A DNA stretch of 64,000 nt from an uncultured Pelagibacteraceae bacterium (GTDB taxonomy: Bacteria; Pseudomonadota; Alphaproteobacteria; Pelagibacterales; Pelagibacteraceae), in assembly GCA_902582165.1 (NCBI GenBank), contig CACHQZ010000001.1, positions 124,001 to 188,000 of the forward strand. Direction: 5' to 3'. Position 1 is the first letter of the stretch. Every line of letters starts with the position of its first letter. Below the pieces are notes generated by a model that saw only the letters and a list, made by a program, of their open reading frames with translations, was not told the DNA's origin and searched no databases. A program made the translations under genes and the position numbers. Positions 1 to 64,000 of this stretch are shown piece by piece.

Positions 1-1
1 G

Positions 2-358
2 ACTAAACAAAGAGTTGAAATAGCTAAATTTTTATTCGAAAGAGAAAAAACTTTTCATTTTACAGTCGAAAGTTTAAACAAACTTTTAATCAAAAAATCA
101 AATTCTAAAATTGCATTAGCTACAATTTATAATACTGTTCACGCTTTCAAAGCGTCTGGACATTTAAGCGAGGTTGAAGTGAGAGGAAATAAAACTTATT
201 TCGATACAAATGTTTCAAACCATCACCACTTTTATGATAGTGAAACTTCAGAATTAATTGATATTGATGCGAATGATATAGTAATTCAAAAAATTCCTAA
301 AGCACCCAATGGAAAAAAAATTAAGAATGTGGAGGTATTTATAAATTTGAAAAAATGA
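2..358 (+). CDS. irr: Irr/Fur-family transcriptional regulator, 3' part
   Basis: This is the C-terminal 118 codons of a Fur-superfamily repressor; the 5' end lies outside the window. The visible part starts inside the winged-helix DNA-binding domain (ATIYNTVHAFKASGHL resembles the Fur recognition region) and continues into the dimerisation domain. The His-rich NHHHFYD stretch followed by SELIDID resembles Irr, the alphaproteobacterial iron/heme-responsive branch, more than classic Fur or Zur. No Cys-rich zinc motif is visible in this part. Irr proteins sense iron status through heme and often repress heme-using or peroxide-related genes. The next gene is the heme enzyme katG, and a near-palindromic site lies between them. 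The Irr assignment rests on motif resemblance only. Confidence 0.8.
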   Translation, partial: TKQRVEIAKFLFEREKTFHFTVESLNKLLIKKSNSKIALATIYNTVHAFKASGHLSEVEVRGNKTYFDTNVSNHHHFYDSETSELIDIDANDIVIQKIPKAPNGKKIKNVEVFINLKK

Positions 359-369
359 CAGTTTGTCGC

Positions 370-2577
<2,208 letters not shown>

Positions 2578-2578
2578 C

Positions 2579-3208
2579 ATGGAAACCATAACAAAAATGG
2601 AAAATATGGAGTCTTTAAATAAGAATGTTAATGGAGATTTTTATAAAGTTCCTTTTTTAAAATTTGATATTAAAAAATTAAGAGGTGATTTAGAAAAAAT
2701 TTTAGAGAAAAAGAATTTTAGCACATTAGGAATTAAAAGTTTTGGAGCTATTCCTCTAAATCAAATTCCTGGAGACCGATCTTCCATAGAGGGTCATAAT
2801 GTAAGAGGGACCTATTGGACGATACCAGATGAAAGCGGCAAGGAAGCCAAAAGAGATCAAGCTATAGACGAGTCTAAGTACACCGAACTTTTACCTGAAT
2901 TTAAAGGAACTTATTTTGAAGAAATTTTTAGTACATTAAAAAATCATTTCAAATTAGGAAGGATAAGAATACTTTTAAAAGAACCTAGATCAACTTTGAG
3001 CTGGCACAGAGATCCCGAGCCTAGGCTGCACATTCCTATTATTACTAACAAAGGGTGTAGAATGGTTATTGAGGAAGTGAGCAAACACATGCCAGCCGAT
3101 GGTTCAGTAACAATTACAAATAATACAAAATATCACAATTTTTTTAATGGAGGGGAACAAAATAGAATACACCTAGTTGCTTGTGTTCTAGAAAATCCAT
3201 TTAACTGA
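2579..3208 (+). CDS. Aspartyl/asparaginyl beta-hydroxylase-like 2OG-Fe(II) oxygenase
   Basis: Probable non-heme iron, 2-oxoglutarate-dependent hydroxylase of the Asp/Asn beta-hydroxylase type. The C-terminal half holds the expected pattern: SWHRDPEPRLHIPI (His143, Asp145, His151), the second metal His186 in KYHNFFN, and Arg196 in NRIHLV, where 2-oxoglutarate is normally bound. The N-terminal 100 residues show no motif I recognise. No signal peptide. The start lies one base after the katG stop, and the stop overlaps the next ATG (TGATG), so translation is probably coupled and the gene co-transcribed with katG. The substrate is unknown and could be a protein side chain or a small molecule. Family assignment is good; role is unassigned. 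Confidence 0.75.
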   Translation: METITKMENMESLNKNVNGDFYKVPFLKFDIKKLRGDLEKILEKKNFSTLGIKSFGAIPLNQIPGDRSSIEGHNVRGTYWTIPDESGKEAKRDQAIDESKYTELLPEFKGTYFEEIFSTLKNHFKLGRIRILLKEPRSTLSWHRDPEPRLHIPIITNKGCRMVIEEVSKHMPADGSVTITNNTKYHNFFNGGEQNRIHLVACVLENPFN

Positions 3209-3450
3209 TGACAGAATTCACTCATGGAATTTTATCAGCCTCTAAAACTATATATCAAAATAACAAAGGGTCTATATTAAGAACAATAATTTACACAATT
3301 GGTCATTTTGCTATCGCTATAACTGTTTTAATGTTGATTGCAGAAGTTTCTTTTATGATTGCCCTAACTGATGCTATTGTTGAACCATTAGCAAATGCAA
3401 TTTGGTATTTTATTTTAGATAAAATTTGGAGCTCTAAGTATAAAAAATAA
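3208..3450 (+). CDS. Small DUF2061-type membrane protein
   Basis: An 80-residue inner-membrane protein. Two hydrophobic segments (about residues 26-46 and 47-69) follow a polar N-terminus, and the pattern R-T-I-I-Y...AEVSFMIALTDAIVEPLANAI...DKIW resembles DUF2061 proteins, which have no known function. The start codon overlaps the stop of the hydroxylase-like gene (TGATG), so it is the third member of the katG transcription unit. Its stop is only 2 bp from the stop of the convergent SH3 gene. I see no catalytic residues. The family call rests on size and the two-segment pattern. Confidence 0.7.
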   Translation: MTEFTHGILSASKTIYQNNKGSILRTIIYTIGHFAIAITVLMLIAEVSFMIALTDAIVEPLANAIWYFILDKIWSSKYKK

Positions 3451-3452
3451 TA

Positions 3453-3899
3453 TCATAATAGACCCCACAAAGAGTCCTTTTTAACCCAACCATTAAAATC
3501 TTCTACTTGTACTTTGCACCAGGCATTCTTACACTTTTTTATTCTACAAAGCCTTCCTTTTTTTAAGATTACAAAAGGCTTCGAGTATAAAGAGGGTTTA
3601 TCGAAAACTAATTGATCATCATCAATAGTTATCGCAGCCTTTTTTTTTGACAATTGTGATATATGAATCCAACCAGAGTTATTTTCGTGATCTCTAATCT
3701 TTCTGAAATTTTCAAATTTGTCTTGAATTAAAACAGGTAAAAATTTTTTTTTATAATATAATTTAACAGGATATTTGAAAGAGGGACCTTGTCTAAGATT
3801 TACTTTTTCATTTCTTAAAGTTAAAAAATACTCATCAAAAGCATATAGGTTAGAGACTGAGATCATATATAAAATGGATAAAGAAATTATTTTGAGCAT
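3453..3899 (-). CDS. Secreted bacterial SH3-domain protein
   Basis: A 148-residue protein with a signal peptide (residues 1-20, probable cleavage after LYA) and two SH3-like repeats. The first begins with VNLRQGPSFKYPV and contains the typical GWIHISQL strand; the second covers about residues 90-148 and ends WCKVQVEDFNGWVKKDSLWG. Such bacterial SH3 (SH3_4/DUF1058-type) proteins act in the periplasm, often binding peptidoglycan or other cell-wall ligands. The start lies inside the end of moeB (13-bp overlap), making it the last gene of the ubiE-ubiB-coaBC-dut-moeB operon. There is no catalytic domain, so it is a binding protein at most. Confidence 0.8.
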   Translation of the reverse strand: MLKIISLSILYMISVSNLYAFDEYFLTLRNEKVNLRQGPSFKYPVKLYYKKKFLPVLIQDKFENFRKIRDHENNSGWIHISQLSKKKAAITIDDDQLVFDKPSLYSKPFVILKKGRLCRIKKCKNAWCKVQVEDFNGWVKKDSLWGLL

Positions 3900-4636
3900 T
3901 TATTTTTACAATTCGGATTTAAACCTAACTTTATATTTCTAAAATTTGATTTGAGAGAGTCAAACACCATCATTTGATTGCTAAAATTGTCTTTAAAATT
4001 AAGTATTGTTTTTAAAACTTCATTTGCTTGCATCGTCCCTAAAACTCCTGCGACAGGAGAAAAAATACCATCGGATTGACAATTGTTATCCTCATCAGGC
4101 ATCTCAGGCATAAAACATCTGTAGCATGAACCCTTTTTCTTAAAATTAAATTTATACAAATGACCGTAAAATTTACTAATAGCTGCTGAGATTAATATTT
4201 TTTTAGTTTTCTTACACTCATCGTTAATTAAATACCTTGTTTCATAATTATCTGTACCATCACAAATTATTTCATAACCTTTAAACACTGCTTTAATATT
4301 TTCTTTAATTAATTTTATTTTATAAGGAAAAATTTTAATATTTTTATTTATTCTATATATATTTTTTTTAGCTTGGTTAACTTTAAATTTTCCTATATCT
4401 CTTTGAGAGAAAAGTGTTTGTCTGTTTAAATTACTCATTTCAATTCTATCAGGATCTACAATTCCTATAGTTCCAACACCTGACGCAGCTAAATAAGTTA
4501 ATAGAGGACATCCTAAACCTCCAATTCCAATGATTAAAACTTTAGAATTAAAAATTCTTTTTTGTCCAGTAATACCAATATTTTTTAAAATAATTTGCTT
4601 TTCGAATATTTTAAAATCTTTCAAACTTAAACTCAT
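3887..4636 (-). CDS. moeB: E1-like sulfur-carrier adenylyltransferase (MoeB/ThiF family)
   Basis: ATP-dependent adenylyltransferase that activates the C-terminal Gly-Gly of a small sulfur carrier (MoaD or ThiS). The Rossmann nucleotide loop is GIGGLGCP (37-44), with Asp61 and Arg72 (SNLNRQ) in the usual places and Asp129 in DGTDN. Cys186 (NNCQSDG) matches the thiol position of ThiF/MoeB. A zinc site is formed by Cys171, Cys174, Cys243 and Cys247; the second pair is CxxxC rather than the usual CxxC. At 249 residues there is no rhodanese extension. MoeB and ThiF cannot be told apart from sequence alone, since neither moaD nor thiS is in the window. It lies 3 bp after dut. Confidence 0.85.
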   Translation of the reverse strand: MSLSLKDFKIFEKQIILKNIGITGQKRIFNSKVLIIGIGGLGCPLLTYLAASGVGTIGIVDPDRIEMSNLNRQTLFSQRDIGKFKVNQAKKNIYRINKNIKIFPYKIKLIKENIKAVFKGYEIICDGTDNYETRYLINDECKKTKKILISAAISKFYGHLYKFNFKKKGSCYRCFMPEMPDEDNNCQSDGIFSPVAGVLGTMQANEVLKTILNFKDNFSNQMMVFDSLKSNFRNIKLGLNPNCKNKCSK

Positions 4637-4639
4637 TTT

Positions 4640-5080
4640 TTATTTTATTCCTGTTGACCCAAATCCTCCAGTTCCACGAACAGTATCTTCTAAACTTTCT
4701 ACCTCTCTAATGCGTGCTTTAACTATGGGACACAAAACCATTTGTGCTATCCGTGACCCTTTCTCTACTGTGAATATTTTTTTTCCTAAATTAATTAGAA
4801 TAACTTTAATTTCGCCCCTATAATCAGAGTCTATTGTTCCTGGTGTATTTAAAATAGATATCTGATTTTTAGCAGCTAATCCTGATCTTGGTCTAATTTG
4901 TATTTCAAACTCATTGGGAACGCAGACCGAAATCCCAGTCGGAATTAAAGTAGTTTTTCCTGGTTCAATTTTGATTGAGTTTTCAATATTAGCTGATAAG
5001 TCCATCCCAGAAGATCCCAGTGTCTCATATTTAGGTAATCTTACATTTTTAGATAATCTCTTAATTAAAATTTCTGTCAT
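4640..5080 (-). CDS. dut: dUTP diphosphatase
   Basis: Hydrolyses dUTP to dUMP and pyrophosphate, keeping uracil out of DNA and feeding thymidylate synthesis. All five trimeric dUTPase motifs are present: GMDLSA (25-30), RPRSGLA (63-69), GTIDSDYRGEI (81-91), GSRIAQMV (108-115) and the C-terminal P-loop-like RGTGGFGSTG (135-144). The 146-residue length is normal. The start overlaps the end of coaBC by 20 bp; dut beside coaBC is a common bacterial arrangement. Confidence 0.97.
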   Translation of the reverse strand: MTEILIKRLSKNVRLPKYETLGSSGMDLSANIENSIKIEPGKTTLIPTGISVCVPNEFEIQIRPRSGLAAKNQISILNTPGTIDSDYRGEIKVILINLGKKIFTVEKGSRIAQMVLCPIVKARIREVESLEDTVRGTGGFGSTGIK

Positions 5081-6290
5081 TAACTGATAGTTTATCTAAA
5101 ATAATTTCTGCAATTTTATTCGCAATAAAACTTTTCTTGTTTTTTTTTATTTTTTTAATGATCCCTTCATTATTAATTATTGAAACCTCATTATAATCTG
5201 AGTTAAAGCCAAAATTTTTTTTAGAAATATCATTTGCAATTATTAAATCACAATTTTTTTTTCTCATTTTAAAAATTGAGTTTTTATTTACATGCTCTGT
5301 CTCAGCTGAAAAACCAATAACTAATTTTGGTCTATGTTTGTTGTTTTTGCCCAAATATTCAAGAATATCTTTATTTACTTCTAAATTAATAGATTTAAAG
5401 TTATTTAATTCTTTCTTTAATTTATTTTTATCCTTATTTATTGGTTTAAAGTCTGATACTGCTGCTGTGCAAACTGCTATATCTACCGGCAAAGTTTTTT
5501 TTACAGCGTTAAACATTTCATCAGCAGTAACAACTTTTTTTACCATAATATCATTTTGATAAATTAAATTAGAGGGCCCGGTAATTAAAGTAGTTTTGAT
5601 ACCCAGTCTATTAAGAGCTAATGCTATTTCGTATCCCTGTTTTCCACTAGACTCATTTGAAATAAACCTTACTGGATCTAAATACTCTCTTGTTGGACCA
5701 GCAGTAACTAAAGCTTTTATATTTTTTTTCTTAATTAAATTTCTTTTCCTAAAATAATTATCAAGATAAGCGTATATTTGTCTTGGGCTAGACATTTTAC
5801 CATCACCATACTCACCACAAGCCATTTCCCCTTTTTCTGGCCCAATAAATATATAACCAAAATCTTTTAAAATTCTTACATTTTTTTGTGTCGCTTTATG
5901 AATCCACATTCTGACGTTCATAGCGGGTACTAATATAATATCTTTGTTAGAGGCTAAAATTACAGTTGTTGCTAAATCTTCAGCTTTTCCTATACATAAC
6001 TTTGACATAAAATTAGCTGTAGTAGGCATTGATATAATTAAATCTGCCCATCTAGATAAAGAAATGTGATCTATTTCAGCTTCTGAGTTTTTGTCAAAGA
6101 TTTCCTCAAAGGTTTTGCTATTCGTAAGAGTGGTTACTGACAACGCTGTTACAAATTCTTTGCCACCCTTAGTTAAAATTGTTTTGACTTCATTGTTATT
6201 TTTTTTAAGCAACCTTATTAAATCTAATGATTTATAGGCAGATATACCACCGCCTATTATTAGAAGTATTTTTTTATTTTTTACAGACAT
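5061..6290 (-). CDS. coaBC: Bifunctional phosphopantothenoylcysteine decarboxylase / phosphopantothenate-cysteine ligase
   Basis: Two consecutive steps of coenzyme A synthesis in one polypeptide. The N-terminal CoaC flavoprotein domain (1 to about 180) carries the active His75 (DHISL), the PAMN motif (122-125) and the substrate-clamp Cys158 (MACGEYGDGKM). The C-terminal CoaB ligase starts near residue 191 with ALVTAGPTREYLDPVRFISN and includes AAVSDFKP. The 409-residue length is typical. It is the third gene of the ubiE operon, 6 bp after ubiB, and overlaps dut. Confidence 0.96.
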   Translation of the reverse strand: MSVKNKKILLIIGGGISAYKSLDLIRLLKKNNNEVKTILTKGGKEFVTALSVTTLTNSKTFEEIFDKNSEAEIDHISLSRWADLIISMPTTANFMSKLCIGKAEDLATTVILASNKDIILVPAMNVRMWIHKATQKNVRILKDFGYIFIGPEKGEMACGEYGDGKMSSPRQIYAYLDNYFRKRNLIKKKNIKALVTAGPTREYLDPVRFISNESSGKQGYEIALALNRLGIKTTLITGPSNLIYQNDIMVKKVVTADEMFNAVKKTLPVDIAVCTAAVSDFKPINKDKNKLKKELNNFKSINLEVNKDILEYLGKNNKHRPKLVIGFSAETEHVNKNSIFKMRKKNCDLIIANDISKKNFGFNSDYNEVSIINNEGIIKKIKKNKKSFIANKIAEIILDKLSVNDRNFN

Positions 6291-6296
6291 AATTAA

Positions 6297-7862
6297 TTAG
6301 AATACTAATAAAACAACAATTACAATACCAAAAAAGCTAATGACTATATTATTCCTAAAGTTTTTAAGTTTCATTTGTTCCATTTCTAAATTTTTATTAC
6401 CTTCAACAGCTAAATTCAATTTCCCTTCGGCCATTAATTTTAGAGCGTAATCTGCCCGGTCGATAAATTTTGGCAAGTCAGGTATTCTTTTAATTATTTC
6501 TGAGGAAGTTTTAAGAGCTGTATCAATTGAAGATTTTGGACTTTTAGTATCTTTTAACCATTTTTCTAGAACCGGTTTAGACACATCCCAAATGTTTGTC
6601 TCTGGGTATAATTTTCTAGCAACTCCCTCAACCACAACCATAGTTTTTTGTAGTAATAATAGCTGTGGTTGTGTAGCCATATTAAATTTCTCTGTAATTT
6701 CAAACAATTGTGAAAGTAAATTTCCCCCAGAAATATCTTTAATAGATTGACCAAAAATTGGTTCGCCAACAGATCTTAATGCTTGAGCGAATTCGTCTCT
6801 AGAGGCATCTTTAGGAACTAGCCCAGCTTGAAAATGAACATCAGCTACTTTGACATAATCTCTTTGAATAAACCCATACAAAATTTCAGCTAAAAATCTT
6901 CTATTATTTTTATCTAGCCTTCCCATTATACCAAAGTCGACAGGAATAATATTTCCTTGATTATCAACAAACAAGTTACCTTGATGCATATCACCATGAA
7001 AGAAACCATCTCGAACCGCCTGTTTTAAAAAGTGTTGAATTAAGTTTTCAGCTAAACTTTTTAAGTTTACTCCTAGTTCTTTTAATTTCGCTTGTTCTCT
7101 TATTGAAATGCCATCGACCTTATCTAAAGTCATAACTTTTTTAGTTGTATAATTCCAGTAAATCTTAGGAACATTAAATTTCAAATCATTTTTCGTATTT
7201 TCATATAATTCATTAGCCGCCGCTGCTTCAAATCTCAAGTCCATCTCTATATTAGTGATTTCTCTTAGAAGATGAACTACTTCTACTAGCTTTAGTCGCT
7301 TAGCTTTTGAAAAAGTGTTTTCAACTATATAAGCAAATAACATTAAAGCATCCAACTCTTCATTAAACAATCTTTCTATATCTGGTCTTAAAATTTTTAT
7401 TGCAACTTGTTTTTCATAATTTTCTAATTTTATTTTTGCAATATGAACTTGAGCAATCGAAGCGGCAGCAATAGGTTCACTAATTTCTATAATATTTTTA
7501 AAATAAGTTTCCCCGATTTCTTTTTTTATTATTTTTTTTGCGTCATACAAATTAAATGCTGGAACTTTATCTTGTAATTTTTCTAAGTTTTTTGATAGCT
7601 CTCCACCAATAATATCTGGTCTAGTTGCTAAAAATTGACCTAATTTAATGAAAGTGGTTCCCATCTCTTCTAATGCTGAACATAGTCTTTCACCAGCTGT
7701 TTTTTTTTGAACTGCTACATTAGCTGGAGAACCTAAAGAGATAACATTAAAAAAAAAATTTATTGAGCTGGGTAATTTATGAATTTCATTAATAGTCTCT
7801 ATGGCTCCAGATATTGAAATTTTTCTAGCAATTTTAAATAACTTTATTACTCTTTTAATCAT
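6297..7862 (-). CDS. ubiB: UbiB-family atypical kinase/ATPase for ubiquinone synthesis
   Basis: Member of the ABC1/ADCK/UbiB family needed for aerobic ubiquinone biosynthesis, probably as an ATPase that helps extract membrane-bound intermediates. The family-specific KxGQ motif is KLGQ (73-76), followed by the Ala-rich loop in AAASIAQVH, the Lys of VAIKILRPDI, the catalytic-loop GDMHQGNLFV and the DFG-like VDFGIMG. The C-terminus ends in a hydrophobic anchor of about 18 residues. It abuts ubiE directly, consistent with translation from one message and work on the same pathway. At 521 residues it is full length. Confidence 0.96.
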   Translation of the reverse strand: MIKRVIKLFKIARKISISGAIETINEIHKLPSSINFFFNVISLGSPANVAVQKKTAGERLCSALEEMGTTFIKLGQFLATRPDIIGGELSKNLEKLQDKVPAFNLYDAKKIIKKEIGETYFKNIIEISEPIAAASIAQVHIAKIKLENYEKQVAIKILRPDIERLFNEELDALMLFAYIVENTFSKAKRLKLVEVVHLLREITNIEMDLRFEAAAANELYENTKNDLKFNVPKIYWNYTTKKVMTLDKVDGISIREQAKLKELGVNLKSLAENLIQHFLKQAVRDGFFHGDMHQGNLFVDNQGNIIPVDFGIMGRLDKNNRRFLAEILYGFIQRDYVKVADVHFQAGLVPKDASRDEFAQALRSVGEPIFGQSIKDISGGNLLSQLFEITEKFNMATQPQLLLLQKTMVVVEGVARKLYPETNIWDVSKPVLEKWLKDTKSPKSSIDTALKTSSEIIKRIPDLPKFIDRADYALKLMAEGKLNLAVEGNKNLEMEQMKLKNFRNNIVISFFGIVIVVLLVF

Positions 7863-8567
7863 CTAAATCTTCCAACCAGAATGTATTGCAGAAATACCAT
7901 TGGATAAATTTCTGTACTCCACATTTTCAAAACCATTATTAAAAATTAGATCTTTTAATTCTTCTTGAGAGTAGAATGAATCAATACTATTTACCAAATA
8001 TTTGTAAGGTTCATCATCTCCGGCAATCAACTTCCCAATGTAAGGAATAGTTTTTGAATATTTTTTATACAAAAAATTAATTATCTCATTATTAATCTTT
8101 GAGAATTCTAAACACATAAATCTTCCTCCAGGCTTTAAAACTCTGTAAGCTTCTTTTAAAGAATTATTTATATTGGAAACGTTTCTGATACCATAGCTAA
8201 TTGAATATATATCAAACGTATTTTCAGCCAATGGTAATTTTTCTGCTGAAGCATTTACCCAACTTAAATTTTTAAAATTTTTAAGTCTTGTTTTTCCTTC
8301 CGAGAGCATTTTTTTATTAGGCTCTACACAGGTAACATGAGACAAACTATTCGTTTTTTTCAAAAATAATCTGGCTATATCGCCAGTGCCTGATGCTACA
8401 TCTATTAATTTTTGATCATTTTGAGGATTCATCCAATCAATAAATTTCTCTTTCCAACTTCTATGAACACCGAATGATATGATATCATTCATTAAATCGT
8501 ACTTTTTAAATACTTTTGTAAATACTGAATCAACTAAACTTGACTTATCTTGAATATTACTTTTCAT
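7863..8567 (-). CDS. ubiE: Demethylmenaquinone/2-polyprenyl-benzoquinol C-methyltransferase
   Basis: SAM-dependent C-methyltransferase of ubiquinone (or menaquinone) synthesis. SAM motif I is DVASGTGD (56-63), motif II appears as DIYSISYGIRNVSN, and the family sequence LKPGGRFMCLEFS follows. The 234-residue length fits UbiE. First gene of the minus-strand operon with ubiB. Its ATG and that of divergent mutM are only 11 bp apart, so the promoter must lie inside the neighbouring coding sequence. Ubiquinone rather than menaquinone is inferred from the linked ubiB. Confidence 0.96.
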   Translation of the reverse strand: MKSNIQDKSSLVDSVFTKVFKKYDLMNDIISFGVHRSWKEKFIDWMNPQNDQKLIDVASGTGDIARLFLKKTNSLSHVTCVEPNKKMLSEGKTRLKNFKNLSWVNASAEKLPLAENTFDIYSISYGIRNVSNINNSLKEAYRVLKPGGRFMCLEFSKINNEIINFLYKKYSKTIPYIGKLIAGDDEPYKYLVNSIDSFYSQEELKDLIFNNGFENVEYRNLSNGISAIHSGWKI

Positions 8568-8578
8568 AGATCAATTAT

Positions 8579-9445
8579 ATGCCAGAATTACCAGAAGTTG
8601 AAGTTGTTAAAAGGTCATTGAGCCTAAAAATCCAGAATTTGATCATTAAAAAAGTAAAAGTAAATGATAGCAGACTAAGATATAGAGTAAAAAAAAAAGA
8701 TTTAAATATTTTAACTGGAAAAAAAATACTTAGAATTAATAGACGTTCAAAATTTTTAGTTTTTCATTTAGAAAAGGATGTTTTTTTGTTAATTCACCTA
8801 GGTATGACAGGTAAATTTTTTTACATTAATAAGAAAAATAAAAAAATGAAGACTAGTTTTTATTACGAAATAGATAAAAGTAACAAAAAACATAATCATG
8901 TAATATTTTATTTAAGCGGCCGTCAAAAATTAATATATAATGACGTTAGAAAATTCGGTTTTATAAAAACTTATAATAAAATAAATTTCTTAAACAATTT
9001 TCACTTTAAATCTCTTGGTCCAGAACCTTTAAAAAGAAATTTCAATTATAAATATTTTGTAAACTTTATCGATGGAAAAAAAAGAAATGTTAAAAGCCTT
9101 TTAATGGATCAAAAATTTGTTTCTGGTCTAGGAAATATTTATGTTAACGAAATTCTTTTCTTAAGCAAGGTAATGCCATCTAGAGAAGTAAAAAATTTGA
9201 AGACTTTTGAAATCTCAGAGATTATAAAAAATACAAAAAAAATTCTTAAAAATGCTATTAAGTTAGGCGGATCATCCATAAAGGATTTTTCTAGCGAAAA
9301 TGGAAAAAAAGGCTCATTTCAACAAGAATTTAACGTTTATGGAAAAGAAGGTGAAAAATGTTCTAATGCTGATTGTAAAAACATCTTGAGTAAAATTTCT
9401 ATAAGTAATAGAGCATCCTTCTATTGTTCTAGTTGTCAAAAATAA
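8579..9445 (+). CDS. mutM: Formamidopyrimidine-DNA glycosylase (Fpg)
   Basis: Base-excision repair enzyme that removes 8-oxoguanine and ring-opened purines and nicks the abasic site. The mature N-terminus PELPEVE gives the catalytic Pro2 and Glu3; LGMTGKF carries the beta-hairpin Lys. The C-terminal zinc finger is Cys261-x4-Cys266-x16-Cys283-x2-Cys286, with the conserved Arg278 in NRASFYC. Full length at 288 residues. There is no Shine-Dalgarno in the 11-bp divergent gap to ubiE, so the message may be leaderless or start inside ubiE. Confidence 0.96.
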   Translation: MPELPEVEVVKRSLSLKIQNLIIKKVKVNDSRLRYRVKKKDLNILTGKKILRINRRSKFLVFHLEKDVFLLIHLGMTGKFFYINKKNKKMKTSFYYEIDKSNKKHNHVIFYLSGRQKLIYNDVRKFGFIKTYNKINFLNNFHFKSLGPEPLKRNFNYKYFVNFIDGKKRNVKSLLMDQKFVSGLGNIYVNEILFLSKVMPSREVKNLKTFEISEIIKNTKKILKNAIKLGGSSIKDFSSENGKKGSFQQEFNVYGKEGEKCSNADCKNILSKISISNRASFYCSSCQK

Positions 9446-9450
9446 TAGAG

Positions 9451-9479
9451 TTGACCCTAATAATACTGGCATATATAAA
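9451..9479 (+). promoter_or_regulatory. Sigma-70-type promoter of rpsT
   Basis: TTGACC (9451-9456), a 17-nt spacer and TATAAA (9474-9479) form a near-consensus housekeeping promoter. The expected transcription start, about 7 nt after the -10, is near 9486, and the rpsT ATG is at 9490. No purine-rich Shine-Dalgarno lies between, so the transcript would be leaderless or nearly so. Confidence 0.65.
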
Positions 9480-9489
9480 CCTTTAAAAA

Positions 9490-9744
9490 ATGCCCAATAC
9501 TAAATCAGCAATTAGACGAGTTAGAAGAGTAAAAAAACAGACTCAAATCAACAGAATAAGGAAAAGTAAATACAGGAAAGCTTTAAAGGATATGGATGCG
9601 CTTATAAAATCAAAAAATAAGGAAAAAGCCAAAAAATATTTTTCAAAATTTCAATCAATTCTAATGCAGGTTGCTAAAACGGGAATAATTAATAAAAAAA
9701 CCGCCTCAAGAAAAATTTCTAGAATTACAAAAAAAATAAATTGA
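9490..9744 (+). CDS. rpsT: 30S ribosomal protein S20
   Basis: Small-subunit protein that binds 16S rRNA. The sequence begins MPNTKSAIRRVRR, is strongly basic throughout, and has the S20 helix pattern with TGIINKKTASRKISRI near the C-terminus. The 84-residue length is normal. It has its own promoter immediately upstream and no visible ribosome-binding site. The rpsT-dnaA order is seen in other alphaproteobacteria. Confidence 0.97.
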   Translation: MPNTKSAIRRVRRVKKQTQINRIRKSKYRKALKDMDALIKSKNKEKAKKYFSKFQSILMQVAKTGIINKKTASRKISRITKKIN

Positions 9745-9989
9745 ATAAAAATCTGACAATTCAAAGCTGTTAAATTTCTTTCGATTGTAGATTAATATTA
9801 TTATTAGTTAAATTTTTAATTTTCAAACTAAATATAGTTTCTTTCTTAAGTTGAAAAAAATTTATTAAAATCTTTTCCATCGCAACGTTAAATCTACAAC
9901 CGAGATAAAAGTTTATTTTCATTTACAACCTCTACATAGTTGCAAAGTATTTGCAAAAGTCGTTTAAAGGAATATCTAAAAGAAATTTC
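9745..9989 (+). promoter_or_regulatory. dnaA upstream region with a long inverted repeat
   Basis: This 245-bp gap is one of the larger intergenic spaces in the window. It is very AT-rich. A 15-bp element TCGATTGTAGATTAA (9781-9795) recurs in inverted orientation at 9888-9903 (TTAAATCTACAACCGA) with one mismatch and one inserted base. A short direct repeat, TTGCAAAG then TTGCAAAAG, lies at 9940-9959. I found no TTATCCACA-like DnaA boxes, so I do not call an origin. It probably holds the dnaA promoter and regulatory sites. Confidence 0.4.
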
Positions 9990-11375
9990 ATGGAAAAAAA
10001 TTTTAAAAAACAAAACGTAATCATTTCTGAAGAAGAAAAAACTTTGATTTGGGATGATGTATTGGAGTCTTTCAGAAAAACTTTTGGTAGTGAAATCTAC
10101 AATAGTTGGCTTCAAAAAATTTCTCTAATTAAGGAATATAACGATTATATAGTATTAGGTGTGCCCACAAGATTTTTCAGAGACTGGATAGTATCTAGAT
10201 ATCTGGACAAAATATTAGAACAAGTAAAAAGCTTTAAGATGAGCTTAAATAGAATTGAATTTAAAATTATTGATGAAAATAAACAAAATCAGGAGTCCCT
10301 AAAGGTCGACGAACTCAATAAAGTTACTGAGATAAAAGACTCTTTACTTAACTACAATAGGCTTAATCCTGCCCTTAGTTTCGAGAATTTCATATCAGGA
10401 AAAAGTAACGAGATTGCCCTTTCATATTCTAAAAAGGTATGTGAGCATATTTCCCGTTACAACCCTTTATACCTGTGTGGAGGAGTTGGTTTAGGAAAAA
10501 CTCATCTTTTAAATTCAATAGGTTTAGAATTGCAGGACAATAATAACGTAATGTTTATTTCTGCAGAACGTTTTATGTATCACTTCATTAAATCTATTAA
10601 AAAGAATGATATGGTTAACTTTAAGGATTTCTTTCGAAAATCTTCGGTATTCATTATCGATGATATTCAATTTATAAGTGGCAAAGATAGCCTGCAGGAG
10701 GAATTTTTTCACACTTTCAACAGTTTAATAGATAAAGGGTCTCAAATAATAATTTCTTCAGACAGATCTCCTATGAAACTTGATAGAGTTCAAGAAAGGA
10801 TTAAATCGCGATTAGCTGGAGGATTAGTTGTAGATATAGAGTCACCTGACTTAGAACTTAAAATAAAAATTATAAAAAAAAAAATAGAGGAAATTCAAAA
10901 CCAGTTTAAAGAGAACATAATCTTAAATGATGAAGTGATAAATTATATTGCTAGTGAAAGCAAAACTAATATTAGAGAATTAATTGGAATTTTAAATAGA
11001 GTTATTGCTTTTAGCAGGGTACATAATAAAAATCTTAATATCAGTGATTGCAAAAATATTTTGAAAGATGTTTTTAGTCAAATCAAAGTTATAACAGTTG
11101 ATAAAATTCAAAATGCTGTATCAAACTATTTTAATATTTCTTTAAGTGAAATGCTTTCACAGAGACGATCTAGACCTTTGGCTAGACCAAGGCAAATTGC
11201 GATGTTTTTGGCAAAAAAAATGACGTCACGATCACTGCCTGAAATTGGAAGAAGATTCGCCAATAGAGATCACACAACAGTAATTCACGCGGTTAAAACT
11301 ATAACAAGGCTCTCAGAGCAAGATGATGAGATGAAAAAGAATATTAATCAAATTAAAAGTCTTTTAATTGAATAG
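9990..11375 (+). CDS. dnaA: Chromosomal replication initiator DnaA
   Basis: AAA+ ATPase that binds and opens the replication origin. With the ATG at 9990 the protein has 461 residues: N-terminal DnaB/DiaA-interaction domain, a variable linker, the AAA+ core with Walker A GGVGLGKT (164-171) and Walker B IIDDIQF (222-228), and the C-terminal helix-turn-helix with the DnaA signature NRDHTTVIHA (from about 425). An in-frame TTG 39 bp upstream would add 13 residues but lacks a ribosome-binding site; I prefer the ATG. dnaN follows after 12 bp. Confidence 0.96.
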   Translation: MEKNFKKQNVIISEEEKTLIWDDVLESFRKTFGSEIYNSWLQKISLIKEYNDYIVLGVPTRFFRDWIVSRYLDKILEQVKSFKMSLNRIEFKIIDENKQNQESLKVDELNKVTEIKDSLLNYNRLNPALSFENFISGKSNEIALSYSKKVCEHISRYNPLYLCGGVGLGKTHLLNSIGLELQDNNNVMFISAERFMYHFIKSIKKNDMVNFKDFFRKSSVFIIDDIQFISGKDSLQEEFFHTFNSLIDKGSQIIISSDRSPMKLDRVQERIKSRLAGGLVVDIESPDLELKIKIIKKKIEEIQNQFKENIILNDEVINYIASESKTNIRELIGILNRVIAFSRVHNKNLNISDCKNILKDVFSQIKVITVDKIQNAVSNYFNISLSEMLSQRRSRPLARPRQIAMFLAKKMTSRSLPEIGRRFANRDHTTVIHAVKTITRLSEQDDEMKKNINQIKSLLIE

Positions 11376-11387
11376 TATTATATAAAA

Positions 11388-12503
11388 ATGCACTTCATAG
11401 TTAAAAGAGATATTTTACTTAAATCTTTAAACTTTGTCCAAGGTGTAGTTGAAAAAAAAAACACCTTACCAATACTCTCAAATGTTTTGATTCAAGCCAA
11501 AAATAAAAAACTTTCTATTGTGGCAACAGACTTAGATATTATTTTTTACGATGAAATAAGTGATATTAAGATAATCAACGATGGAAGCACAACCACATCA
11601 GCCTCAGTTCTTTATGATATTTTAAGAAAAGTATCGGCTAATTCAGAAATAAATTTTGAGTTAAAAAATGCGAATAAATTGAGTATCAAAAGTGATAATT
11701 CTGATTTTAATTTATTATGTTTACCGACAGATAATTTTCCTTCATTTGCAGACCAGTTTGACACTGCGGAAATTAAACTTGATGGTAAAAAATTTTTACA
11801 ACTTTTAAACAAAACCAAAATTTCAATTTCAAATGATGATACAAGACATTATCTAAATGGCGTATTTATTCACTCAACGGAGGTGAAAGGAAAATATTTT
11901 ATGACTGGAGTTGCAACTGACAGCCACAGGTTATCTTCGAGCAGTATAGAAATTGAAAACCCAGAGAGTATTTTGCCATTAATTTTACCAAGAAAAACAG
12001 TCTACCAGTTGTGTTCCTTACTTACGGATACTAATGATAAATTATTTATGCAAATAAGTGAAAATAAGGTCAAGTTTAGTCTAGGAAATATTCAATTAAT
12101 CTCCAAAGTTATAGATGGAAAGTTTCCAGATTACAAAAAAGTAGTTCCTACAAACAATAACAAAACATTAGTCGTCCAATCAAAAGACTTTATTAATTCA
12201 ATAGAGCGTGTTGCGAGCGTTTCCATAGATAGAAAAGAGGGTGTAAAACTCTCAATAACTAAAGATAAAATTCAACTTTCAGTAAACAGTGCAAATTCTG
12301 GGGAAGGAAATGAAAAAATTAGCGCCCAATTCAATTCAGACAATATAAACATCAGTTTTAATTCTAAATATTTAATCGATATAGCATCTGAAATTGAAGA
12401 CAAAAATTTAAAAATGATATTAAAAGATTCTACATCCCCGGTTTTAATTGAAGATCAATCTGACAATAATAGTTACTATGTTATTATGCCGATGAAAATC
12501 TAA
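11388..12503 (+). CDS. dnaN: DNA polymerase III sliding clamp (beta subunit)
   Basis: Ring-shaped processivity clamp for DNA polymerase III and a docking site for repair polymerases. It has the three-repeat clamp pattern: MHFIVKRDILLKSLNFVQGVVEKKNTLPIL-type opening, central DSHRLSSSSIEIE, and the canonical C-terminal YVIMPMKI (clamp proteins typically end in MPMR/KL). The 371-residue length is full. It is followed by gyrB after 126 bp; recF, which often sits between them, is absent. Confidence 0.97.
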   Translation: MHFIVKRDILLKSLNFVQGVVEKKNTLPILSNVLIQAKNKKLSIVATDLDIIFYDEISDIKIINDGSTTTSASVLYDILRKVSANSEINFELKNANKLSIKSDNSDFNLLCLPTDNFPSFADQFDTAEIKLDGKKFLQLLNKTKISISNDDTRHYLNGVFIHSTEVKGKYFMTGVATDSHRLSSSSIEIENPESILPLILPRKTVYQLCSLLTDTNDKLFMQISENKVKFSLGNIQLISKVIDGKFPDYKKVVPTNNNKTLVVQSKDFINSIERVASVSIDRKEGVKLSITKDKIQLSVNSANSGEGNEKISAQFNSDNINISFNSKYLIDIASEIEDKNLKMILKDSTSPVLIEDQSDNNSYYVIMPMKI

Positions 12504-12588
12504 TTTTATTAATTTTACCTTTTTTTTTAATTTTTGCTTTAAAACCCTTGGTACTTAATAATTCTAGGTCAGCACCCGAACTGGTCAT
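12484..12588 (-). CDS. Possible 34-residue basic small protein antisense to the dnaN end
   Basis: The dnaN-gyrB gap carries a minus-strand reading frame from ATG at 12588 to TAA at 12484, overlapping the last 20 bp of dnaN. It encodes 34 residues: MTSSGADLELLSTKG, then a lysine-rich FKAKIKKKGKINKIRF, ending SSA. It has no good Shine-Dalgarno and no detectable homology by eye. The non-repetitive N-terminal half makes it look less like random AT-rich noise, but chance is quite possible. No function is proposed. Confidence 0.25.
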   Translation of the reverse strand: MTSSGADLELLSTKGFKAKIKKKGKINKIRFSSA

Positions 12589-12611
12589 TTTCTATTACTA
12601 AAAAAAAATGA

Positions 12612-14687
<2,076 letters not shown>

Positions 14688-14694
14688 TCAAATA

Positions 14695-15978
14695 ATGAAC
14701 TTTTCAACTCTTTTTCGAACAAAAGAGAACTTAAGCCTAGATAAAAATACTTTAACAATTTTAAGGTATATAGCAATTATTGGTCAAATATTAGCAATTA
14801 GTATAGTTTTTTATTACTTAAATTTACCTTTCCCAGTAATAGAAAGCTATTTAATCATTTCTATGGGCCTAGCTACAAATTTGTATCTTCAATTTGGGAT
14901 TAAAATTAATCAATTAAAAGATTTTTATGCAGCTCCTTTTTTACTGATCGACTTGTTGCAATTAAGTGCTCTTCTTTATTTGACAGGAGGTATTTTCAAT
15001 CCTTTTTCTTTTCTGCTAGTTATACCAGCCATCGTTTCCTCAACATTTTTAAGTATGGGAACAACAATTATTTTAGGTTTAATAACATCATTACTTTTAT
15101 TAAGCATATCATTTATCCACTTACCTTTACCAGGTGAGGATATGAATTTGTTACATTTTCCAAATTTTTATAAATTTGGAATTATAATCTCTATATTAAT
15201 TGGCTTAGTATTTTTGAGTTATTTTGGTATTCGGTTCTCAGGTGAAAAAAAGAAAACAGAGGAAGCTTTTAAAAAACTCCAAGAAGTGATTTATAAAGAG
15301 TACGAATTAGAGTCTTTAGGTGGGCAAGCAGCAGCAGCAGCACATTCTTTAGGAACACCTTTAGCTACAATAAGTGTAGTTGCTAAAGAATTGAAAAAAG
15401 AAATTGGGGATAATAACGAGCTATCTAAAGATATCGATCTATTAATAAGTCAATCTAAAAGATGTAGTGACATTCTAAAAAGAATTTCAAAAAAGCAGAT
15501 AGAAGAGGATAAATTTTTCAGCTCAACAAAATTAGAAAATTTAATTGAAGAAATCATAAACTCTTTCAAGGAAACCTCTTCTAAAGAAATTACTTTAGTA
15601 TCTGATAGCGATAAAAATAAAATTGATATCCAACGGTCAGCAGAAATGATCTACGGACTGAGAAATTTTATAGGCAACGCGATTAAATTTTCAAAAAGTA
15701 AAGTTAATATTTTTTTAGTAAGTGATACAAAAGAAATTAAAATCATAGTAAATGATGATGGTCCAGGATTTCCTAAAGACATTATTGATAAATTGGGAGA
15801 ACCTTATATTAAATCTAAATCATTAGAATTAAATTCAAACTCAGGCTTGGGCCTTGGAACTTTCTTAGGAAAAACTTTATTAGAGAGACAAAATGCTAGA
15901 CTCTTGTTTAAAGACGATAAAAATTTGGGTGGTGCTTCAGTAGTAATTAGCTGGTCTCCTAAAAATATTTTACTTTAA
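14695..15978 (+). CDS. regB: Redox-responsive sensor histidine kinase RegB/PrrB
   Basis: Membrane sensor kinase of the global redox system RegB/RegA. Six hydrophobic segments lie in residues 22-180. The conserved quinone-interacting heptapeptide GGIFNPF is at 98-104. The H-box AAAAAHSLGTPLAT places the phosphorylated His at 217, and Cys257 in SKRCSDIL corresponds to the redox-active Cys of RegB. The ATPase part has FIGNAIKFS, DDGPGFP and GLGLGTFLG. It starts 7 bp after gyrB. The cognate regA is 4.3 kb downstream, separated by the minus-strand polyamine operon. Confidence 0.93.
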   Translation: MNFSTLFRTKENLSLDKNTLTILRYIAIIGQILAISIVFYYLNLPFPVIESYLIISMGLATNLYLQFGIKINQLKDFYAAPFLLIDLLQLSALLYLTGGIFNPFSFLLVIPAIVSSTFLSMGTTIILGLITSLLLLSISFIHLPLPGEDMNLLHFPNFYKFGIIISILIGLVFLSYFGIRFSGEKKKTEEAFKKLQEVIYKEYELESLGGQAAAAAHSLGTPLATISVVAKELKKEIGDNNELSKDIDLLISQSKRCSDILKRISKKQIEEDKFFSSTKLENLIEEIINSFKETSSKEITLVSDSDKNKIDIQRSAEMIYGLRNFIGNAIKFSKSKVNIFLVSDTKEIKIIVNDDGPGFPKDIIDKLGEPYIKSKSLELNSNSGLGLGTFLGKTLLERQNARLLFKDDKNLGGASVVISWSPKNILL

Positions 15979-15986
15979 GGGAAAAC

Positions 15987-17033
15987 TTATTTTGGCTCTT
16001 GTTGTGTTAAACAATGAATCGCTCCAAACCCCCAAATTAATTCTGAACAATCTATAGGAATAATTTTTCTATTTTCAAATTCCTTTTTAAAAATTTTAAT
16101 CACTATTTTATCTTTTGGATCATTGAAAGTAGGCAACAAAATAAATTTATTAAAGATATAAAAGTTTAAATATGATGCAGGAACTCTTATTTTATTTATA
16201 TAAATAGGTCTAGGCATAGGAATTTTTTTAATTTTAATTTGTGATGAATTAATTCTGATTTTTTTCAAAATTTTAAAGTTTTCATCAAGATTTTTGAAAT
16301 TTTTGTCTTTTTTATTATTTTCGAAAGCAAGAAAAATTTTGTTATGTTTTACAAATCTAGCAATATCATCAACGTGACCATGAGTATCATCTCCCTCAAT
16401 TCCTTTATTTAGCCAAATAACTTTTTTTGCTCCTAAAAATTTTTTGAATATGCGATTATAATTTTTTCTTTTTAAGAAAGAATTCCTTTGTTGAATTTTA
16501 CTTAATAAGCATTCTTTGGTTGTGAGTAGCAAACCTTTTCCATTAACATCGATCGCTCCCCCCTCGAGAATTATTGGTTTTTTATTAAACTTTGGAGTGA
16601 TGATATTTCCTTTGTAATGACTTTTTATTCTCAAATTGACTTTATTATCCGCTTTATAATTTTTATATTTAGCCCAACCATTAAACTTCCAATTCAATAA
16701 AATATTTTGATTTTTTTTATCCTTAATAAATATTGGCCCTGTATCTCTCATCCATACCCTATCTGTTTTACAAATAATAAATTTTACATTTTGTACTTTT
16801 GCATTATTTTTCCTTAGCAATCTTTTAATTACATTCTTAGAATTGTAGTTTTTGATTAATAGATTTACTTCCTGAGACTTAGTAATTTTAGATATTATTT
16901 TAGCAAATATATTGGGGATATTTTTAAATTTACCTGGCCAATCATTTTTATTATAAGGCCATCCTATTAATGTAGATTGTTGTTCTTCCCATTCAGCTGG
17001 CATCCTGAAAAGAGATTTTGTTATTCTAGGCAT
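15987..17033 (-). CDS. aguA: Agmatine deiminase (peptidylarginine-deiminase family)
   Basis: Predicted to hydrolyse agmatine to N-carbamoylputrescine and ammonia. Family features are MPAEWEEQQSTLIGWP near the start, MRDTGP with Asp97, LEGGAID with Glu157, EGDDTHGHVDD with His218/His220, and the nucleophile Cys341 in GAIHCLTQQEP. The 348-residue length is typical. It overlaps aguB by 8 bp and is the last gene of the operon decarboxylase, DHS-like, aguB, aguA. Adjacent aguB supports the agmatine route over a protein-arginine deiminase. Confidence 0.92.
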   Translation of the reverse strand: MPRITKSLFRMPAEWEEQQSTLIGWPYNKNDWPGKFKNIPNIFAKIISKITKSQEVNLLIKNYNSKNVIKRLLRKNNAKVQNVKFIICKTDRVWMRDTGPIFIKDKKNQNILLNWKFNGWAKYKNYKADNKVNLRIKSHYKGNIITPKFNKKPIILEGGAIDVNGKGLLLTTKECLLSKIQQRNSFLKRKNYNRIFKKFLGAKKVIWLNKGIEGDDTHGHVDDIARFVKHNKIFLAFENNKKDKNFKNLDENFKILKKIRINSSQIKIKKIPMPRPIYINKIRVPASYLNFYIFNKFILLPTFNDPKDKIVIKIFKKEFENRKIIPIDCSELIWGFGAIHCLTQQEPK

Positions 17034-17901
17034 CTCTTGGATTTTTAAGTAGTCCTTTATAATAGTCTATTCTTCTATCTCTAAAAAAAGGCCAATGTTG
17101 TCTAGAAGTTTCTACTTTTTTGAAATCAATTTCACAAATTAAAATGTTTTCTTTTAAATTAGCTTTTTTAACAACGTTACCACTTGGATCAAATATTACA
17201 CTATTACCCCAGAATTCTATCTTTTTATTACCTTGTTTTTCAATTCCAACTCTATTTACTGCAGCAACATATATACCATTAGCTATTGCGTGAGACCTTT
17301 GAACTGAAAGCCAGGACTCAAGTTGCGACTTACCAAATTTCCTTTTTTCTTTTGGATGCCATCCAATAGCGGTTGGATAAAAAATAATTTCTGCTCCTTT
17401 AAGAGCTGTTAATCTTGCTGCTTCAGGAAACCATTGATCCCAACAAATTAAAGTTCCTAAGTTTCCTTTTGAAGTTTTAAAAGTTTTGAAACCTAAATCT
17501 CCAGGAGTAAAATAAAACTTCTCGTAAAATTGTGGATCATCAGGGATATGCATTTTTCTGTATTTTCCTAAAAGTTTACCTTTTTCATTAATTACAATAC
17601 TACTATTATGATAAAGCCCAGAGGTCTTTTTCTCAAATAATGAAATTATTAAAATAATTTTCAGCTCTCTAGCTAGTGCAGAAAATAAGTTACTGCTAGG
17701 CCCTGGTATTTTCTCAGCAAAATTAAAGTTTTTATGACTTTCAACCTGACAGAAATATTTTGTCATGAATAACTCTGGTAAGCAAATTACTTTTGCACCT
17801 TTTTTTGCTGCAGAATTAATTTTGTCGACAGCATTTTGAATATTTTTTTTTGGGTCAGACGACATTTTCATCTGCACTAATGCTATCTTCGTTTTACTCA
17901 T
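17026..17901 (-). CDS. aguB: N-carbamoylputrescine amidase
   Basis: Nitrilase-superfamily enzyme predicted to convert N-carbamoylputrescine to putrescine, CO2 and ammonia. The Glu-Lys-Cys catalytic triad is Glu43 (LPELFMTKYFC), Lys116 (KYRKMHIPDD) and Cys153 (LICWDQWFPEAAR). The 291-residue length and the HIPDDP and QRSHAIANG segments match AguB. It overlaps aguA and follows the DHS-like gene by 6 bp. Confidence 0.94.
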   Translation of the reverse strand: MSKTKIALVQMKMSSDPKKNIQNAVDKINSAAKKGAKVICLPELFMTKYFCQVESHKNFNFAEKIPGPSSNLFSALARELKIILIISLFEKKTSGLYHNSSIVINEKGKLLGKYRKMHIPDDPQFYEKFYFTPGDLGFKTFKTSKGNLGTLICWDQWFPEAARLTALKGAEIIFYPTAIGWHPKEKRKFGKSQLESWLSVQRSHAIANGIYVAAVNRVGIEKQGNKKIEFWGNSVIFDPSGNVVKKANLKENILICEIDFKKVETSRQHWPFFRDRRIDYYKGLLKNPRDA

Positions 17902-17907
17902 TATTTT

Positions 17908-18954
17908 TTAATTGAATAAATTTTGAAAATTTCTTTTCTGTCTTGCTTGCCAATGTTTACGATGAAATGCATCACTTGCTATTAGGGGTAATACACTTGT
18001 AGCTTCAGCAAACACCATTTGTTCCTTCGTCACATCCACTTTCCCCCATGAATTTGCTTCTTTTAAGGTAGAACTACTACAAGCACCATCTCTCGTATCT
18101 GCTACAGTTATTTGAATAGCGTATTTATGCATATCTACCTTTTTACCTAATAACTCCGCACAAACCACTGTATCCTGAATAAAATTTTTGGGTACTCCAC
18201 CGCCAACCATTAATAATCCCGATTGTTTTGATTTGAGTTTAATTTCAGTTATTTCTCTAAACTCTCTTATTGAGTCTATAGTGATGTGATTTTCTGGATT
18301 TTGTTCCTGATGCATTACAAGCCCAAATCCTGCTGAACTATCTGTGAAAGCGGGACAAAATATAGGAACATTACTATCGTAAGCAGTTTCTATTAATGAA
18401 TTTTTTTTCTTAGAATTTGTTTTTAAATATTTCCCAAGTACTTTTATAAATTCCCTTGAGGTATATGATTTAGGTTTTAGAGAATTAGCAATATCACATA
18501 TAGTTTTGTCACATGCTTGAAGCTCCTCTTCATCAATATAAGTGTCATATATCCTGTCAATATAGTTGTTCCTTAGTAGAGTATCATCTTGAAACTGAGA
18601 TCCCTGGTAATGCTTGAAACCTAGAGCTTCAAAAAAATCCATATCTATAATCGATGCCCCTGTAGCCACAATAGCATCAACCATGTTGTGTTTTACTAAA
18701 TCAGTGTATAAATCCATGCATCCACCTGCCGAAGTTGAGCCTGCTAAAGTTAAAAAAATCGAACAATCTTTATCTGCAAGCATTTCATTATAAATAGCTG
18801 CCGCTCTGGCTGTATCTCTAGAAGTGAAAGACATCTTGCTCATACCATCAATAATCTTACGAGCATCAAAAGACTTGATATCGATGTGTTCAACTGGGGA
18901 ATTAAGTAAAGATTTTTTATTGTGTCCGATATTTGGACTATTTTTTTTATTCAT
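17908..18954 (-). CDS. Deoxyhypusine synthase-family protein, probable homospermidine synthase
   Basis: NAD-dependent aminobutyl-transferase family. Bacteria lack the eIF5A substrate, so the acceptor is probably a free polyamine; bacterial family members in polyamine operons are associated with homospermidine formation from putrescine. The active-site Lys305 is kept in EANSWGKVDV, matching the catalytic Lys of eukaryotic DHS. Other family landmarks are TLAGSTSAGG (69-78), VATGASIIDMD and GGGVPKN (251-257). At 348 residues it is full length. Its start overlaps the decarboxylase stop by one base, so the two are coupled. Homospermidine is inference; spermidine-type products cannot be excluded. 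Confidence 0.85.
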   Translation of the reverse strand: MNKKNSPNIGHNKKSLLNSPVEHIDIKSFDARKIIDGMSKMSFTSRDTARAAAIYNEMLADKDCSIFLTLAGSTSAGGCMDLYTDLVKHNMVDAIVATGASIIDMDFFEALGFKHYQGSQFQDDTLLRNNYIDRIYDTYIDEEELQACDKTICDIANSLKPKSYTSREFIKVLGKYLKTNSKKKNSLIETAYDSNVPIFCPAFTDSSAGFGLVMHQEQNPENHITIDSIREFREITEIKLKSKQSGLLMVGGGVPKNFIQDTVVCAELLGKKVDMHKYAIQITVADTRDGACSSSTLKEANSWGKVDVTKEQMVFAEATSVLPLIASDAFHRKHWQARQKRNFQNLFN

Positions 18955-20135
18955 TAAGCTACTAAAGAACCAACTTTATCATTAGCATTATCGTACATAG
19001 ATATAATTGGTTTGTCACTTAATTCGTGAATATCATTTGAATAAAAACCGTTAAAGTTTGTTCTGAAAGTAAGACTGTAAGCCCCTAACTGACCTAACTC
19101 TATATAATCACCTTCTTTAATATTATTTGGTAACAAAAAAGGTCCTTTCATATAATCTAATCCATCACAGGTTGGTCCAAAAAAACTAAAAGCAGTTAGT
19201 TTTTTAGACTGAATTCTTCCACTTGTAATCATCTTTGATGGTAAAACAAAGTTTGGTGCCCCAGCGTCAAATAAAGATCCATATGTTCCGTCATTAATGT
19301 ACAAGCTATTTTTTTTTCTTAAAATAACTTTTACAATTGTAGATCCACTTTCTGCTACAAGAGCTCTTCCTGGTTCACATATAATTTCTGGTAATTTATT
19401 TAACTTCAAGTTATTTAACTCTTTTTTAATTTCTTCCATATAATTAATCAATGGCTCAGGATTAAGATCTGGATATATAGAAGGAAATCCTCCACCAACA
19501 TTAATTGTATTCGGAACTATTTTTGTTTTTTTAATTATATTTCCGATTTCACGAATTCCTTTTGAGTAAGAAATTTTATGCATACATTGAGAGCCAACGT
19601 GGAAACTTATTCCAAGTTTTTTTGAATGTTCCTTACATAATCTTACTAATCCTAAAGCTTCAGAAGGAAGTGCTCCAAATTTTCTTGAAAGATCTATTTC
19701 TGCGTGCTCATTTGAAATTGCAATTCTTACAAACAACTCTAAATCTTTTGCTTGATTAGTAGCCTCTAGAATTTTTCTTAACTCATCTTTACTATCAAGA
19801 GAAAAACTTTTAACACCATAATCGAAGTAAGCCGACGTTATACTTTCTTTACTTTTAATAGTATGCATAAAATGTAACTTCGCATCCGGCTTAATTTTAT
19901 TTAGAAGCTTAATTTCATTTAGAGAAGCAACATCGAATTCATTAACACCATTAGCAATAATCTGTTTAATAATTTTTTCGTTTGGATTCGTTTTAACAGC
20001 GTAGAGTATTTTTCCAGGAAAGTTATTTTTAAAAAATTTTACGGATTTTTTAATCTCGTTAAGCCGTATACAATATACGGGGTAATCTGGTTGTAGTGAG
20101 TTAACTAGTTCGTTAACTGTTTTAAATTTTCCCAT
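18954..20135 (-). CDS. Fold-type III PLP ornithine/arginine/lysine decarboxylase
   Basis: Alanine-racemase-fold basic amino acid decarboxylase. From the chosen ATG it has 393 residues: PLP Lys48 in YAVKTNPN, HVGSQC, the phosphate-binding GGGFPS (214-219), EPGRALVAESGS (254-265) and the active-site Cys323 in GPTCDGLDYM. ATG 20135 is preferred because GAGGGA lies 8 bp upstream; an ATG at 20210 would add 25 atypical, Lys/Phe-rich residues and sits in a hairpin. First gene of the polyamine operon. Ornithine is the usual substrate, but linked aguA/aguB consume agmatine, so arginine specificity should be considered. No DAP-decarboxylase-specific features were identified. Confidence 0.9.
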   Translation of the reverse strand: MGKFKTVNELVNSLQPDYPVYCIRLNEIKKSVKFFKNNFPGKILYAVKTNPNEKIIKQIIANGVNEFDVASLNEIKLLNKIKPDAKLHFMHTIKSKESITSAYFDYGVKSFSLDSKDELRKILEATNQAKDLELFVRIAISNEHAEIDLSRKFGALPSEALGLVRLCKEHSKKLGISFHVGSQCMHKISYSKGIREIGNIIKKTKIVPNTINVGGGFPSIYPDLNPEPLINYMEEIKKELNNLKLNKLPEIICEPGRALVAESGSTIVKVILRKKNSLYINDGTYGSLFDAGAPNFVLPSKMITSGRIQSKKLTAFSFFGPTCDGLDYMKGPFLLPNNIKEGDYIELGQLGAYSLTFRTNFNGFYSNDIHELSDKPIISMYDNANDKVGSLVA

Positions 20136-20190
20136 TTCATGTGTCCCTCGCGTTAAATTACACAAAGATTTTTTAAAAAATTTAATAAAA

Positions 20191-20220
20191 AAAACCTTAT
20201 TATTTCGCATTTAAGGTTTT
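20191..20220 (-). terminator. Attenuator-like hairpin in the polyamine operon leader
   Basis: AAAACCTT pairs with AAGGTTTT around a 14-nt loop. On the minus strand the stem is followed by an unbroken run of T, the form of an intrinsic terminator, and it lies 56 bp before the decarboxylase ATG. Further downstream is a perfect palindrome ATTTTTTAAAAAAT. A terminator inside a 5' leader suggests attenuation. On the plus strand it is weaker (three more T) and lies 75 bp before regA. Confidence 0.5.
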
Positions 20221-20258
20221 TTTGACTCTATGTAAAGAAAAAAAGGACATTTTTGTCG

Positions 20259-20277
20259 TGTTGAAATTTTTTCAACA
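20259..20277. promoter_or_regulatory. Perfect 7-bp dyad between regA and the polyamine operon
   Basis: TGTTGAA, ATTTT, TTCAACA form a perfect inverted repeat 18 bp upstream of the regA ATG and upstream of the polyamine operon on the other strand. Its symmetry, 19-bp size and divergent position fit an operator for a dimeric regulator, although a small RNA hairpin in the regA leader is also possible. A weaker GACA-TTTT-TGTC dyad lies just upstream (20246-20257). Confidence 0.4.
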
Positions 20278-20295
20278 GTACCTATATGACTTCCT

Positions 20296-20868
20296 ATGAG
20301 AACGCAAAAAAACGTCCCAGAGCAGCTAAAATTAGCAGACTTTGCTGATAAATCGCTATTAATCCTTGATGATGACGATCCCTTGAGAGGTAGGCTTGCA
20401 AGAGCCATGGAGAAGAAAGGATTTCAAGTTAAAGAGGCTAAATCAGTAGCCGAGGGTCTTAATATTGCTAAAACAGCTCCTACAGCCTTTGCTGTGGTCG
20501 ACCTTAGGCTTGAGGATGGTAATGGATTGGATGTTGTTAAAGAACTCTCAAAAAATAAAAAAGATAGCAGAATTGTAATGTTAACGGGATACGGGAATCT
20601 ACCTACAGCTGTAGCTGCTGTGAAAGAAGGCGCAATCGATTATATAGCTAAACCAGTTGATGCGGACGATGTCGAGTCTGCTTTATTAGCATCACCAGAA
20701 TCAAAAGCAAAGCCTCCTGAAAATCCAATGTCAGCAGATAGGGTTAAGTGGGAACATATTCACAGAGTCTTTGAATTGTGTAATAGAAATGTTTCCGAAA
20801 CTGCACGAAGACTTAAAATGCATAGAAGAACGCTGCAAAGAATTCTTTCTAAAAGATCTCCGAGATAA
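20296..20868 (+). CDS. regA: Redox response regulator RegA/PrrA/ActR
   Basis: Global transcription regulator paired with RegB. The receiver domain has the acidic cluster LLILDDDDP, phosphoacceptor Asp69 in VVDLRLEDGNG and the conserved Lys in AKPVDADD. A proline-containing linker leads to a Fis-type helix-turn-helix at about 155-187 (VKWEHIHRVFELCNRNVSETARRL then MHRRTLQRIL), highly characteristic of RegA. Full length at 190 residues. It is separated from regB by the polyamine operon, and no senC/Sco gene lies beside it. Confidence 0.95.
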   Translation: MRTQKNVPEQLKLADFADKSLLILDDDDPLRGRLARAMEKKGFQVKEAKSVAEGLNIAKTAPTAFAVVDLRLEDGNGLDVVKELSKNKKDSRIVMLTGYGNLPTAVAAVKEGAIDYIAKPVDADDVESALLASPESKAKPPENPMSADRVKWEHIHRVFELCNRNVSETARRLKMHRRTLQRILSKRSPR

Positions 20869-20869
20869 C

Positions 20870-21421
20870 TTAGATTAATTTTTTAAATTTTTTAATTTGA
20901 TTTATTGCAAGGGTTGCAATTAAAATTTTTAGTAACTCTGCTAACAAGAAAGGTTGTGCTCCCAATTTGAATATTGGTTTATCCCAACCTATTAAAGTAC
21001 CTAGCCATAACATCCCTAATACATAAATAAAGCTAGTGGCAAAAACTAATTTAAAAAAATTCTTAAAATAATTATAATCATAATTAAATTTACCTGCTAA
21101 AAATCCAGCGACTACAAAACCTATCAAATAACCCATTGTTGGTCCTGTGAAGTATACTATTCCCATACCTTTTTCTGGAGTTCCTGAAAACACTGGCAAA
21201 CCAATTATACCCTCGAATAAATATAAAGAAATAGTTGCCACACCAAGTTTCCATCCAAAACATATTCCTATTAACAAGACAACTAAAGTTTGCATTGTCA
21301 TAGGCACTGGGTAAAATGGTATTTTAACTTTTGATGATATGGCTAGAAGAATGGAGCCCATTAAGGCGATAAATATATATTTAATTATTTTCGTTTGTTT
21401 TAAACTTTTTACAAATTCCAT
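20870..21421 (-). CDS. bioY: Biotin ECF transporter substrate-binding protein BioY
   Basis: Integral membrane S-component for biotin uptake, 183 residues with about six hydrophobic segments. BioY features include KIPFYPVPMTMQTLVVLL and the GTPEKGMGIVYFTGPTMGYL segment. The energising BioM and BioN subunits are not adjacent; the ABC ATPase upstream on the same strand is not a BioM-type ECF ATPase by length and sequence, so BioY would act alone or with distant partners. Its stop codon is one base from that of convergent regA. This implies dependence on imported biotin if the synthesis genes are missing elsewhere. Confidence 0.93.
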   Translation of the reverse strand: MEFVKSLKQTKIIKYIFIALMGSILLAISSKVKIPFYPVPMTMQTLVVLLIGICFGWKLGVATISLYLFEGIIGLPVFSGTPEKGMGIVYFTGPTMGYLIGFVVAGFLAGKFNYDYNYFKNFFKLVFATSFIYVLGMLWLGTLIGWDKPIFKLGAQPFLLAELLKILIATLAINQIKKFKKLI

Positions 21422-21452
21422 TTAATTAATTTAACTTTTTTTTTATTAAAAT

Positions 21453-22382
21453 CTAGTGTTTTGTTAATTGAACAAAAACATCTTCTAAATCACCATCTTC
21501 TGTCGAAATATCCTCAATTTTGATATTATTTTCATTTAAATAATTGATAATTTCTCCAAAATCGAGTGAGTTTTTTTCATAGGTAACTAATATTGAATTT
21601 TTAGAGTTTATTTTAAAATTTATATCTTTCATCATTAAATTCTTATTTAATTCAATATTTTTAACTTTAAAATTTATTTTTTTAGTTTTAATTCTCTCAA
21701 GTAATTTTTCGGTGGTATCTAACGCAACTAAATTTCCTTTATTGATTATAGCTATTCGATCACACATTTCCTGTGCTTCAATCAGATAGTGTGTGGTTAA
21801 TATTATTGTTACACCTTCTTTATTTAGAGCTTTTACATTTTCCCAAAGATTATTTCTAAGTTCTACATCAACACCAGCTGTAGGCTCATCCAAAATTAAA
21901 ATTGGAGGTTGATGAACCATAGCCTTTGCTATAAGCAATCTTCTCTTCATACCGCCCGATAAGCTTCTGGAGTATGCATTAGCTTTATCTTGAAGAGAAA
22001 CCATCTTTAATATTAAATCAGTGATACGGTTCTCTTTAGAAATACCGTAAAGTCCTGCCTGTAGTTCAAGAAGTTTTTTTGGACTAAAAAAAGCATCTAA
22101 GTTTACTTCTTGGGGTACTATTCCCACAGACGCTCTTACTTGACGAGGATTTTGATCTAAATCGAAACCCCATACATTTACTTTTCCACTAGTTTTAATA
22201 ACTGTGCCTCCCAGAATACTTAAAAAAGTTGTCTTGCCCGCTCCGTTCGGTCCTAATAACCCAAATACCTCACCTTGTCTGACTTCAAAACTTAACTCGT
22301 TTAAAGCTTTATTATGTTTTTTGGTTTTAGGACTAGAATAAACCTTTGTTAGATTTTCAACAGCTAGGGCAAATTTATTCAT
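21453..22382 (-). CDS. ABC transporter ATP-binding protein, ABC-2/export type
   Basis: Nucleotide-binding subunit of an exporter or drug/polysaccharide-type ABC-2 system. Walker A is GPNGAGKTT (from 44), the Q-loop is GIVPQEVNLD, the signature LSGGMKRRLLIAKAM, Walker B ILILDEPTAGVD and the switch His in TTHYL. A C-terminal extension of about 90 residues follows the core, as in YadG/NatA-like proteins. No permease gene is adjacent, so the partner is elsewhere. It lies 31 bp before bioY on the same strand, and only 42 bp separate it from divergent polA. Substrate unknown. Confidence 0.88.
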   Translation of the reverse strand: MNKFALAVENLTKVYSSPKTKKHNKALNELSFEVRQGEVFGLLGPNGAGKTTFLSILGGTVIKTSGKVNVWGFDLDQNPRQVRASVGIVPQEVNLDAFFSPKKLLELQAGLYGISKENRITDLILKMVSLQDKANAYSRSLSGGMKRRLLIAKAMVHQPPILILDEPTAGVDVELRNNLWENVKALNKEGVTIILTTHYLIEAQEMCDRIAIINKGNLVALDTTEKLLERIKTKKINFKVKNIELNKNLMMKDINFKINSKNSILVTYEKNSLDFGEIINYLNENNIKIEDISTEDGDLEDVFVQLTKH

Positions 22383-22424
22383 ACTTTTTTATAATTCATC
22401 AAGATTTCAATGTAATATGTATAT

Positions 22425-25187
22425 ATGAGTTCAATAAAAAAAACAGATCATTTTTATTTGGTAGATGGATCTGGATATATTTTTCGCGCTTATTATGCTC
22501 TTCCACCTCTTTCTAGAAAAAGCGACGGTCTTCCAACTGGAGCGGTAAGTGGTTTCTGTTCAATGCTTTTTAAATTATTAGAGGATGCTAGATCAGACGA
22601 CTCTAAAAATAAACCAACTCATTTTGCGGTAATATTCGACTCAGCAAGAAAAAATTTTAGAAATGAAATTTATAGCGAATATAAAGCTAATCGTGCCGAA
22701 GCACCAGATGACTTAGCTCCTCAGTTTGAATATATAAGAAAATCAGTTGAAGCGTTTAATTTACCGTCTATAGAACTTATTAATTACGAGGCAGATGATT
22801 TGATAGCTACCTACGCAAAAAAAATCATTGAGTCTGGAGCAAAAGTTACAGTAATTTCATCTGATAAAGACCTAATGCAACTAGTCTCCACTAAGATAAG
22901 ATTATTCGATCCTATGAAAAGTAAAGTAATTGGAGAAAAAGAAGTTTTTGAAAAATTTGGGGTTAAACCTAATCAAGTGATAGATGTTCAATCTTTGGCT
23001 GGAGACTCTTCTGACAATATTCCAGGTGTGCCTGGAATAGGAGTCAAAACTGCTGCAGAGCTAATCAATAAATACAAAAACTTAGACACTCTTCTTAAAA
23101 AAGCTTCTGAAATTAAACAAAATAAAAGAAGAGAAACACTTATTGCTAATAAAGATAAAGCATTATTGAGTAAACAACTAGTAATTCTAAAAGATGATGT
23201 CCCAATCAAAAATAAACCAAACGAGTTTTTAATCAAAAAAATCAATAAAGATAAACTTTATAACTTTTTAAGAGAGATGGAATTTAATAGATTATTAAGT
23301 CAAGCTATTAGTTTTTATGGCGAACCTGAAGAAAAAAATTTTAGCCAGGACAAAAAATCAAAGCCGTCAAAAATAAATACAAAACAATATCAAAAAATTA
23401 CAAAAGAAAATGACTTAAATAAATTAATAATTGATTTAAATAAAAAAAGTATTATTTCGGTTGATACTGAAACTTCTTCTCTAGATCCTCAGGAAGCAGA
23501 GTTGATTGGCATTTCTTTAAGCTATGCTGAAAATACTTCTTTTTACATTCCGGTTGGACATAAAAATATAAAAGGCTTGAGTAAAGATTTTGTTGTAAAA
23601 AAACTCAAACCAATTTTAGAAGATCCAAGTATAAAAAAAGTTGGTCAAAATATTAAATACGATTTCATTATACTAAAAAAATATGGAGTAGAATTAAATT
23701 CTGTCGAGGACACAATGTTACTCTCTTATACATTGGATGCAGGAAATAATCGTCACAATATGGATACTTTGTCGGAACTACATCTTAACCATAAAACAAT
23801 TTCTTACAAAGATCTGGTTGGTTCTGGAAAAAAACAATTAAAATTCTCAGAAGTAGATATAGATAAAGCCACAGAGTATGCAGCAGAGGATGCTGACGTG
23901 ACTTTAAGATTATATGAAATTTTGTCAGAAAGAGTTTCAGACGAAAAGCTTAGTCAAATTTACGAAGCTTTTGAAAAACCAATGATTAAGATATTATCTA
24001 AACTAGAGACTTATGGAATAAAAGTAGACGATAACTACCTAAAAGAACTATCAAAAAAATTTGAAAAAAGATTAGAAAAAATAGAAAAAGAAATTTTTAA
24101 AATTTCAGGAAAAGAATTTAACATTGGGTCGCCTAAACAACTTGGTGAAATAATTTACAACGAATTAAAAATAGCAAAATTGAAAAAAACTAAAAAAGGT
24201 AGTTTAGCCACTAGTGCTAAAATATTAGAGGATCTCGCCTTAACTGGTCAAAAATTTCCTAATTTAATATTAGAGTGGAGACAAGTATCTAAACTTAAAA
24301 GTACCTATACTGATGCCCTTCAAGACCATATTAATAAAGATACCAAAAGAGTTCATACATCATTTCTTTTAGCAGCGACTAACACTGGTAGATTAGCTTC
24401 AAGTGATCCAAACTTACAAAATATACCAATTAAAACTTCAGACGGAAAAGAAATTAGAAAAGCTTTTATAGCTGAAAAAAATAATGTTCTTATTTCTGCT
24501 GATTACAATCAAATAGAGATGAGGATACTTGCTGATATGGCTGACGTTAAAGAGCTAAAAAAAGCATTCAAACAAAATCAAGACATTCACAAACTTACTG
24601 CCAGTCAAGTTTTTGGCGTGCCGATTAATAAAATTTCTGAAGATCAAAGAAGGAAAGCAAAAGCAATAAACTTTGGTATCATATACGGTATAACTCAATA
24701 TGGTTTGGCTAAGCAAATATCAGTTTCAAATGAAGAGGCACAAGAATTTATTAACTCTTATTTTAGAAAATTTCCTGAAATAAAGGATTATATGAACTCC
24801 ACAATTAAAAGCTGTAGAAAACTTGGTTACGTATCAAATATTTTTGGAAGAAGAATTCATTTGAGAGGTATAAATGATAAAAACTTTAGTGTGCGAAGTT
24901 TTCAAGAAAGAGCGGCAATTAATGCTCCTATCCAAGGTTCTGCCGCTGATATAATTAGATTAGCAATGATCAAAATTGATAATATTCTAGAAGAAAAAAA
25001 AATAGCTAAAATGTTACTTCAAATACACGATGAATTAATATTTGAATGTTTAAAAAAAGATGAAAATAATGTTAAGAAATTAATTCAAAATGCTATGGTT
25101 TCAGTATCAAGCTCTGAATACCATAAATTTTCAATACCCTTAGAGGTAGGAGTAAACTCAGGGAATAATTGGGGAGAGGCTCATTAA
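22425..25187 (+). CDS. polA: DNA polymerase I
   Basis: Three-domain repair and Okazaki-processing polymerase, 920 residues. The N-terminal 5'-nuclease domain has YIFRAYYALPPLS, YEADDLIATYA, SSDKDLMQLV and the helix-hairpin-helix GVPGIGVKTAAELI. The 3'-5' proofreading domain keeps its catalytic residues (Asp347 and Glu349 in VDTETSSLD, GQNIKYD, AAEDADVT), so proofreading is probably active. The polymerase domain has motif A SADYNQIEMR (Asp693), the O-helix RRKAKAINFGIIYG and motif C His868-Asp869-Glu870. Divergent from the ABC gene. Confidence 0.98.
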   Translation: MSSIKKTDHFYLVDGSGYIFRAYYALPPLSRKSDGLPTGAVSGFCSMLFKLLEDARSDDSKNKPTHFAVIFDSARKNFRNEIYSEYKANRAEAPDDLAPQFEYIRKSVEAFNLPSIELINYEADDLIATYAKKIIESGAKVTVISSDKDLMQLVSTKIRLFDPMKSKVIGEKEVFEKFGVKPNQVIDVQSLAGDSSDNIPGVPGIGVKTAAELINKYKNLDTLLKKASEIKQNKRRETLIANKDKALLSKQLVILKDDVPIKNKPNEFLIKKINKDKLYNFLREMEFNRLLSQAISFYGEPEEKNFSQDKKSKPSKINTKQYQKITKENDLNKLIIDLNKKSIISVDTETSSLDPQEAELIGISLSYAENTSFYIPVGHKNIKGLSKDFVVKKLKPILEDPSIKKVGQNIKYDFIILKKYGVELNSVEDTMLLSYTLDAGNNRHNMDTLSELHLNHKTISYKDLVGSGKKQLKFSEVDIDKATEYAAEDADVTLRLYEILSERVSDEKLSQIYEAFEKPMIKILSKLETYGIKVDDNYLKELSKKFEKRLEKIEKEIFKISGKEFNIGSPKQLGEIIYNELKIAKLKKTKKGSLATSAKILEDLALTGQKFPNLILEWRQVSKLKSTYTDALQDHINKDTKRVHTSFLLAATNTGRLASSDPNLQNIPIKTSDGKEIRKAFIAEKNNVLISADYNQIEMRILADMADVKELKKAFKQNQDIHKLTASQVFGVPINKISEDQRRKAKAINFGIIYGITQYGLAKQISVSNEEAQEFINSYFRKFPEIKDYMNSTIKSCRKLGYVSNIFGRRIHLRGINDKNFSVRSFQERAAINAPIQGSAADIIRLAMIKIDNILEEKKIAKMLLQIHDELIFECLKKDENNVKKLIQNAMVSVSSSEYHKFSIPLEVGVNSGNNWGEAH

Positions 25188-25225
25188 CGCCTAAATTTTG
25201 ACATTAAGATTATGAATATAAAATT

Positions 25226-25924
25226 ATGGCACATACAATTGCATTAGTAGATGATGATAGAAATATTCTGACTGGAATAAGCATGGCACTTGAACGAGAA
25301 GGTTTTAAAGTGCAAACTTACATAGATGGGGAGACTGCTTTAATTGGTTTGACAAGAAATCCTCCAGACTTAGCTGTTTTAGATATAAAAATGCCAAGAA
25401 TGGACGGAGAAGAACTTTTAAAAAAATTAAAAAAGAAAATGTCTATACCAATTATATTTTTAACATCAAAAGATGAAGAAGTAGACGAATTACTCGGGTT
25501 AAAACTTGGCGCAGATGATTTTGTTAAAAAGTCGGGGGGATTTTCTACTAAGGTGCTCATTGAGAGAATTAGAGTACAACTCAGAAAAAAGTCAAATGTT
25601 GTAGATGATACAAAAAACATCATCAGCCATGGAAAGCTTAAGCTAGATCCAGCTCAGCTAGAATGCGAATGGAATGGTAAGCCCTTACCAGATAAGTTAA
25701 CCACTACAGAATTTCTAATTGTTAAGGAATTAGCAAAAAGACCAGGTGTTATTAAAGAAAGAGCTCATTTAATGGACATAGCATATAAAGAAAATACTGA
25801 AATCGAGGACAGAACTATAGACAGTCACGTTAAAAGAATAAGAAAAAAGTTTAAAAAAGTTGACGAAAAATTTTCGGCAATTGAAACTAGATACGGAAGT
25901 GGGTATAGATGGAATGTTAGTTAA
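25226..25924 (+). CDS. chvI: Two-component response regulator ChvI
   Basis: OmpR-family regulator, 232 residues. The receiver has the acidic pair in ALVDDDRN, phosphoacceptor Asp53 in VLDIKMPRMDG and the signalling Lys in GADDFVKKSGG. The C-terminal winged helix ends with RTIDSHVKRIRKKF and IETRYGSGYRW. The sequence most resembles ChvI, partner of ChvG, which in alphaproteobacteria responds to envelope or acid stress. The stop overlaps the chvG start by one base. Confidence 0.9.
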   Translation: MAHTIALVDDDRNILTGISMALEREGFKVQTYIDGETALIGLTRNPPDLAVLDIKMPRMDGEELLKKLKKKMSIPIIFLTSKDEEVDELLGLKLGADDFVKKSGGFSTKVLIERIRVQLRKKSNVVDDTKNIISHGKLKLDPAQLECEWNGKPLPDKLTTTEFLIVKELAKRPGVIKERAHLMDIAYKENTEIEDRTIDSHVKRIRKKFKKVDEKFSAIETRYGSGYRWNVS

Positions 25925-27444
25925 TGAGACAAAAAAAAACAGCTTCAATTTTAAAAAAATTTTTATTATTTAATTTAACAACATTTTCTATTTTAGGTTT
26001 ATTTACAATATTTTATCTCAAAGCCATTCAGCCAAATTTAGTTAAAGAGAGAGCAATTAACCATAAAAATATTATAAATAATACAATCGATCATTTTGAA
26101 AGATTGGATGTTGATTATAGTGATGATGGCATCAGAACATTTTTACTTTCAACAAGATTTTTATTTCAGAGTTTAGATAGAGTACAATTTTATGACTCTG
26201 ACGGGCAATTAATTGGAGATACGAATATTTTAGACTTAGATCAAAGTGTTTTTTCAAGATCTGATATGATAATCGAAGAGACTATTGATGGTAAACCAGC
26301 AACAAACAAATTTTCATCAAAAAAGTCAAATAAAGAATCTGATTATTCAATCAAAGAAATTTTAAAAGATTACAAAAAAGAGCCACTAACAATATCAGAA
26401 ATTAATAAAAATGATTTTCTTGTAAAAACTTTGAGCGAAATAAATCTACAAGGAAAAAGTATTGGCTATATTTTAGTTTCGGAACAGGCTAATGACATTG
26501 TTAATGCTGTAAAGGAAAGAAAAGATTTTATTATTCGTACAGTATTTGCTGTAGCACTTGTTATTCTAATTTTTTCTCTATTCCTAAACAAATACATACT
26601 TGAGCCAGTAGGCTTACTTGTAAAATATAGTGACTCAATAAAAAATAAATCTACAGAAAACATAAACATAAAAAAAGTATTTGTTAGAGATGATGAAATA
26701 GGCAAGCTTACTTTATCTATTGATGAAATGACAAAGGAACTTCAGTATAGAACAAATAGAGCAGAAACTTTTTCTAATGATCTTGCACATGAGATCAGAA
26801 ATCCATTAGCATCCTTAAAAAGTGCATCTGAATTATTAGATAAAACAACTGAAAAAAATGAAAGTGAAAAACTTTTAAAAATAATTAATCATGATGTTGA
26901 GAGAATTGAGAGATTAATTACTGATTATTCTCAAATGTTAAAAGACGAGGCCTCTTTATCTAGAGAAAAAATGAGTAGGATTGATTTAATTGAAGTTATT
27001 CACAATGTTGTAGATGATTTTAAACAGGATTTGACCAATCAAAATAAAAAAATTGAGATAAAAATAAAAGAAAAGATAAGTTCAAAAAACGGAAAATACA
27101 TTCTAGGCATTGAAAACAGATTAGAACAGGTGATAGCAAATCTTTTAGATAATTCTATTTCTTTTAGCCAAGATAATCAAAAGATTGAAATAAGCGTAGA
27201 AGAGACCACTAAAAATCTTGTCATGAAAGTGAAAGATGAGGGACCAGGCTTCTCAGAGACCTCACCTCAAAAAATCTTTAAACGTTTCTACAGCAATAGA
27301 CCAAAAAGTTTTGGAAAACACTCAGGGCTGGGTCTTAATATTGTTAAAAATATTGTTGAACTACACAAAGGTACAATTGCAGCGTCAAATAGACTAAATA
27401 CGAAGGGTGCTCAAGTTGAAGTATTGCTACCTAAATTTTCTTAG
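25924..27444 (+). CDS. chvG: Sensor histidine kinase ChvG
   Basis: Inner-membrane kinase of the ChvG/ChvI system, 506 residues. TM1 is about 13-33 and TM2 about 204-224, enclosing a periplasmic sensor of roughly 170 residues. A HAMP segment follows, then the H-box FSNDLAHEIRNPLAS with His289, and the ATPase boxes LLDNSISFS, DEGPGFS and GLGLNIVKNIV. It is translationally coupled to chvI. In many relatives hprK and PTS genes follow chvG; here ahcY follows directly after 48 bp. Confidence 0.9.
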   Translation: MRQKKTASILKKFLLFNLTTFSILGLFTIFYLKAIQPNLVKERAINHKNIINNTIDHFERLDVDYSDDGIRTFLLSTRFLFQSLDRVQFYDSDGQLIGDTNILDLDQSVFSRSDMIIEETIDGKPATNKFSSKKSNKESDYSIKEILKDYKKEPLTISEINKNDFLVKTLSEINLQGKSIGYILVSEQANDIVNAVKERKDFIIRTVFAVALVILIFSLFLNKYILEPVGLLVKYSDSIKNKSTENINIKKVFVRDDEIGKLTLSIDEMTKELQYRTNRAETFSNDLAHEIRNPLASLKSASELLDKTTEKNESEKLLKIINHDVERIERLITDYSQMLKDEASLSREKMSRIDLIEVIHNVVDDFKQDLTNQNKKIEIKIKEKISSKNGKYILGIENRLEQVIANLLDNSISFSQDNQKIEISVEETTKNLVMKVKDEGPGFSETSPQKIFKRFYSNRPKSFGKHSGLGLNIVKNIVELHKGTIAASNRLNTKGAQVEVLLPKFS

Positions 27445-27492
27445 TGTTCGTTCTTGATAAGATAGGCTTATGTTGATAATAACAAACTCAAA

Positions 27493-28782
27493 ATGACACA
27501 AGATTATAAAGTAAAAGATATAAGTCTAGCTGATTTTGGCAGGAAAGAAATTTCTATAGCAGAGTCAGAGATGCCAGGTTTAATGGCACTTAGAAAAGAG
27601 TATAAAGGGAAATTACCCCTTAAAGGCGCAAAGATTTTAGGTTGTTTGCATATGACAATTCAAACTGCAGTTCTCATTGAGACTTTGGTCGACCTAGGTG
27701 CAGAGGTGAGATGGTCTTCGTGTAATATTTTTTCAACTCAAGATCATGCAGCGGCAGCTATTGCTAAAGCAGGAATACCAGTTTTTGCTTGGAAAGGCGA
27801 AACCGAGGATGAGTATTGGTGGTGTGTAAAACAAACGATAGAGGGAAAAAAAGATTGGAAACCCAACATGATTTTAGATGATGGAGGAGATTTAACAGGT
27901 CTAATGCATAAGGAATATAAAGATATGTTAAAGAGTGTTAAGGGAATTTCAGAAGAAACAACAACAGGAGTGTTAGCGCTTAAAAAAATGGAATCAAATA
28001 AACAATTAATGGTTCCTGCATTCAATGTTAACGACTCAGTTACAAAATCAAAATTTGATAACTTATATGGATGCAGAGAAAGTTTAGTTGATGGAATTAA
28101 AAGAGCTACAGATGTGATGATGTCAGGAAAAGTAGCGGTCGTTGCCGGATTTGGAGATGTTGGTAAAGGAAGCGCAGCCTCCTTACGTCAAGCAGGTGCA
28201 AGAGTAATGGTAACAGAAACAGATCCAATTTGTGCATTACAAGCAGCGATGGAAGGTTATGAAGTAGTTTTAATGGAGGATGCAATCAAAGACGCCGATA
28301 TTGTTGTAACTGCTACCGGTAATAAAGATATAGTAACCGCAGATCATATGAGAAATATGAAAGATAGAGCTATCTTGTGTAACATTGGACATTTTGATAA
28401 CGAAATTCAGGTTGAAGCTTTGAAAAACTATAAATGGGATGAAATAAAACCTCAAGTTCATGAAATAGAGTTACCGAGTAAAAAAAGAATTATTTTACTA
28501 GCAGAAGGAAGACTCGTTAATCTTGGATGTGCAACAGGTCACCCTAGTTTTGTTATGAGCGCATCATTCACAAATCAAGTCATAGCACAAATAGAACTCT
28601 GGAATAATTCAGATAAATATGAAAATAAAGTTTATGTATTACCAAAACATTTAGATGAAAAAGTTGCAATGTTACATTTAGAAAAAGTTGGTGCAAAATT
28701 AACTAAAATGTCAAAAGACCAAGCGGATTATATTAGCGTTAAACCATCAGGACCATTTAAACCAGATACTTACCGCTACTAA
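27493..28782 (+). CDS. ahcY: Adenosylhomocysteinase
   Basis: Hydrolyses S-adenosylhomocysteine to adenosine and homocysteine, relieving product inhibition of methyltransferases. The N-terminal catalytic domain has [18 protein letters not shown] and [15 protein letters not shown]; the NAD-binding site has [14 protein letters not shown]; the C-terminal tail PFKPDTYRY supplies the conserved Lys and Tyr that close the NAD site. Length 429. The upstream gap of 48 bp is too short for a known SAH riboswitch, and I see none. Confidence 0.98.
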
Positions 28783-28793
28783 AACAGTAGCTA

Positions 28794-29243
28794 ATGATTG
28801 TTAAATCCTTAGAACATTTAAATTCTTTGTCAAAAAAAATTGCAGACAAAATAACTAAAAACGATTGTATTTTTTTAACTGGTGAAATCGGAGTAGGAAA
28901 AACTACCCTTACAAGATATTTGATTAATTATTTACAAAAAAAAAATGGAGAAAAAATTACAGAAGTTCTTAGCCCTACTTTTAACCTACTTTATGAATAT
29001 GACTTAAAAAGAATTAAGATTATGCATTATGATCTTTACAGAATAAGAGACGAAAAAGAATTAAAACAATTAGGTATTTTTTTAGATAAGCAAGATACTA
29101 TTAAGATTATTGAATGGCCTCAGCTCATTAATATTCCATTATCTGATAAGTTAGAAATACATTTAGATTATGTTAAAAATGAAAAAGAGAGAGAGATAAA
29201 ATTTATAGGCTCAGGTAAATGGAAAAATTTAAATGAATTATAA
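28794..29243 (+). CDS. tsaE: tRNA threonylcarbamoyladenosine ATPase TsaE
   Basis: P-loop ATPase that supports TsaBD in making the t6A modification at tRNA position 37. Walker A is GEIGVGKTT (30-38), and the family sequences SPTFNLLYEYD, HYDLYRI and IIEWPQ follow. Length 149. It lies 11 bp after ahcY and overlaps the next gene by 11 bp. The arrangement tsaE, amgK-like, murU-like is common in alphaproteobacteria. Confidence 0.95.
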   Translation: MIVKSLEHLNSLSKKIADKITKNDCIFLTGEIGVGKTTLTRYLINYLQKKNGEKITEVLSPTFNLLYEYDLKRIKIMHYDLYRIRDEKELKQLGIFLDKQDTIKIIEWPQLINIPLSDKLEIHLDYVKNEKEREIKFIGSGKWKNLNEL

Positions 29244-30195
29244 ACTAAAAAAAATTTCAGGGGACGCATCATTTAGAGAATTTTATAGATTGCAAAAAGG
29301 AAAGAATACATCAATTATAATTCAGGCAAAAAAAGAAAAATTTAAAAATTTAATCACCTATATTGCTGTTAACAAAATTTTAGCAAAATACAAAATATAC
29401 GCACCAAAGTTGATAACTAATCATTATGAGTATAATATTATTGAAATTACTGATTTGGGACAAAAGTCTTTTTACGACTCCATTATTAAAAAAAAAAATA
29501 AATTTAACGATTACAAAGATCTTATTAAGATTATTATAAAATTACAAAATGTTAAGGTACAGCGAAATTATCATTTAGGGAAATTCAAAATTAGTTTTCA
29601 AAATTATTCAATTAAAAATCTTCATAAAGAATCTGATTTATTTTTTGATTGGTACTTAAAGTATTGTTTTAAAAGTTCAAATCTAAAAAAGATTAAAAAT
29701 ATTCTTAAAAAAGAATTGACAAAAATATATAAAAAACTTTATTTTCAAAATAATACTTTTGTACATAGAGATTTTCATGCATCAAATATAATGGTTAATA
29801 AAAATAAACTTGGTTTGATTGATAGTCAGGACGCGATAATTGGAAATCCATTATACGATGTTGCCTCATTAATTGATGATGTAAGAATAAAACTGCCCTC
29901 AAATTTACAAGAGAGATTATTGAATTTTTATTATTACAGATCAAAATTAAAAAAAGAGGAATACAAAAATTTAAAAAATGATTTTGAAATATTATCAGTT
30001 CAAAGAAATTTAAAAATTCTTGGGATATTCGTTAGACTTTTTAAAAGAGATGGTAAACCTAATTATCTAAAATATTTACCTTATACTTGGAGTTTAATTG
30101 AAAGACGTCTTAAAAATCCTGTTTTCAAGAACCTGAATTTATTATTTAAAAAACATTTAAACATTCAAAAATTGAAAAAAATAAACAATTTATGA
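29233..30195 (+). CDS. amgK: AmgK-like sugar kinase (aminoglycoside phosphotransferase fold)
   Basis: Predicted anomeric kinase for N-acetylmuramate/N-acetylglucosamine in cell-wall recycling. The N-terminus ISGDASFREFYRL is typical of AmgK; the kinase catalytic loop is FVHRDFHASNIMV (Asp180, Asn185), followed by the metal-binding LIDSQDAIIGNPLYDVASLI. Length 320. It overlaps tsaE by 11 bp and the nucleotidyltransferase gene by 4 bp, matching the AmgK-MurU pair of the recycling route that bypasses de novo UDP-MurNAc synthesis. Substrate is inferred from the pair, not from the sequence. Confidence 0.8.
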   Translation: MNYKLKKISGDASFREFYRLQKGKNTSIIIQAKKEKFKNLITYIAVNKILAKYKIYAPKLITNHYEYNIIEITDLGQKSFYDSIIKKKNKFNDYKDLIKIIIKLQNVKVQRNYHLGKFKISFQNYSIKNLHKESDLFFDWYLKYCFKSSNLKKIKNILKKELTKIYKKLYFQNNTFVHRDFHASNIMVNKNKLGLIDSQDAIIGNPLYDVASLIDDVRIKLPSNLQERLLNFYYYRSKLKKEEYKNLKNDFEILSVQRNLKILGIFVRLFKRDGKPNYLKYLPYTWSLIERRLKNPVFKNLNLLFKKHLNIQKLKKINNL

Positions 30196-30890
30196 AAATA
30201 AAACATGGGATGATATTGGCTGCAGGCTTAGGAAAAAGAATGAAACCATTTACTAATAAAAAACCAAAACCATTATTAGAAATAGGAGGCAGCACTCTCC
30301 TTGAGAGGGCAATTAATCTTTTAATCAATCATGGTGTAGAAGAAATAATTGTTAATATTCATCATCTTGCTAATCAAATAGAAAAATTTATCTTAGATTT
30401 TAAATCAGAAGTTAAAATTAGCGTATCAAATGAAAAAGATTTATTACTAGATACTGGTGGTGGAGTGAAAAAGGGAACAAAAAAATTTAAGGATAATCCC
30501 TTTTTTGTAATTAATCCGGATACCCTTTGGAGTAATAAATATTCTGAAGAAGTACAATCTTTAGAAAAAGTATATTACACCAATAAAAGACCGTGTTTAC
30601 TACTAGTTAAAAAAGAATTGTCTTTGGATAATTCTTTCAAGGGTGACTTTAATTTAAATAATAATTTAATTTCTAAAGATGAGCATAATCAATTTATTTT
30701 CACTGGTCTACAAATAATGACAAATGATCATTTAAACTTTTTTAAAAAAAATATTTTTTCTATGAATGAAGTTTGGACAAAATTAATAAGTGAAAATAAT
30801 CTTGGAGGATTGGAAAGTAATCAAAAATTTTATCATTTAAATACTTTAAAAATGTTTAAAAAAATATCTTCTTTAAGTCCTATTGATTAA
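30192..30890 (+). CDS. murU: MurU-like nucleotidyltransferase
   Basis: Sugar-1-phosphate nucleotidyltransferase, predicted to form UDP-MurNAc from MurNAc-1-phosphate. The nucleotide-binding signature is ILAAGLGKRMKPFTNKKPKP, followed by LLEIGG, DTGGGVKKG and the metal Asp in VINPDTLW. Length 232. It is coupled to the AmgK-like gene by a 4-bp overlap. In related genomes addB and addA follow; here the convergent gpmA overlaps its 3' end by 11 bp. Confidence 0.82.
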   Translation: MKIKHGMILAAGLGKRMKPFTNKKPKPLLEIGGSTLLERAINLLINHGVEEIIVNIHHLANQIEKFILDFKSEVKISVSNEKDLLLDTGGGVKKGTKKFKDNPFFVINPDTLWSNKYSEEVQSLEKVYYTNKRPCLLLVKKELSLDNSFKGDFNLNNNLISKDEHNQFIFTGLQIMTNDHLNFFKKNIFSMNEVWTKLISENNLGGLESNQKFYHLNTLKMFKKISSLSPID

Positions 30891-31599
30891 AAATTATGCT
30901 TTTTGCTCTAGATTCATCTAGATAATAATATTTTTGAATTTTTAACAGATTATCAAATTCGATTATTAGTGGATTTCCTGTTGGGATTTCTAGTTCGTTA
31001 ATCTTTTTATCTGAAATATTAAAGAGATATTTACACAATGCTCGTAATGAATTTCCATGAGCTGATATCAAAATATTTTTCCCATTTTTCAAATTTTTAT
31101 TTATTTCAATATCATAATAAGGAATTACTCTTTCGTAAGTGTTCTTTAAGGATTCTGTCAAAGGAATTTTATTTTTGGGTATTCCAACGTTTAAAGGGCT
31201 AAAATCTCCAATGTAATTACTATCTTTAGGCATGAGAGGAGGCGCAACGTCCCAAGATCTTCTATATTTTTTAAATTGTTCATCACCAATTTTCTTTTTT
31301 GTTTCCTCCTTATTTAAACCCGTCAAAGACCCGTAATGCCTTTCATTTAATTCCCAAGCTGTATTAAACTTCATGGATAAATTTAATGTTTTTAAGATAA
31401 TTGTTAACGTTTCAATTGCTCTTTTAAGATAAGAAGTGTAACTAATATCTATTTTAATATTCAGTCCTCTAATTAGCTCACCTGACTTTTTTGCTTCCTC
31501 TTTACCTTTCTCTGAAAGATCAACATCTACCCAGCCTGTAAATTTATTTTCAGCATTCCAGGTACTCTGGCCATGTCTTGTTAAGATTAGTTTACTCAT
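30880..31599 (-). CDS. gpmA: 2,3-bisphosphoglycerate-dependent phosphoglycerate mutase
   Basis: Interconverts 3- and 2-phosphoglycerate in glycolysis/gluconeogenesis. The phospho-acceptor His9 lies in LTRHGQSTWN, followed by FTGWVDVDLSEKG, WELNERHYGSLTG and the second catalytic His in ISAHGNSLRAL. Length 239, typical for dPGM. The LNERHYG..LNKEE segment separates it from general histidine phosphatases. Stand-alone minus-strand gene, 40 bp from the divergent VanZ-like gene. Confidence 0.95.
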   Translation of the reverse strand: MSKLILTRHGQSTWNAENKFTGWVDVDLSEKGKEEAKKSGELIRGLNIKIDISYTSYLKRAIETLTIILKTLNLSMKFNTAWELNERHYGSLTGLNKEETKKKIGDEQFKKYRRSWDVAPPLMPKDSNYIGDFSPLNVGIPKNKIPLTESLKNTYERVIPYYDIEINKNLKNGKNILISAHGNSLRALCKYLFNISDKKINELEIPTGNPLIIEFDNLLKIQKYYYLDESRAKSIIFNQ

Positions 31600-31639
31600 A
31601 TAAGTTAATTAAGTTATTATGTACTATATAAAAATCTAA

Positions 31640-32032
31640 ATGAAAAATATTATCTTCTTTACCACAAAGTATTTATTCTATTTTTCATTCATAATTCTAT
31701 TAATTGTTTATTTATTCCCAGGAAGTTTAATTGGTTACTTGTTATACGGAAATTTGGGAAAACAACCAGATTTTATTTCAAATCCAATAGGAACTTCTAT
31801 TAATCATTTAGTATTCTTTTTCTATTTAGGTTTTCTAGGTTTTATTTTTCGGAGCAATCAAAAAAAATTTATAAATAGCTTTTCTTTTTTATTTTTGATT
31901 TCAATTATTTTAGAATTATTACATTATTTTATTCCTAATAGAGCATTTGAACTTAACGATTTATATGCAAATAGCTTGGGAATATTATTGGCTTATTTTA
32001 TATTGAGACTTTTTAAGATAACTAGTAACTAA
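31640..32032 (+). CDS. VanZ-like small membrane protein
   Basis: A 130-residue membrane protein with about four hydrophobic segments. The family pattern is visible: NHLVFFFYLGFLGFIF, then ELLHYFIPNRAFELNDLYAN with the conserved E, P-N-R and D-x-x-x-N residues, then GILLAYFIL. VanZ-family proteins are linked to glycopeptide resistance in Gram-positives, but most bacterial members have no assigned role. It abuts the nuclease gene and probably forms a small envelope operon with it and the transglycosylase-like lipoprotein. Confidence 0.75.
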   Translation: MKNIIFFTTKYLFYFSFIILLIVYLFPGSLIGYLLYGNLGKQPDFISNPIGTSINHLVFFFYLGFLGFIFRSNQKKFINSFSFLFLISIILELLHYFIPNRAFELNDLYANSLGILLAYFILRLFKITSN

Positions 32033-32530
32033 ATGCCTTTACGTATTATAATTCTATTTTTGATTTTTTTTTCAAATACACTAGCAGAAGAAATATCTGG
32101 TATTCCAAAAATTATAGATGGAGACACTATTCATATAAATGATAATAAATTTAGATTAGAAGGTATAGATGCTCCAGAAATGAAACAACAATGTAAAAAA
32201 GAGTTTTTAAAAATTTCATCTATAATTGGTTTTACATTTTACAAAGATTATAGCTGCGGTAAAGTTTCAAAAGAAAAGTTAATTAGCAAAATTCGTGGAT
32301 CAAAGATAAAATGTATATTTACAACTAAAGACAGATACAAAAGGTTCATTTCTACATGTTATATGGAAAAAACAAACTTAAATCGGTGGATGGTAAGAAA
32401 TGGATACGCAATAGCATATAGAAGATACTCAAAAAAATATGTGCCAGACGAGGATTTTGCTAAAGAAAACAAATTAGGTTTATGGCAAGGGAAGTTTATG
32501 AATCCAGAAAAATGGAGAAAGCTTAACTAA
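32033..32530 (+). CDS. Secreted staphylococcal-nuclease-like endonuclease
   Basis: Thermonuclease (SNase/TNase) homologue with an N-terminal signal peptide (about residues 1-18, FSNTLA). Catalytic and calcium-binding positions can be mapped: Asp31 in IIDGDTI, Arg41 in FRLEGIDAPE, Asp47 and Glu49; a later DRYKRFIS holds the second Arg region. The DEDFAKENKLGLWQGKF segment near the end matches the family's C-terminus. Length 165. Location periplasmic or extracellular, where it could degrade nucleic acids for nutrients. It abuts the VanZ-like gene with no gap. Confidence 0.88.
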   Translation: MPLRIIILFLIFFSNTLAEEISGIPKIIDGDTIHINDNKFRLEGIDAPEMKQQCKKEFLKISSIIGFTFYKDYSCGKVSKEKLISKIRGSKIKCIFTTKDRYKRFISTCYMEKTNLNRWMVRNGYAIAYRRYSKKYVPDEDFAKENKLGLWQGKFMNPEKWRKLN

Positions 32531-32550
32531 TTTTTAGTATAAATTATTAA

Positions 32551-33150
32551 GTGATTCCTTTTAAAAAAATAATATTTGTTTTAATTTTTTTTATTCTAGG
32601 TGCATGTTCATCAATTCCGAAAAATACACAAAATAGTTGCGCTATATTTGAAGAAAGATATTTATGGTACAAACATTCCAAGGCATCCTATGAGAAATGG
32701 GGGGCACCTATTCACTTACAACTAGCTTTTGTAAAAAAAGAGAGTGACTTTAATTGGCTCGCAAAACCACCAAGAACTAAATTATTTAAAGTAATACCAT
32801 TTAAAAGACCTTCATCTTCATTTGGATATTCTCAAGCAGTGAAGGGAACCTGGGAGCAATATAAAAAGGAAACAAATAATCCTTTGGCTACAAGGGCAAG
32901 ATTCAAAGACTCGGTAGATTTTATAGGATGGTACATCCATAAAACAAATAAGATATTAAAAATTTCAAAAAAAGATCCTTATCGACAGTACTTAGCTTAT
33001 TATAAAGGCTGGGGAGATTATAAAAATTATTCAAAAGATAAAAAAGCCATCATATACGCAAAGTCAGTCAAGGATATGGCAAGCAAATATAGAAAACAAT
33101 TAACGCTCTGTAAAAAAAATCTAGATAAAAACAAATATATTATTTTTTAA
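32551..33150 (+). CDS. Lipoprotein with lytic-transglycosylase-like (SLT) domain
   Basis: Starts with GTG; a hydrophobic leader ends in the lipobox LGAC with Cys19, so it is an outer or inner-membrane lipoprotein. The mature part resembles an SLT/lysozyme-like fold: the probable catalytic Glu64 in FVKKESDFN, then SSFGYSQAVKGTWEQY, which corresponds to the Ser-x-x-Gly-x-x-Q substrate-binding motif, and YLAYYKGWG. It would cleave peptidoglycan with formation of anhydro-MurNAc, a possible feed for the AmgK/MurU route encoded 2 kb upstream. Length 199. Its 3' end overlaps the convergent RND gene by 11 bp. Confidence 0.8.
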   Translation: MIPFKKIIFVLIFFILGACSSIPKNTQNSCAIFEERYLWYKHSKASYEKWGAPIHLQLAFVKKESDFNWLAKPPRTKLFKVIPFKRPSSSFGYSQAVKGTWEQYKKETNNPLATRARFKDSVDFIGWYIHKTNKILKISKKDPYRQYLAYYKGWGDYKNYSKDKKAIIYAKSVKDMASKYRKQLTLCKKNLDKNKYIIF

Positions 33151-36100
33151 GTTGTTTTTGTAGTTCAATCTCAACAGCATCAATCCTCTTAGTTCCTCTT
33201 CCAACAATTGTGTAAACAGTAGGTATAACGTAGAGAGTAAAAAATGTTGAGAATAACATTCCACCAAATATTGTAATACCAACAGTTAATCGACTTGCAG
33301 CACCAGGTCCAGTTCCAAGAATAAGTGGTAAAACTCCAATAATTGTTGAAATACTTGTCATTAGAATAGGTCTTAGCCTAATAGCGGCAGCTTCAAATAC
33401 TGCAACTTCTAAATTTTTTCCTTCCTTCCTTAACTGATTTGCAAATTCTACAATTAAGATACCGTTTTTAGCTGAGAGACCAATTAAAATGATTAATGCT
33501 ATCTGGCTATAAACATTCAATGAAGACCCAACTACTAGTAAACCAATTAATCCCCCAAGAATAGCCATAGGCACAGTTAACATAATTGTCAGCGGGTGCC
33601 TCCAGCTTTCAAATTGAGCGCTCATGGCTAGGTATGCAGTAATTATTGCTAAAGCAAATATCACATAAAGTTCAGTGTTAGTTTTTTTATATTCTTCACT
33701 TTCGCCTTTATAAGCAATTTTTGCTTGAGGTGTATTTTGTTCTACAACACCTACTAAAAACTTCAAAGCCTCATCAAGCGAATAGTCTCCCACAAGTCTT
33801 GCCGAGATAGTAACTGCTTTTTGTCTATTGTATCTTGCTAAGAATGGAGACTGTCCCTCTTCATCGTATGCAACTAAGTTTGATATTGATACAAGCTTTC
33901 CATTATTTTTAGATCTTACAAAAACTTTACTTATACTATCCGGCTCTTGTCTATCTTTGATATCACCTTGCAAAATTATAGAATATTCTTTTCCATCCCT
34001 TGTAAAGTTTGTAACTCTTTTAGAACCAAAAATTGTTTCTATCGTTTTTCCAATATCTTCTGTCGAAACTCCTAGATCTGCAGCTTTTTTTTGATCTATC
34101 TTTACATTTAATTGAGGTTTGTTGAGATCAAAGTCATCTTGAATAGAAGTAAGACCAGGATTTTTTCTAGCTTCTCTTTTAATTATCTCTTTCCACTTAA
34201 TTAATTGTTCATATGTATTACCTAAAACAACAAACTGAACTGGACTTTCTATTCCGCCAGTCCTTATCCCTTGAGGCATTATTGGAAAAGCCAAAACACC
34301 CGGAACTTTCGCAATTTTTCCAAAAGACTCTCTCATTATCTCAACTCCGTGACGATCCCTTTTAGCCCAAGGCTCTAAAAGAACAATTATAAAACCACTA
34401 TTTACTTGTTTAGCTGACTTTCCAAAACCTGGAACTCGCATGATTAATTTTCTATATTCACCTTGGCCTACATTTGGAAGCAACAGTTCCTCAATTTCTT
34501 CTGCTCTATCTTTAGTAAAATTAAAACCAGATCCTTGTGGAGCTTTTACAATTACGAAAAATGCTCCCCTATCTTCAGGTGCAATTAATTCTTTCTTAGC
34601 AAAATTAAAAAAGAATATTGTTAATGCAAGAGTACCCAACAAAAAAATAGTTATTGTTTTTCTTTTTTTTATCCAATTTAATAGTGAAACTTTATAAAGA
34701 TAAGTAAGATTTTTTAAAAACTTTTCAAATTTTAAAACAATTTTAGATTTTTGCATATTATTTTTCAAAAATTTACTAGCCAACATTGGACTTAATGATA
34801 AAGCAACAAAGCTTGAAATAATTACAGCTGATGCAAGAGTAATTGCTGTTTGAGTAAAAAGAACTCCTGTAATTCCTTTTATAAAAATTAGAGGAACAAA
34901 CACTGCTACTAATACAACGGTCGTAGCTATTATTGCGAATGATACCTGTTTAGCACCTTTGAAAGCTGCAACTAAAGGTGTGTCCCCTAACTCTATTCTT
35001 CTCACTATATTTTCAAGCATAACAATGGCATCATCAACTACAATACCGATAGCTAGTACTAAGGCCATCAAAGTAAAGAGGTTAATTGAAAAATCAAAAA
35101 TATAAATTGATAAAAAGGTTGAGATTAATGAAACAGGCAAAGCTATTAAAGGGACAACCAAAGCTCTAAGATTGCCTAGAAATAAATAAATAATAATAGT
35201 CACCAATATTAATGCAATTATCAGCGTTTTATAAACTTCTTTAATAGCAGATTTTATATAATTACTTCTATCAAATGAAACTTCTAAGGTAGTGCCTGGT
35301 GGCAAACTTGGTTTTAGTTCTTTTATCTTTTTTTTGATCCCATTAGCTACGGCGATGGTATTTGCATCAGACTGTTGATAAATACCTATACCTACAACTT
35401 GCTTTCCATTACCTTTAAAAAGAGTTCTTGTTGACTCAGCTCCTAATTCGATTCTTGAAACATCCGACAGGGTTATTATTGAACCATCCTTAGCCCTTTT
35501 TAAAGGTAGATTTTTATAATTCTCAACTTCTTTATAAGCTTTATCTAGTTTTATAGTTAAATCGATATCCCTTGACTCAATTCGCCCAGCTGGGAATTCC
35601 GTATTTTCACTTCTTAGAACTGCTTCTACCTCTTGGGTGGTCAGATCTCTTGCAGCTAAAGCTATTGGATCTAACCAAACTCTAAGTGAAAGATCTCTTT
35701 GACCTCCAAGGCGCACTCTACCTACGCCATCAACAGTAGATAAAGTATCAGTTAAATATCTATCGGCGTAATCGGTTAATTCTAAATCTGTCATTGTTTC
35801 CGAGTTGAAAGACAACCACATAGTAGTTCTCATACCCGCACTTTGTTTAAAAATTTCAGGTTGTTCCGCACCATCTGGTAAGTTATCTAGCACTCTAGAT
35901 ACAGAGCTTCTTACATCGTTAGCAACATCATCTAAGTCTAAACTCGTCTCAAATGTGAGTGTTATTCTTGAACTTTCATCTTCACTAAATGAATCTATCG
36001 TTTCTAACCCAGGTGTTCCTCCAACAAAATCTTCGATTTTTTGTGTTATTTGAGTATCAACAATGTCTGCCGATGCACCTCTATACTCAGTCTGAATAGT

Positions 36101-36235
36101 TACTACAGGAGGCTGCACATCAGGTAGTTCATCAGTTGGAATTTCTTGAAAAGTTACAAGACCAAATATCACTAATACTAAGCTCATTACTGAAGCTACG
36201 ACAGGTCTTTTGATAGATAGGTCAGTTAAAAACAT
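33140..36235 (-). CDS. RND-family efflux pump, inner-membrane permease
   Basis: Full-length (1031 residues) HAE1-type resistance-nodulation-division permease. It begins MFLTDLSIKRPVVASVMSLV, has two large periplasmic loops and twelve predicted TM segments; TM4 carries LVLAIGIVVDDAIVMLENIVR with the proton-relay Asp pair, and the C-terminal half ends GLSAKNGILIVEFANQL and ILMTSISTIIG. It abuts the membrane-fusion gene. No TolC-type outer-membrane gene is in the operon, so one from elsewhere must complete the pump. Substrate unknown. Confidence 0.95.
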   Translation of the reverse strand: MFLTDLSIKRPVVASVMSLVLVIFGLVTFQEIPTDELPDVQPPVVTIQTEYRGASADIVDTQITQKIEDFVGGTPGLETIDSFSEDESSRITLTFETSLDLDDVANDVRSSVSRVLDNLPDGAEQPEIFKQSAGMRTTMWLSFNSETMTDLELTDYADRYLTDTLSTVDGVGRVRLGGQRDLSLRVWLDPIALAARDLTTQEVEAVLRSENTEFPAGRIESRDIDLTIKLDKAYKEVENYKNLPLKRAKDGSIITLSDVSRIELGAESTRTLFKGNGKQVVGIGIYQQSDANTIAVANGIKKKIKELKPSLPPGTTLEVSFDRSNYIKSAIKEVYKTLIIALILVTIIIYLFLGNLRALVVPLIALPVSLISTFLSIYIFDFSINLFTLMALVLAIGIVVDDAIVMLENIVRRIELGDTPLVAAFKGAKQVSFAIIATTVVLVAVFVPLIFIKGITGVLFTQTAITLASAVIISSFVALSLSPMLASKFLKNNMQKSKIVLKFEKFLKNLTYLYKVSLLNWIKKRKTITIFLLGTLALTIFFFNFAKKELIAPEDRGAFFVIVKAPQGSGFNFTKDRAEEIEELLLPNVGQGEYRKLIMRVPGFGKSAKQVNSGFIIVLLEPWAKRDRHGVEIMRESFGKIAKVPGVLAFPIMPQGIRTGGIESPVQFVVLGNTYEQLIKWKEIIKREARKNPGLTSIQDDFDLNKPQLNVKIDQKKAADLGVSTEDIGKTIETIFGSKRVTNFTRDGKEYSIILQGDIKDRQEPDSISKVFVRSKNNGKLVSISNLVAYDEEGQSPFLARYNRQKAVTISARLVGDYSLDEALKFLVGVVEQNTPQAKIAYKGESEEYKKTNTELYVIFALAIITAYLAMSAQFESWRHPLTIMLTVPMAILGGLIGLLVVGSSLNVYSQIALIILIGLSAKNGILIVEFANQLRKEGKNLEVAVFEAAAIRLRPILMTSISTIIGVLPLILGTGPGAASRLTVGITIFGGMLFSTFFTLYVIPTVYTIVGRGTKRIDAVEIELQKQLKK

Positions 36236-37108
36236 TTAATTTCTTAGATTTATAATTTTGACTTTAGAATTATTTCTTACTTTAGAGACACCTTCTGTAA
36301 TAACAAGGTCACCTTCATTTATTCCTGATACAACAGAAACTTTTCCAAAATTTCTTTTACCAATTTCAATGTTCTTTTTTTCAGCAGTTTCATCTTTTAC
36401 AGTATAGACAAAAGCTGAACTACCTTGAATCGTTACAGCACTTTCAGGAACACCAATTTGGTTTATTTCATCATATATTATTTTTACAGTCATTAATTGT
36501 CCTGGAATGATATCGAAATCGGAATTATCAACTAAAACTCTTGATAAAATCGATCTGGTTGAGGGATCGATTCTTGAGCTAATTGTTTGAATTTTTCCCT
36601 TAAAAATTTTTTTAAATGCTGAACTTGTTATTTCTGCTTTTAATCCTGGTTTTAGCACACTTATATAATTCTCTGGAACTTTTATATCTATTACTATTTT
36701 TTTTAAATCATCCAAAGTTACTAATAAACTCTCTGAACCCAAAACTCCTTGGGCAATTTCTCTTTTGCCTAATTTTCCTTCAAAATCTGCAATAATCTCT
36801 TCTCCACTAACGAGTCTAACGATTATTTCACCTTTTTTTACAAATCTATTATCAATGTTTAATTTTCCAGAAATTTCATTTGTTCTTATTCTGTAAGTTT
36901 TTGAGTTTTGAGCTATTGCAGTCCCAAAAGTCTCTATACTTTTGTAGAATAAAGATTTTTCAACTTTTTCAACGATTACACCCGGTGCAGGCCTTACGCT
37001 AAATTTTTTCTTGAAGTGCAAACCAATAAAATGCCTTGCAGCAATAATTGCAAAAATAGCGATAAAGAAGACGATTAAAAAAACTTTTAATTTTGGTAAC
37101 GATTTCAT
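36236..37108 (-). CDS. RND pump membrane-fusion (periplasmic adaptor) protein
   Basis: HlyD/AcrA-type adaptor, about 290 residues, with one N-terminal membrane anchor (LKVFLIVFFIAIFAIIAA) and then beta-barrel and lipoyl-like regions (GKLNIDNRFVKKGEIIVRL, PENYISVLKPGLKAEI, PGQLMTVKIIYDE). The alpha-hairpin is very short or absent, so it is a compact adaptor. The ATG at 37108 is preferred; an ATG at 37135 would add nine charged residues and overlap sseA. It lies directly upstream of the RND permease. Confidence 0.88.
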   Translation of the reverse strand: MKSLPKLKVFLIVFFIAIFAIIAARHFIGLHFKKKFSVRPAPGVIVEKVEKSLFYKSIETFGTAIAQNSKTYRIRTNEISGKLNIDNRFVKKGEIIVRLVSGEEIIADFEGKLGKREIAQGVLGSESLLVTLDDLKKIVIDIKVPENYISVLKPGLKAEITSSAFKKIFKGKIQTISSRIDPSTRSILSRVLVDNSDFDIIPGQLMTVKIIYDEINQIGVPESAVTIQGSSAFVYTVKDETAEKKNIEIGKRNFGKVSVVSGINEGDLVITEGVSKVRNNSKVKIINLRN

Positions 37109-37110
37109 TT

Positions 37111-37923
37111 TTACTCTAATCCGTACTCTGACCATGAGCCGTCATAGATAGTAGGTTTTTTACCACTTATAATAGAATTAGCTAGTCCTAAAATACATGC
37201 AGTAACTCCAGATCCGCATGTAAAAGCAATATCTTTATCTTTTTCTATTTTATTCTCATTAAAAATCTTAATTAATTCTTCTTTTTTTTTGAAAGTTCGA
37301 TCCTCATTTAAAAGTAATTGAAAAGGTATATTAATAGATCCTTCGATGTGACCACTTTTCAATCCTTTACGTGGTTCAGGTACCAAACCCGAAAATCTTT
37401 CTTTACTTCTAGCGTCTATCAACTGAAATTTTTTACTTGATATATTTTCTTTCACTTTGGCTTTATTTATTACTATAGATGTATTTTCTTCAGCTTTATA
37501 ATTAGTTTCTTGAATTTTATTTATTTCCTTTGACACAACTCTTTTTTCCTTCAACCATTTTGTAAAATTACCGTCTAGAACCGATACAAGATCTGGGTCA
37601 TGCCCAAAATAAATAAATGAATACCAAACTCTACATGAACTAAAAACTTCTGAATTATCATAAATAATTACATGATCAGAATTATTTATTCCTAAATTAG
37701 ATACAATCTTTTCCCATTCTTTACTTGAAGGAAGCATATGGGGTAATGAAGAATTCTTTTTTGAATTTTTATCGATGTCGAAGAAAATTGAGTTTTTTAT
37801 ATGATTTTGTTTAAATTCCTCTTCAGCATTTCTACTTGAGTTAGGCATACACCAAGTAGCATCTAATATTTTTACTTTATTGATATTTTTTTCTAGCCAT
37901 TCTGAGGTAACAAGCTGTTTCAT
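37111..37923 (-). CDS. sseA: Thiosulfate/3-mercaptopyruvate sulfurtransferase
   Basis: Two-rhodanese-domain sulfurtransferase. The N-terminal inactive domain has WLEKNINKVKILDATWCMP and SVLDGNFTKW. The C-terminal domain has the active-site loop CGSGVT starting at Cys236; a CG[S/T]GVT loop is typical of 3-mercaptopyruvate sulfurtransferase, while thiosulfate enzymes have CRKGVT-type loops. Length 270. It overlaps msrA by one base, and the RND adaptor starts 2 bp after its stop. Likely roles are cysteine catabolism and sulfane-sulfur handling. Confidence 0.9.
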   Translation of the reverse strand: MKQLVTSEWLEKNINKVKILDATWCMPNSSRNAEEEFKQNHIKNSIFFDIDKNSKKNSSLPHMLPSSKEWEKIVSNLGINNSDHVIIYDNSEVFSSCRVWYSFIYFGHDPDLVSVLDGNFTKWLKEKRVVSKEINKIQETNYKAEENTSIVINKAKVKENISSKKFQLIDARSKERFSGLVPEPRKGLKSGHIEGSINIPFQLLLNEDRTFKKKEELIKIFNENKIEKDKDIAFTCGSGVTACILGLANSIISGKKPTIYDGSWSEYGLE

Positions 37924-38369
37924 TATCTATTTTTTTCTAAATATTTCTGGTGATATTCCTCTGCTTTACAATAATTTTTAATTTGAGAAATATTTGTTTG
38001 GATTTTTCCATTTAGTTCCTTATTAAAAATTTCTAAAATTTCTTTAGCTTCAGCTTTTTGAGCATCATCCTCATAAAATATTTCGCTCCGATATTGAGTA
38101 CCGATATCTGGATATTGCATATCTTTTTGAGTAGGATCGTGCATTTTAAAAAATAAATCTAAAATTTTTTTAAATGAAATTATTTTTTCATCAAAGGTTA
38201 GTCTTACTACTTCTGCATGACCAGTGTCGCCTCTACATACTTCCTCGTATGTAACTTTATCTGATAATCCGCCAGCATAGCCTACTTCTGTTTCAATTAT
38301 ACCTGGCTTATTTCTGAAGTTTTCCTCAGGTTTCCAAAAACAGCCAAGAGCAAGTGTACATTTCTTCAT
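37923..38369 (-). CDS. msrA: Peptide-methionine (S)-S-oxide reductase A
   Basis: Repairs methionine sulfoxide in proteins. The catalytic Cys10 lies in LALGCFWKPEENF; GYAGG, GDTGHAEVVRL, YPDIGTQYRSEIFY follow as in all MsrA proteins. In most MsrAs the motif is GCFW-x-x-E; this one has GCFWKPEE, keeping a Glu three residues after Trp. Length 148, short because N- and C-terminal extensions are missing. First gene of msrA-sseA-adaptor-permease on the minus strand; 33 bp from the divergent transporter. Confidence 0.95.
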   Translation of the reverse strand: MKKCTLALGCFWKPEENFRNKPGIIETEVGYAGGLSDKVTYEEVCRGDTGHAEVVRLTFDEKIISFKKILDLFFKMHDPTQKDMQYPDIGTQYRSEIFYEDDAQKAEAKEILEIFNKELNGKIQTNISQIKNYCKAEEYHQKYLEKNR

Positions 38370-38402
38370 AAAGTAATTATATAGAGTTGTGAGGTTATTA
38401 AA

Positions 38403-39281
38403 TTGTTAGCACGAAATCAATTAGGCGTATTGTACGGGGTAGCATCTGTGGCATGTTTTGCTATGATGGATGCTTGTGTTAAATGGTTAGACCAGTTTCC
38501 TGTAGGTGAAGTACTATTTGCAAGATTCTTTTTCGGTTTGATACCTATACTAATGCTTGTACCTAAGAGTGAATTTAAAACTTTTTATAAAACTACCAGA
38601 CCTAAACTACATGCTTTCAGAGCTGTAACTGGGACGTTAGCAATTGTTGCACTTTTTATTGCTTTAAGAGAGATACCTTTAGCAGATGTTGTAAGTTTGA
38701 CTTTTGGAGGGCCGATTTTCGTTACTTTAGGTTCAATATTTTTTTTATCCGAAAAAGTGGGTATTAGAAGATGGTCTGCAGTCTTTATTGGTTTTGTTGG
38801 AATGTTGATGATTGTTAAACCAGCTTATGAAGAATTAAATATTTATTACTTATTTCCAATAATTTTTTGTATTTTCTTTGCATGCGTAGCTCTTAGCATA
38901 AGAAGCTTATCATCTACTGAACCTAATTATAGAATTGCCCTATACTTTTCTTTACTAAGCATGGTAGTTGGTTTAGCAACACTTCCTTTTGGCTGGATCA
39001 TGCCATCAAAATTTGAACTTTTTCTTCTTATTTTTACAGGTATAATTGGATCAGTAGCTAATATTTTACTTACTGTATCATTAAGAATTGCAGAAGCATC
39101 ACTAGTTACACCAACAAAATATTTAAATTTAGTATTTGCAATTTTATTAGGATATTTCATCTGGGGTGAAATACCAAAGGCGCTAACTCTTTTAGGAGCT
39201 GGTTTAATTATTGCAAGTTCTGCAATTATTTTTATGAGAGAGTCACAACTTAAAAAACAAGTTGTAAGTCCGAGACCGTGA
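38403..39281 (+). CDS. DMT-superfamily (EamA) transporter
   Basis: Ten-TM drug/metabolite transporter made of two EamA repeats, 292 residues. Repeat one begins LGVLYGVASVACFAMMDACVKWL, repeat two IYYLFPIIFCIFFACVALSIR, ending RIAEASLVTPTKYLNLVFAILLGYFIWGEIP. The start is TTG: the nearest in-frame stop is 22 bp upstream, no ATG lies before the first membrane segment, and GAGG sits 8 bp before the TTG. It overlaps the glycosylase gene (GTGA). Substrate unknown. Confidence 0.85.
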   Translation: MLARNQLGVLYGVASVACFAMMDACVKWLDQFPVGEVLFARFFFGLIPILMLVPKSEFKTFYKTTRPKLHAFRAVTGTLAIVALFIALREIPLADVVSLTFGGPIFVTLGSIFFLSEKVGIRRWSAVFIGFVGMLMIVKPAYEELNIYYLFPIIFCIFFACVALSIRSLSSTEPNYRIALYFSLLSMVVGLATLPFGWIMPSKFELFLLIFTGIIGSVANILLTVSLRIAEASLVTPTKYLNLVFAILLGYFIWGEIPKALTLLGAGLIIASSAIIFMRESQLKKQVVSPRP

Positions 39282-39901
39282 GTAAATATCCAAGTTATTG
39301 GTTAAAAGCAATTAAAACTTTGTCTAAAAGAGATAAAGTTTTAAAAAGACTTATTATGAAATACAACGATAAATTTTTGACTACTAGAAAAGATATTTTT
39401 TACTCTTTATGTAAAAGTATAGTCGGTCAACAGATAAGTGTATCAGCTGCTAACTCAGTATTTAAAAAATTTCAAAAGAAAGCTAAAAAGATTAATCCCT
39501 TAAAAGTATCAAAATTATCAGTTACACAACTTAAATCCTGTGGTCTAAGTAGACAAAAAGCTTTGGGAATTAAAGAATTGTCAATAAAATTTTTAAAGAA
39601 AGAATTTGATCCAAAATTGATCAAAAACATGAATGACGAGGAGGCCATTCAATACTTATCATCTTTAAGACAAATAGGCAGATGGAGCGCAGAAATGATT
39701 TTACTATTCACTTACAATCGATCTAATATTTGGCCTTTGCAAGATATTGGCTTATTAAGAGCAATATCAAACAATTATAAGAAAAAATACTTTCCTCCAA
39801 AAAGTTTTTTAAATAAACTTTATAAAAAATTTACACCTTATTGTTCAGTTGCAACTTGGTATCTCTGGCGCAGTATTGATGATGAGCCAATCCAATATTA
39901 A
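39278..39901 (+). CDS. DNA-3-methyladenine glycosylase (AlkA/HhH-GPD family)
   Basis: Base-excision repair glycosylase for alkylated purines. The helix-hairpin-helix is LRQIGRWSAEMI (130-141), and the catalytic Asp156 lies in WPLQDIGLLRAI, the hallmark of HhH-GPD enzymes. There is no Cys cluster, so no iron-sulfur loop (unlike Nth/MutY). Length 207, the short AlkA form without the N-terminal domain. GTG start overlapping the transporter stop by 4 bp, and a 4-bp overlap with the convergent DUF1330 gene at the 3' end. Confidence 0.9.
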   Translation: MSKYPSYWLKAIKTLSKRDKVLKRLIMKYNDKFLTTRKDIFYSLCKSIVGQQISVSAANSVFKKFQKKAKKINPLKVSKLSVTQLKSCGLSRQKALGIKELSIKFLKKEFDPKLIKNMNDEEAIQYLSSLRQIGRWSAEMILLFTYNRSNIWPLQDIGLLRAISNNYKKKYFPPKSFLNKLYKKFTPYCSVATWYLWRSIDDEPIQY

Positions 39902-40185
39902 GCGCCTTCAACCGTTTGATGCTGGCGTTCTGCGTAGCCTTCAAGAATAGAATGTGCATCTTGATACTCTTTTGAATTGTAAAAGTTATTAGCTTCATCA
40001 TAGGATGGAAACTCAATTACAACTGTTCTTGGAGATTTATCGCCTTCATTAGATGTAGATCGTCCACCTCTGATTAAAAATTTTCCTTTATATTTTACAA
40101 CTGCTGCTCTAGCTTTGACAGCGTATTCTTTTAACTTTGCCTCATTACTTATACTTTTATAAACACAAACTACGTATCCTTTCAT
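39898..40185 (-). CDS. DUF1330 family protein
   Basis: A 95-residue dimeric alpha/beta-barrel-type protein. Family features are the opening GYVVCVYKSISNEAKLKEYAVKARAAV, KYKGKFLIRGGRS and RTVVIEFPSYDEANNFYNSKEYQDA. DUF1330 proteins belong to the ferredoxin-like dimeric barrel group; their function is not known. Monocistronic, 33 bp from the divergent phosphoribosyltransferase gene, with a good AAAGGAGTTGTAA-type ribosome-binding region upstream of its ATG. Confidence 0.9.
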   Translation of the reverse strand: MKGYVVCVYKSISNEAKLKEYAVKARAAVVKYKGKFLIRGGRSTSNEGDKSPRTVVIEFPSYDEANNFYNSKEYQDAHSILEGYAERQHQTVEGA

Positions 40186-40218
40186 TTACAACTCCTTTAA
40201 AATAAACTAACTTTTTTC

Positions 40219-40746
40219 ATGGCAGATAAACTTATCATTGATTGGAAAGAGTATAATCTAATCGTTGAAAAATTAGCAATAAAAATTCATGAAAGTGGTT
40301 TTAAACCTAACTTACTTATTGGTATTGCGAGAGGCGGCCTTCCAATTACTGATGTCTTAAGCCGAGTTTTTAAACTAAAATGCGCTTATCTTGCCGTAGA
40401 ATCATACTCTGGAGAGGGCACAGAAGATCAACAAGGGGATTTGGTTTTCTCAAGAGAAATGAGCTCTACTGTTCAAGATATGAAAGGCAACATTCTTTTA
40501 TGTGATGACTTATCTGATACAGGGGTAACGCTAAATAAAAGTATTGATTGGTTAAAAAAATATCCACCCCTCAAAGGTAATATAAAAGAAATTAAAACTG
40601 CTGTACTTTGGAAAAAAAAAGACTCAACTTTCGAACCTGATTTTTGTGCTCAAAGATTAGATAGTAACCCATGGATTGTTCAGCCTTTCGAGCATTATGA
40701 AGAAATAAAAGTTCAGGATTTAATTAAGAAACATCAGAAGAATTAA
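40219..40746 (+). CDS. Purine-type phosphoribosyltransferase
   Basis: Type I PRTase. The PRPP-binding motif is ILLCDDLSDTGVTL (92-105), preceded by NLLIGIARGGLPITDVLS, which holds the pyrophosphate-binding loop. Length 175. The arrangement and the C-terminal WIVQPFEHYEE resemble xanthine/hypoxanthine (Gpt-like) PRTases found in bacteria and archaea. A purine substrate is supported by the convergent AzgA-type purine permease next door. A strong hairpin terminator follows directly. Confidence 0.85.
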   Translation: MADKLIIDWKEYNLIVEKLAIKIHESGFKPNLLIGIARGGLPITDVLSRVFKLKCAYLAVESYSGEGTEDQQGDLVFSREMSSTVQDMKGNILLCDDLSDTGVTLNKSIDWLKKYPPLKGNIKEIKTAVLWKKKDSTFEPDFCAQRLDSNPWIVQPFEHYEEIKVQDLIKKHQKN

Positions 40747-40767
40747 GGGCCAGAATTAACTGGCCCT
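40746..40767. terminator. Bidirectional hairpin terminator between purine salvage genes
   Basis: AGGGCCAG (40746-40753), a 6-nt loop AATTAA and CTGGCCCT (40760-40767) form a perfect 8-bp GC-rich stem in an otherwise AT-rich region. It sits between the convergent phosphoribosyltransferase and permease genes and has T/A-rich flanks on both sides, so it can act in both directions. Confidence 0.75.
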
Positions 40768-40774
40768 AAAATCT

Positions 40775-42085
40775 TTAAGCTACGTAAAAACTAATTACGC
40801 TAAATACAGCAATTACCCAAATAGCAGGAGAGGTTTTTCCAAATTTTCCTGTAAATATTTGAATTAATGCATATGAAATAAATGCTAGAGCGATACCATT
40901 ACTGATACTATACGTTAATGGCATTGTTATCATTGCAACTACTGCAGGGCCTGACTCAGCTATATCATCCCACTCAATATCAGTGATATTTCTTACGAAT
41001 AATATTGCTACGTACAACAGCGCTGCACCATCTATTTCTTTTGGTAAACTTGTAGCGAGCGGCGAAAAGAATAAACAAGCTAGGAATAAAACTCCAATTA
41101 CAAGTGAAGTCATTCCAGTTCTGCCTCCGGCTTTTACTCCCGCGCCTGACTCAACATAGCTAGTTACAGTTGTTGTCCCCATCATTGCTCCAGCTACTGT
41201 TCCCACACTGTCAGATAACATTGCTTTGTTAATGTCTTGCACTTTACCTTTTTTATCAACTTTACCTGCTACGTTAGCAACAGATGTTAAAGTTCCTGCT
41301 GTATCGAAAAAGTCTATAAACAATAAGGTAAAAACTATTGAAGCCATACCTGCTGTAAGTGCTGCTTTAAGATCAAAATCAAATAAGTATGTCATTGGAG
41401 GTATTGAACCAACAACGCCATTAAATTTTGCTAAACCAGTAGCCCAAGCTATTATACTAAATAAAAGGATACCAATTATAATGTTACCTCTTATCTTCAT
41501 CTTTTCTAAAACAATCATAAAGACAAAAGTTAAACAACCAAGAAGCACTAAAGGATTCTTAATGTCACCTAAAGTAACTAATGTGACCGGATGATCTCCT
41601 ACTACTCCCATAATTTCTAAACCAATAATAGCTAAAAATAATCCTATCCCAGCACCAATTCCTAGTTTTAAACTTCTTGGAATCGAATTAATCAACCACG
41701 CTCTTAAAGGTGTGAGTGATATAGCTAAGAAAATAATTCCAGCAACCAATACTGCACCCAATGCTGCTTGTGGTGTGTATCCCATTCCTGCAACTACTCC
41801 GTATGCAACAAATGCATTAATACCCATACCTGGTGCTAAACCTATAGGCCAAGTTTTTCCGTAAAATGCCATGATGAAACACGCAAGTGCTGTAGCTAAT
41901 ATTGTTGCAGTAAATACTGCTCCAAAATCAAAAAAACCTTTTTCTGTTCCAGCAAATTCGCCAGATAAGATAAAGGGATTTAAAAACATAATGTATGCCA
42001 TTGTAAGAAAAGTAGTTACACCAGCTATTACCTCAGTTTTAAAATTTGTTTTATGTTTCCTGTACTCAAAATATTTATCCATCAT
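40775..42085 (-). CDS. NCS2/AzgA-type purine permease
   Basis: Nucleobase:cation symporter for adenine, guanine or hypoxanthine. It begins MMDKYFEYRKHKTNFKTEVIAGVTTFLTMAYIMFLNP, typical of the AzgA branch, and includes GLAPGMGINAFVAY, ATALACFIMAFYG, LLFIDFFDTAGTLTSV and TTTVTSYVESGAGVKAGGRTG split over the usual TM segments. Length 436. The ATG at 42085 has GGAGG 9 bp upstream. The leader contains a CTTGGTTGAATCAAG dyad (42157-42171 region) but no purine-riboswitch core. Convergent with a purine phosphoribosyltransferase, which together give a salvage route. Confidence 0.93.
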   Translation of the reverse strand: MMDKYFEYRKHKTNFKTEVIAGVTTFLTMAYIMFLNPFILSGEFAGTEKGFFDFGAVFTATILATALACFIMAFYGKTWPIGLAPGMGINAFVAYGVVAGMGYTPQAALGAVLVAGIIFLAISLTPLRAWLINSIPRSLKLGIGAGIGLFLAIIGLEIMGVVGDHPVTLVTLGDIKNPLVLLGCLTFVFMIVLEKMKIRGNIIIGILLFSIIAWATGLAKFNGVVGSIPPMTYLFDFDLKAALTAGMASIVFTLLFIDFFDTAGTLTSVANVAGKVDKKGKVQDINKAMLSDSVGTVAGAMMGTTTVTSYVESGAGVKAGGRTGMTSLVIGVLFLACLFFSPLATSLPKEIDGAALLYVAILFVRNITDIEWDDIAESGPAVVAMITMPLTYSISNGIALAFISYALIQIFTGKFGKTSPAIWVIAVFSVISFYVA

Positions 42086-42220
42086 AAAATAAAACCTCCG
42101 TTTAAAGTTTATTACTCTATATAACCGCTAAAATCTTAACTAAATCAGTCATATCTACCTTGATTCAACCAAGAGTAAATATATCTGTTTATAACTTTTC
42201 ATTATAAAATAAGGATAAGA

Positions 42221-42526
42221 ATGAAAAGATTTTATTTTACGATTTTATACACATTATTTTTAATTTCATTAATTGGTTGCCAAACTGTCTCAAAGAAAAT
42301 TGAAGATACGACAACTAAAGAAGAGCAGGAATTAAGCAAATGGCTAAATAAACCTGAAGAAGATCTTAAAAGTTTTTATGGCCAACCTGATAAAGTTGAA
42401 TTTTTAAAAACAAGAAATAGAAATTACGTCTATATAACTGAAAAATATAAAATTAAGTGTGAGCGAAAGTTTGAGGTAAACCCAAGGAATATTGTGGTTG
42501 GTTTTAGTAGCAAAAATTGCTTTTAA
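42221..42526 (+). CDS. Small lipoprotein of unknown function
   Basis: A 101-residue protein with a signal peptide ending in the lipobox LIGC (Cys20). The mature part is charged: a short helix KKIEDTTTKEEQELSKWL, then a domain with FYGQPDKVEFLKTRNRNYVYITEKYKIKCERKFEVNP, which recalls small outer-membrane-assembly (SmpA/BamE-like) folds, where G-x-P-D is common. That resemblance is loose. Two Cys in the mature part could form a disulfide. AAGGAT lies 5 bp before the ATG. A strong hairpin follows the stop. Confidence 0.6.
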   Translation: MKRFYFTILYTLFLISLIGCQTVSKKIEDTTTKEEQELSKWLNKPEEDLKSFYGQPDKVEFLKTRNRNYVYITEKYKIKCERKFEVNPRNIVVGFSSKNCF

Positions 42527-42531
42527 TTACC

Positions 42532-42551
42532 TGCGGAGTTAATACTCCGCA
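42532..42551. terminator. Bidirectional terminator hairpin
   Basis: TGCGGAGT, loop TAAT, ACTCCGCA: a perfect 8-bp GC-rich stem between the convergent small lipoprotein and hsp20 genes. TTACC (42527-42531) and GGTAA (42557-42561) can extend it as an outer stem. Lacks a long T run, but the position and symmetry fit a terminator for both genes. Confidence 0.75.
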
Positions 42552-42563
42552 AGTAAGGTAAAC

Positions 42564-43007
42564 TTATTTAATTTCAATAAGTCTTTTTTTCTTAATTTCA
42601 GGGATAATTTTTTCACAAGAAATAGTCAGTAAACCATCTTTAAGCTCAGCACCATTCACTTTTACATCATCTGCAATTGTAAATGATCTAGCAAAAGATC
42701 TTTGTGATATTCCTCTATGAATAACTTCATCTCCTTCTTTTTCTTGAGTTCTTTTAACGTCTTTTGTTTTTACAGTTAAAAGATTATCTTCATATTCAAC
42801 TTCAACATCATCTTTGTTAAAGCCAGCAACCGCTACTTCAATAGCATACTTATCTTTGCCTGCCTTTCGGATGTTGTATGGTGGATAATTGGTTTGTACA
42901 CCAAGACTACCATTCCCTAACATAGACTCGAACTGATCAAACATGTCGTCGAATCCTATGCTAAAAGGTCTGAGTGAATTAAAGATCGATAGATCCTTAC
43001 TTGTCAT
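42564..43007 (-). CDS. Hsp20/alpha-crystallin small heat-shock protein
   Basis: ATP-independent chaperone that holds unfolded proteins (IbpA-like). From ATG 43007 it has 147 residues. The alpha-crystallin domain runs from about 45 to 135: YPPYNIRKAGKDKYAIEVAVAGF, VEYEDNLLTVKTKD, the A-x-x-x-n-G-L motif as AELKDGLLTI, and a C-terminal I-x-I-like tail IPEI. An upstream in-frame ATG at 43052 is rejected because AAAGGAGG sits just before 43007. Upstream are a sigma-32-type promoter and a ROSE-like leader, consistent with heat induction at two levels. Confidence 0.95.
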   Translation of the reverse strand: MTSKDLSIFNSLRPFSIGFDDMFDQFESMLGNGSLGVQTNYPPYNIRKAGKDKYAIEVAVAGFNKDDVEVEYEDNLLTVKTKDVKRTQEKEGDEVIHRGISQRSFARSFTIADDVKVNGAELKDGLLTISCEKIIPEIKKKRLIEIK

Positions 43008-43057
43008 ATGTCCTCCTTTGTTAGCAAGGTTAATGTCAGCCCCACTTGGCAACCGAC
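43008..43057 (-). promoter_or_regulatory. ROSE-like RNA thermometer candidate in the hsp20 leader
   Basis: The predicted 50-nt leader can fold two hairpins. The first pairs GTCGG with CTGAC. The second lets CCTTGCT (43024-43030) face the Shine-Dalgarno AAAGGAGG (43012-43019) across a short AACA loop. The conserved ROSE element places U-U/C-G-C-U opposite AGGA with a non-canonical G; TTGCT opposite AGGAG fits that pattern. Such elements hide the ribosome-binding site at low temperature and are common on alphaproteobacterial small heat-shock genes. Base pairing is seen in sequence; function is inferred. Confidence 0.45.
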
Positions 43058-43064
43058 AAATCTG

Positions 43065-43092
43065 ATATGGGAATTATTTTTATTTTTTCAAG
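43065..43092 (-). promoter_or_regulatory. Sigma-32 (RpoH)-type promoter of hsp20
   Basis: On the minus strand CTTGAA (43092-43087) and CCCATAT (43071-43065) are separated by 15 nt. This matches the heat-shock consensus CTTGAA, 13-15 nt, CCCCATnT, missing one C. The expected start, near 43057, gives a leader of about 50 nt before the hsp20 ATG. The promoter begins 5 bp after the ptrB stop codon. Confidence 0.65.
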
Positions 43093-43096
43093 ATTG

Positions 43097-45181
43097 TTAT
43101 TTAAAAATTTTTGCAGATTTTAAAATAAAAGAATACTCTTCTGCTAGTTCTGTGATCGCATTGTCGCGGCCAGACATTCCTCCATGACCTGCTGCTTCCA
43201 TTTTACATTTTAATAATTGAGGATTGTTATCAGTTTTTGTCTCTCTAAGTTTTGCAATATATTTAACTGGCTCAGAGTAAAGGACTCTGTTGTCAAACAA
43301 AGATGTTGTAATAAGCATCGGCGGGTATTCTTTTTTATTAATATTGTTATAAGGTGCATAGGATAAGATATACTCAAAGTACTCTTTACTTTTTATCGGG
43401 TTTCCCCACATCTCCCATTCGCCTGGTGTTAAGGGTAATTTCTCATTTAACATAGTTGTCATTGTGTCTACAAATGGAACTAATAAAAGCATTCCAAAAA
43501 ATAAATCGGGAGCCATATTAGCTACTGCTCCACCTGTAAGACCTCCAGCAGATCCGCCATAAAAACAAATTCCACCTTTGTATGTATATCTTTGTTCTAT
43601 AAGATGTTTGGCGCAAGCTATATAATCTAAAAAAGTATTTTTCTTAAATTTTTTTTTACCTTTTTCATGATGTCTATCTCCTAAATCTCCTCCGCCCCTT
43701 ATATGAGCTATCGCAAAAGTAATTCCTCTATCAATTAAACAAAATCTTGAGGCACTAAAAGATGGAGATATACTATGTTTGTATGCCCCGTAGGCATATA
43801 AAAGAATTTTTGATTTTCCATCTTGTTTTGCTGTTTTCAATCTAACCAAACTAATAGGTATCATTTGACCGTCATGAGACTCCGCCTTTATTCTTTCAAC
43901 AACATAATTACCGGAGTCATGCCCAGATGGAACTTCTGTTTGTTTTACTAATTTTTTTTGCTTTGAGACGATGTCATACTCATATACTTGTCCTGGAGTT
44001 GCCATACTTTCCCATCCAACTCTTATTATTGTAGTATTTGTATCTCTTTGCATTAAAGAAACACCAGGAACTCCTATTGGTTCATTTGAAATTTTAATTT
44101 CCTCTTCTTTGTTAGTTTTAATATTTCTTACAAAAAGTTTTGGGATAGCATCAGACTTTTCTGATCTAAGGATATAATCGTCTAAAAATTCAAATCCACC
44201 AATAACAGTCTCTTTTTTAGCAGGTATAAATACTTCTAATTGATCTATTTGATTAGTCTTACATCTTAGCACTTTATAATCCCTAGCATCTTCATTTGTG
44301 TGAACATAAAAATAACCTTGCCAAGAATCTATTGAATAACGAACGTCATTTTTTCTTTTTTGAAAAAGTTTGGGATTAATTTCTTTAGCATCAGTAGGAA
44401 AAAAATATTCTTCAGTTGTTATGTGATCAGAAGTCCCAATAATGAAATATTTTTCATCAGAGGTAATACCAATACCACAAGTAAAAGTTTCATCTTTTTC
44501 CTCAAATATTAGTTGATCTTGATCGGTCGATGTTCCGAGAACATGTTTGAAAATTTGTCTTGGTCTATGATATTGATCTAATTTCGAGTAGAAAAAGCTT
44601 TTATTATCTAAAGCCCATGTGACGCTTCCGCTAGTATTTTCAATCACATCTTTTTCATTTTTTTCTGTTCTAAGGTCTCTCAAATAAATTGTATAATATT
44701 CTGATCCTTTTAAATCTAGAGAATAAGCAATAAAATTATCACAATAAGAAGTACTTACAGTACCAACTCCAAAATACTTTGAACCAGACTTCTTCTTTTC
44801 CAAATCACCATCAAAAAAAACCTCCTCAGGTTTAGAACCATCAATGAGTTGCCTCATTCTTTTTCCGTAATTACCCTTAGCTTCTGTTTTAGTCCAATAA
44901 TAATATCTTTTATCTTTATATTTTAATCCAGTATCATCTAATTTAATTTTTCCTTTGATTTCGTTAAATAAGTTTTTCTGAAGACCTTTAACATCTGCAA
45001 AGTATTCTTCAGTTATTTTGTTATTTGCCTCTATGTAATCTTTGACTTCAGCATTTAATTTTTTTGGGTCCTTTAAAACATCAAGGATATTTGGTTGATC
45101 TACCCAAGAATAATCATCTTCTAGAGGAATCCCGTGGTAATTTTTCGTAGTCTTTATTTTTTTCAGTTTTGGTATATTCAT
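43097..45181 (-). CDS. ptrB: Oligopeptidase B (prolyl oligopeptidase family S9A)
   Basis: Serine peptidase that cleaves small peptides after basic residues. The N-terminal beta-propeller covers roughly residues 70-400; the alpha/beta-hydrolase domain has IRGGGDLGDRHHEKGK and the catalytic triad Ser544 (GGSAGG), Asp630 (LFDNRV) and His666 (AGHGGMSGR). The YAYGAYKHSISPSFSASRF segment is typical of oligopeptidase B. No signal peptide, so cytoplasmic. Length 694. Its ATG is 13 bp from that of the divergent DnaJ-domain gene. Confidence 0.95.
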   Translation of the reverse strand: MNIPKLKKIKTTKNYHGIPLEDDYSWVDQPNILDVLKDPKKLNAEVKDYIEANNKITEEYFADVKGLQKNLFNEIKGKIKLDDTGLKYKDKRYYYWTKTEAKGNYGKRMRQLIDGSKPEEVFFDGDLEKKKSGSKYFGVGTVSTSYCDNFIAYSLDLKGSEYYTIYLRDLRTEKNEKDVIENTSGSVTWALDNKSFFYSKLDQYHRPRQIFKHVLGTSTDQDQLIFEEKDETFTCGIGITSDEKYFIIGTSDHITTEEYFFPTDAKEINPKLFQKRKNDVRYSIDSWQGYFYVHTNEDARDYKVLRCKTNQIDQLEVFIPAKKETVIGGFEFLDDYILRSEKSDAIPKLFVRNIKTNKEEEIKISNEPIGVPGVSLMQRDTNTTIIRVGWESMATPGQVYEYDIVSKQKKLVKQTEVPSGHDSGNYVVERIKAESHDGQMIPISLVRLKTAKQDGKSKILLYAYGAYKHSISPSFSASRFCLIDRGITFAIAHIRGGGDLGDRHHEKGKKKFKKNTFLDYIACAKHLIEQRYTYKGGICFYGGSAGGLTGGAVANMAPDLFFGMLLLVPFVDTMTTMLNEKLPLTPGEWEMWGNPIKSKEYFEYILSYAPYNNINKKEYPPMLITTSLFDNRVLYSEPVKYIAKLRETKTDNNPQLLKCKMEAAGHGGMSGRDNAITELAEEYSFILKSAKIFK

Positions 45182-45194
45182 ATAAGGAAATTAT

Positions 45195-45707
45195 ATGAAT
45201 TTGTTTTTATTGGGAATTATCATTTTCGTCGTAATCTACCTTTTTCTAAATTGGTTCGCTAGGGCTAGTTCAAAAAAAATAGCTACTAATATAAAAAAAA
45301 TTGCAGTTTATATGTCACTAATTCTAGCTGTTCTATTTACAATTGGTGGCAAATTCATTTTTAGTCTTCCAATGTGGTTGATCTTGCTTTCTGGGCTAAA
45401 GATCAAAGGATTTACAGCACTGCAATTTTATCAATTGTATAGATTAATACAGTTTATGAAAAACAATTCTGGGAGATTTTCTCAAGGACAGTTTGGTCAA
45501 ACTCAAGGATCATCAAGTCTTACATCAGAAGAAGCTTATAAATTATTGGGTCTTAAAAAAGGAGCAAGCAAAGAAGAAGTGTTAAAAGCTGCTAACCAAT
45601 TACAAAAAAAAATCCATCCTGACATGAACCGTAATGTGGACAGTTCTAGATTAAGTCAATTAGTAAATGAGGCCAAAGAAAAAATAATTAAAACTGATTT
45701 TAGTTAG
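45195..45707 (+). CDS. Membrane-anchored DnaJ-domain protein
   Basis: A 170-residue protein with two N-terminal hydrophobic segments (about 3-20 and 38-68), a Gly/Gln/Ser-rich linker (93-107: GRFSQGQFGQTQGSS) and a C-terminal J-domain with the HPD motif at 141-143 (QKKIHPDMN). The architecture resembles mitochondrial TIM14/Pam18 and bacterial TIM14-like J-proteins: a membrane-tethered co-chaperone that stimulates a DnaK ATPase. AAGGAA lies 5 bp before the ATG. It is divergent from ptrB and one gene removed from hsp20. Confidence 0.88.
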   Translation: MNLFLLGIIIFVVIYLFLNWFARASSKKIATNIKKIAVYMSLILAVLFTIGGKFIFSLPMWLILLSGLKIKGFTALQFYQLYRLIQFMKNNSGRFSQGQFGQTQGSSSLTSEEAYKLLGLKKGASKEEVLKAANQLQKKIHPDMNRNVDSSRLSQLVNEAKEKIIKTDFS

Positions 45708-46662
45708 ACAAAAGCTCATTACATTTATCATACACCCTGTCAAAAGAGATCTTATTTGCACCTAGAGTATTGTGAGTAGTTGTTTCCTCAGTCTCTCCTT
45801 CTGGAATTATCACATTAATATTTTCTGAGTACTTTCCGTAAGCAAGAACTGGGCTATCCATGAACAAAGCTACAGTTTTTAAATTCAGAGCCGCACTAAT
45901 GTGCATAAACCCAGTATCATTTCCGCAATACAAATCACAATTAGCTATTATAGGGAGAATCTTATTTATCTCTAAATTACTTAAAGAAATACAATTCGAT
46001 CCAATATTAGAGTTAAATATTTCATCAATTAATCGTTGATCATTTTTTCCTGCAGCTAAATAAAATTTTGAGGGGTATTTCTCATTTATTTTTTCGATTA
46101 ATTTTATAAAATTTTTAATTCCCCAACGCTTTGTTGGCCCAGATGCGCTTACTCCTAATACAATATTTTTATGATTCTGAGATATATCTTTTCCAGCTTT
46201 TAATTTTTTTTCTTTACTTATTAGAATCTTTGGTTGTGTTGATACAATTTTATTAAGTTCGTTCTCGGTAAAAATTTTTGCAGTATTAATTATATGTTGT
46301 CCCTTTTTTTTAAATAATGGATATTGAGCTATCTTTTTTATACCCGCAAATTTACAAATTAAAAAATATCTTATTGAACTATTAAAGATAAATACTTTAT
46401 CAAATTTTTTATCTTTAATATCCCTTGCTAATTTAAAAAATCCATTTAGACCATCATGGCTACCAGCATTATTATTTAAACGATCTAATGTTATCACTTC
46501 ATTAATATGAGGATCGTCTAGAAAAAGACTTTTTGCCCTTGTGTTTTCTTTAGCTAATATGGAAACGGGTTTTCCGTATTTTTTGGAGATTTCATGTATA
46601 TAATTTATGTGAATTATACAGTCACCAAGGCCTACTTTGTTAATGATAATCAGAACTTTCAT
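45700..46662 (-). CDS. Glycosyltransferase family 9 (heptosyltransferase-like)
   Basis: Probable ADP-heptose:LPS transferase relative, 320 residues. The N-terminal Rossmann half starts LIIINKVGLGDCIIHINYI; the C-terminal half carries the GT9 signature IVLGVSASGPTKRWGIKNF and CGNDTGFMHISAAL, where the D-T-G-x-x-H motif binds the nucleotide sugar. No signal peptide; cytoplasmic face. Its 3' end overlaps the DnaJ-domain gene by 8 bp and it is divergent from the DapA-family gene. Acceptor unknown; no other LPS genes are nearby. Confidence 0.87.
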   Translation of the reverse strand: MKVLIIINKVGLGDCIIHINYIHEISKKYGKPVSILAKENTRAKSLFLDDPHINEVITLDRLNNNAGSHDGLNGFFKLARDIKDKKFDKVFIFNSSIRYFLICKFAGIKKIAQYPLFKKKGQHIINTAKIFTENELNKIVSTQPKILISKEKKLKAGKDISQNHKNIVLGVSASGPTKRWGIKNFIKLIEKINEKYPSKFYLAAGKNDQRLIDEIFNSNIGSNCISLSNLEINKILPIIANCDLYCGNDTGFMHISAALNLKTVALFMDSPVLAYGKYSENINVIIPEGETEETTTHNTLGANKISFDRVYDKCNELLSN

Positions 46663-46709
46663 TTTTAAAATTTATAATATACTTTAACTCAATAAATTGG
46701 GACAATAAG

Positions 46710-47594
46710 ATGTTAAAACGAGGGGTATACGCAGCTAGTTTAAGTATTTTAAATAGAGACTTAACGTTAAACGTTGAGGCTACCATTTCACACGGAGAAA
46801 ATTTAATTAAAAATGGTTGTACGGGCGTTTTTTTCATGGGTTCAACTGGCCAGGCACAATTATGTTCAATAGAATCAAAAAAAGAATTAATATCTAAAAT
46901 AGCATCTCATAAATTAAGAAAGCAATTTTTTATTGGACTTGGTGTAAACAGTCTTTCTGATACGATTACATTAATACAATATGCAAATGAATATGAAATT
47001 AATAAAGAGATGCTAATTGGAGTTCCTGCTTATTACCCAAAGGAAGATCAAGGATGTTTTGAGTTTTTTAAAAGAATAATTTCAGAGTGTCCTAAAGTAA
47101 AGATAGTAATTTACAATTTTGAAAAACTATTTAATTATAAATTTTCTGTTGAAGCTATAACAAATTTAGTAAATGCATTTCCAAAAAATATTATAGGAGT
47201 AAAAGATTCATCATATAATTTATTTGAAAATTTAAAAATTAAAGATTTTTTAATTTTTCCAGGAAGTGAAGCAAAACTTTTAAGAGGTTTAGAGTACGGG
47301 TGCGCTGGATGTATTTCAGCAGTAACAAATGTAACACATTCATTAGCTAGAAAAGTGTTTGACGATTTTGAAAATAAAAAACCGCAGACTAAAAACGAGC
47401 AATTAATAGCAGTACGAGAAACTTTTGATCAATATAATTTGATATCAGCTTTGCATAGTTTTCACTCGATAAAAGATCAAAATTATGAGAACTTGCTTCC
47501 GCCATTAACTTTATTAAGTAAGGAAAAACAAAAAGAGCTAGAAAAAAAATTGAATGAATTAGAATTTTATCTAGAAAAAAATTTAGCAGCTTAA
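46710..47594 (+). CDS. DapA-family aldolase/lyase (not clearly DapA)
   Basis: Class I Schiff-base aldolase of the dihydrodipicolinate synthase/N-acetylneuraminate lyase family. The Schiff-base Lys165 lies in IIGVKDSSYN, the catalytic Tyr135 in IVIYNF, and the substrate-carboxylate motif GSTGQ is at 44-48 (DapA has GTTGE, NAL GSTGE). The Gln and overall divergence argue against housekeeping DapA; a 2-keto-3-deoxy sugar-acid or similar lyase is more likely. Length 294. It ends 2 bp before cfa. Confidence 0.8.
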   Translation: MLKRGVYAASLSILNRDLTLNVEATISHGENLIKNGCTGVFFMGSTGQAQLCSIESKKELISKIASHKLRKQFFIGLGVNSLSDTITLIQYANEYEINKEMLIGVPAYYPKEDQGCFEFFKRIISECPKVKIVIYNFEKLFNYKFSVEAITNLVNAFPKNIIGVKDSSYNLFENLKIKDFLIFPGSEAKLLRGLEYGCAGCISAVTNVTHSLARKVFDDFENKKPQTKNEQLIAVRETFDQYNLISALHSFHSIKDQNYENLLPPLTLLSKEKQKELEKKLNELEFYLEKNLAA

Positions 47595-47596
47595 TT

Positions 47597-48802
47597 ATGA
47601 TTTTAGCGAGATTATTTTCAAGAATTTATAAAGAAGGAGGTATTATATTAATTGATGCTAAAGGGCAAAAATATATTTGCGGAAATCCAAAAAAAGAAAA
47701 TCCTATTACACTTAAACTTTTAAATCAAAATTTAAATTGGAAATTACTAATTGATCCTGAGCTTGAATTTCCGGAAGCCTATATGAGAAATGAAATAATA
47801 ATTGAAAACGCTTCTCTGATAGACTTTTTAATGGATTTGGTGAAAAATCTTGGAAGAAACGAAGTGTCAAGTGCGAGCCTAATTACAAAAAAGATCTATC
47901 AGATATGGAGATATCTCACTAATTTTAATTTACCGAGAAAATCTCGAAAAGATATTGAACACCATTATGACATTGGGGGAGCAAATGGAGAAAAACTCTA
48001 TGATATTTTTTTAGATACAAAACATAGACTTTACTCTTGCGCTTATTGGAAAGACAAAACTAAAACACTTGAAGAGGCACAACAAAATAAAATAGATCAT
48101 ATTGTTAAAAAACTTGACATAAAAAGTGGACAAAAAATTTTAGAAGTTGGATGTGGTTGGGGTGGAATGGCATTTGAAATAGCAAAACAAAAAAATTGTG
48201 AGGTAACAGGTATATCATTAAGTAAAAATCAAATTGAGTATTGTAAAAAAAAAGCAAAAGATCTTGGACTAGATAATCAAGTAAAATTTGAGCTTATAGA
48301 TTATAGAGAGGCAAAAGGCAAATACGACAGAATTTACTCGGTAGGGATGTTCGAACACGTTGGTAAAAAATTTTATAAAACTTACTTTAAATCTATAAAT
48401 GAGTTGTTAAAAGAGGACGGCTTATTTCTTTTACACACAATTGGAGTGGTTGATAAACCATCAGCTCCTAACAAATTTATAAACAAATACATATTTCCTG
48501 GGGGCGTATGTCCATCTTTTAGTCAAATAATTGCGCCGATCGAAAAAACTGGATTAATTGTTGCAGACTCAGAAACCTTGATAAGACATTATGATAAAAC
48601 TTTAGAAAGCTGGCTAGAGAGATTTCTAAAGAAAAAAGGTGCCGTAAAGGACATGTTTGATGAAAAATTTGTTAAAATGTGGGAATTTTATTTAGCTAGT
48701 TGTGCGGCTGCTTTTAGATATCGTGATCTTGTTGTTTTTCAATTACAAATTGTCAAGAACTTTCAGTCAGCTCATAGAACAAGAGACTATATATATTCAT
48801 AA
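47597..48802 (+). CDS. cfa: Cyclopropane-fatty-acyl-phospholipid synthase-family methyltransferase
   Basis: SAM-dependent enzyme that adds a methylene bridge to unsaturated acyl chains in membrane lipids. The N-terminal lipid-binding domain (1 to about 110) precedes HHYDIGGANGEKLYDIFLD, then SAM motif I EVGCGWGGMA, MFEHVG and the FPGGVCPSFSQI segment; YSCAYWK also matches the family. Length 401. It follows the DapA-family gene by 2 bp. Other members make different methylated lipids, so the exact product is not certain. Confidence 0.92.
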   Translation: MILARLFSRIYKEGGIILIDAKGQKYICGNPKKENPITLKLLNQNLNWKLLIDPELEFPEAYMRNEIIIENASLIDFLMDLVKNLGRNEVSSASLITKKIYQIWRYLTNFNLPRKSRKDIEHHYDIGGANGEKLYDIFLDTKHRLYSCAYWKDKTKTLEEAQQNKIDHIVKKLDIKSGQKILEVGCGWGGMAFEIAKQKNCEVTGISLSKNQIEYCKKKAKDLGLDNQVKFELIDYREAKGKYDRIYSVGMFEHVGKKFYKTYFKSINELLKEDGLFLLHTIGVVDKPSAPNKFINKYIFPGGVCPSFSQIIAPIEKTGLIVADSETLIRHYDKTLESWLERFLKKKGAVKDMFDEKFVKMWEFYLASCAAAFRYRDLVVFQLQIVKNFQSAHRTRDYIYS

Positions 48803-48828
48803 AAACTGTTATTTAATTAATAACAGTC

Positions 48829-50040
48829 ATGAAAAAAAAGAAAAAAAAATTAAAAAAAAAACTCACAATTTTAAAAAAACGTAAGTTTAAAAAAGTTGGA
48901 AATAAATTAAAACGGACTTTAAAAAAAAGGATTAAAAATAAAAAAAGAATAGTTTTTAAGAAAAGAAAAAAAATAAAAAGAAAAAAACAAAAAACTAAAC
49001 TCAAATTTAAAACAAAAAAGAAAATTCAAAAAACAAGAGTAATTGTATCAAGAATTTTAATTTTAAGTGATAAACTTAAAGCAATTCTCAATTTCGATTT
49101 TAATCTAGATAGATCTCTACAGAAATTTTTTCTAGGTATATCTAATCGTATTTCAAATTTTAAAAAAGTTATTGAAGAGGAGAGAGCTAAACAAAGAAAA
49201 ATTAAAATACAGGCAATGAAAAGAGAGAAAATAGAAGCTCAAAAACGTTTTAAACAAAAAGAAGATCTTGCAATAAAAGCTAAAGCAATTGAGCTTAAGG
49301 AAGAGGAAAAGATAGGCCGTGAAAGAAAAATAGAATTACAAAAATTTATTAGATTAGAGCAAGCAGAATTAAGAAAAGAACAAGCAGAGAAACAAAGAAA
49401 ATTTTTAGAACAAATAAAATTAGAAAGGAAAATTGAGCAATTTAGAAAAAGAGAAGCCCTAGAAATTAAAAATTTAGAGAAATACGTACTGAGTCAACAA
49501 AGAGAGTCATACGAGCAAGTTCAACAGCGAATAGATAAAATTAAGGAAAAATACAAGTCTTTAAGAGAACAAAAAGTTAATGAAGCAATAAGAGAAAGGG
49601 TCGCTCAGCTTGGAATAAATATTGAAGAATCTGATGATAAATCAACTCTATTAGAAAAAGAGAGAGTTTATAATGAAGAACGTGAAAAAATTGAGTATGC
49701 TCTAGAAAGTTTCTATAGGTCAGCCCATAGCTTATGTTTCCAAATTAATAAAAGATATATTCCAAAATATTTAAGCATCATGAGAGTAGTTGATCGTAGG
49801 TTTGAAACTGGTGAAATATTTATAAAATGGGACGATACCAATGAGGATGATTGGTTAATTTTAATTTATATTAAGAATAATTCACCGGATGAAGGAATAG
49901 TAATTGAAGATAGATCAAATCCAGAAAAAAATCTCTCATATGAATTTAAATCGACTGAAATATTCAAAGCTTCGGATCTTATGGTTGACTCACTAACAAA
50001 ATTGCTCGATAGAGAAAGAAATAAAAAAAAAGTTAGTTGA
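48829..50040 (+). CDS. Lysine-rich N-terminus plus coiled-coil protein of unknown function
   Basis: I do not recognise this gene. The first 70 residues hold 36 Lys and 7 Arg and no acidic residue, a composition like a histone tail or nucleic-acid/polyanion binder. A short hydrophobic-amphipathic section (71-110) follows, then a long charged coiled coil (about 112-275) rich in Glu, Lys, Gln and Arg. The last 110 residues are of normal composition (YALESFYRSAHSLCFQINKRY, RFETGEIFIKWDDTNEDDWLILIYI) and look like a folded alpha/beta domain. No signal peptide or TM. It sits 26 bp after cfa; its 3' end overlaps the MBL gene by 8 bp. Confidence 0.8.
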   Translation: MKKKKKKLKKKLTILKKRKFKKVGNKLKRTLKKRIKNKKRIVFKKRKKIKRKKQKTKLKFKTKKKIQKTRVIVSRILILSDKLKAILNFDFNLDRSLQKFFLGISNRISNFKKVIEEERAKQRKIKIQAMKREKIEAQKRFKQKEDLAIKAKAIELKEEEKIGRERKIELQKFIRLEQAELRKEQAEKQRKFLEQIKLERKIEQFRKREALEIKNLEKYVLSQQRESYEQVQQRIDKIKEKYKSLREQKVNEAIRERVAQLGINIEESDDKSTLLEKERVYNEEREKIEYALESFYRSAHSLCFQINKRYIPKYLSIMRVVDRRFETGEIFIKWDDTNEDDWLILIYIKNNSPDEGIVIEDRSNPEKNLSYEFKSTEIFKASDLMVDSLTKLLDRERNKKKVS

Positions 50041-51115
50041 TAAGATCTTTTAATTTTTTAATCTCACCAATTTTAAATATAATTGCCTCATCTTTTTTGT
50101 AGCCAAACTTTTCAGCATTTTCTTTAAACCTTACTGGAGGTTCCCAGATTGGCTCTAAACTTAATATAGCTGTTCCCCAATGCATTCCTATAACTTTTTT
50201 TACTTCTAAATCTTTCATTAAAGATAAAAGCTCTTCAGGATTTGCGTGGGCAGTAGATTTATCCTTGACCGGAACGAGTGGATAAAAATTATATGCACCC
50301 AAATTTCCAAAACCCAAATCGATAGGACCAAATTTTTTTCCTAACTCCTTGTAAAATGGTGCTGGTCCGGTATCACAAGCAAAAAAGATTTTTTTATCTT
50401 TGTATTCAATTAAAAAACTCCCCCAAAGTGATCTGTTTGTATTTCCATCTCCCCAGATCCATCGTTTGGACCAATGTTGACTTGGGAGCATTGTAACTGT
50501 GACTTCATTATTAATTTTAATTTTATCGAACCAATCCATTTCTTTAACAGTGTCTTTTTTATATCCATTTTTAGTGAAATATTTTCCAAGCTTCAGAGGT
50601 ACAAGAACTTTAGTATTCTTATAAGGAAAGTTTTTTATCGTACGAATACTCATGTGATCATAATGATTATGTGTCAGTAAAAATAAATCTATTTTTGGAA
50701 GTTCTTTAAGAGTTAAAGGAGATTCTATGTATTTTTTGGGTCCAAATACCATAGGTCCATAATTCTTTTCGAAAACTGGATCAGTAATAATTGTAGTGTC
50801 CCCTAGCTTAATTATAAAGCTCGCATGATCAAGCCACATCACATAAGAGTCGGATTTATGTTTTTCAAGATTCTTTAAAACTATCTTTTTATCAATTACA
50901 TGTTCTTGTGGATAATCAATCTTAAGTTTCTTTTTTTCTTCTGTAAAAAGTTTCCAATTCCATTTAAAATTAGGATCTCTTTTTGGACCTCCCTCAAGGT
51001 TTCTAAAAGCATATAATTTTCCGTCTTTATAAATATGATGATAAGGTTTTTTTTCCATAGCATTCAAACTAATACTTAATGAAAATAATGTACACAGAAT
51101 AAGGGGTATTCGCAT
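50033..51115 (-). CDS. Exported MBL-fold metallohydrolase (NAPE-PLD/RomA-like)
   Basis: Metallo-beta-lactamase-fold hydrolase of the group related to N-acyl-phosphatidylethanolamine phospholipase D. It carries a signal peptide (MRIPLILCTLFSLSISLNA), the YVMWLDHASFIIKLGD strand, the dinuclear metal motif THNHYDH, later LPSQHWSKR and the ACDTGPAPF Asp region, and a His in GMHWGT. Periplasmic. The ATG at 51115 gives the best signal peptide; a TTG at 51136 and a GTG at 51130 are also in frame. The ATG and its G-rich upstream bases lie inside a 12-bp hairpin. Substrate unknown. Confidence 0.85.
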   Translation of the reverse strand: MRIPLILCTLFSLSISLNAMEKKPYHHIYKDGKLYAFRNLEGGPKRDPNFKWNWKLFTEEKKKLKIDYPQEHVIDKKIVLKNLEKHKSDSYVMWLDHASFIIKLGDTTIITDPVFEKNYGPMVFGPKKYIESPLTLKELPKIDLFLLTHNHYDHMSIRTIKNFPYKNTKVLVPLKLGKYFTKNGYKKDTVKEMDWFDKIKINNEVTVTMLPSQHWSKRWIWGDGNTNRSLWGSFLIEYKDKKIFFACDTGPAPFYKELGKKFGPIDLGFGNLGAYNFYPLVPVKDKSTAHANPEELLSLMKDLEVKKVIGMHWGTAILSLEPIWEPPVRFKENAEKFGYKKDEAIIFKIGEIKKLKDLIN

Positions 51116-51125
51116 ACCCCTTATT
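51098..51125. promoter_or_regulatory. Perfect 12-bp hairpin across the MBL start codon
   Basis: AATAAGGGGTAT (51098-51109), loop TCGC and ATACCCCTTATT (51114-51125) are perfectly complementary over 12 bp. On the minus strand the ATG at 51115 straddles stem and loop, and the only Shine-Dalgarno-like AAGGGG is in the 5' arm. The hairpin also lies 28 bp after the stop of the upstream lipoprotein gene, so it could instead be that gene's terminator, though no T run follows it. Confidence 0.6.
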
Positions 51126-51153
51126 AGCACAGACAATTAAATTTAAAAGGAAA

Positions 51154-51357
51154 TTAAATATCTGAACAATTAGATTTATTTATTCTTTTATCAAATGATT
51201 TAAGTGCTTCTTTTGAAATGACCCAAACATATGAACTTTCTTTTAAACCATCCTCATCAGCAGCTGTACATCTTTTGCCAAATTTTACTTTGGCCATGTT
51301 GCTTCCAGCACAATTAGTCAACATAAGCAACAATATAAAAGTAGATAATATTTTCAT
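51154..51357 (-). CDS. Small lipoprotein of unknown function
   Basis: A 67-residue protein with a signal peptide MKILSTFILLLMLTNC and lipobox LTNC (Cys16). The mature 52 residues contain Cys30 and Cys64 and the segment SSYVWVISKEALKSFDKRINKSNC. I do not recognise the family. It lies upstream of the MBL hydrolase on the same strand and may be co-transcribed, unless the intervening hairpin ends the message. Divergent from the ybgC-like gene. Confidence 0.65.
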   Translation of the reverse strand: MKILSTFILLLMLTNCAGSNMAKVKFGKRCTAADEDGLKESSYVWVISKEALKSFDKRINKSNCSDI

Positions 51358-51465
51358 GATTAAAATTTAAAGTTAGAGTCTGTACTTTGCTTGGCATAAT
51401 TTGGACAAAAAAAAGAAATTGAAACTTTATTGAATAAGATAAAATTTAGCCTTATGATTGAAATT

Positions 51466-51858
51466 ATGTCTAAAAGCCACATTTACAAATTAAAAGTTTT
51501 TGTTGAAGACGTTGACTTTGGTCGAGTATTTTATTCTAGATATCTTCAGTATATCGAGAGAGCAAGAACGGAGCTAATACACGAAAAATTTGGCCTAACC
51601 TTAACTCAACTTATGAACGAGCACGATATAATGTTTGTCGTTAGAAGCTGTAACATAAAATATCTAAAATCTGCAGTTTTTGAGGATAATTTAATTGTTG
51701 AAACAAACGTTTTAAAAAAAACCAACGTTAGACTAAACTTGCTTCAAAAGGTTAAAAGAGGTGGGGAGGTTCTTGTAACCGCAGAAGTAGAACTAGCAGT
51801 GGTAGATCGAAGTGGGTCAATAAAAAAACTTTCAAAAGATTTTTTTGCAAAGATTTAA
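51466..51858 (+). CDS. ybgC: YbgC-family acyl-CoA thioesterase
   Basis: Hotdog-fold thioesterase, 130 residues from ATG 51466. The family start is KVFVEDVDFGRVFYSRYLQYIERARTELI, with the catalytic Asp in EDVDFG, but the usual Gly-Val-Val-Tyr-Tyr is Arg-Val-Phe-Tyr-Ser here. Alternative starts are ATG 51454 and TTG 51430; none has a strong ribosome-binding site. In many proteobacteria ybgC begins the tol-pal operon, but no tol genes follow here. Confidence 0.85.
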   Translation: MSKSHIYKLKVFVEDVDFGRVFYSRYLQYIERARTELIHEKFGLTLTQLMNEHDIMFVVRSCNIKYLKSAVFEDNLIVETNVLKKTNVRLNLLQKVKRGGEVLVTAEVELAVVDRSGSIKKLSKDFFAKI

Positions 51859-51947
51859 ATTTGGCTAAGAAACGCCTAATATCTGCCTAAATTTTTGCTA
51901 TAAACTATATTCAACTCAAGTTTGCAAATTCAGCAATACTCATAGAG

Positions 51948-51990
51948 TTAAAAATAAATTAAAAGGAATTTAAAAATAAATTAAAAGGAA
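51948..51990 (+). repeat. 22-bp tandem duplication carrying a Shine-Dalgarno
   Basis: The 21-base unit TTAAAAATAAATTAAAAGGAA occurs twice in tandem with one T between (51948-51968 and 51970-51990). Each copy ends in AAAAGGAA, a Shine-Dalgarno-like core. The second copy is correctly placed for the ATG at 51993. The rest of the 333-bp gap between ybgC and purE holds a 40-codon gene, its terminator, and about 90 bp of AT-rich sequence in which I see no clear promoter. Confidence 0.8.
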
Positions 51991-51992
51991 TC

Positions 51993-52115
51993 ATGAAAAT
52001 TAAATATTTAAAAAAAAACAAGTTAAAAACTAACTTCAATAAAAGATTAAAAAAAATCTCTCTTTTTGAACTTCAAAATAGTCCAAAATTTCTAAATTTT
52101 AAAGTTCGAGCTTAA
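51993..52115 (+). CDS. Small basic protein, 40 residues
   Basis: Short reading frame with strong context: AAAAGGAA 2 bp before the ATG and a hairpin terminator 19 bp after the TAA. The peptide starts MKIKYLKKNKLKTNFNKRL and ends with NSPKFLNFKVRA; 12 of 40 residues are Lys or Arg, with one acidic residue, so it is strongly basic. The C-terminal half (ISLFELQNSPKFLNF) is amphipathic. I do not recognise it. The unit could also be a small RNA with a coincidental frame. Function unknown. Confidence 0.5.
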   Translation: MKIKYLKKNKLKTNFNKRLKKISLFELQNSPKFLNFKVRA

Positions 52116-52134
52116 TCTTTCCTCCTAAATAAAT

Positions 52135-52166
52135 CAGTGGCTTAATTCAATTAGGCCATTGTTTTT
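52135..52166 (+). terminator. Intrinsic terminator of the 40-codon gene
   Basis: CAGTGGCTTA (52135-52144) pairs with TAGGCCATTG (52152-52161) through eight Watson-Crick pairs and two G-T wobbles, closing a 7-nt loop, and is followed directly by TTTTT (52162-52166). This is the clearest rho-independent terminator in the window. It lies between the 40-codon gene and purE. Confidence 0.8.
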
Positions 52167-52191
52167 ATATCAATAATTGTTAAACTAATTT

Positions 52192-52677
52192 GTGAAACGT
52201 ATTAAAGTGAATAATAAAGTGGCAATTATTATGGGATCTCAATCGGATCATTCCATAATGAAAGAGTGTGCAAAAATTTTAAAGACTCTCAAAATTAAAT
52301 ATCAGATTTCTATAGTAAGTGCGCACAGAACACCAAAAAGAATGTTTGAATTTGCAGAGTCAGCCTCAAAAAATGGTTTTGGTGTTATTGTGGCTGGAGC
52401 TGGGGGTTCAGCACATTTGCCTGGTATGGTGGCATCTTTATCTTCCTTACCGGTAATAGGAGTCCCGATAGAAACAAAAAAACTTAAGGGTTTAGATAGT
52501 TTGTTATCAATAGTACAAATGCCACGTGGCTGTCCTGTAGCCACAATGGCAATTAATGGATCTATGAATGCAGGGTTACTTGCAGCTTCAATTATTGGAA
52601 ATTTTGATGAAAAAATTAAATCAAATTTAGAAAAGTGGAAACGTTTACAAACCAAATCCATTAAAAAAAAACCATAA
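52192..52677 (+). CDS. purE: N5-carboxyaminoimidazole ribonucleotide mutase
   Basis: Class I PurE, converting N5-CAIR to CAIR in purine synthesis. Conserved elements are MGSQSDHSIM, the SAHRTPKRM loop with the catalytic His, GAGGSAHLPGM and MPRGCPVATMAI. Length 161. It starts with GTG. The purK gene 4 bp downstream supplies its substrate, confirming the bacterial two-step route rather than class II PurE. Confidence 0.97.
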   Translation: MKRIKVNNKVAIIMGSQSDHSIMKECAKILKTLKIKYQISIVSAHRTPKRMFEFAESASKNGFGVIVAGAGGSAHLPGMVASLSSLPVIGVPIETKKLKGLDSLLSIVQMPRGCPVATMAINGSMNAGLLAASIIGNFDEKIKSNLEKWKRLQTKSIKKKP

Positions 52678-52681
52678 TTTA

Positions 52682-53725
52682 ATGAAAATAAACACCCTAG
52701 GGATCATTGGTTCAGGTCAACTTGGATCATTACTTTGTCAGGCAGCAAACAAACTTAATATTAAAACTGTAGTAATATCAGATGATGAAAATGGACCTGC
52801 CCAAAATTATTCGGGTGAATTTATATACTCACAATACGACAACAAAGAGAAGATAAAAGATTTTTTAAGCAAAGTTGATATTATTACTTATGAGTTTGAA
52901 AATATTCCCATAAATATTTTAAATGAGATCGATAAAGAAAAGAAAGTCTTACCTAAACCTGAAATAAATAAAATAATTCAAAACAGAAAGCTAGAAAAAA
53001 CTTTTGTCAATGATTTAGGTATTAAAACTACAGACTGGGCCTTTATCAAACAGGCTAGAGACGTTGAAAAGAATAAAAACTTATTACCCGGAATTTTAAA
53101 ATCAAATACACTTGGTTATGATGGACATGGACAATATATTTTAAATTCTCTTGATGATGTAAAAAAAAATTGGTGTTTTACTGCTGATTATATTTTAGAA
53201 AAAAAGGTAAATTTAAAAAAGGAGATATCGGTTGTAATAACAAGATATTTAAATGGTGAAACTTATATTTATGAGCCTATAGAAAATATTCATAAAGACC
53301 AAATTTTAAATTATTCAAAAATCCCAGCAGATATAAATAAAGAAATTTTTGTTAAAGCACAGAGTAATGCAAAGCTTATTTCTGAAAAATTAGACTATGT
53401 TGGCACTATGTGTGTTGAATATTTTATCGATCAAGATGATAATTTGTTAGTCAATGAAATTGCTCCAAGAGTCCATAATTCTGGTCATCTAACAATAAAT
53501 GCGTTTTCCATAAGTCAATTTTCCGGACATGTTGCAGCTGTGTGTAATCTTGGTATAAAAAAAGTTGAAAAAATTTCTAACGCTGAAATGTTTAATGTCT
53601 TAGGAAAAGATATAGAAGCTTATAGATCCAAAACATTTGGTAAAAATGAATTTTTTTATGATTATGGGAAAAAATCTATTAAAGATAAAAGAAAAATGGG
53701 ACACCTTACGATTTTAAAAAAATAA
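52682..53725 (+). CDS. purK: N5-carboxyaminoimidazole ribonucleotide synthase
   Basis: ATP-grasp enzyme that carboxylates AIR using bicarbonate and ATP. The N-terminus LGIIGSGQLGSLLCQAA, the PKPEINKIIQNRKLEKTF linker, ATP-grasp segments LKSNTLGYDGHGQ and VEYFIDQDDNLLVNEIAPRVHNSGH are typical. Length 347. It forms an operon with purE. Its stop abuts the stop of the convergent dioxygenase gene with no spacer. Confidence 0.97.
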   Translation: MKINTLGIIGSGQLGSLLCQAANKLNIKTVVISDDENGPAQNYSGEFIYSQYDNKEKIKDFLSKVDIITYEFENIPINILNEIDKEKKVLPKPEINKIIQNRKLEKTFVNDLGIKTTDWAFIKQARDVEKNKNLLPGILKSNTLGYDGHGQYILNSLDDVKKNWCFTADYILEKKVNLKKEISVVITRYLNGETYIYEPIENIHKDQILNYSKIPADINKEIFVKAQSNAKLISEKLDYVGTMCVEYFIDQDDNLLVNEIAPRVHNSGHLTINAFSISQFSGHVAAVCNLGIKKVEKISNAEMFNVLGKDIEAYRSKTFGKNEFFYDYGKKSIKDKRKMGHLTILKK

Positions 53726-54535
53726 TTATTTAATTGTTATTCTATACATAACCCTTCTGCAGTTCCTTATTTCACTAGCCATATGCAGAATACTTAAATT
53801 ATCCCAGAGACAGATATCACCTTTTGTCCACTCATATGAAAATATAAAATCTTCTTTGTTTACGTGATCTACTAAATAACTTTTTAAATATTCAGCCTCA
53901 TCTTCCTTTACATTTTTAATCTTCATTAAATGTCCAGGGGATACATAAAGGGTTTTCTTTCCATCTACAGCAATAACTATTGGATGTTCGGCTTCCATGC
54001 TTTCTGAAGATTTTATTCCCATTTCTTTTTCTCGTTCAAGTCTTGTTATTGCTATCGGACCTGCCGATGAAAAAACTCCTGTAGCGTCTTTAATTTTTAG
54101 TTTAATGTCGTCTGGTAATTTATCGTAAGCATTAAAGCCTGAAGAGAATATAGTATTACCTTGGCCAACTGGTATTTCTATACCCATTAACATTGTATAT
54201 CTAGGTCTATCATTAGCTAAGTAACTTGTATCCTGATGAAGCCAGCTTGAGCCGAAACTTAAATTTTTATCATCAGGCTTTCTCTCGATTACATTTATAA
54301 AAGGAAATTTTTCATCTAAACCTTTAAGTCTTGGATACACTACGGGTTGACCTATATTCTTTGCAAAATTTTGATAAGTTTCGGGATCAAGATTTTGTTC
54401 TTTTATAAATATAACTCCGTACTTGTTTAAAATCTTTTTTATTTCTGTTGCCTGATCTTGATCAATGGATTTTAAATTAATGTCGTTGATATAAGCTCCA
54501 ACATTATTTTTTCCCGGTGAGATAGATAAATTCAT
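53726..54535 (-). CDS. TauD/TfdA-family 2OG-Fe(II) dioxygenase
   Basis: Alpha-ketoglutarate-dependent dioxygenase, 269 residues. The iron-binding facial triad is His100 and Asp102 (LHQDTSYL) with His251 (SILHMAS), and Arg265 (MYRITI) or a nearby Arg binds 2-oxoglutarate. The order IFIKEQNLDPETYQNFAKNIG near the start and WDNLSILHMA near the end match the family. Substrates in this family range from taurine to various organic acids and cannot be read here. Last gene of a minus-strand series FAH-like, small gene, SRAP, dioxygenase; abuts SRAP exactly. Confidence 0.88.
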   Translation of the reverse strand: MNLSISPGKNNVGAYINDINLKSIDQDQATEIKKILNKYGVIFIKEQNLDPETYQNFAKNIGQPVVYPRLKGLDEKFPFINVIERKPDDKNLSFGSSWLHQDTSYLANDRPRYTMLMGIEIPVGQGNTIFSSGFNAYDKLPDDIKLKIKDATGVFSSAGPIAITRLEREKEMGIKSSESMEAEHPIVIAVDGKKTLYVSPGHLMKIKNVKEDEAEYLKSYLVDHVNKEDFIFSYEWTKGDICLWDNLSILHMASEIRNCRRVMYRITIK

Positions 54536-55162
54536 TTAGTTCAAAGGTTTAATTAAAGCAGGATCATTATTTACTGGATTATTAACATCTTTTGATATCT
54601 CATGAAACTTTAAATTAGGCGGTTTAATAGAGTTTAATATTTCCATAGCATCTTTTTTAATGTTTAAATAATTATTAATCTGGCTTTGATTAATAATCAT
54701 TGGCTCTCTGTGATGAATGGTGCTAATTTTTTCAGTAGCTTCTCTTGTAATTATACAAAACTGGTCATTCTGATATATGCCGGCAAAATACATTAATTCA
54801 TCATCTTCTTTTGAAAAATAATAGGGAGTTTTTGTTTTATCTTCCCTTTTCCACTCATAATACCCATCAGCTGGAATAATACATCTTGATGTCTGGATAA
54901 GATTCTTAAAAGTAATCTTTTCCATAAGGGTTTCTCTTCTTGCATTGATAAGAGGAGAAAATTTGTCTAATTTTTTAGACCAACTCGGTACTAACCCCCA
55001 CTCATAAAGCTCAAGAGCCTTACCATTTGAATAGGATTTTATTACAGGTAACTTTTGAGTTGGGTGTGCATTATAATTATCTGTGTCTTCAACCTTTATA
55101 TTTGTTTTTACCAAATCAATAGTTTTAGTTACTGGTTTTCGAATACTATATCTTCCACACAT
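54536..55162 (-). CDS. yedK: SRAP-domain abasic-site protein (YedK/HMCES)
   Basis: Forms a stable thiazolidine crosslink with abasic sites in single-stranded DNA, protecting replication forks. Mature N-terminal Cys2 is in MCGRYS; the other catalytic residues are Asn73 (INARRETL), Glu103 (GYYEWK) and His150 (IHHREP, normally HxRMP). Length 208. The start codon shares one base with the stop of a 36-codon upstream gene (TAATG), so it is translationally coupled. Confidence 0.93.
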   Translation of the reverse strand: MCGRYSIRKPVTKTIDLVKTNIKVEDTDNYNAHPTQKLPVIKSYSNGKALELYEWGLVPSWSKKLDKFSPLINARRETLMEKITFKNLIQTSRCIIPADGYYEWKREDKTKTPYYFSKEDDELMYFAGIYQNDQFCIITREATEKISTIHHREPMIINQSQINNYLNIKKDAMEILNSIKPPNLKFHEISKDVNNPVNNDPALIKPLN

Positions 55163-55272
55163 TATTTATTTTTTCTCTCTCTTTTAAGCTTTCTCTTTTC
55201 TTTTAAAGATAACTTTGCTTTTTTCATAAAGCTTCTATCTTTTTGACTTTTACCCGAATATCTTTTTGACAT
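55162..55272 (-). CDS. Small basic 36-residue protein coupled to SRAP gene
   Basis: The ATG lies 2 bp after the stop of the FAH-family gene, and its TAA overlaps the SRAP ATG (TAATG). This exact packing between two clear genes strongly suggests a translated frame. The peptide begins MSKRYSGKSQKDRSFMKKAK and continues as a Lys/Arg/Glu-rich helix (SLKEKRKLKRERKNK), with no hydrophobic segment; 17 of 36 residues are Lys or Arg. I do not recognise it. A role in nucleic-acid binding beside an abasic-site protein is possible but speculative. Confidence 0.6.
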   Translation of the reverse strand: MSKRYSGKSQKDRSFMKKAKLSLKEKRKLKRERKNK

Positions 55273-55274
55273 AC

Positions 55275-56111
55275 TTATTCATCTATTATTTCATGAAATT
55301 GCTCACCTAGTCCATCTACTTTTAAGTGAAGTTTGTCACCTGCCTTTAGAAATTCAGGTTTTTCCATTTCCATTGCTGTTCCCGCAGGTGTACCGGTAGT
55401 GATAATTGTCCCAGGATATAAAGTCATAAATTGACTTAAATGAGAAATTAAAAAATTGAAATTGAAAATCATTCTTTCTGTATTTCCAGTTTGTCTTCTG
55501 TTGCCATTTACATCTAACGCTAAATTAATATTATTTAAGTTTTTTATTTCATCTTTGGTTACAAGATAAGGCCCTGTTGGTCCTGCTATAGATTTACCTT
55601 TGATCCATTGACCACCTCTTTCTTTTTGCCAAGACCTTTCAGATATGTCATTAACGATACAATAGCCAAATACATAATCTTGAGCATTTTCCTCTTTAAT
55701 ATATTTGCCTTTTCGACCGATAATCATGCCAACTTCAACCTCGTAATCCATTTTACTTGCAGACTTAGGTTTTATTATTTGATCGTTAGGACCCTGAATA
55801 CATCCTGAGCTTTTATTAAAAACAATTGGTTCAGTTGGTAATTTTGATTTGGTGCCTTCTGCATGTGCTTTATAGTTCAAACCTATTGCTAAAAAATCTA
55901 CGGGGTTTGAGATGCAAGCGCCAATTCTAATTTTTGATTTAATTTCCTTTAGTTCAGATAATTTTATTCTTTTTAAGTTATTTAATGTTTCTTCATTAAT
56001 TGTCTGTGGATTTAAATCTTTAATATGATCTGATAAATCCCTAATGACATTATTACTATCTAAGGCAGCAACAATTTCACTTCCTAATTCACCAACTCTT
56101 AATAATTTCAT
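55275..56111 (-). CDS. Fumarylacetoacetate hydrolase (FAH)-family protein
   Basis: Metal-dependent C-C hydrolase or decarboxylase/isomerase of the FAH superfamily. Metal ligands Glu124 and Glu126 (MDYEVEVGMIIG) and Asp155 (NDISERSWQ) are present, with His83 in LNYKAHAEG as the catalytic His position and KSSGCIQGPND. The ITTGTPAGTAM loop near the C-terminus is conserved. Length 278. Possible activities include acylpyruvate hydrolysis and oxaloacetate decarboxylation; sequence does not decide. First gene of the series leading to SRAP and dioxygenase. Confidence 0.9.
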   Translation of the reverse strand: MKLLRVGELGSEIVAALDSNNVIRDLSDHIKDLNPQTINEETLNNLKRIKLSELKEIKSKIRIGACISNPVDFLAIGLNYKAHAEGTKSKLPTEPIVFNKSSGCIQGPNDQIIKPKSASKMDYEVEVGMIIGRKGKYIKEENAQDYVFGYCIVNDISERSWQKERGGQWIKGKSIAGPTGPYLVTKDEIKNLNNINLALDVNGNRRQTGNTERMIFNFNFLISHLSQFMTLYPGTIITTGTPAGTAMEMEKPEFLKAGDKLHLKVDGLGEQFHEIIDE

Positions 56112-56135
56112 TGATTAATTTTATTCTTGGTATCG

Positions 56136-56582
56136 CTATTTTACAAATCTTTTGATTCTTTCTTCTGTAGTCGTTTCAGGACCAGAGTAAGGTGTTTCGT
56201 AACTATTAGTCCTTGTTAGAACATCAATACCCTTAGTAAAAATAAAGATAAAAAAAACAATAAAAAAGACTGCAAATATTTTTGCAGGATTATAATTCCC
56301 AGATTGAAAAACACTGACTGGTTGTTCTTGTTTTTTGTGAAAAAATTTAAATGTTAAGTAAACTGCTATGATTAATCCAATATGCGCCATGACTACTCCA
56401 GCCCAACCAAAAATAAATGAGGTTACGCTAAACACATAGAGGCTGAACACAGTGGACCAAACAAAAGACAAAACAATTAAAATTTGAAGCCTTACAGACT
56501 TTGGTAAGCTTCTTAAGTCGTTTTTACTATCATCAAACATGATGTTAGCTGCTTCAGTCATCCAATTTTTAAAACTTTCCAT
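56136..56582 (-). CDS. Three-TM membrane protein, unknown function
   Basis: A 148-residue membrane protein. A polar N-terminal stretch (1-30) is followed by hydrophobic segments at about 31-52, 56-80 and 103-121. A short charged loop KFFHKKQEQPVSVFQSGNYNP separates TM2 from TM3, and the C-terminus TRTNSYETPYSGPETTTEERIKRF is Thr/Glu rich. I do not recognise the family. It lies between the FAH-family gene and the quinone-reductase-like gene on the same strand, with gaps of 24 and 38 bp. Confidence 0.7.
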   Translation of the reverse strand: MESFKNWMTEAANIMFDDSKNDLRSLPKSVRLQILIVLSFVWSTVFSLYVFSVTSFIFGWAGVVMAHIGLIIAVYLTFKFFHKKQEQPVSVFQSGNYNPAKIFAVFFIVFFIFIFTKGIDVLTRTNSYETPYSGPETTTEERIKRFVK

Positions 56583-56620
56583 AACTGCCTTATATACTTT
56601 TTAAATTGAAATTTAAATTA

Positions 56621-57199
56621 TTATAAATTTCGCACTAGTTTTCTTACTTTTTCCATATGTGAATTAAATTTTTCTTGTGTCATACCTGGTAAAACCTCAT
56701 AAAATCTTATGTAGGTTGTTTCCATTCCACCAAGCTTTAAAACTCCTGCTTTAATTCTCCTAAATGGAATATTTTGAAACCAGGTTTGAATTGAAAACCA
56801 ATTTCCACCGTAAGACATTGACATTATAGCCTTTCTACCTTTCATCGCACCTGCAACAGGATAACCCCAATTACCAACAAGTCTTTTAAATGAGAAAAAC
56901 CATTTAGGTGCTAGAGTTAGATCAATCCAATTTTCTAAAATTGCAGTTGCTCTCAGATTATAACAAGGTGAAATCATAAATAATACATCACTAGCTTCTA
57001 GTCTTTTTCTATAATCTAAAATTTGATCATTAGGGCCAGAACCATCAAAAAAAGGAATCGGTTTTTCCTCATGTAAATTAATTAAATCAATTTGATAACC
57101 TAATTTTTTTGCTTCTTCGATAAAAGTATCTCTTACGGAAGCATTAAATGATTTTTTTATGTCGTGATGGCCGTAAACAATAAAAATTTTTTTAGACAT
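56621..57199 (-). CDS. Flavodoxin-fold NAD(P)H:quinone oxidoreductase-like protein
   Basis: FMN/FAD-binding flavodoxin-like fold, 192 residues. The N-terminal KIFIVYGHHDIKKSFN resembles the phosphate-binding segment of MdaB/KefF/NQO1-type reductases; SDVLFMISPCYNLRATAILENWID and the MSYGGNWFSIQTWFQNIPF segment fit two-electron quinone or nitroreductases. Such enzymes reduce quinones directly to quinols, avoiding semiquinone radicals. The 51-codon small membrane gene lies 2 bp upstream. Substrate undetermined. Confidence 0.85.
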   Translation of the reverse strand: MSKKIFIVYGHHDIKKSFNASVRDTFIEEAKKLGYQIDLINLHEEKPIPFFDGSGPNDQILDYRKRLEASDVLFMISPCYNLRATAILENWIDLTLAPKWFFSFKRLVGNWGYPVAGAMKGRKAIMSMSYGGNWFSIQTWFQNIPFRRIKAGVLKLGGMETTYIRFYEVLPGMTQEKFNSHMEKVRKLVRNL

Positions 57200-57201
57200 C
57201 T

Positions 57202-57357
57202 TTATTTGTCTATATCATTTTTTTCATTTTTTCGTATTAGAAATCCCGAACCTATCCCCACTGCAATGGCTGATATAACCCACGAGTATTCTTGTTCGCT
57301 GAAAAGAACTAATAGACCAAAACCTATAATGATTACTCCTAAAAGTTTATTATCCAT
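57202..57357 (-). CDS. Small membrane protein, 51 residues
   Basis: ATG at 57357, TAA two bases before the ATG of the quinone-reductase-like gene, so the two are probably translated together. The protein has two hydrophobic segments: LLGVIIIGFGLLVLF (5-19) and WVISAIAVGIGSGFLI (26-41), joined by SEQEYS and ending in a charged tail RKNEKNDIDK. The glycine spacing and polar tail look like a genuine small membrane protein rather than random AT-rich translation. A longer frame on the opposite strand across this stretch has no supporting context. Confidence 0.6.
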   Translation of the reverse strand: MDNKLLGVIIIGFGLLVLFSEQEYSWVISAIAVGIGSGFLIRKNEKNDIDK

Positions 57358-57391
57358 TGACAAATATAAAGCTTATATTAAAGTTTACTTA

Positions 57392-57457
57392 CCCATCTGT
57401 CATGGGAAAAAAGACTCGGCATTCGACATGCCGGACCTATAAAGGGTTGCAAAGTCG
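57392..57457 (+). promoter_or_regulatory. Structured multi-hairpin leader of a 63-codon gene
   Basis: Within 66 bp are three stems: CCCAT-CTGTC-ATGGG (57392-57406), CGGCAT-TCGAC-ATGCCG (57417-57433) and CCT-ATAA-AGG (57436-57445). GACT (57413-57416) and AGTC (57454-57457) can pair around the second and third stems, giving a three-way junction. This packing of GC-rich stems in an AT-rich intergenic region just before a small gene suggests a regulatory RNA or riboswitch-like leader. No known aptamer class is recognised. Confidence 0.5.
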
Positions 57458-57478
57458 GTAGAAATGAAAGGAGTTGCT

Positions 57479-57670
57479 ATGAATAGATTTAGCAAACTGT
57501 ATGGAAATTCTGCCGTTAAAAAAGCTGAGCAGAAACTCTCAATGCAGTTAAGTAAAAACCAAAAAGCCCCTGAGGCTAACGCCAATGGAACGGCTGGTTA
57601 TTTGGTTAAAAACGGAAAAAATTCCGGAAAAATTTTGAAGCATTTAAAAACTGATAAAAATCAGCTTTAA
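57479..57670 (+). CDS. Small basic protein, 63 residues, with structured leader
   Basis: I do not recognise this protein. The ATG is preferred over one 15 bp upstream because GGAG lies 5 bp before it. It starts MNRFSKLYGNSAVKKAEQKL, has a Gln/Asn/Ala-rich centre (KNQKAPEANANGTAGYL) and a Lys-rich end; there is no signal peptide or TM. A hairpin terminator follows 12 bp after the stop, and a multi-stem leader precedes it, so it is a complete stand-alone transcription unit. Composition suggests a small soluble, possibly disordered, nucleic-acid or ribosome-associated protein; that is a guess. Confidence 0.7.
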   Translation: MNRFSKLYGNSAVKKAEQKLSMQLSKNQKAPEANANGTAGYLVKNGKNSGKILKHLKTDKNQL

Positions 57671-57682
57671 AACTTTTATAGG

Positions 57683-57704
57683 GTGGGGACTTTAAAATCC
57701 CCAC
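57683..57704 (+). terminator. Terminator hairpin after the 63-codon gene
   Basis: GTGGGGA (57683-57689) pairs perfectly with TCCCCAC (57698-57704) around an 8-nt loop CTTTAAAA. It is GC-rich against an AT-rich background and lies 12 bp after the stop codon and 22 bp before rlmN. The downstream T run is weak (CTTTAATAT). Confidence 0.65.
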
Positions 57705-57726
57705 TCAAGTCTTTAATATCCTCTTA

Positions 57727-58818
57727 ATGGAAAAACAAAATTTTTATGATCTTAATTTTGATCAATTAAAATCTTTTTTAATTGAAAAAGGAGAAATTGA
57801 GCCAAAAAAAGCAAAGATGAGGTCTCAACAACTTTTTAATGCAGTTTATAAAAAAAATATTAAAAGTTTTGATGAGCTTACAACATTTGGAGCTGAACTA
57901 AGAGGCAAGATCAAAGATTTGATTAGTTTAGAAAAACCAAAAATTATAGATATTCAAAAATCTAAAGATGGGACTATAAAATTTCTTTTAGAGCTTAAAG
58001 ATAAACGTAATGTTGAAACGGTTCTCATTCCAGATAAATCTCAAAGCAGATATACAATTTGTTTATCTGTCTCTGTAGGTTGTTATCTCTCTTGTGAATT
58101 TTGCGCGACAGCTCAAATTTCCAAAAAATTAGTGAGAAATTTATCACCAGGAGAAATAATTTCGCAAATAATTTTAAGTAAAGATTATATTAATGATTGG
58201 TCAACACAAAAAAAAATAACCAATCAAGTATTGATGGGTGAAGGATCGCCTTTTTTGAATTTAGATAATGTTAAAGTTGCTATAGACAATTCAAAAAATA
58301 AAGATGGCTTGGAATACGGAAGAACTAGGATCACAGTCAGCACTGTTGGAGTTGGAATAAAAAAAGATAATTTAGATGCAATAGAGTGGGCTGCAAATGA
58401 GTTAGATGTTTATCTTGCATGGAGCTTACATAGCTCAATACCAAAACATAGATCAGAATTAATGCCAATAAATGATAAATATTCAATTAATTCATTATTA
58501 CCGAAACTAAAAAAATATTATGAAAAAACAAAATTACCTATTTTTATTGAGTGGATATGTTTAGATGAGAATTTAACAGATGAACACGCTAAAGAACTAA
58601 TAAAGATTATGAAAAAAGTTCCTTCAAAATTAAATTTAATTGAATTCAATCCTCTTTCAAACAAAGATTTTAAGCCAGCAACTAAAGAAAATATTGATAA
58701 ATTTTCTAAAACAATTCAAGAAGCTGGATTTCTCTCTTTATTCAGAAGAAGCAGAGGTAGAGACATAAATGCATCTTGTGGATCACTAGCTAATAGTAAA
58801 GCTATACTTAATGGATAA
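57727..58818 (+). CDS. rlmN: Dual-specificity rRNA/tRNA adenine C2-methyltransferase RlmN
   Basis: Radical-SAM enzyme that methylates A2503 of 23S rRNA and A37 of some tRNAs. The cluster motif Cys119-x3-Cys123-x2-Cys126 is in GCYLSCEFCATAQ, and the methyl-carrying Cys351 is in DINASCGSL. LAWSLHSSIPKHRSELMPIN and GVGIKKDNL are family sequences. Length 363. The C-terminal Cys separates RlmN/Cfr from other radical-SAM families; Cfr-specific features were not seen. Overlaps the next gene by 8 bp. Confidence 0.94.
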   Translation: MEKQNFYDLNFDQLKSFLIEKGEIEPKKAKMRSQQLFNAVYKKNIKSFDELTTFGAELRGKIKDLISLEKPKIIDIQKSKDGTIKFLLELKDKRNVETVLIPDKSQSRYTICLSVSVGCYLSCEFCATAQISKKLVRNLSPGEIISQIILSKDYINDWSTQKKITNQVLMGEGSPFLNLDNVKVAIDNSKNKDGLEYGRTRITVSTVGVGIKKDNLDAIEWAANELDVYLAWSLHSSIPKHRSELMPINDKYSINSLLPKLKKYYEKTKLPIFIEWICLDENLTDEHAKELIKIMKKVPSKLNLIEFNPLSNKDFKPATKENIDKFSKTIQEAGFLSLFRRSRGRDINASCGSLANSKAILNG

Positions 58819-59761
58819 TTTACATATTTTTTTAGGCGCAACAGTTGCGGACGCAGCGACAAGACCTTTACATTGGGTGTACGATCCAAAAAAGTTAAAG
58901 AAATATATTCAGGGAAAAAAAGAAATAGTTTTTTTGAAAAAAAATAGAAGCCCTTTTTACAATATTAAAACTGGAAACGTCTCAGGATACAATGATGTTG
59001 GACAGGTAATGTTTAAGACTTTACTTTCTTCGAAGAAAAAATCAGATGTTATTAAGAATTTCAAAAAAAATGTAATTAAAAACTTTGGGCCAGGGTCAAA
59101 TTATTGGAAAAATCTAAAATTAAGAAAAAAATATAAAAAAGTGAAATGGAAAAAACCTATGAATGGTCCATGGATCCATCAAAATATCTTAGAGACTATA
59201 CAAAATATCAAATCTAAGAAAATTATCACTGGTGGTACGAAAGTAAACGAGTCTGATGGTTATTGTGCTGCCCTGCCGTATTTTCTTTTCAATGATAAAG
59301 AAAAAGAACTTAAAAAGGTTATTAAATCTGTAGCTAATTCAAGAATAAATGAGAAATATGCTTTATCTAAATTAAAGATTATAGAATTAGCTAATAAAAA
59401 AGATAGAAATCCAGTTCAATCTTTTGTTAAAAAATACAAAAAGAATAAATATTTTAAAGACGTAATTACCAATATTAAAAAAGTTTTAAGACTAAAAAAA
59501 CAAAATCATACAATGACTGTAAAAAAATTTGGGAAAGCATGTAGTTATCCCGGCACATTTATGGGATCAATTCACGCGATTATTACATCCAATAGCTATA
59601 AATCTGCTATTACAAAAACGATTAAAGCTGGTGGTTGCAATTGTTCAAGAGCAAACTTTGTTGGAGCATATTTCGCAGCATTAAAACCAGAAAGTATTCC
59701 AAGCCACTGGATCAGAAGAACTTTGCCAGCAAAAAATATTTTGAAATATATTAATTCCTAA
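58811..59761 (+). CDS. ADP-ribosylglycohydrolase/J1-crystallin-like protein
   Basis: Member of the ADP-ribosylglycohydrolase (ARH) fold group closest to J1-crystallin. The opening IFLGATVADAATRPLHWVYDP matches the J1-crystallin-like branch, and the end AGGCNCSRANFVGAYFAAL plus IPSHWIRRTLPA matches the C-terminal helix region. In true ARH enzymes an Asp cluster here binds two Mg ions: GYNDVGQ, ESDGYC and GGCNCSR occupy the corresponding places, with Cys-Asn-Cys replacing the usual Gly-Asp-(T/C)-Asp. That change may reduce or alter activity. Length 316. Coupled to rlmN by an 8-bp overlap. Confidence 0.75.
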   Translation: MDNLHIFLGATVADAATRPLHWVYDPKKLKKYIQGKKEIVFLKKNRSPFYNIKTGNVSGYNDVGQVMFKTLLSSKKKSDVIKNFKKNVIKNFGPGSNYWKNLKLRKKYKKVKWKKPMNGPWIHQNILETIQNIKSKKIITGGTKVNESDGYCAALPYFLFNDKEKELKKVIKSVANSRINEKYALSKLKIIELANKKDRNPVQSFVKKYKKNKYFKDVITNIKKVLRLKKQNHTMTVKKFGKACSYPGTFMGSIHAIITSNSYKSAITKTIKAGGCNCSRANFVGAYFAALKPESIPSHWIRRTLPAKNILKYINS

Positions 59762-59777
59762 TGTGGTATATTAATTT

Positions 59778-60806
59778 ATGGATTCGTTAATCATAATTTT
59801 AGTAACTTTATTAGTCATTATTAATCTCGGAGTTATTTTCTTTTTAGTAAGAAATAAGCCTGAAAAACAAATAAATCCAGAACAGGCTTTTAAAGATGAG
59901 TTTAACTCATTTAAAGAAACCTTCGGTCAATCCTTTGGTTCTATGAGCAAAGAAATTGCTAAAGATATGACTGGTGCTTTAACTAAAGTTGATGAAAAAG
60001 TTTCAGTTTTTAACCAACAAGTAAGTGAGCTTAATAAAAGCCAAGATAATTTTAGTAGAATTTTAAGCGGTGTTAAAACATATGGAACACTCGCAGAATT
60101 TGGATTAGGTGCCCTCCTTAAAGATTTACTACCAGCATCTCAATTTATTGCTAATGCAAAAATGAAAGATGATACGTCCGAGACAGTTGAATTCGCTATT
60201 AAGCTTCAAGATGTTTTATTACCTATCGACAGTCATTGGCCAATTGAGAAATATAAAGCAATTGATGACGCGTACAATGCTAATAATAAAGAGGCACAAG
60301 TTGAGGCAAGAAAAGACTTAGCTGCAGCGTTTAGATTAAAAGCTAAAACAGTAAATTCAAAATATATAGCTCCACCTAAAAGCACAGATTTTGCAATAGT
60401 TTATGTTCCAACAGAGGGATTGTTCTCAGAACTTTCAAGTTATAGAGACCCAAAGACAAAAGAATTATTATTACAAGAACTTAGAACAAAATATAAAGTT
60501 ACAATTTCTGGTCCAAATACTTTATCTGCCTTGTTGCAATCTTATCATTTAGGATTTCAAACCCTAAAAGTGCAACAACATGCAACTCAAATCTATAGTG
60601 ACTTAAGAAACATAAGCTCTAGGTTTGAAAAACATTTTGATGGCATTAAAGATCTAAGAAAGAAATTAGAGCAAGCCATGGCTGCTACTGATGGATTTGG
60701 TAGGGACGCTAGATCTATAATGAATACTCTTGGGAATATAAAAGATCCAGAGCAAGTAACAGACTCCCTGAAAGAAAATCCAGAAAAGATAAAAGTTCTT
60801 AAGTAA
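59778..60806 (+). CDS. rmuC: DNA recombination protein RmuC
   Basis: RmuC limits inversions at short inverted repeats and has a PD-(D/E)XK nuclease-like core. An N-terminal TM (LIIILVTLLVIINLGVIFFL) anchors it, a coiled-coil region follows (about 30-85), and the core shows GTLAEFGLGALLKDLLP, VEFAIKLQDVLLPIDSHWPIE and DFAIVYVPTEGLFSEL with LSALLQSYHLGFQTL. Length 342, shorter than E. coli RmuC because the coiled coil is shorter. It lies in a run with sbcB, 9 bp upstream of it. Confidence 0.93.
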   Translation: MDSLIIILVTLLVIINLGVIFFLVRNKPEKQINPEQAFKDEFNSFKETFGQSFGSMSKEIAKDMTGALTKVDEKVSVFNQQVSELNKSQDNFSRILSGVKTYGTLAEFGLGALLKDLLPASQFIANAKMKDDTSETVEFAIKLQDVLLPIDSHWPIEKYKAIDDAYNANNKEAQVEARKDLAAAFRLKAKTVNSKYIAPPKSTDFAIVYVPTEGLFSELSSYRDPKTKELLLQELRTKYKVTISGPNTLSALLQSYHLGFQTLKVQQHATQIYSDLRNISSRFEKHFDGIKDLRKKLEQAMAATDGFGRDARSIMNTLGNIKDPEQVTDSLKENPEKIKVLK

Positions 60807-60815
60807 ACATAAATT

Positions 60816-62237
60816 ATGTCTAACTTTGTCTTTTATGATTTTGAGACCAGTTCATCTAATAAATATTGGGGCCAAATAATTCAAATTGGTGCCGTATTAA
60901 CTAATGACAATTTAGATGAACTAGATCGTTTTGATGCTAGATGTAGATTAAGTCCTGGAATAATTCCAGAAGCCATGGCGCTAATCGTGAACAAGACCTC
61001 ACCCTCAATGCTGAAAAAGTCAAATCTCTCTCATTATGAAATGATTAGGCAATTTGTTGAAACACTTAAAAGATGGGGAAAAGCCACTTATATAGGGTTT
61101 AATAGTATTGAGTTTGATGAGGAGTTTTTAAGGTGCACTTTGTTTCAAACATTAGAATATCCATACATCACAAGCACTAATGGAAATACTAGAGGAGACA
61201 TCTTAAGCTTAGCAAGAGCTGCAAATCTCTATTATCCAAATACACTTAAAAATTCTGTTAACGAAAAAGGAAATGATGTTTACAAATTAGATCAAATGGC
61301 TCCTCTTAATGGGATTGAACACGGTAATGCTCACAGCGCAATAGGTGATGTGATGGCTACGATTGGAATAGCAAAATTAATTTCTAAAAAAGCCCCAAAT
61401 GTTTGGAAAGCAAGCATGTTAACTATGGATAAAAATCAATCTTTAGAGATAATAAAAAAAGAATTACTTTTTTGTACGAATGAATATTTTTACGGGAGAA
61501 GTAGACCGTATGTTCAAACATTTATTTGTCAGCATCCTCAATATCAGTGGCCATTATGTTTTGATTTAAGACATGATCCTTCACCATATTTAGAAATGCC
61601 AATTAAAGAATTAACTTCAGCAATGAAAAAACAACCTAAATTCATTAGAACTGTTAGACACAATAAACATCCAGTTATCATGAATCCATCTTATGGAAAT
61701 CAATTTGATGAGTACAAACTTATCGGAACAAAAAAATTAGAGCAAAGAGCTAAAATGATAAAAAACAACGAAGCTTTTGCGGAAAAAGTTTCTTCGGTAA
61801 AACGATCTGAAATAGATGAAAAAGAACAAACAAAGTCACAAGAAGATTTATATAATGAAGAAAGTATTTACGCCAAATTTACCTCAACAGAAGATAATAA
61901 AATAATGCCAGAGTTTCATAGTGTTGACTGGAGTAAAAAACTTCAAGTTATTTCTAAATTTAAAGATGAGAGATTACAGTACTTTGGAAAAAAACTTCTT
62001 TACATGGAGAAACCTGAAATTTTATCTAAATCTGACTTTAATTTAATTCATAAAGATATTTCAAAAAAACTATTAAGCACTAATAATGAAAACTGGAATA
62101 CAATTCCAAGAACTTATTCAGAGATAGATACTTTAAGAGCAAAATTTGAAAAAGAAAACCAACCAGAAAAACTTAAAATATTAGATGATATTAACGCATA
62201 CGTTGAAGATTTAGAAAAATATTATTCATCTGCATAG
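60816..62237 (+). CDS. sbcB: Exodeoxyribonuclease I
   Basis: 3'-5' single-strand DNA exonuclease used in recombination and mismatch repair. The DEDDh active site begins with Asp8 and Glu10 (FVFYDFETSS), continues with GFNSIEFDEEFLR and ends with His and Asp in NAHSAIGDVMAT. The Exo I C-terminal SH3-like and extended helical domains follow (QWPLCFDLRHDPSPYLEM; SFLIHK-type region). Length 473. ExoI is mainly a gammaproteobacterial and patchy alphaproteobacterial enzyme; here it sits just upstream of trxA-folC-accD. Confidence 0.94.
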   Translation: MSNFVFYDFETSSSNKYWGQIIQIGAVLTNDNLDELDRFDARCRLSPGIIPEAMALIVNKTSPSMLKKSNLSHYEMIRQFVETLKRWGKATYIGFNSIEFDEEFLRCTLFQTLEYPYITSTNGNTRGDILSLARAANLYYPNTLKNSVNEKGNDVYKLDQMAPLNGIEHGNAHSAIGDVMATIGIAKLISKKAPNVWKASMLTMDKNQSLEIIKKELLFCTNEYFYGRSRPYVQTFICQHPQYQWPLCFDLRHDPSPYLEMPIKELTSAMKKQPKFIRTVRHNKHPVIMNPSYGNQFDEYKLIGTKKLEQRAKMIKNNEAFAEKVSSVKRSEIDEKEQTKSQEDLYNEESIYAKFTSTEDNKIMPEFHSVDWSKKLQVISKFKDERLQYFGKKLLYMEKPEILSKSDFNLIHKDISKKLLSTNNENWNTIPRTYSEIDTLRAKFEKENQPEKLKILDDINAYVEDLEKYYSSA

Positions 62238-62265
62238 TTGACAAAAAATGAAAAATAATTAATTA
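62238..62265 (+). promoter_or_regulatory. Candidate promoter of trxA
   Basis: TTGACA (62238-62243), a perfect -35 hexamer directly after the sbcB stop, and TAATTA (62260-62265) at 16 nt spacing. The trxA ATG is only 7 nt after the -10, so the main transcript could be leaderless, although AAAGG also lies 2 bp before the ATG. The -10 is weak, so confidence is moderate. Confidence 0.4.
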
Positions 62266-62271
62266 AAGGTT

Positions 62272-62589
62272 ATGGCATTCAAAGATTCTACAGACGAGAA
62301 ATTTAGTGATCAAATAGGTGGTAGCAAACTTTCACTAATTCAATTTTCAGCCTCGTGGTGTGGACCATGTCAACAGCTTAAACCAATAGTAGAGAAAATT
62401 TCAAATGACATGTCAGATAAAATTGATTGTTATTATCACGATATTGAAAGTCAGCCTAATGAGCCAACTAAGTATTCAGTGAGAGGTGTGCCAACAATTC
62501 TTTTATTTAAAGAAGGAAAGCTTTTGGGAACGAAAGTTGGTGCTTCAAGCGAAAAAGATATGCTTGAATTTATTAAACCTCATATTTAA
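62272..62589 (+). CDS. trxA: Thioredoxin
   Basis: Protein disulfide reductase. The active site is WCGPC with Cys30 and Cys33, and the cis-Pro in VRGVPTILLF is conserved, followed by FKEGKLLGTKVGA. Length 105. Thioredoxin donates electrons to MsrA, ribonucleotide reductase and others. Its 3' end overlaps convergent folC by 4 bp. In many alphaproteobacteria trxA sits between addA and folC; here sbcB precedes it and folC is on the opposite strand. Confidence 0.95.
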   Translation: MAFKDSTDEKFSDQIGGSKLSLIQFSASWCGPCQQLKPIVEKISNDMSDKIDCYYHDIESQPNEPTKYSVRGVPTILLFKEGKLLGTKVGASSEKDMLEFIKPHI

Positions 62590-63848
62590 TTTTTATTCAA
62601 AATCTTTCCACAATTATACAGACTACCAAAACAAACAATAAGTTTTTTTTCTTTACTACTTATCTTCTTTAATGCTTGAGCAAAATTATCGCTTTTTTCT
62701 ACTTTGAATTTATTTTTGGCTGCTGCTTTATAAAGTTCATTAACTGAAACTGAGTTTAATTCATTTTCAATAGGCACTGCAACAATCTTTTTAAAGACCC
62801 CTTTAAGCTGTTTAATAAATAAATCTGGTTCTTTATTTTTAGTCATAGCCCAAATTCCATATTTGGGAATTTTTATATTTTTTAAATATGCTGCTAAATT
62901 TCGTGCATCAGTAGTGGCATGTGCGCCATCAATCATGATAATTTCATTTTTGTGCAGCTTATTTTTAATTTTCCCTTTATTCAGGTATTGAAATCGACCT
63001 TCAAAAGAAAGTAAAGGCAAAGTCTTTTGGATAGTTTTCTTATCTATTTTGAGATCAAGTGCTACTTTTATAGCCAAGCAAACATTTTCAAACATTCCTT
63101 TAGAATAAACATTTTTGGTATTAAGTTTTATTTTATATTTTCTATCTTGATAGTAATATTGATTACCCTTTCTAATAAGCCTCCAAGCATTTGGATATAT
63201 AATTTTACTTTTATTATTTTTTAAGAAAATCTTTATTTTTTTTAAAACATTTGGTGACTGTTTACCTACGTATATATTTGTAAAATTACTTAAAAATCCT
63301 ACATCCTCTTTTATAACTTCATTCAAAGTTTTTCTTTTTAAAAAATTTAAATGTTGTTTATTTATATTTGTGCAAATTTGAAGCTTTGGGAAGTCATGGA
63401 CATTGTTAGAATCTAATCTCCAGAAAGCACCTGTTTCTTGAATATTATAATCAGCATTTATTTTTGAAGCATTTATAATGTAAACTAGAGTAAGGCATTC
63501 AAAAATTGTTAAGGGAATATTTAATTTTTCTATCTGTTTTATAGTTTCTTTAATTTCTTTGTGACTCAAGTGCTTATTGCCCATGTAAAATCTTTCTCTT
63601 ATATCTCTAAGTGAGGGTGAAACATGTGTTGTTACCTTTTGATTATTTGCCTCGATAAACGATTTCAAAGAAAATAATGTTGTAAATTTTCCAGACTCAC
63701 CAAGTACTGAAATTACATTTTTAAGTTTTTTTTCTGGATGCTCCAATAAGGCCAAGGCCAATTTAATCCTTTTTAGACCGAAGTTAACAGATTTATTAAA
63801 AAGTTTATGATTAGCTAGCTGATTGTATAGATTGATCGATCTTGACAT
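62586..63848 (-). CDS. folC: Folylpolyglutamate/dihydrofolate synthase
   Basis: Mur-ligase-fold enzyme that adds glutamate to folates and dihydropteroate. It starts with SINLYNQLANHKLFNKSVNFGLKRIKLAL, has an atypical P-loop VLGESGKFTT (from 48; most FolCs have GTNGKGS), SPSLRDIRERFYM and MIDGAHATTDARNLAAYL (usual D-G-A-H-N-P). Length 420. The Asn-Pro replacement and P-loop changes suggest divergence but the Gly-Lys-Thr-like core is kept. Its ATG is 38 bp inside the upstream accD reading frame, so the two are likely coupled. Confidence 0.88.
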   Translation of the reverse strand: MSRSINLYNQLANHKLFNKSVNFGLKRIKLALALLEHPEKKLKNVISVLGESGKFTTLFSLKSFIEANNQKVTTHVSPSLRDIRERFYMGNKHLSHKEIKETIKQIEKLNIPLTIFECLTLVYIINASKINADYNIQETGAFWRLDSNNVHDFPKLQICTNINKQHLNFLKRKTLNEVIKEDVGFLSNFTNIYVGKQSPNVLKKIKIFLKNNKSKIIYPNAWRLIRKGNQYYYQDRKYKIKLNTKNVYSKGMFENVCLAIKVALDLKIDKKTIQKTLPLLSFEGRFQYLNKGKIKNKLHKNEIIMIDGAHATTDARNLAAYLKNIKIPKYGIWAMTKNKEPDLFIKQLKGVFKKIVAVPIENELNSVSVNELYKAAAKNKFKVEKSDNFAQALKKISSKEKKLIVCFGSLYNCGKILNKN

Positions 63849-64000
63849 TAGACTCTTGTTTAGCCTGAGCCTCTGCTTTTTTCAATAGCACATTTAATAA
63901 TGTGCCAACAGTTGAATTCAAATATTGTCTTTCCACAATTAGATCAATTCCTCCATGATCTTTAACGTATTCCGCAGTTTGAAAATCATCAGGTAGAGTT
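63811..64000 (-). CDS. accD: Acetyl-CoA carboxylase carboxyltransferase beta subunit, C-terminal part
   Basis: The end of a gene running in from beyond the window, 62 codons and the stop seen. The peptide TLPDDFQTAEYVKDHGGIDL then IVERQYLNSTVGTLLNVLLK matches the AccD C-terminus (typical LPEGFQRAEFLLEHGMID...). A Lys/Gln/Ser-rich tail of about 20 residues overlaps the start of folC by 38 bp. accD-folC adjacency is common in proteobacteria. AccD supplies malonyl-CoA for fatty-acid synthesis. Confidence 0.9.
   Translation of the reverse strand, partial: TLPDDFQTAEYVKDHGGIDLIVERQYLNSTVGTLLNVLLKKAEAQAKQESNVKIDQSIQSAS

Follow-up and report, generated by a model that had tools for sequence, protein, structure and literature searches.

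Small basic proteins of the bL34, bL36 and Sra class are ribosomal or ribosome-associated. The protein described here resembles them in length and in its strong positive charge, but it differs in having no Pfam, NCBIfam or PDB similarity, in being confined to one genus, and in being dispensable. In the CIN1 locus of Rhodobacter sphaeroides, an alphaproteobacterial small-protein gene encodes CcaF1 (DUF1127), which binds RNA, and its transcript runs into a 3' RNA part, the CcsR sRNAs, with a Rho-independent terminator (PMC10253847). Read from its sequence, our locus has a comparable anatomy of small-protein gene, conserved 3' UTR and predicted terminator. CcaF1 has 71 aa and is accompanied by four sRNAs, whereas our small open reading frame (smORF) encodes 40 aa and is followed by one short motif. 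Because DUF1127 (PF06568) had no match in the protein or its family members, and none was found in the genome, the smORF is at most an analogue of the CcaF1-CcsR system.

The locus lies in a 64,000-nt stretch (hereafter, the window) of the AT-rich genome of a SAR11 bacterium (Pelagibacteraceae). Its features, in window coordinates, are as follows.

51430..51858, + strand: ybgC-like acyl-CoA thioesterase gene, recognized by a 4HBT Pfam match and synteny; upstream neighbour in 47 of 47 main genomes
51912..51940, + strand: conserved 5' intergenic element CAACTCAAGTTTGCAAATTCAGCAATACT of low divergence; candidate promoter or 5'-UTR element
51948..51969, + strand: first copy of the 22-bp tandem duplication, with an AAAAGG too distant from the start codon
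51970..51991, + strand: second copy, with the usable Shine-Dalgarno core; one AAGG core here in most relatives
51993..52115, + strand: gene for the 40-aa small protein MKIKYLKKNKLKTNFNKRLKKISLFELQNSPKFLNFKVRA, with its stop codon; carried by 47 of the 91 same-genus genomes, pN/pS 0.19
52116..52125, + strand: C/U-rich 3'-UTR motif TCTTTCCTCC, with a CCTCC that also occurs at the 16S 3' end
52135..52166, + strand: intrinsic terminator CAGTGGCTTAATTCAATTAGGCCATTG-TTTTT; stem kept in 31 sequences, with 99.2% of its cells paired
52159..52186, + strand: putative purE promoter TTGTTT-N16-TAAACT, directly before GTG 52192; same layout in genomes that lack ybgC, the smORF or the terminator

The 333-bp gap between ybgC (end, 51858) and purE (GTG, 52192) is the largest of the 67 in the window (median 8), as counted between ORFs of at least 60 aa. 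The original prediction placed a self-contained unit in this rare gap; the rarity held, but self-containment did so only in part, in that the smORF is tied to ybgC in 47/47 genomes and, within 52157-52192, the terminator T-tract overlaps the putative purE -35 (TTGTTT). The ybgC-like gene, single-copy wherever found, matches the 4HBT Pfam family above its cut-off; its top NCBIfam match, TIGR02799, is nonetheless under the cut-off of that model (106 vs 141 bits).

A protein search of 150 genomes (E < 1e-4) located the smORF in 47 of the 91 same-genus SAR11 genomes, including HIMB058 and many uncultured Pelagibacteraceae genomes, and all 47 carriers have it directly between ybgC and purE. Two further genomes possess a divergent form, whose C-terminus reads FQLQN....WGNWV. 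These are G024, in which it lies 3' of ybgC and a second copy adjoins a photolyase-like gene, and G072, in which ybgC is not beside it. The second divergent copy in the former genome (MKRTIKFRKEKKIRVRTRRFKKLSLFQLQNRADSNCWGNWVARAC; L050, G024:C82, 1487-1626) has similar upstream sequence, TTGCAAAACTAGCATTAC. One clade has ybgC without the smORF (e.g. G001, G016, G070), and the small protein is thus dispensable. Neither ybgC nor the smORF was detected in G005, G009, G014, G015, G025, G028, G042, G050 and G054, where purE adjoins hydrolase/lipoprotein genes. Beyond the genus, an order-wide search gave only weak matches, none convincing; those inspected were located within or across other genes, with a group at E~5e-4 inside 641-codon frames. 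A class-wide search with three divergent forms, a query without a positive control outside the genus, was empty, and the viral contigs searched contained no smORF match.

ORFs of ~40 aa are numerous in the AT-rich DNA of the window, so that the length of this one is uninformative by itself; it is conservation that identifies it as a real gene. The original prediction had proposed codon-level substitution patterns as a check, and in the first of two sequence groups these proved clearly codon-aware. Within group 1 (n=28 sequences), pN/pS was 0.19 for the whole frame and only 0.09 over its C-terminal half, compared with 0.80 and 1.10 in the shifted frames, and none of 300 column permutations gave a value as low as 0.19. 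Changes tracked codon positions in frame 0 only, with a third-position heterozygosity of 0.150 versus 0.072 and 0.045. The codon signal was weaker in group 2 taken alone (n=16 sequences; pN/pS 0.51, with 24/300 permutations as low) and was confined there to the second half of the smORF (pN/pS 0.21). Indels inside the smORF comprise whole codons, while the spacer just 5' of it shows indels of 1 nt and 22 nt; a candidate in-frame extension 5' of the ATG, which some relatives keep open, was rejected because the window has a stop there and these spacer indels break the frame. Most relatives retain the start codon and a core resembling a Shine-Dalgarno sequence. The C-terminal motif K[KR][IV]S[LI]FELQNS[PA]K of the encoded proteins is almost invariant. 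Among 21 of these proteins, divergent ones included, six residues show no variation and nine show almost none.

Together, these comparisons indicate that the smORF at 51993-52115 is a genuine gene, under selection and specific to one SAR11 genus-level lineage, and they lend strong support to the earlier proposal that this 40-codon basic frame encodes a small protein. The gene itself, the selection upon it, its fixed place and its conserved terminator are directly supported by the data. We hold it very probable that the smORF is a real lineage-specific small-protein gene belonging to its unit, a level of confidence that does not extend to what the protein binds. It probably comes last in a ybgC-smORF unit with a shared transcript, would be translated from the nearer Shine-Dalgarno sequence, and would be separated from purEK by the conserved intrinsic terminator that closes the unit; purEK would start from a separate promoter overlapping the T-tract of that terminator. 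Upstream of the smORF, 15-nt windows in the 5' element CAACTCAAGTTTGCAAATTCAGCAATACT differ by 0.03-0.07 in group 1, compared with 0.20 at ybgC fourfold sites (TCAAGTTTGCAAATT: mean pairwise difference 0.03), and the core of the element (51912-51940) is unique in the genome at ≤3 mismatches. A sigma-70 scan of the smORF region revealed no excess of promoter-like sites over shuffles.

The 22-bp unit TTAAAAATAAATTAAAAGGAAT occurs as two perfect copies (51948-51969 and 51970-51991) and no other tandem repeat in the window scores as high (88; runner-up, 63). The two ribosome-binding cores initially reported are real, and the second is placed as claimed: its AAAAGG ends four bases 5' of ATG 51993, which is close but usable, while that of the first copy, 26 bases from the ATG, is too far. 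As a feature of the gene, the duplicated Shine-Dalgarno did not survive the count of repeats in relatives: a second copy is present in 0/46, most of which have a single AAGG core at an equal distance before the ATG. Being absent from 46/46 relatives, the duplication is not a functional hallmark of the smORF. Recent slippage in AT-rich DNA explains it best, any effect on expression being local at most, although it may be an assembly or amplification artefact; the doubled Shine-Dalgarno thus appears incidental and private to one genome. In sum, the observation behind the original prediction was confirmed, and its interpretation was partly supported.

Members of the smORF family are lysine-rich proteins of 38-45 aa. 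The protein of the window has 40 aa, a net charge of about +12, 13 basic residues and one acidic residue, and searches of Pfam, NCBIfam, PHROGs and PDB returned nothing above noise. AlphaFold predicts helices at residues 3-18, 24-28 and 31-39 (mean pLDDT 73, pTM 0.33). Charge and composition make binding to nucleic acid, notably RNA, or to the ribosome the likeliest role, though a tentative one; the basic helical N-terminal arm and the conserved SLFELQNSPK motif would then form the contact surface. Elsewhere in the window, the minus strand at 55162-55272 contains a further short basic ORF of 36 aa, MSKRYSGKSQKDRSFMKKAKLSLKEKRKLKRERKNK, a candidate small protein, and the predicted 403-aa protein at 48829-50040 has an extremely lysine-rich N-terminus.

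The terminator (52135-52161, followed by TTTTTATATC) has a 12-pair stem with 4 G-C pairs and a loop of 3, and its stem is kept across relatives. Originally described as the best intrinsic terminator in the window, it does join the longest stem to a genuine T-run among the parts scanned (positions 60001-64000 lay outside the scan). In group 1, pairs of sequences differ on average by 0.005 over the 15-nt window TAATCTTTCCTCCTA, which contains the 3'-UTR motif UCUUUCCUCC, as opposed to 0.20 at ybgC fourfold sites. The motif has CCTCC in common with the 16S 3' end, CCTCCTTTCT. In both groups, no stretch of 10 codons in ybgC has third positions as conserved as those of the last 10 smORF codons (0/120 each).

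These features would fit a dual-function transcript that specifies both the peptide and a regulatory 3' RNA, either released or acting in place, consisting of the ORF end, UCUUUCCUCC and the terminator hairpin, with the C/U-rich stretch pairing with purine-rich ribosome-binding sites of its own or other mRNAs. The structural data are in part consistent with such a transcript. A hairpin over the last smORF codons, with 99.4% of its cells paired, shows one compensatory pair, folding of the 3' region surpasses that of shuffled sequences (mean z -4.45 with the terminator counted in), and the predicted minimum-energy fold of the window transcript joins the motif to both copies of the ribosome-binding site. 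However, this pairing with its own site lacks covariation (86.5% paired vs 86.3% in shuffles), and the hairpin overlaps protein-constrained codons, looks broken in L048/L049, and may owe its compensatory change to one event only. In group 2 the motif has drifted (15-nt window difference, 0.133), and it is missing from the divergent forms L178 and L052. Further arguing against such regulation, sites resembling a Shine-Dalgarno sequence precede only 8/68 ORFs (naive starts), and no Hfq turned up in the genome, which is 85% complete. Rfam 15, searched at a relaxed threshold, yielded a sole match, sub-threshold and inside purE. We consider the dual-function transcript unlikely on balance. A compact form of it, suited to a streamlined genome, in which a basic RNA-binding peptide is combined with a 3' anti-Shine-Dalgarno mimic (UCUUUCCUCC) that restrains those mRNAs, a minority, whose ribosome-binding sites are strong, beginning with its own, strikes us as quite doubtful. 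An additional RNA role for the 3' end is possible, given how little the 3'-UTR motif varies within the close group. Of the earlier suggestion of a dual-function RNA, then, what stands is a 3' UTR and ORF end constrained beyond the protein's needs; covariation with the ribosome-binding site, an Rfam match and Hfq were not found.

A reading that we regard as very unlikely makes the smORF a leader peptide or attenuator for purEK, in which its translation would decide whether the terminator forms before purE. As in known attenuator leader peptides, a short ORF, an intrinsic terminator and a biosynthetic operon follow in series on the same strand. However, purE retains a promoter-like sequence of its own: a block (ATTGTTTTTAT...TTAAATT...TGTGAA) is similar in 24 upstream regions, including those of genomes without ybgC, smORF and terminator, and its persistence there, a comparative test only, makes a leader-peptide role for the smORF unlikely. 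Unlike such leader peptides, moreover, the smORF protein is conserved in sequence, its C-terminal amino acids above all (pN/pS 0.09), with no run of regulatory codons, and its lysine richness is unconnected to purine synthesis. With its GTG start just past the -10, purE looks leaderless or nearly so; in L018 (G036; 1700-2183) it is apparently frameshifted, as judged from two overlapping partial matches. Alleles of ybgC and the smORF co-vary, and those of purE do not follow, as expected from close linkage with recombination nearby. In L007, L009, L011 and L012, the alleles of ybgC and the smORF share 85-94% identity with the window but purE only 66-72%, an allele boundary between smORF and purE that probably arose by recombination.

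It is highly improbable that the frame is merely open by chance within a conserved noncoding RNA or a stretch of regulatory DNA, and not the real small-protein gene preferred here: its flanks are likewise conserved and ORFs of 40 aa are frequent by chance in this DNA, but the codon pattern restricted to frame 0 in group 1, as low in none of the permutations, and length changes in whole codons largely refute the idea. A type I toxin with a minus-strand antisense RNA, suggested by the gene's small peptide, by its structured transcript and by GGAGGAAAG (minus strand, 52117-52125), which reads as a ribosome-binding site, is no less improbable, given a strongly charged protein without a membrane-spanning stretch and long-term purifying selection at one fixed locus, unlike most such modules. 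A minus-strand gene read from GGAGGAAAG was also rejected: in relatives the frame that follows spans no more than 4-8 codons, and in this genome it lacks an ATG.

Few free-living cells have genomes as reduced as those of SAR11. Intergenic space as long as this is rare, and here it is occupied by a lineage-restricted small protein under strong selection and by a constrained RNA tail. The smORF is a clear gene that is missing from family libraries, and it offers a concrete target for the study of small basic protein function in SAR11.
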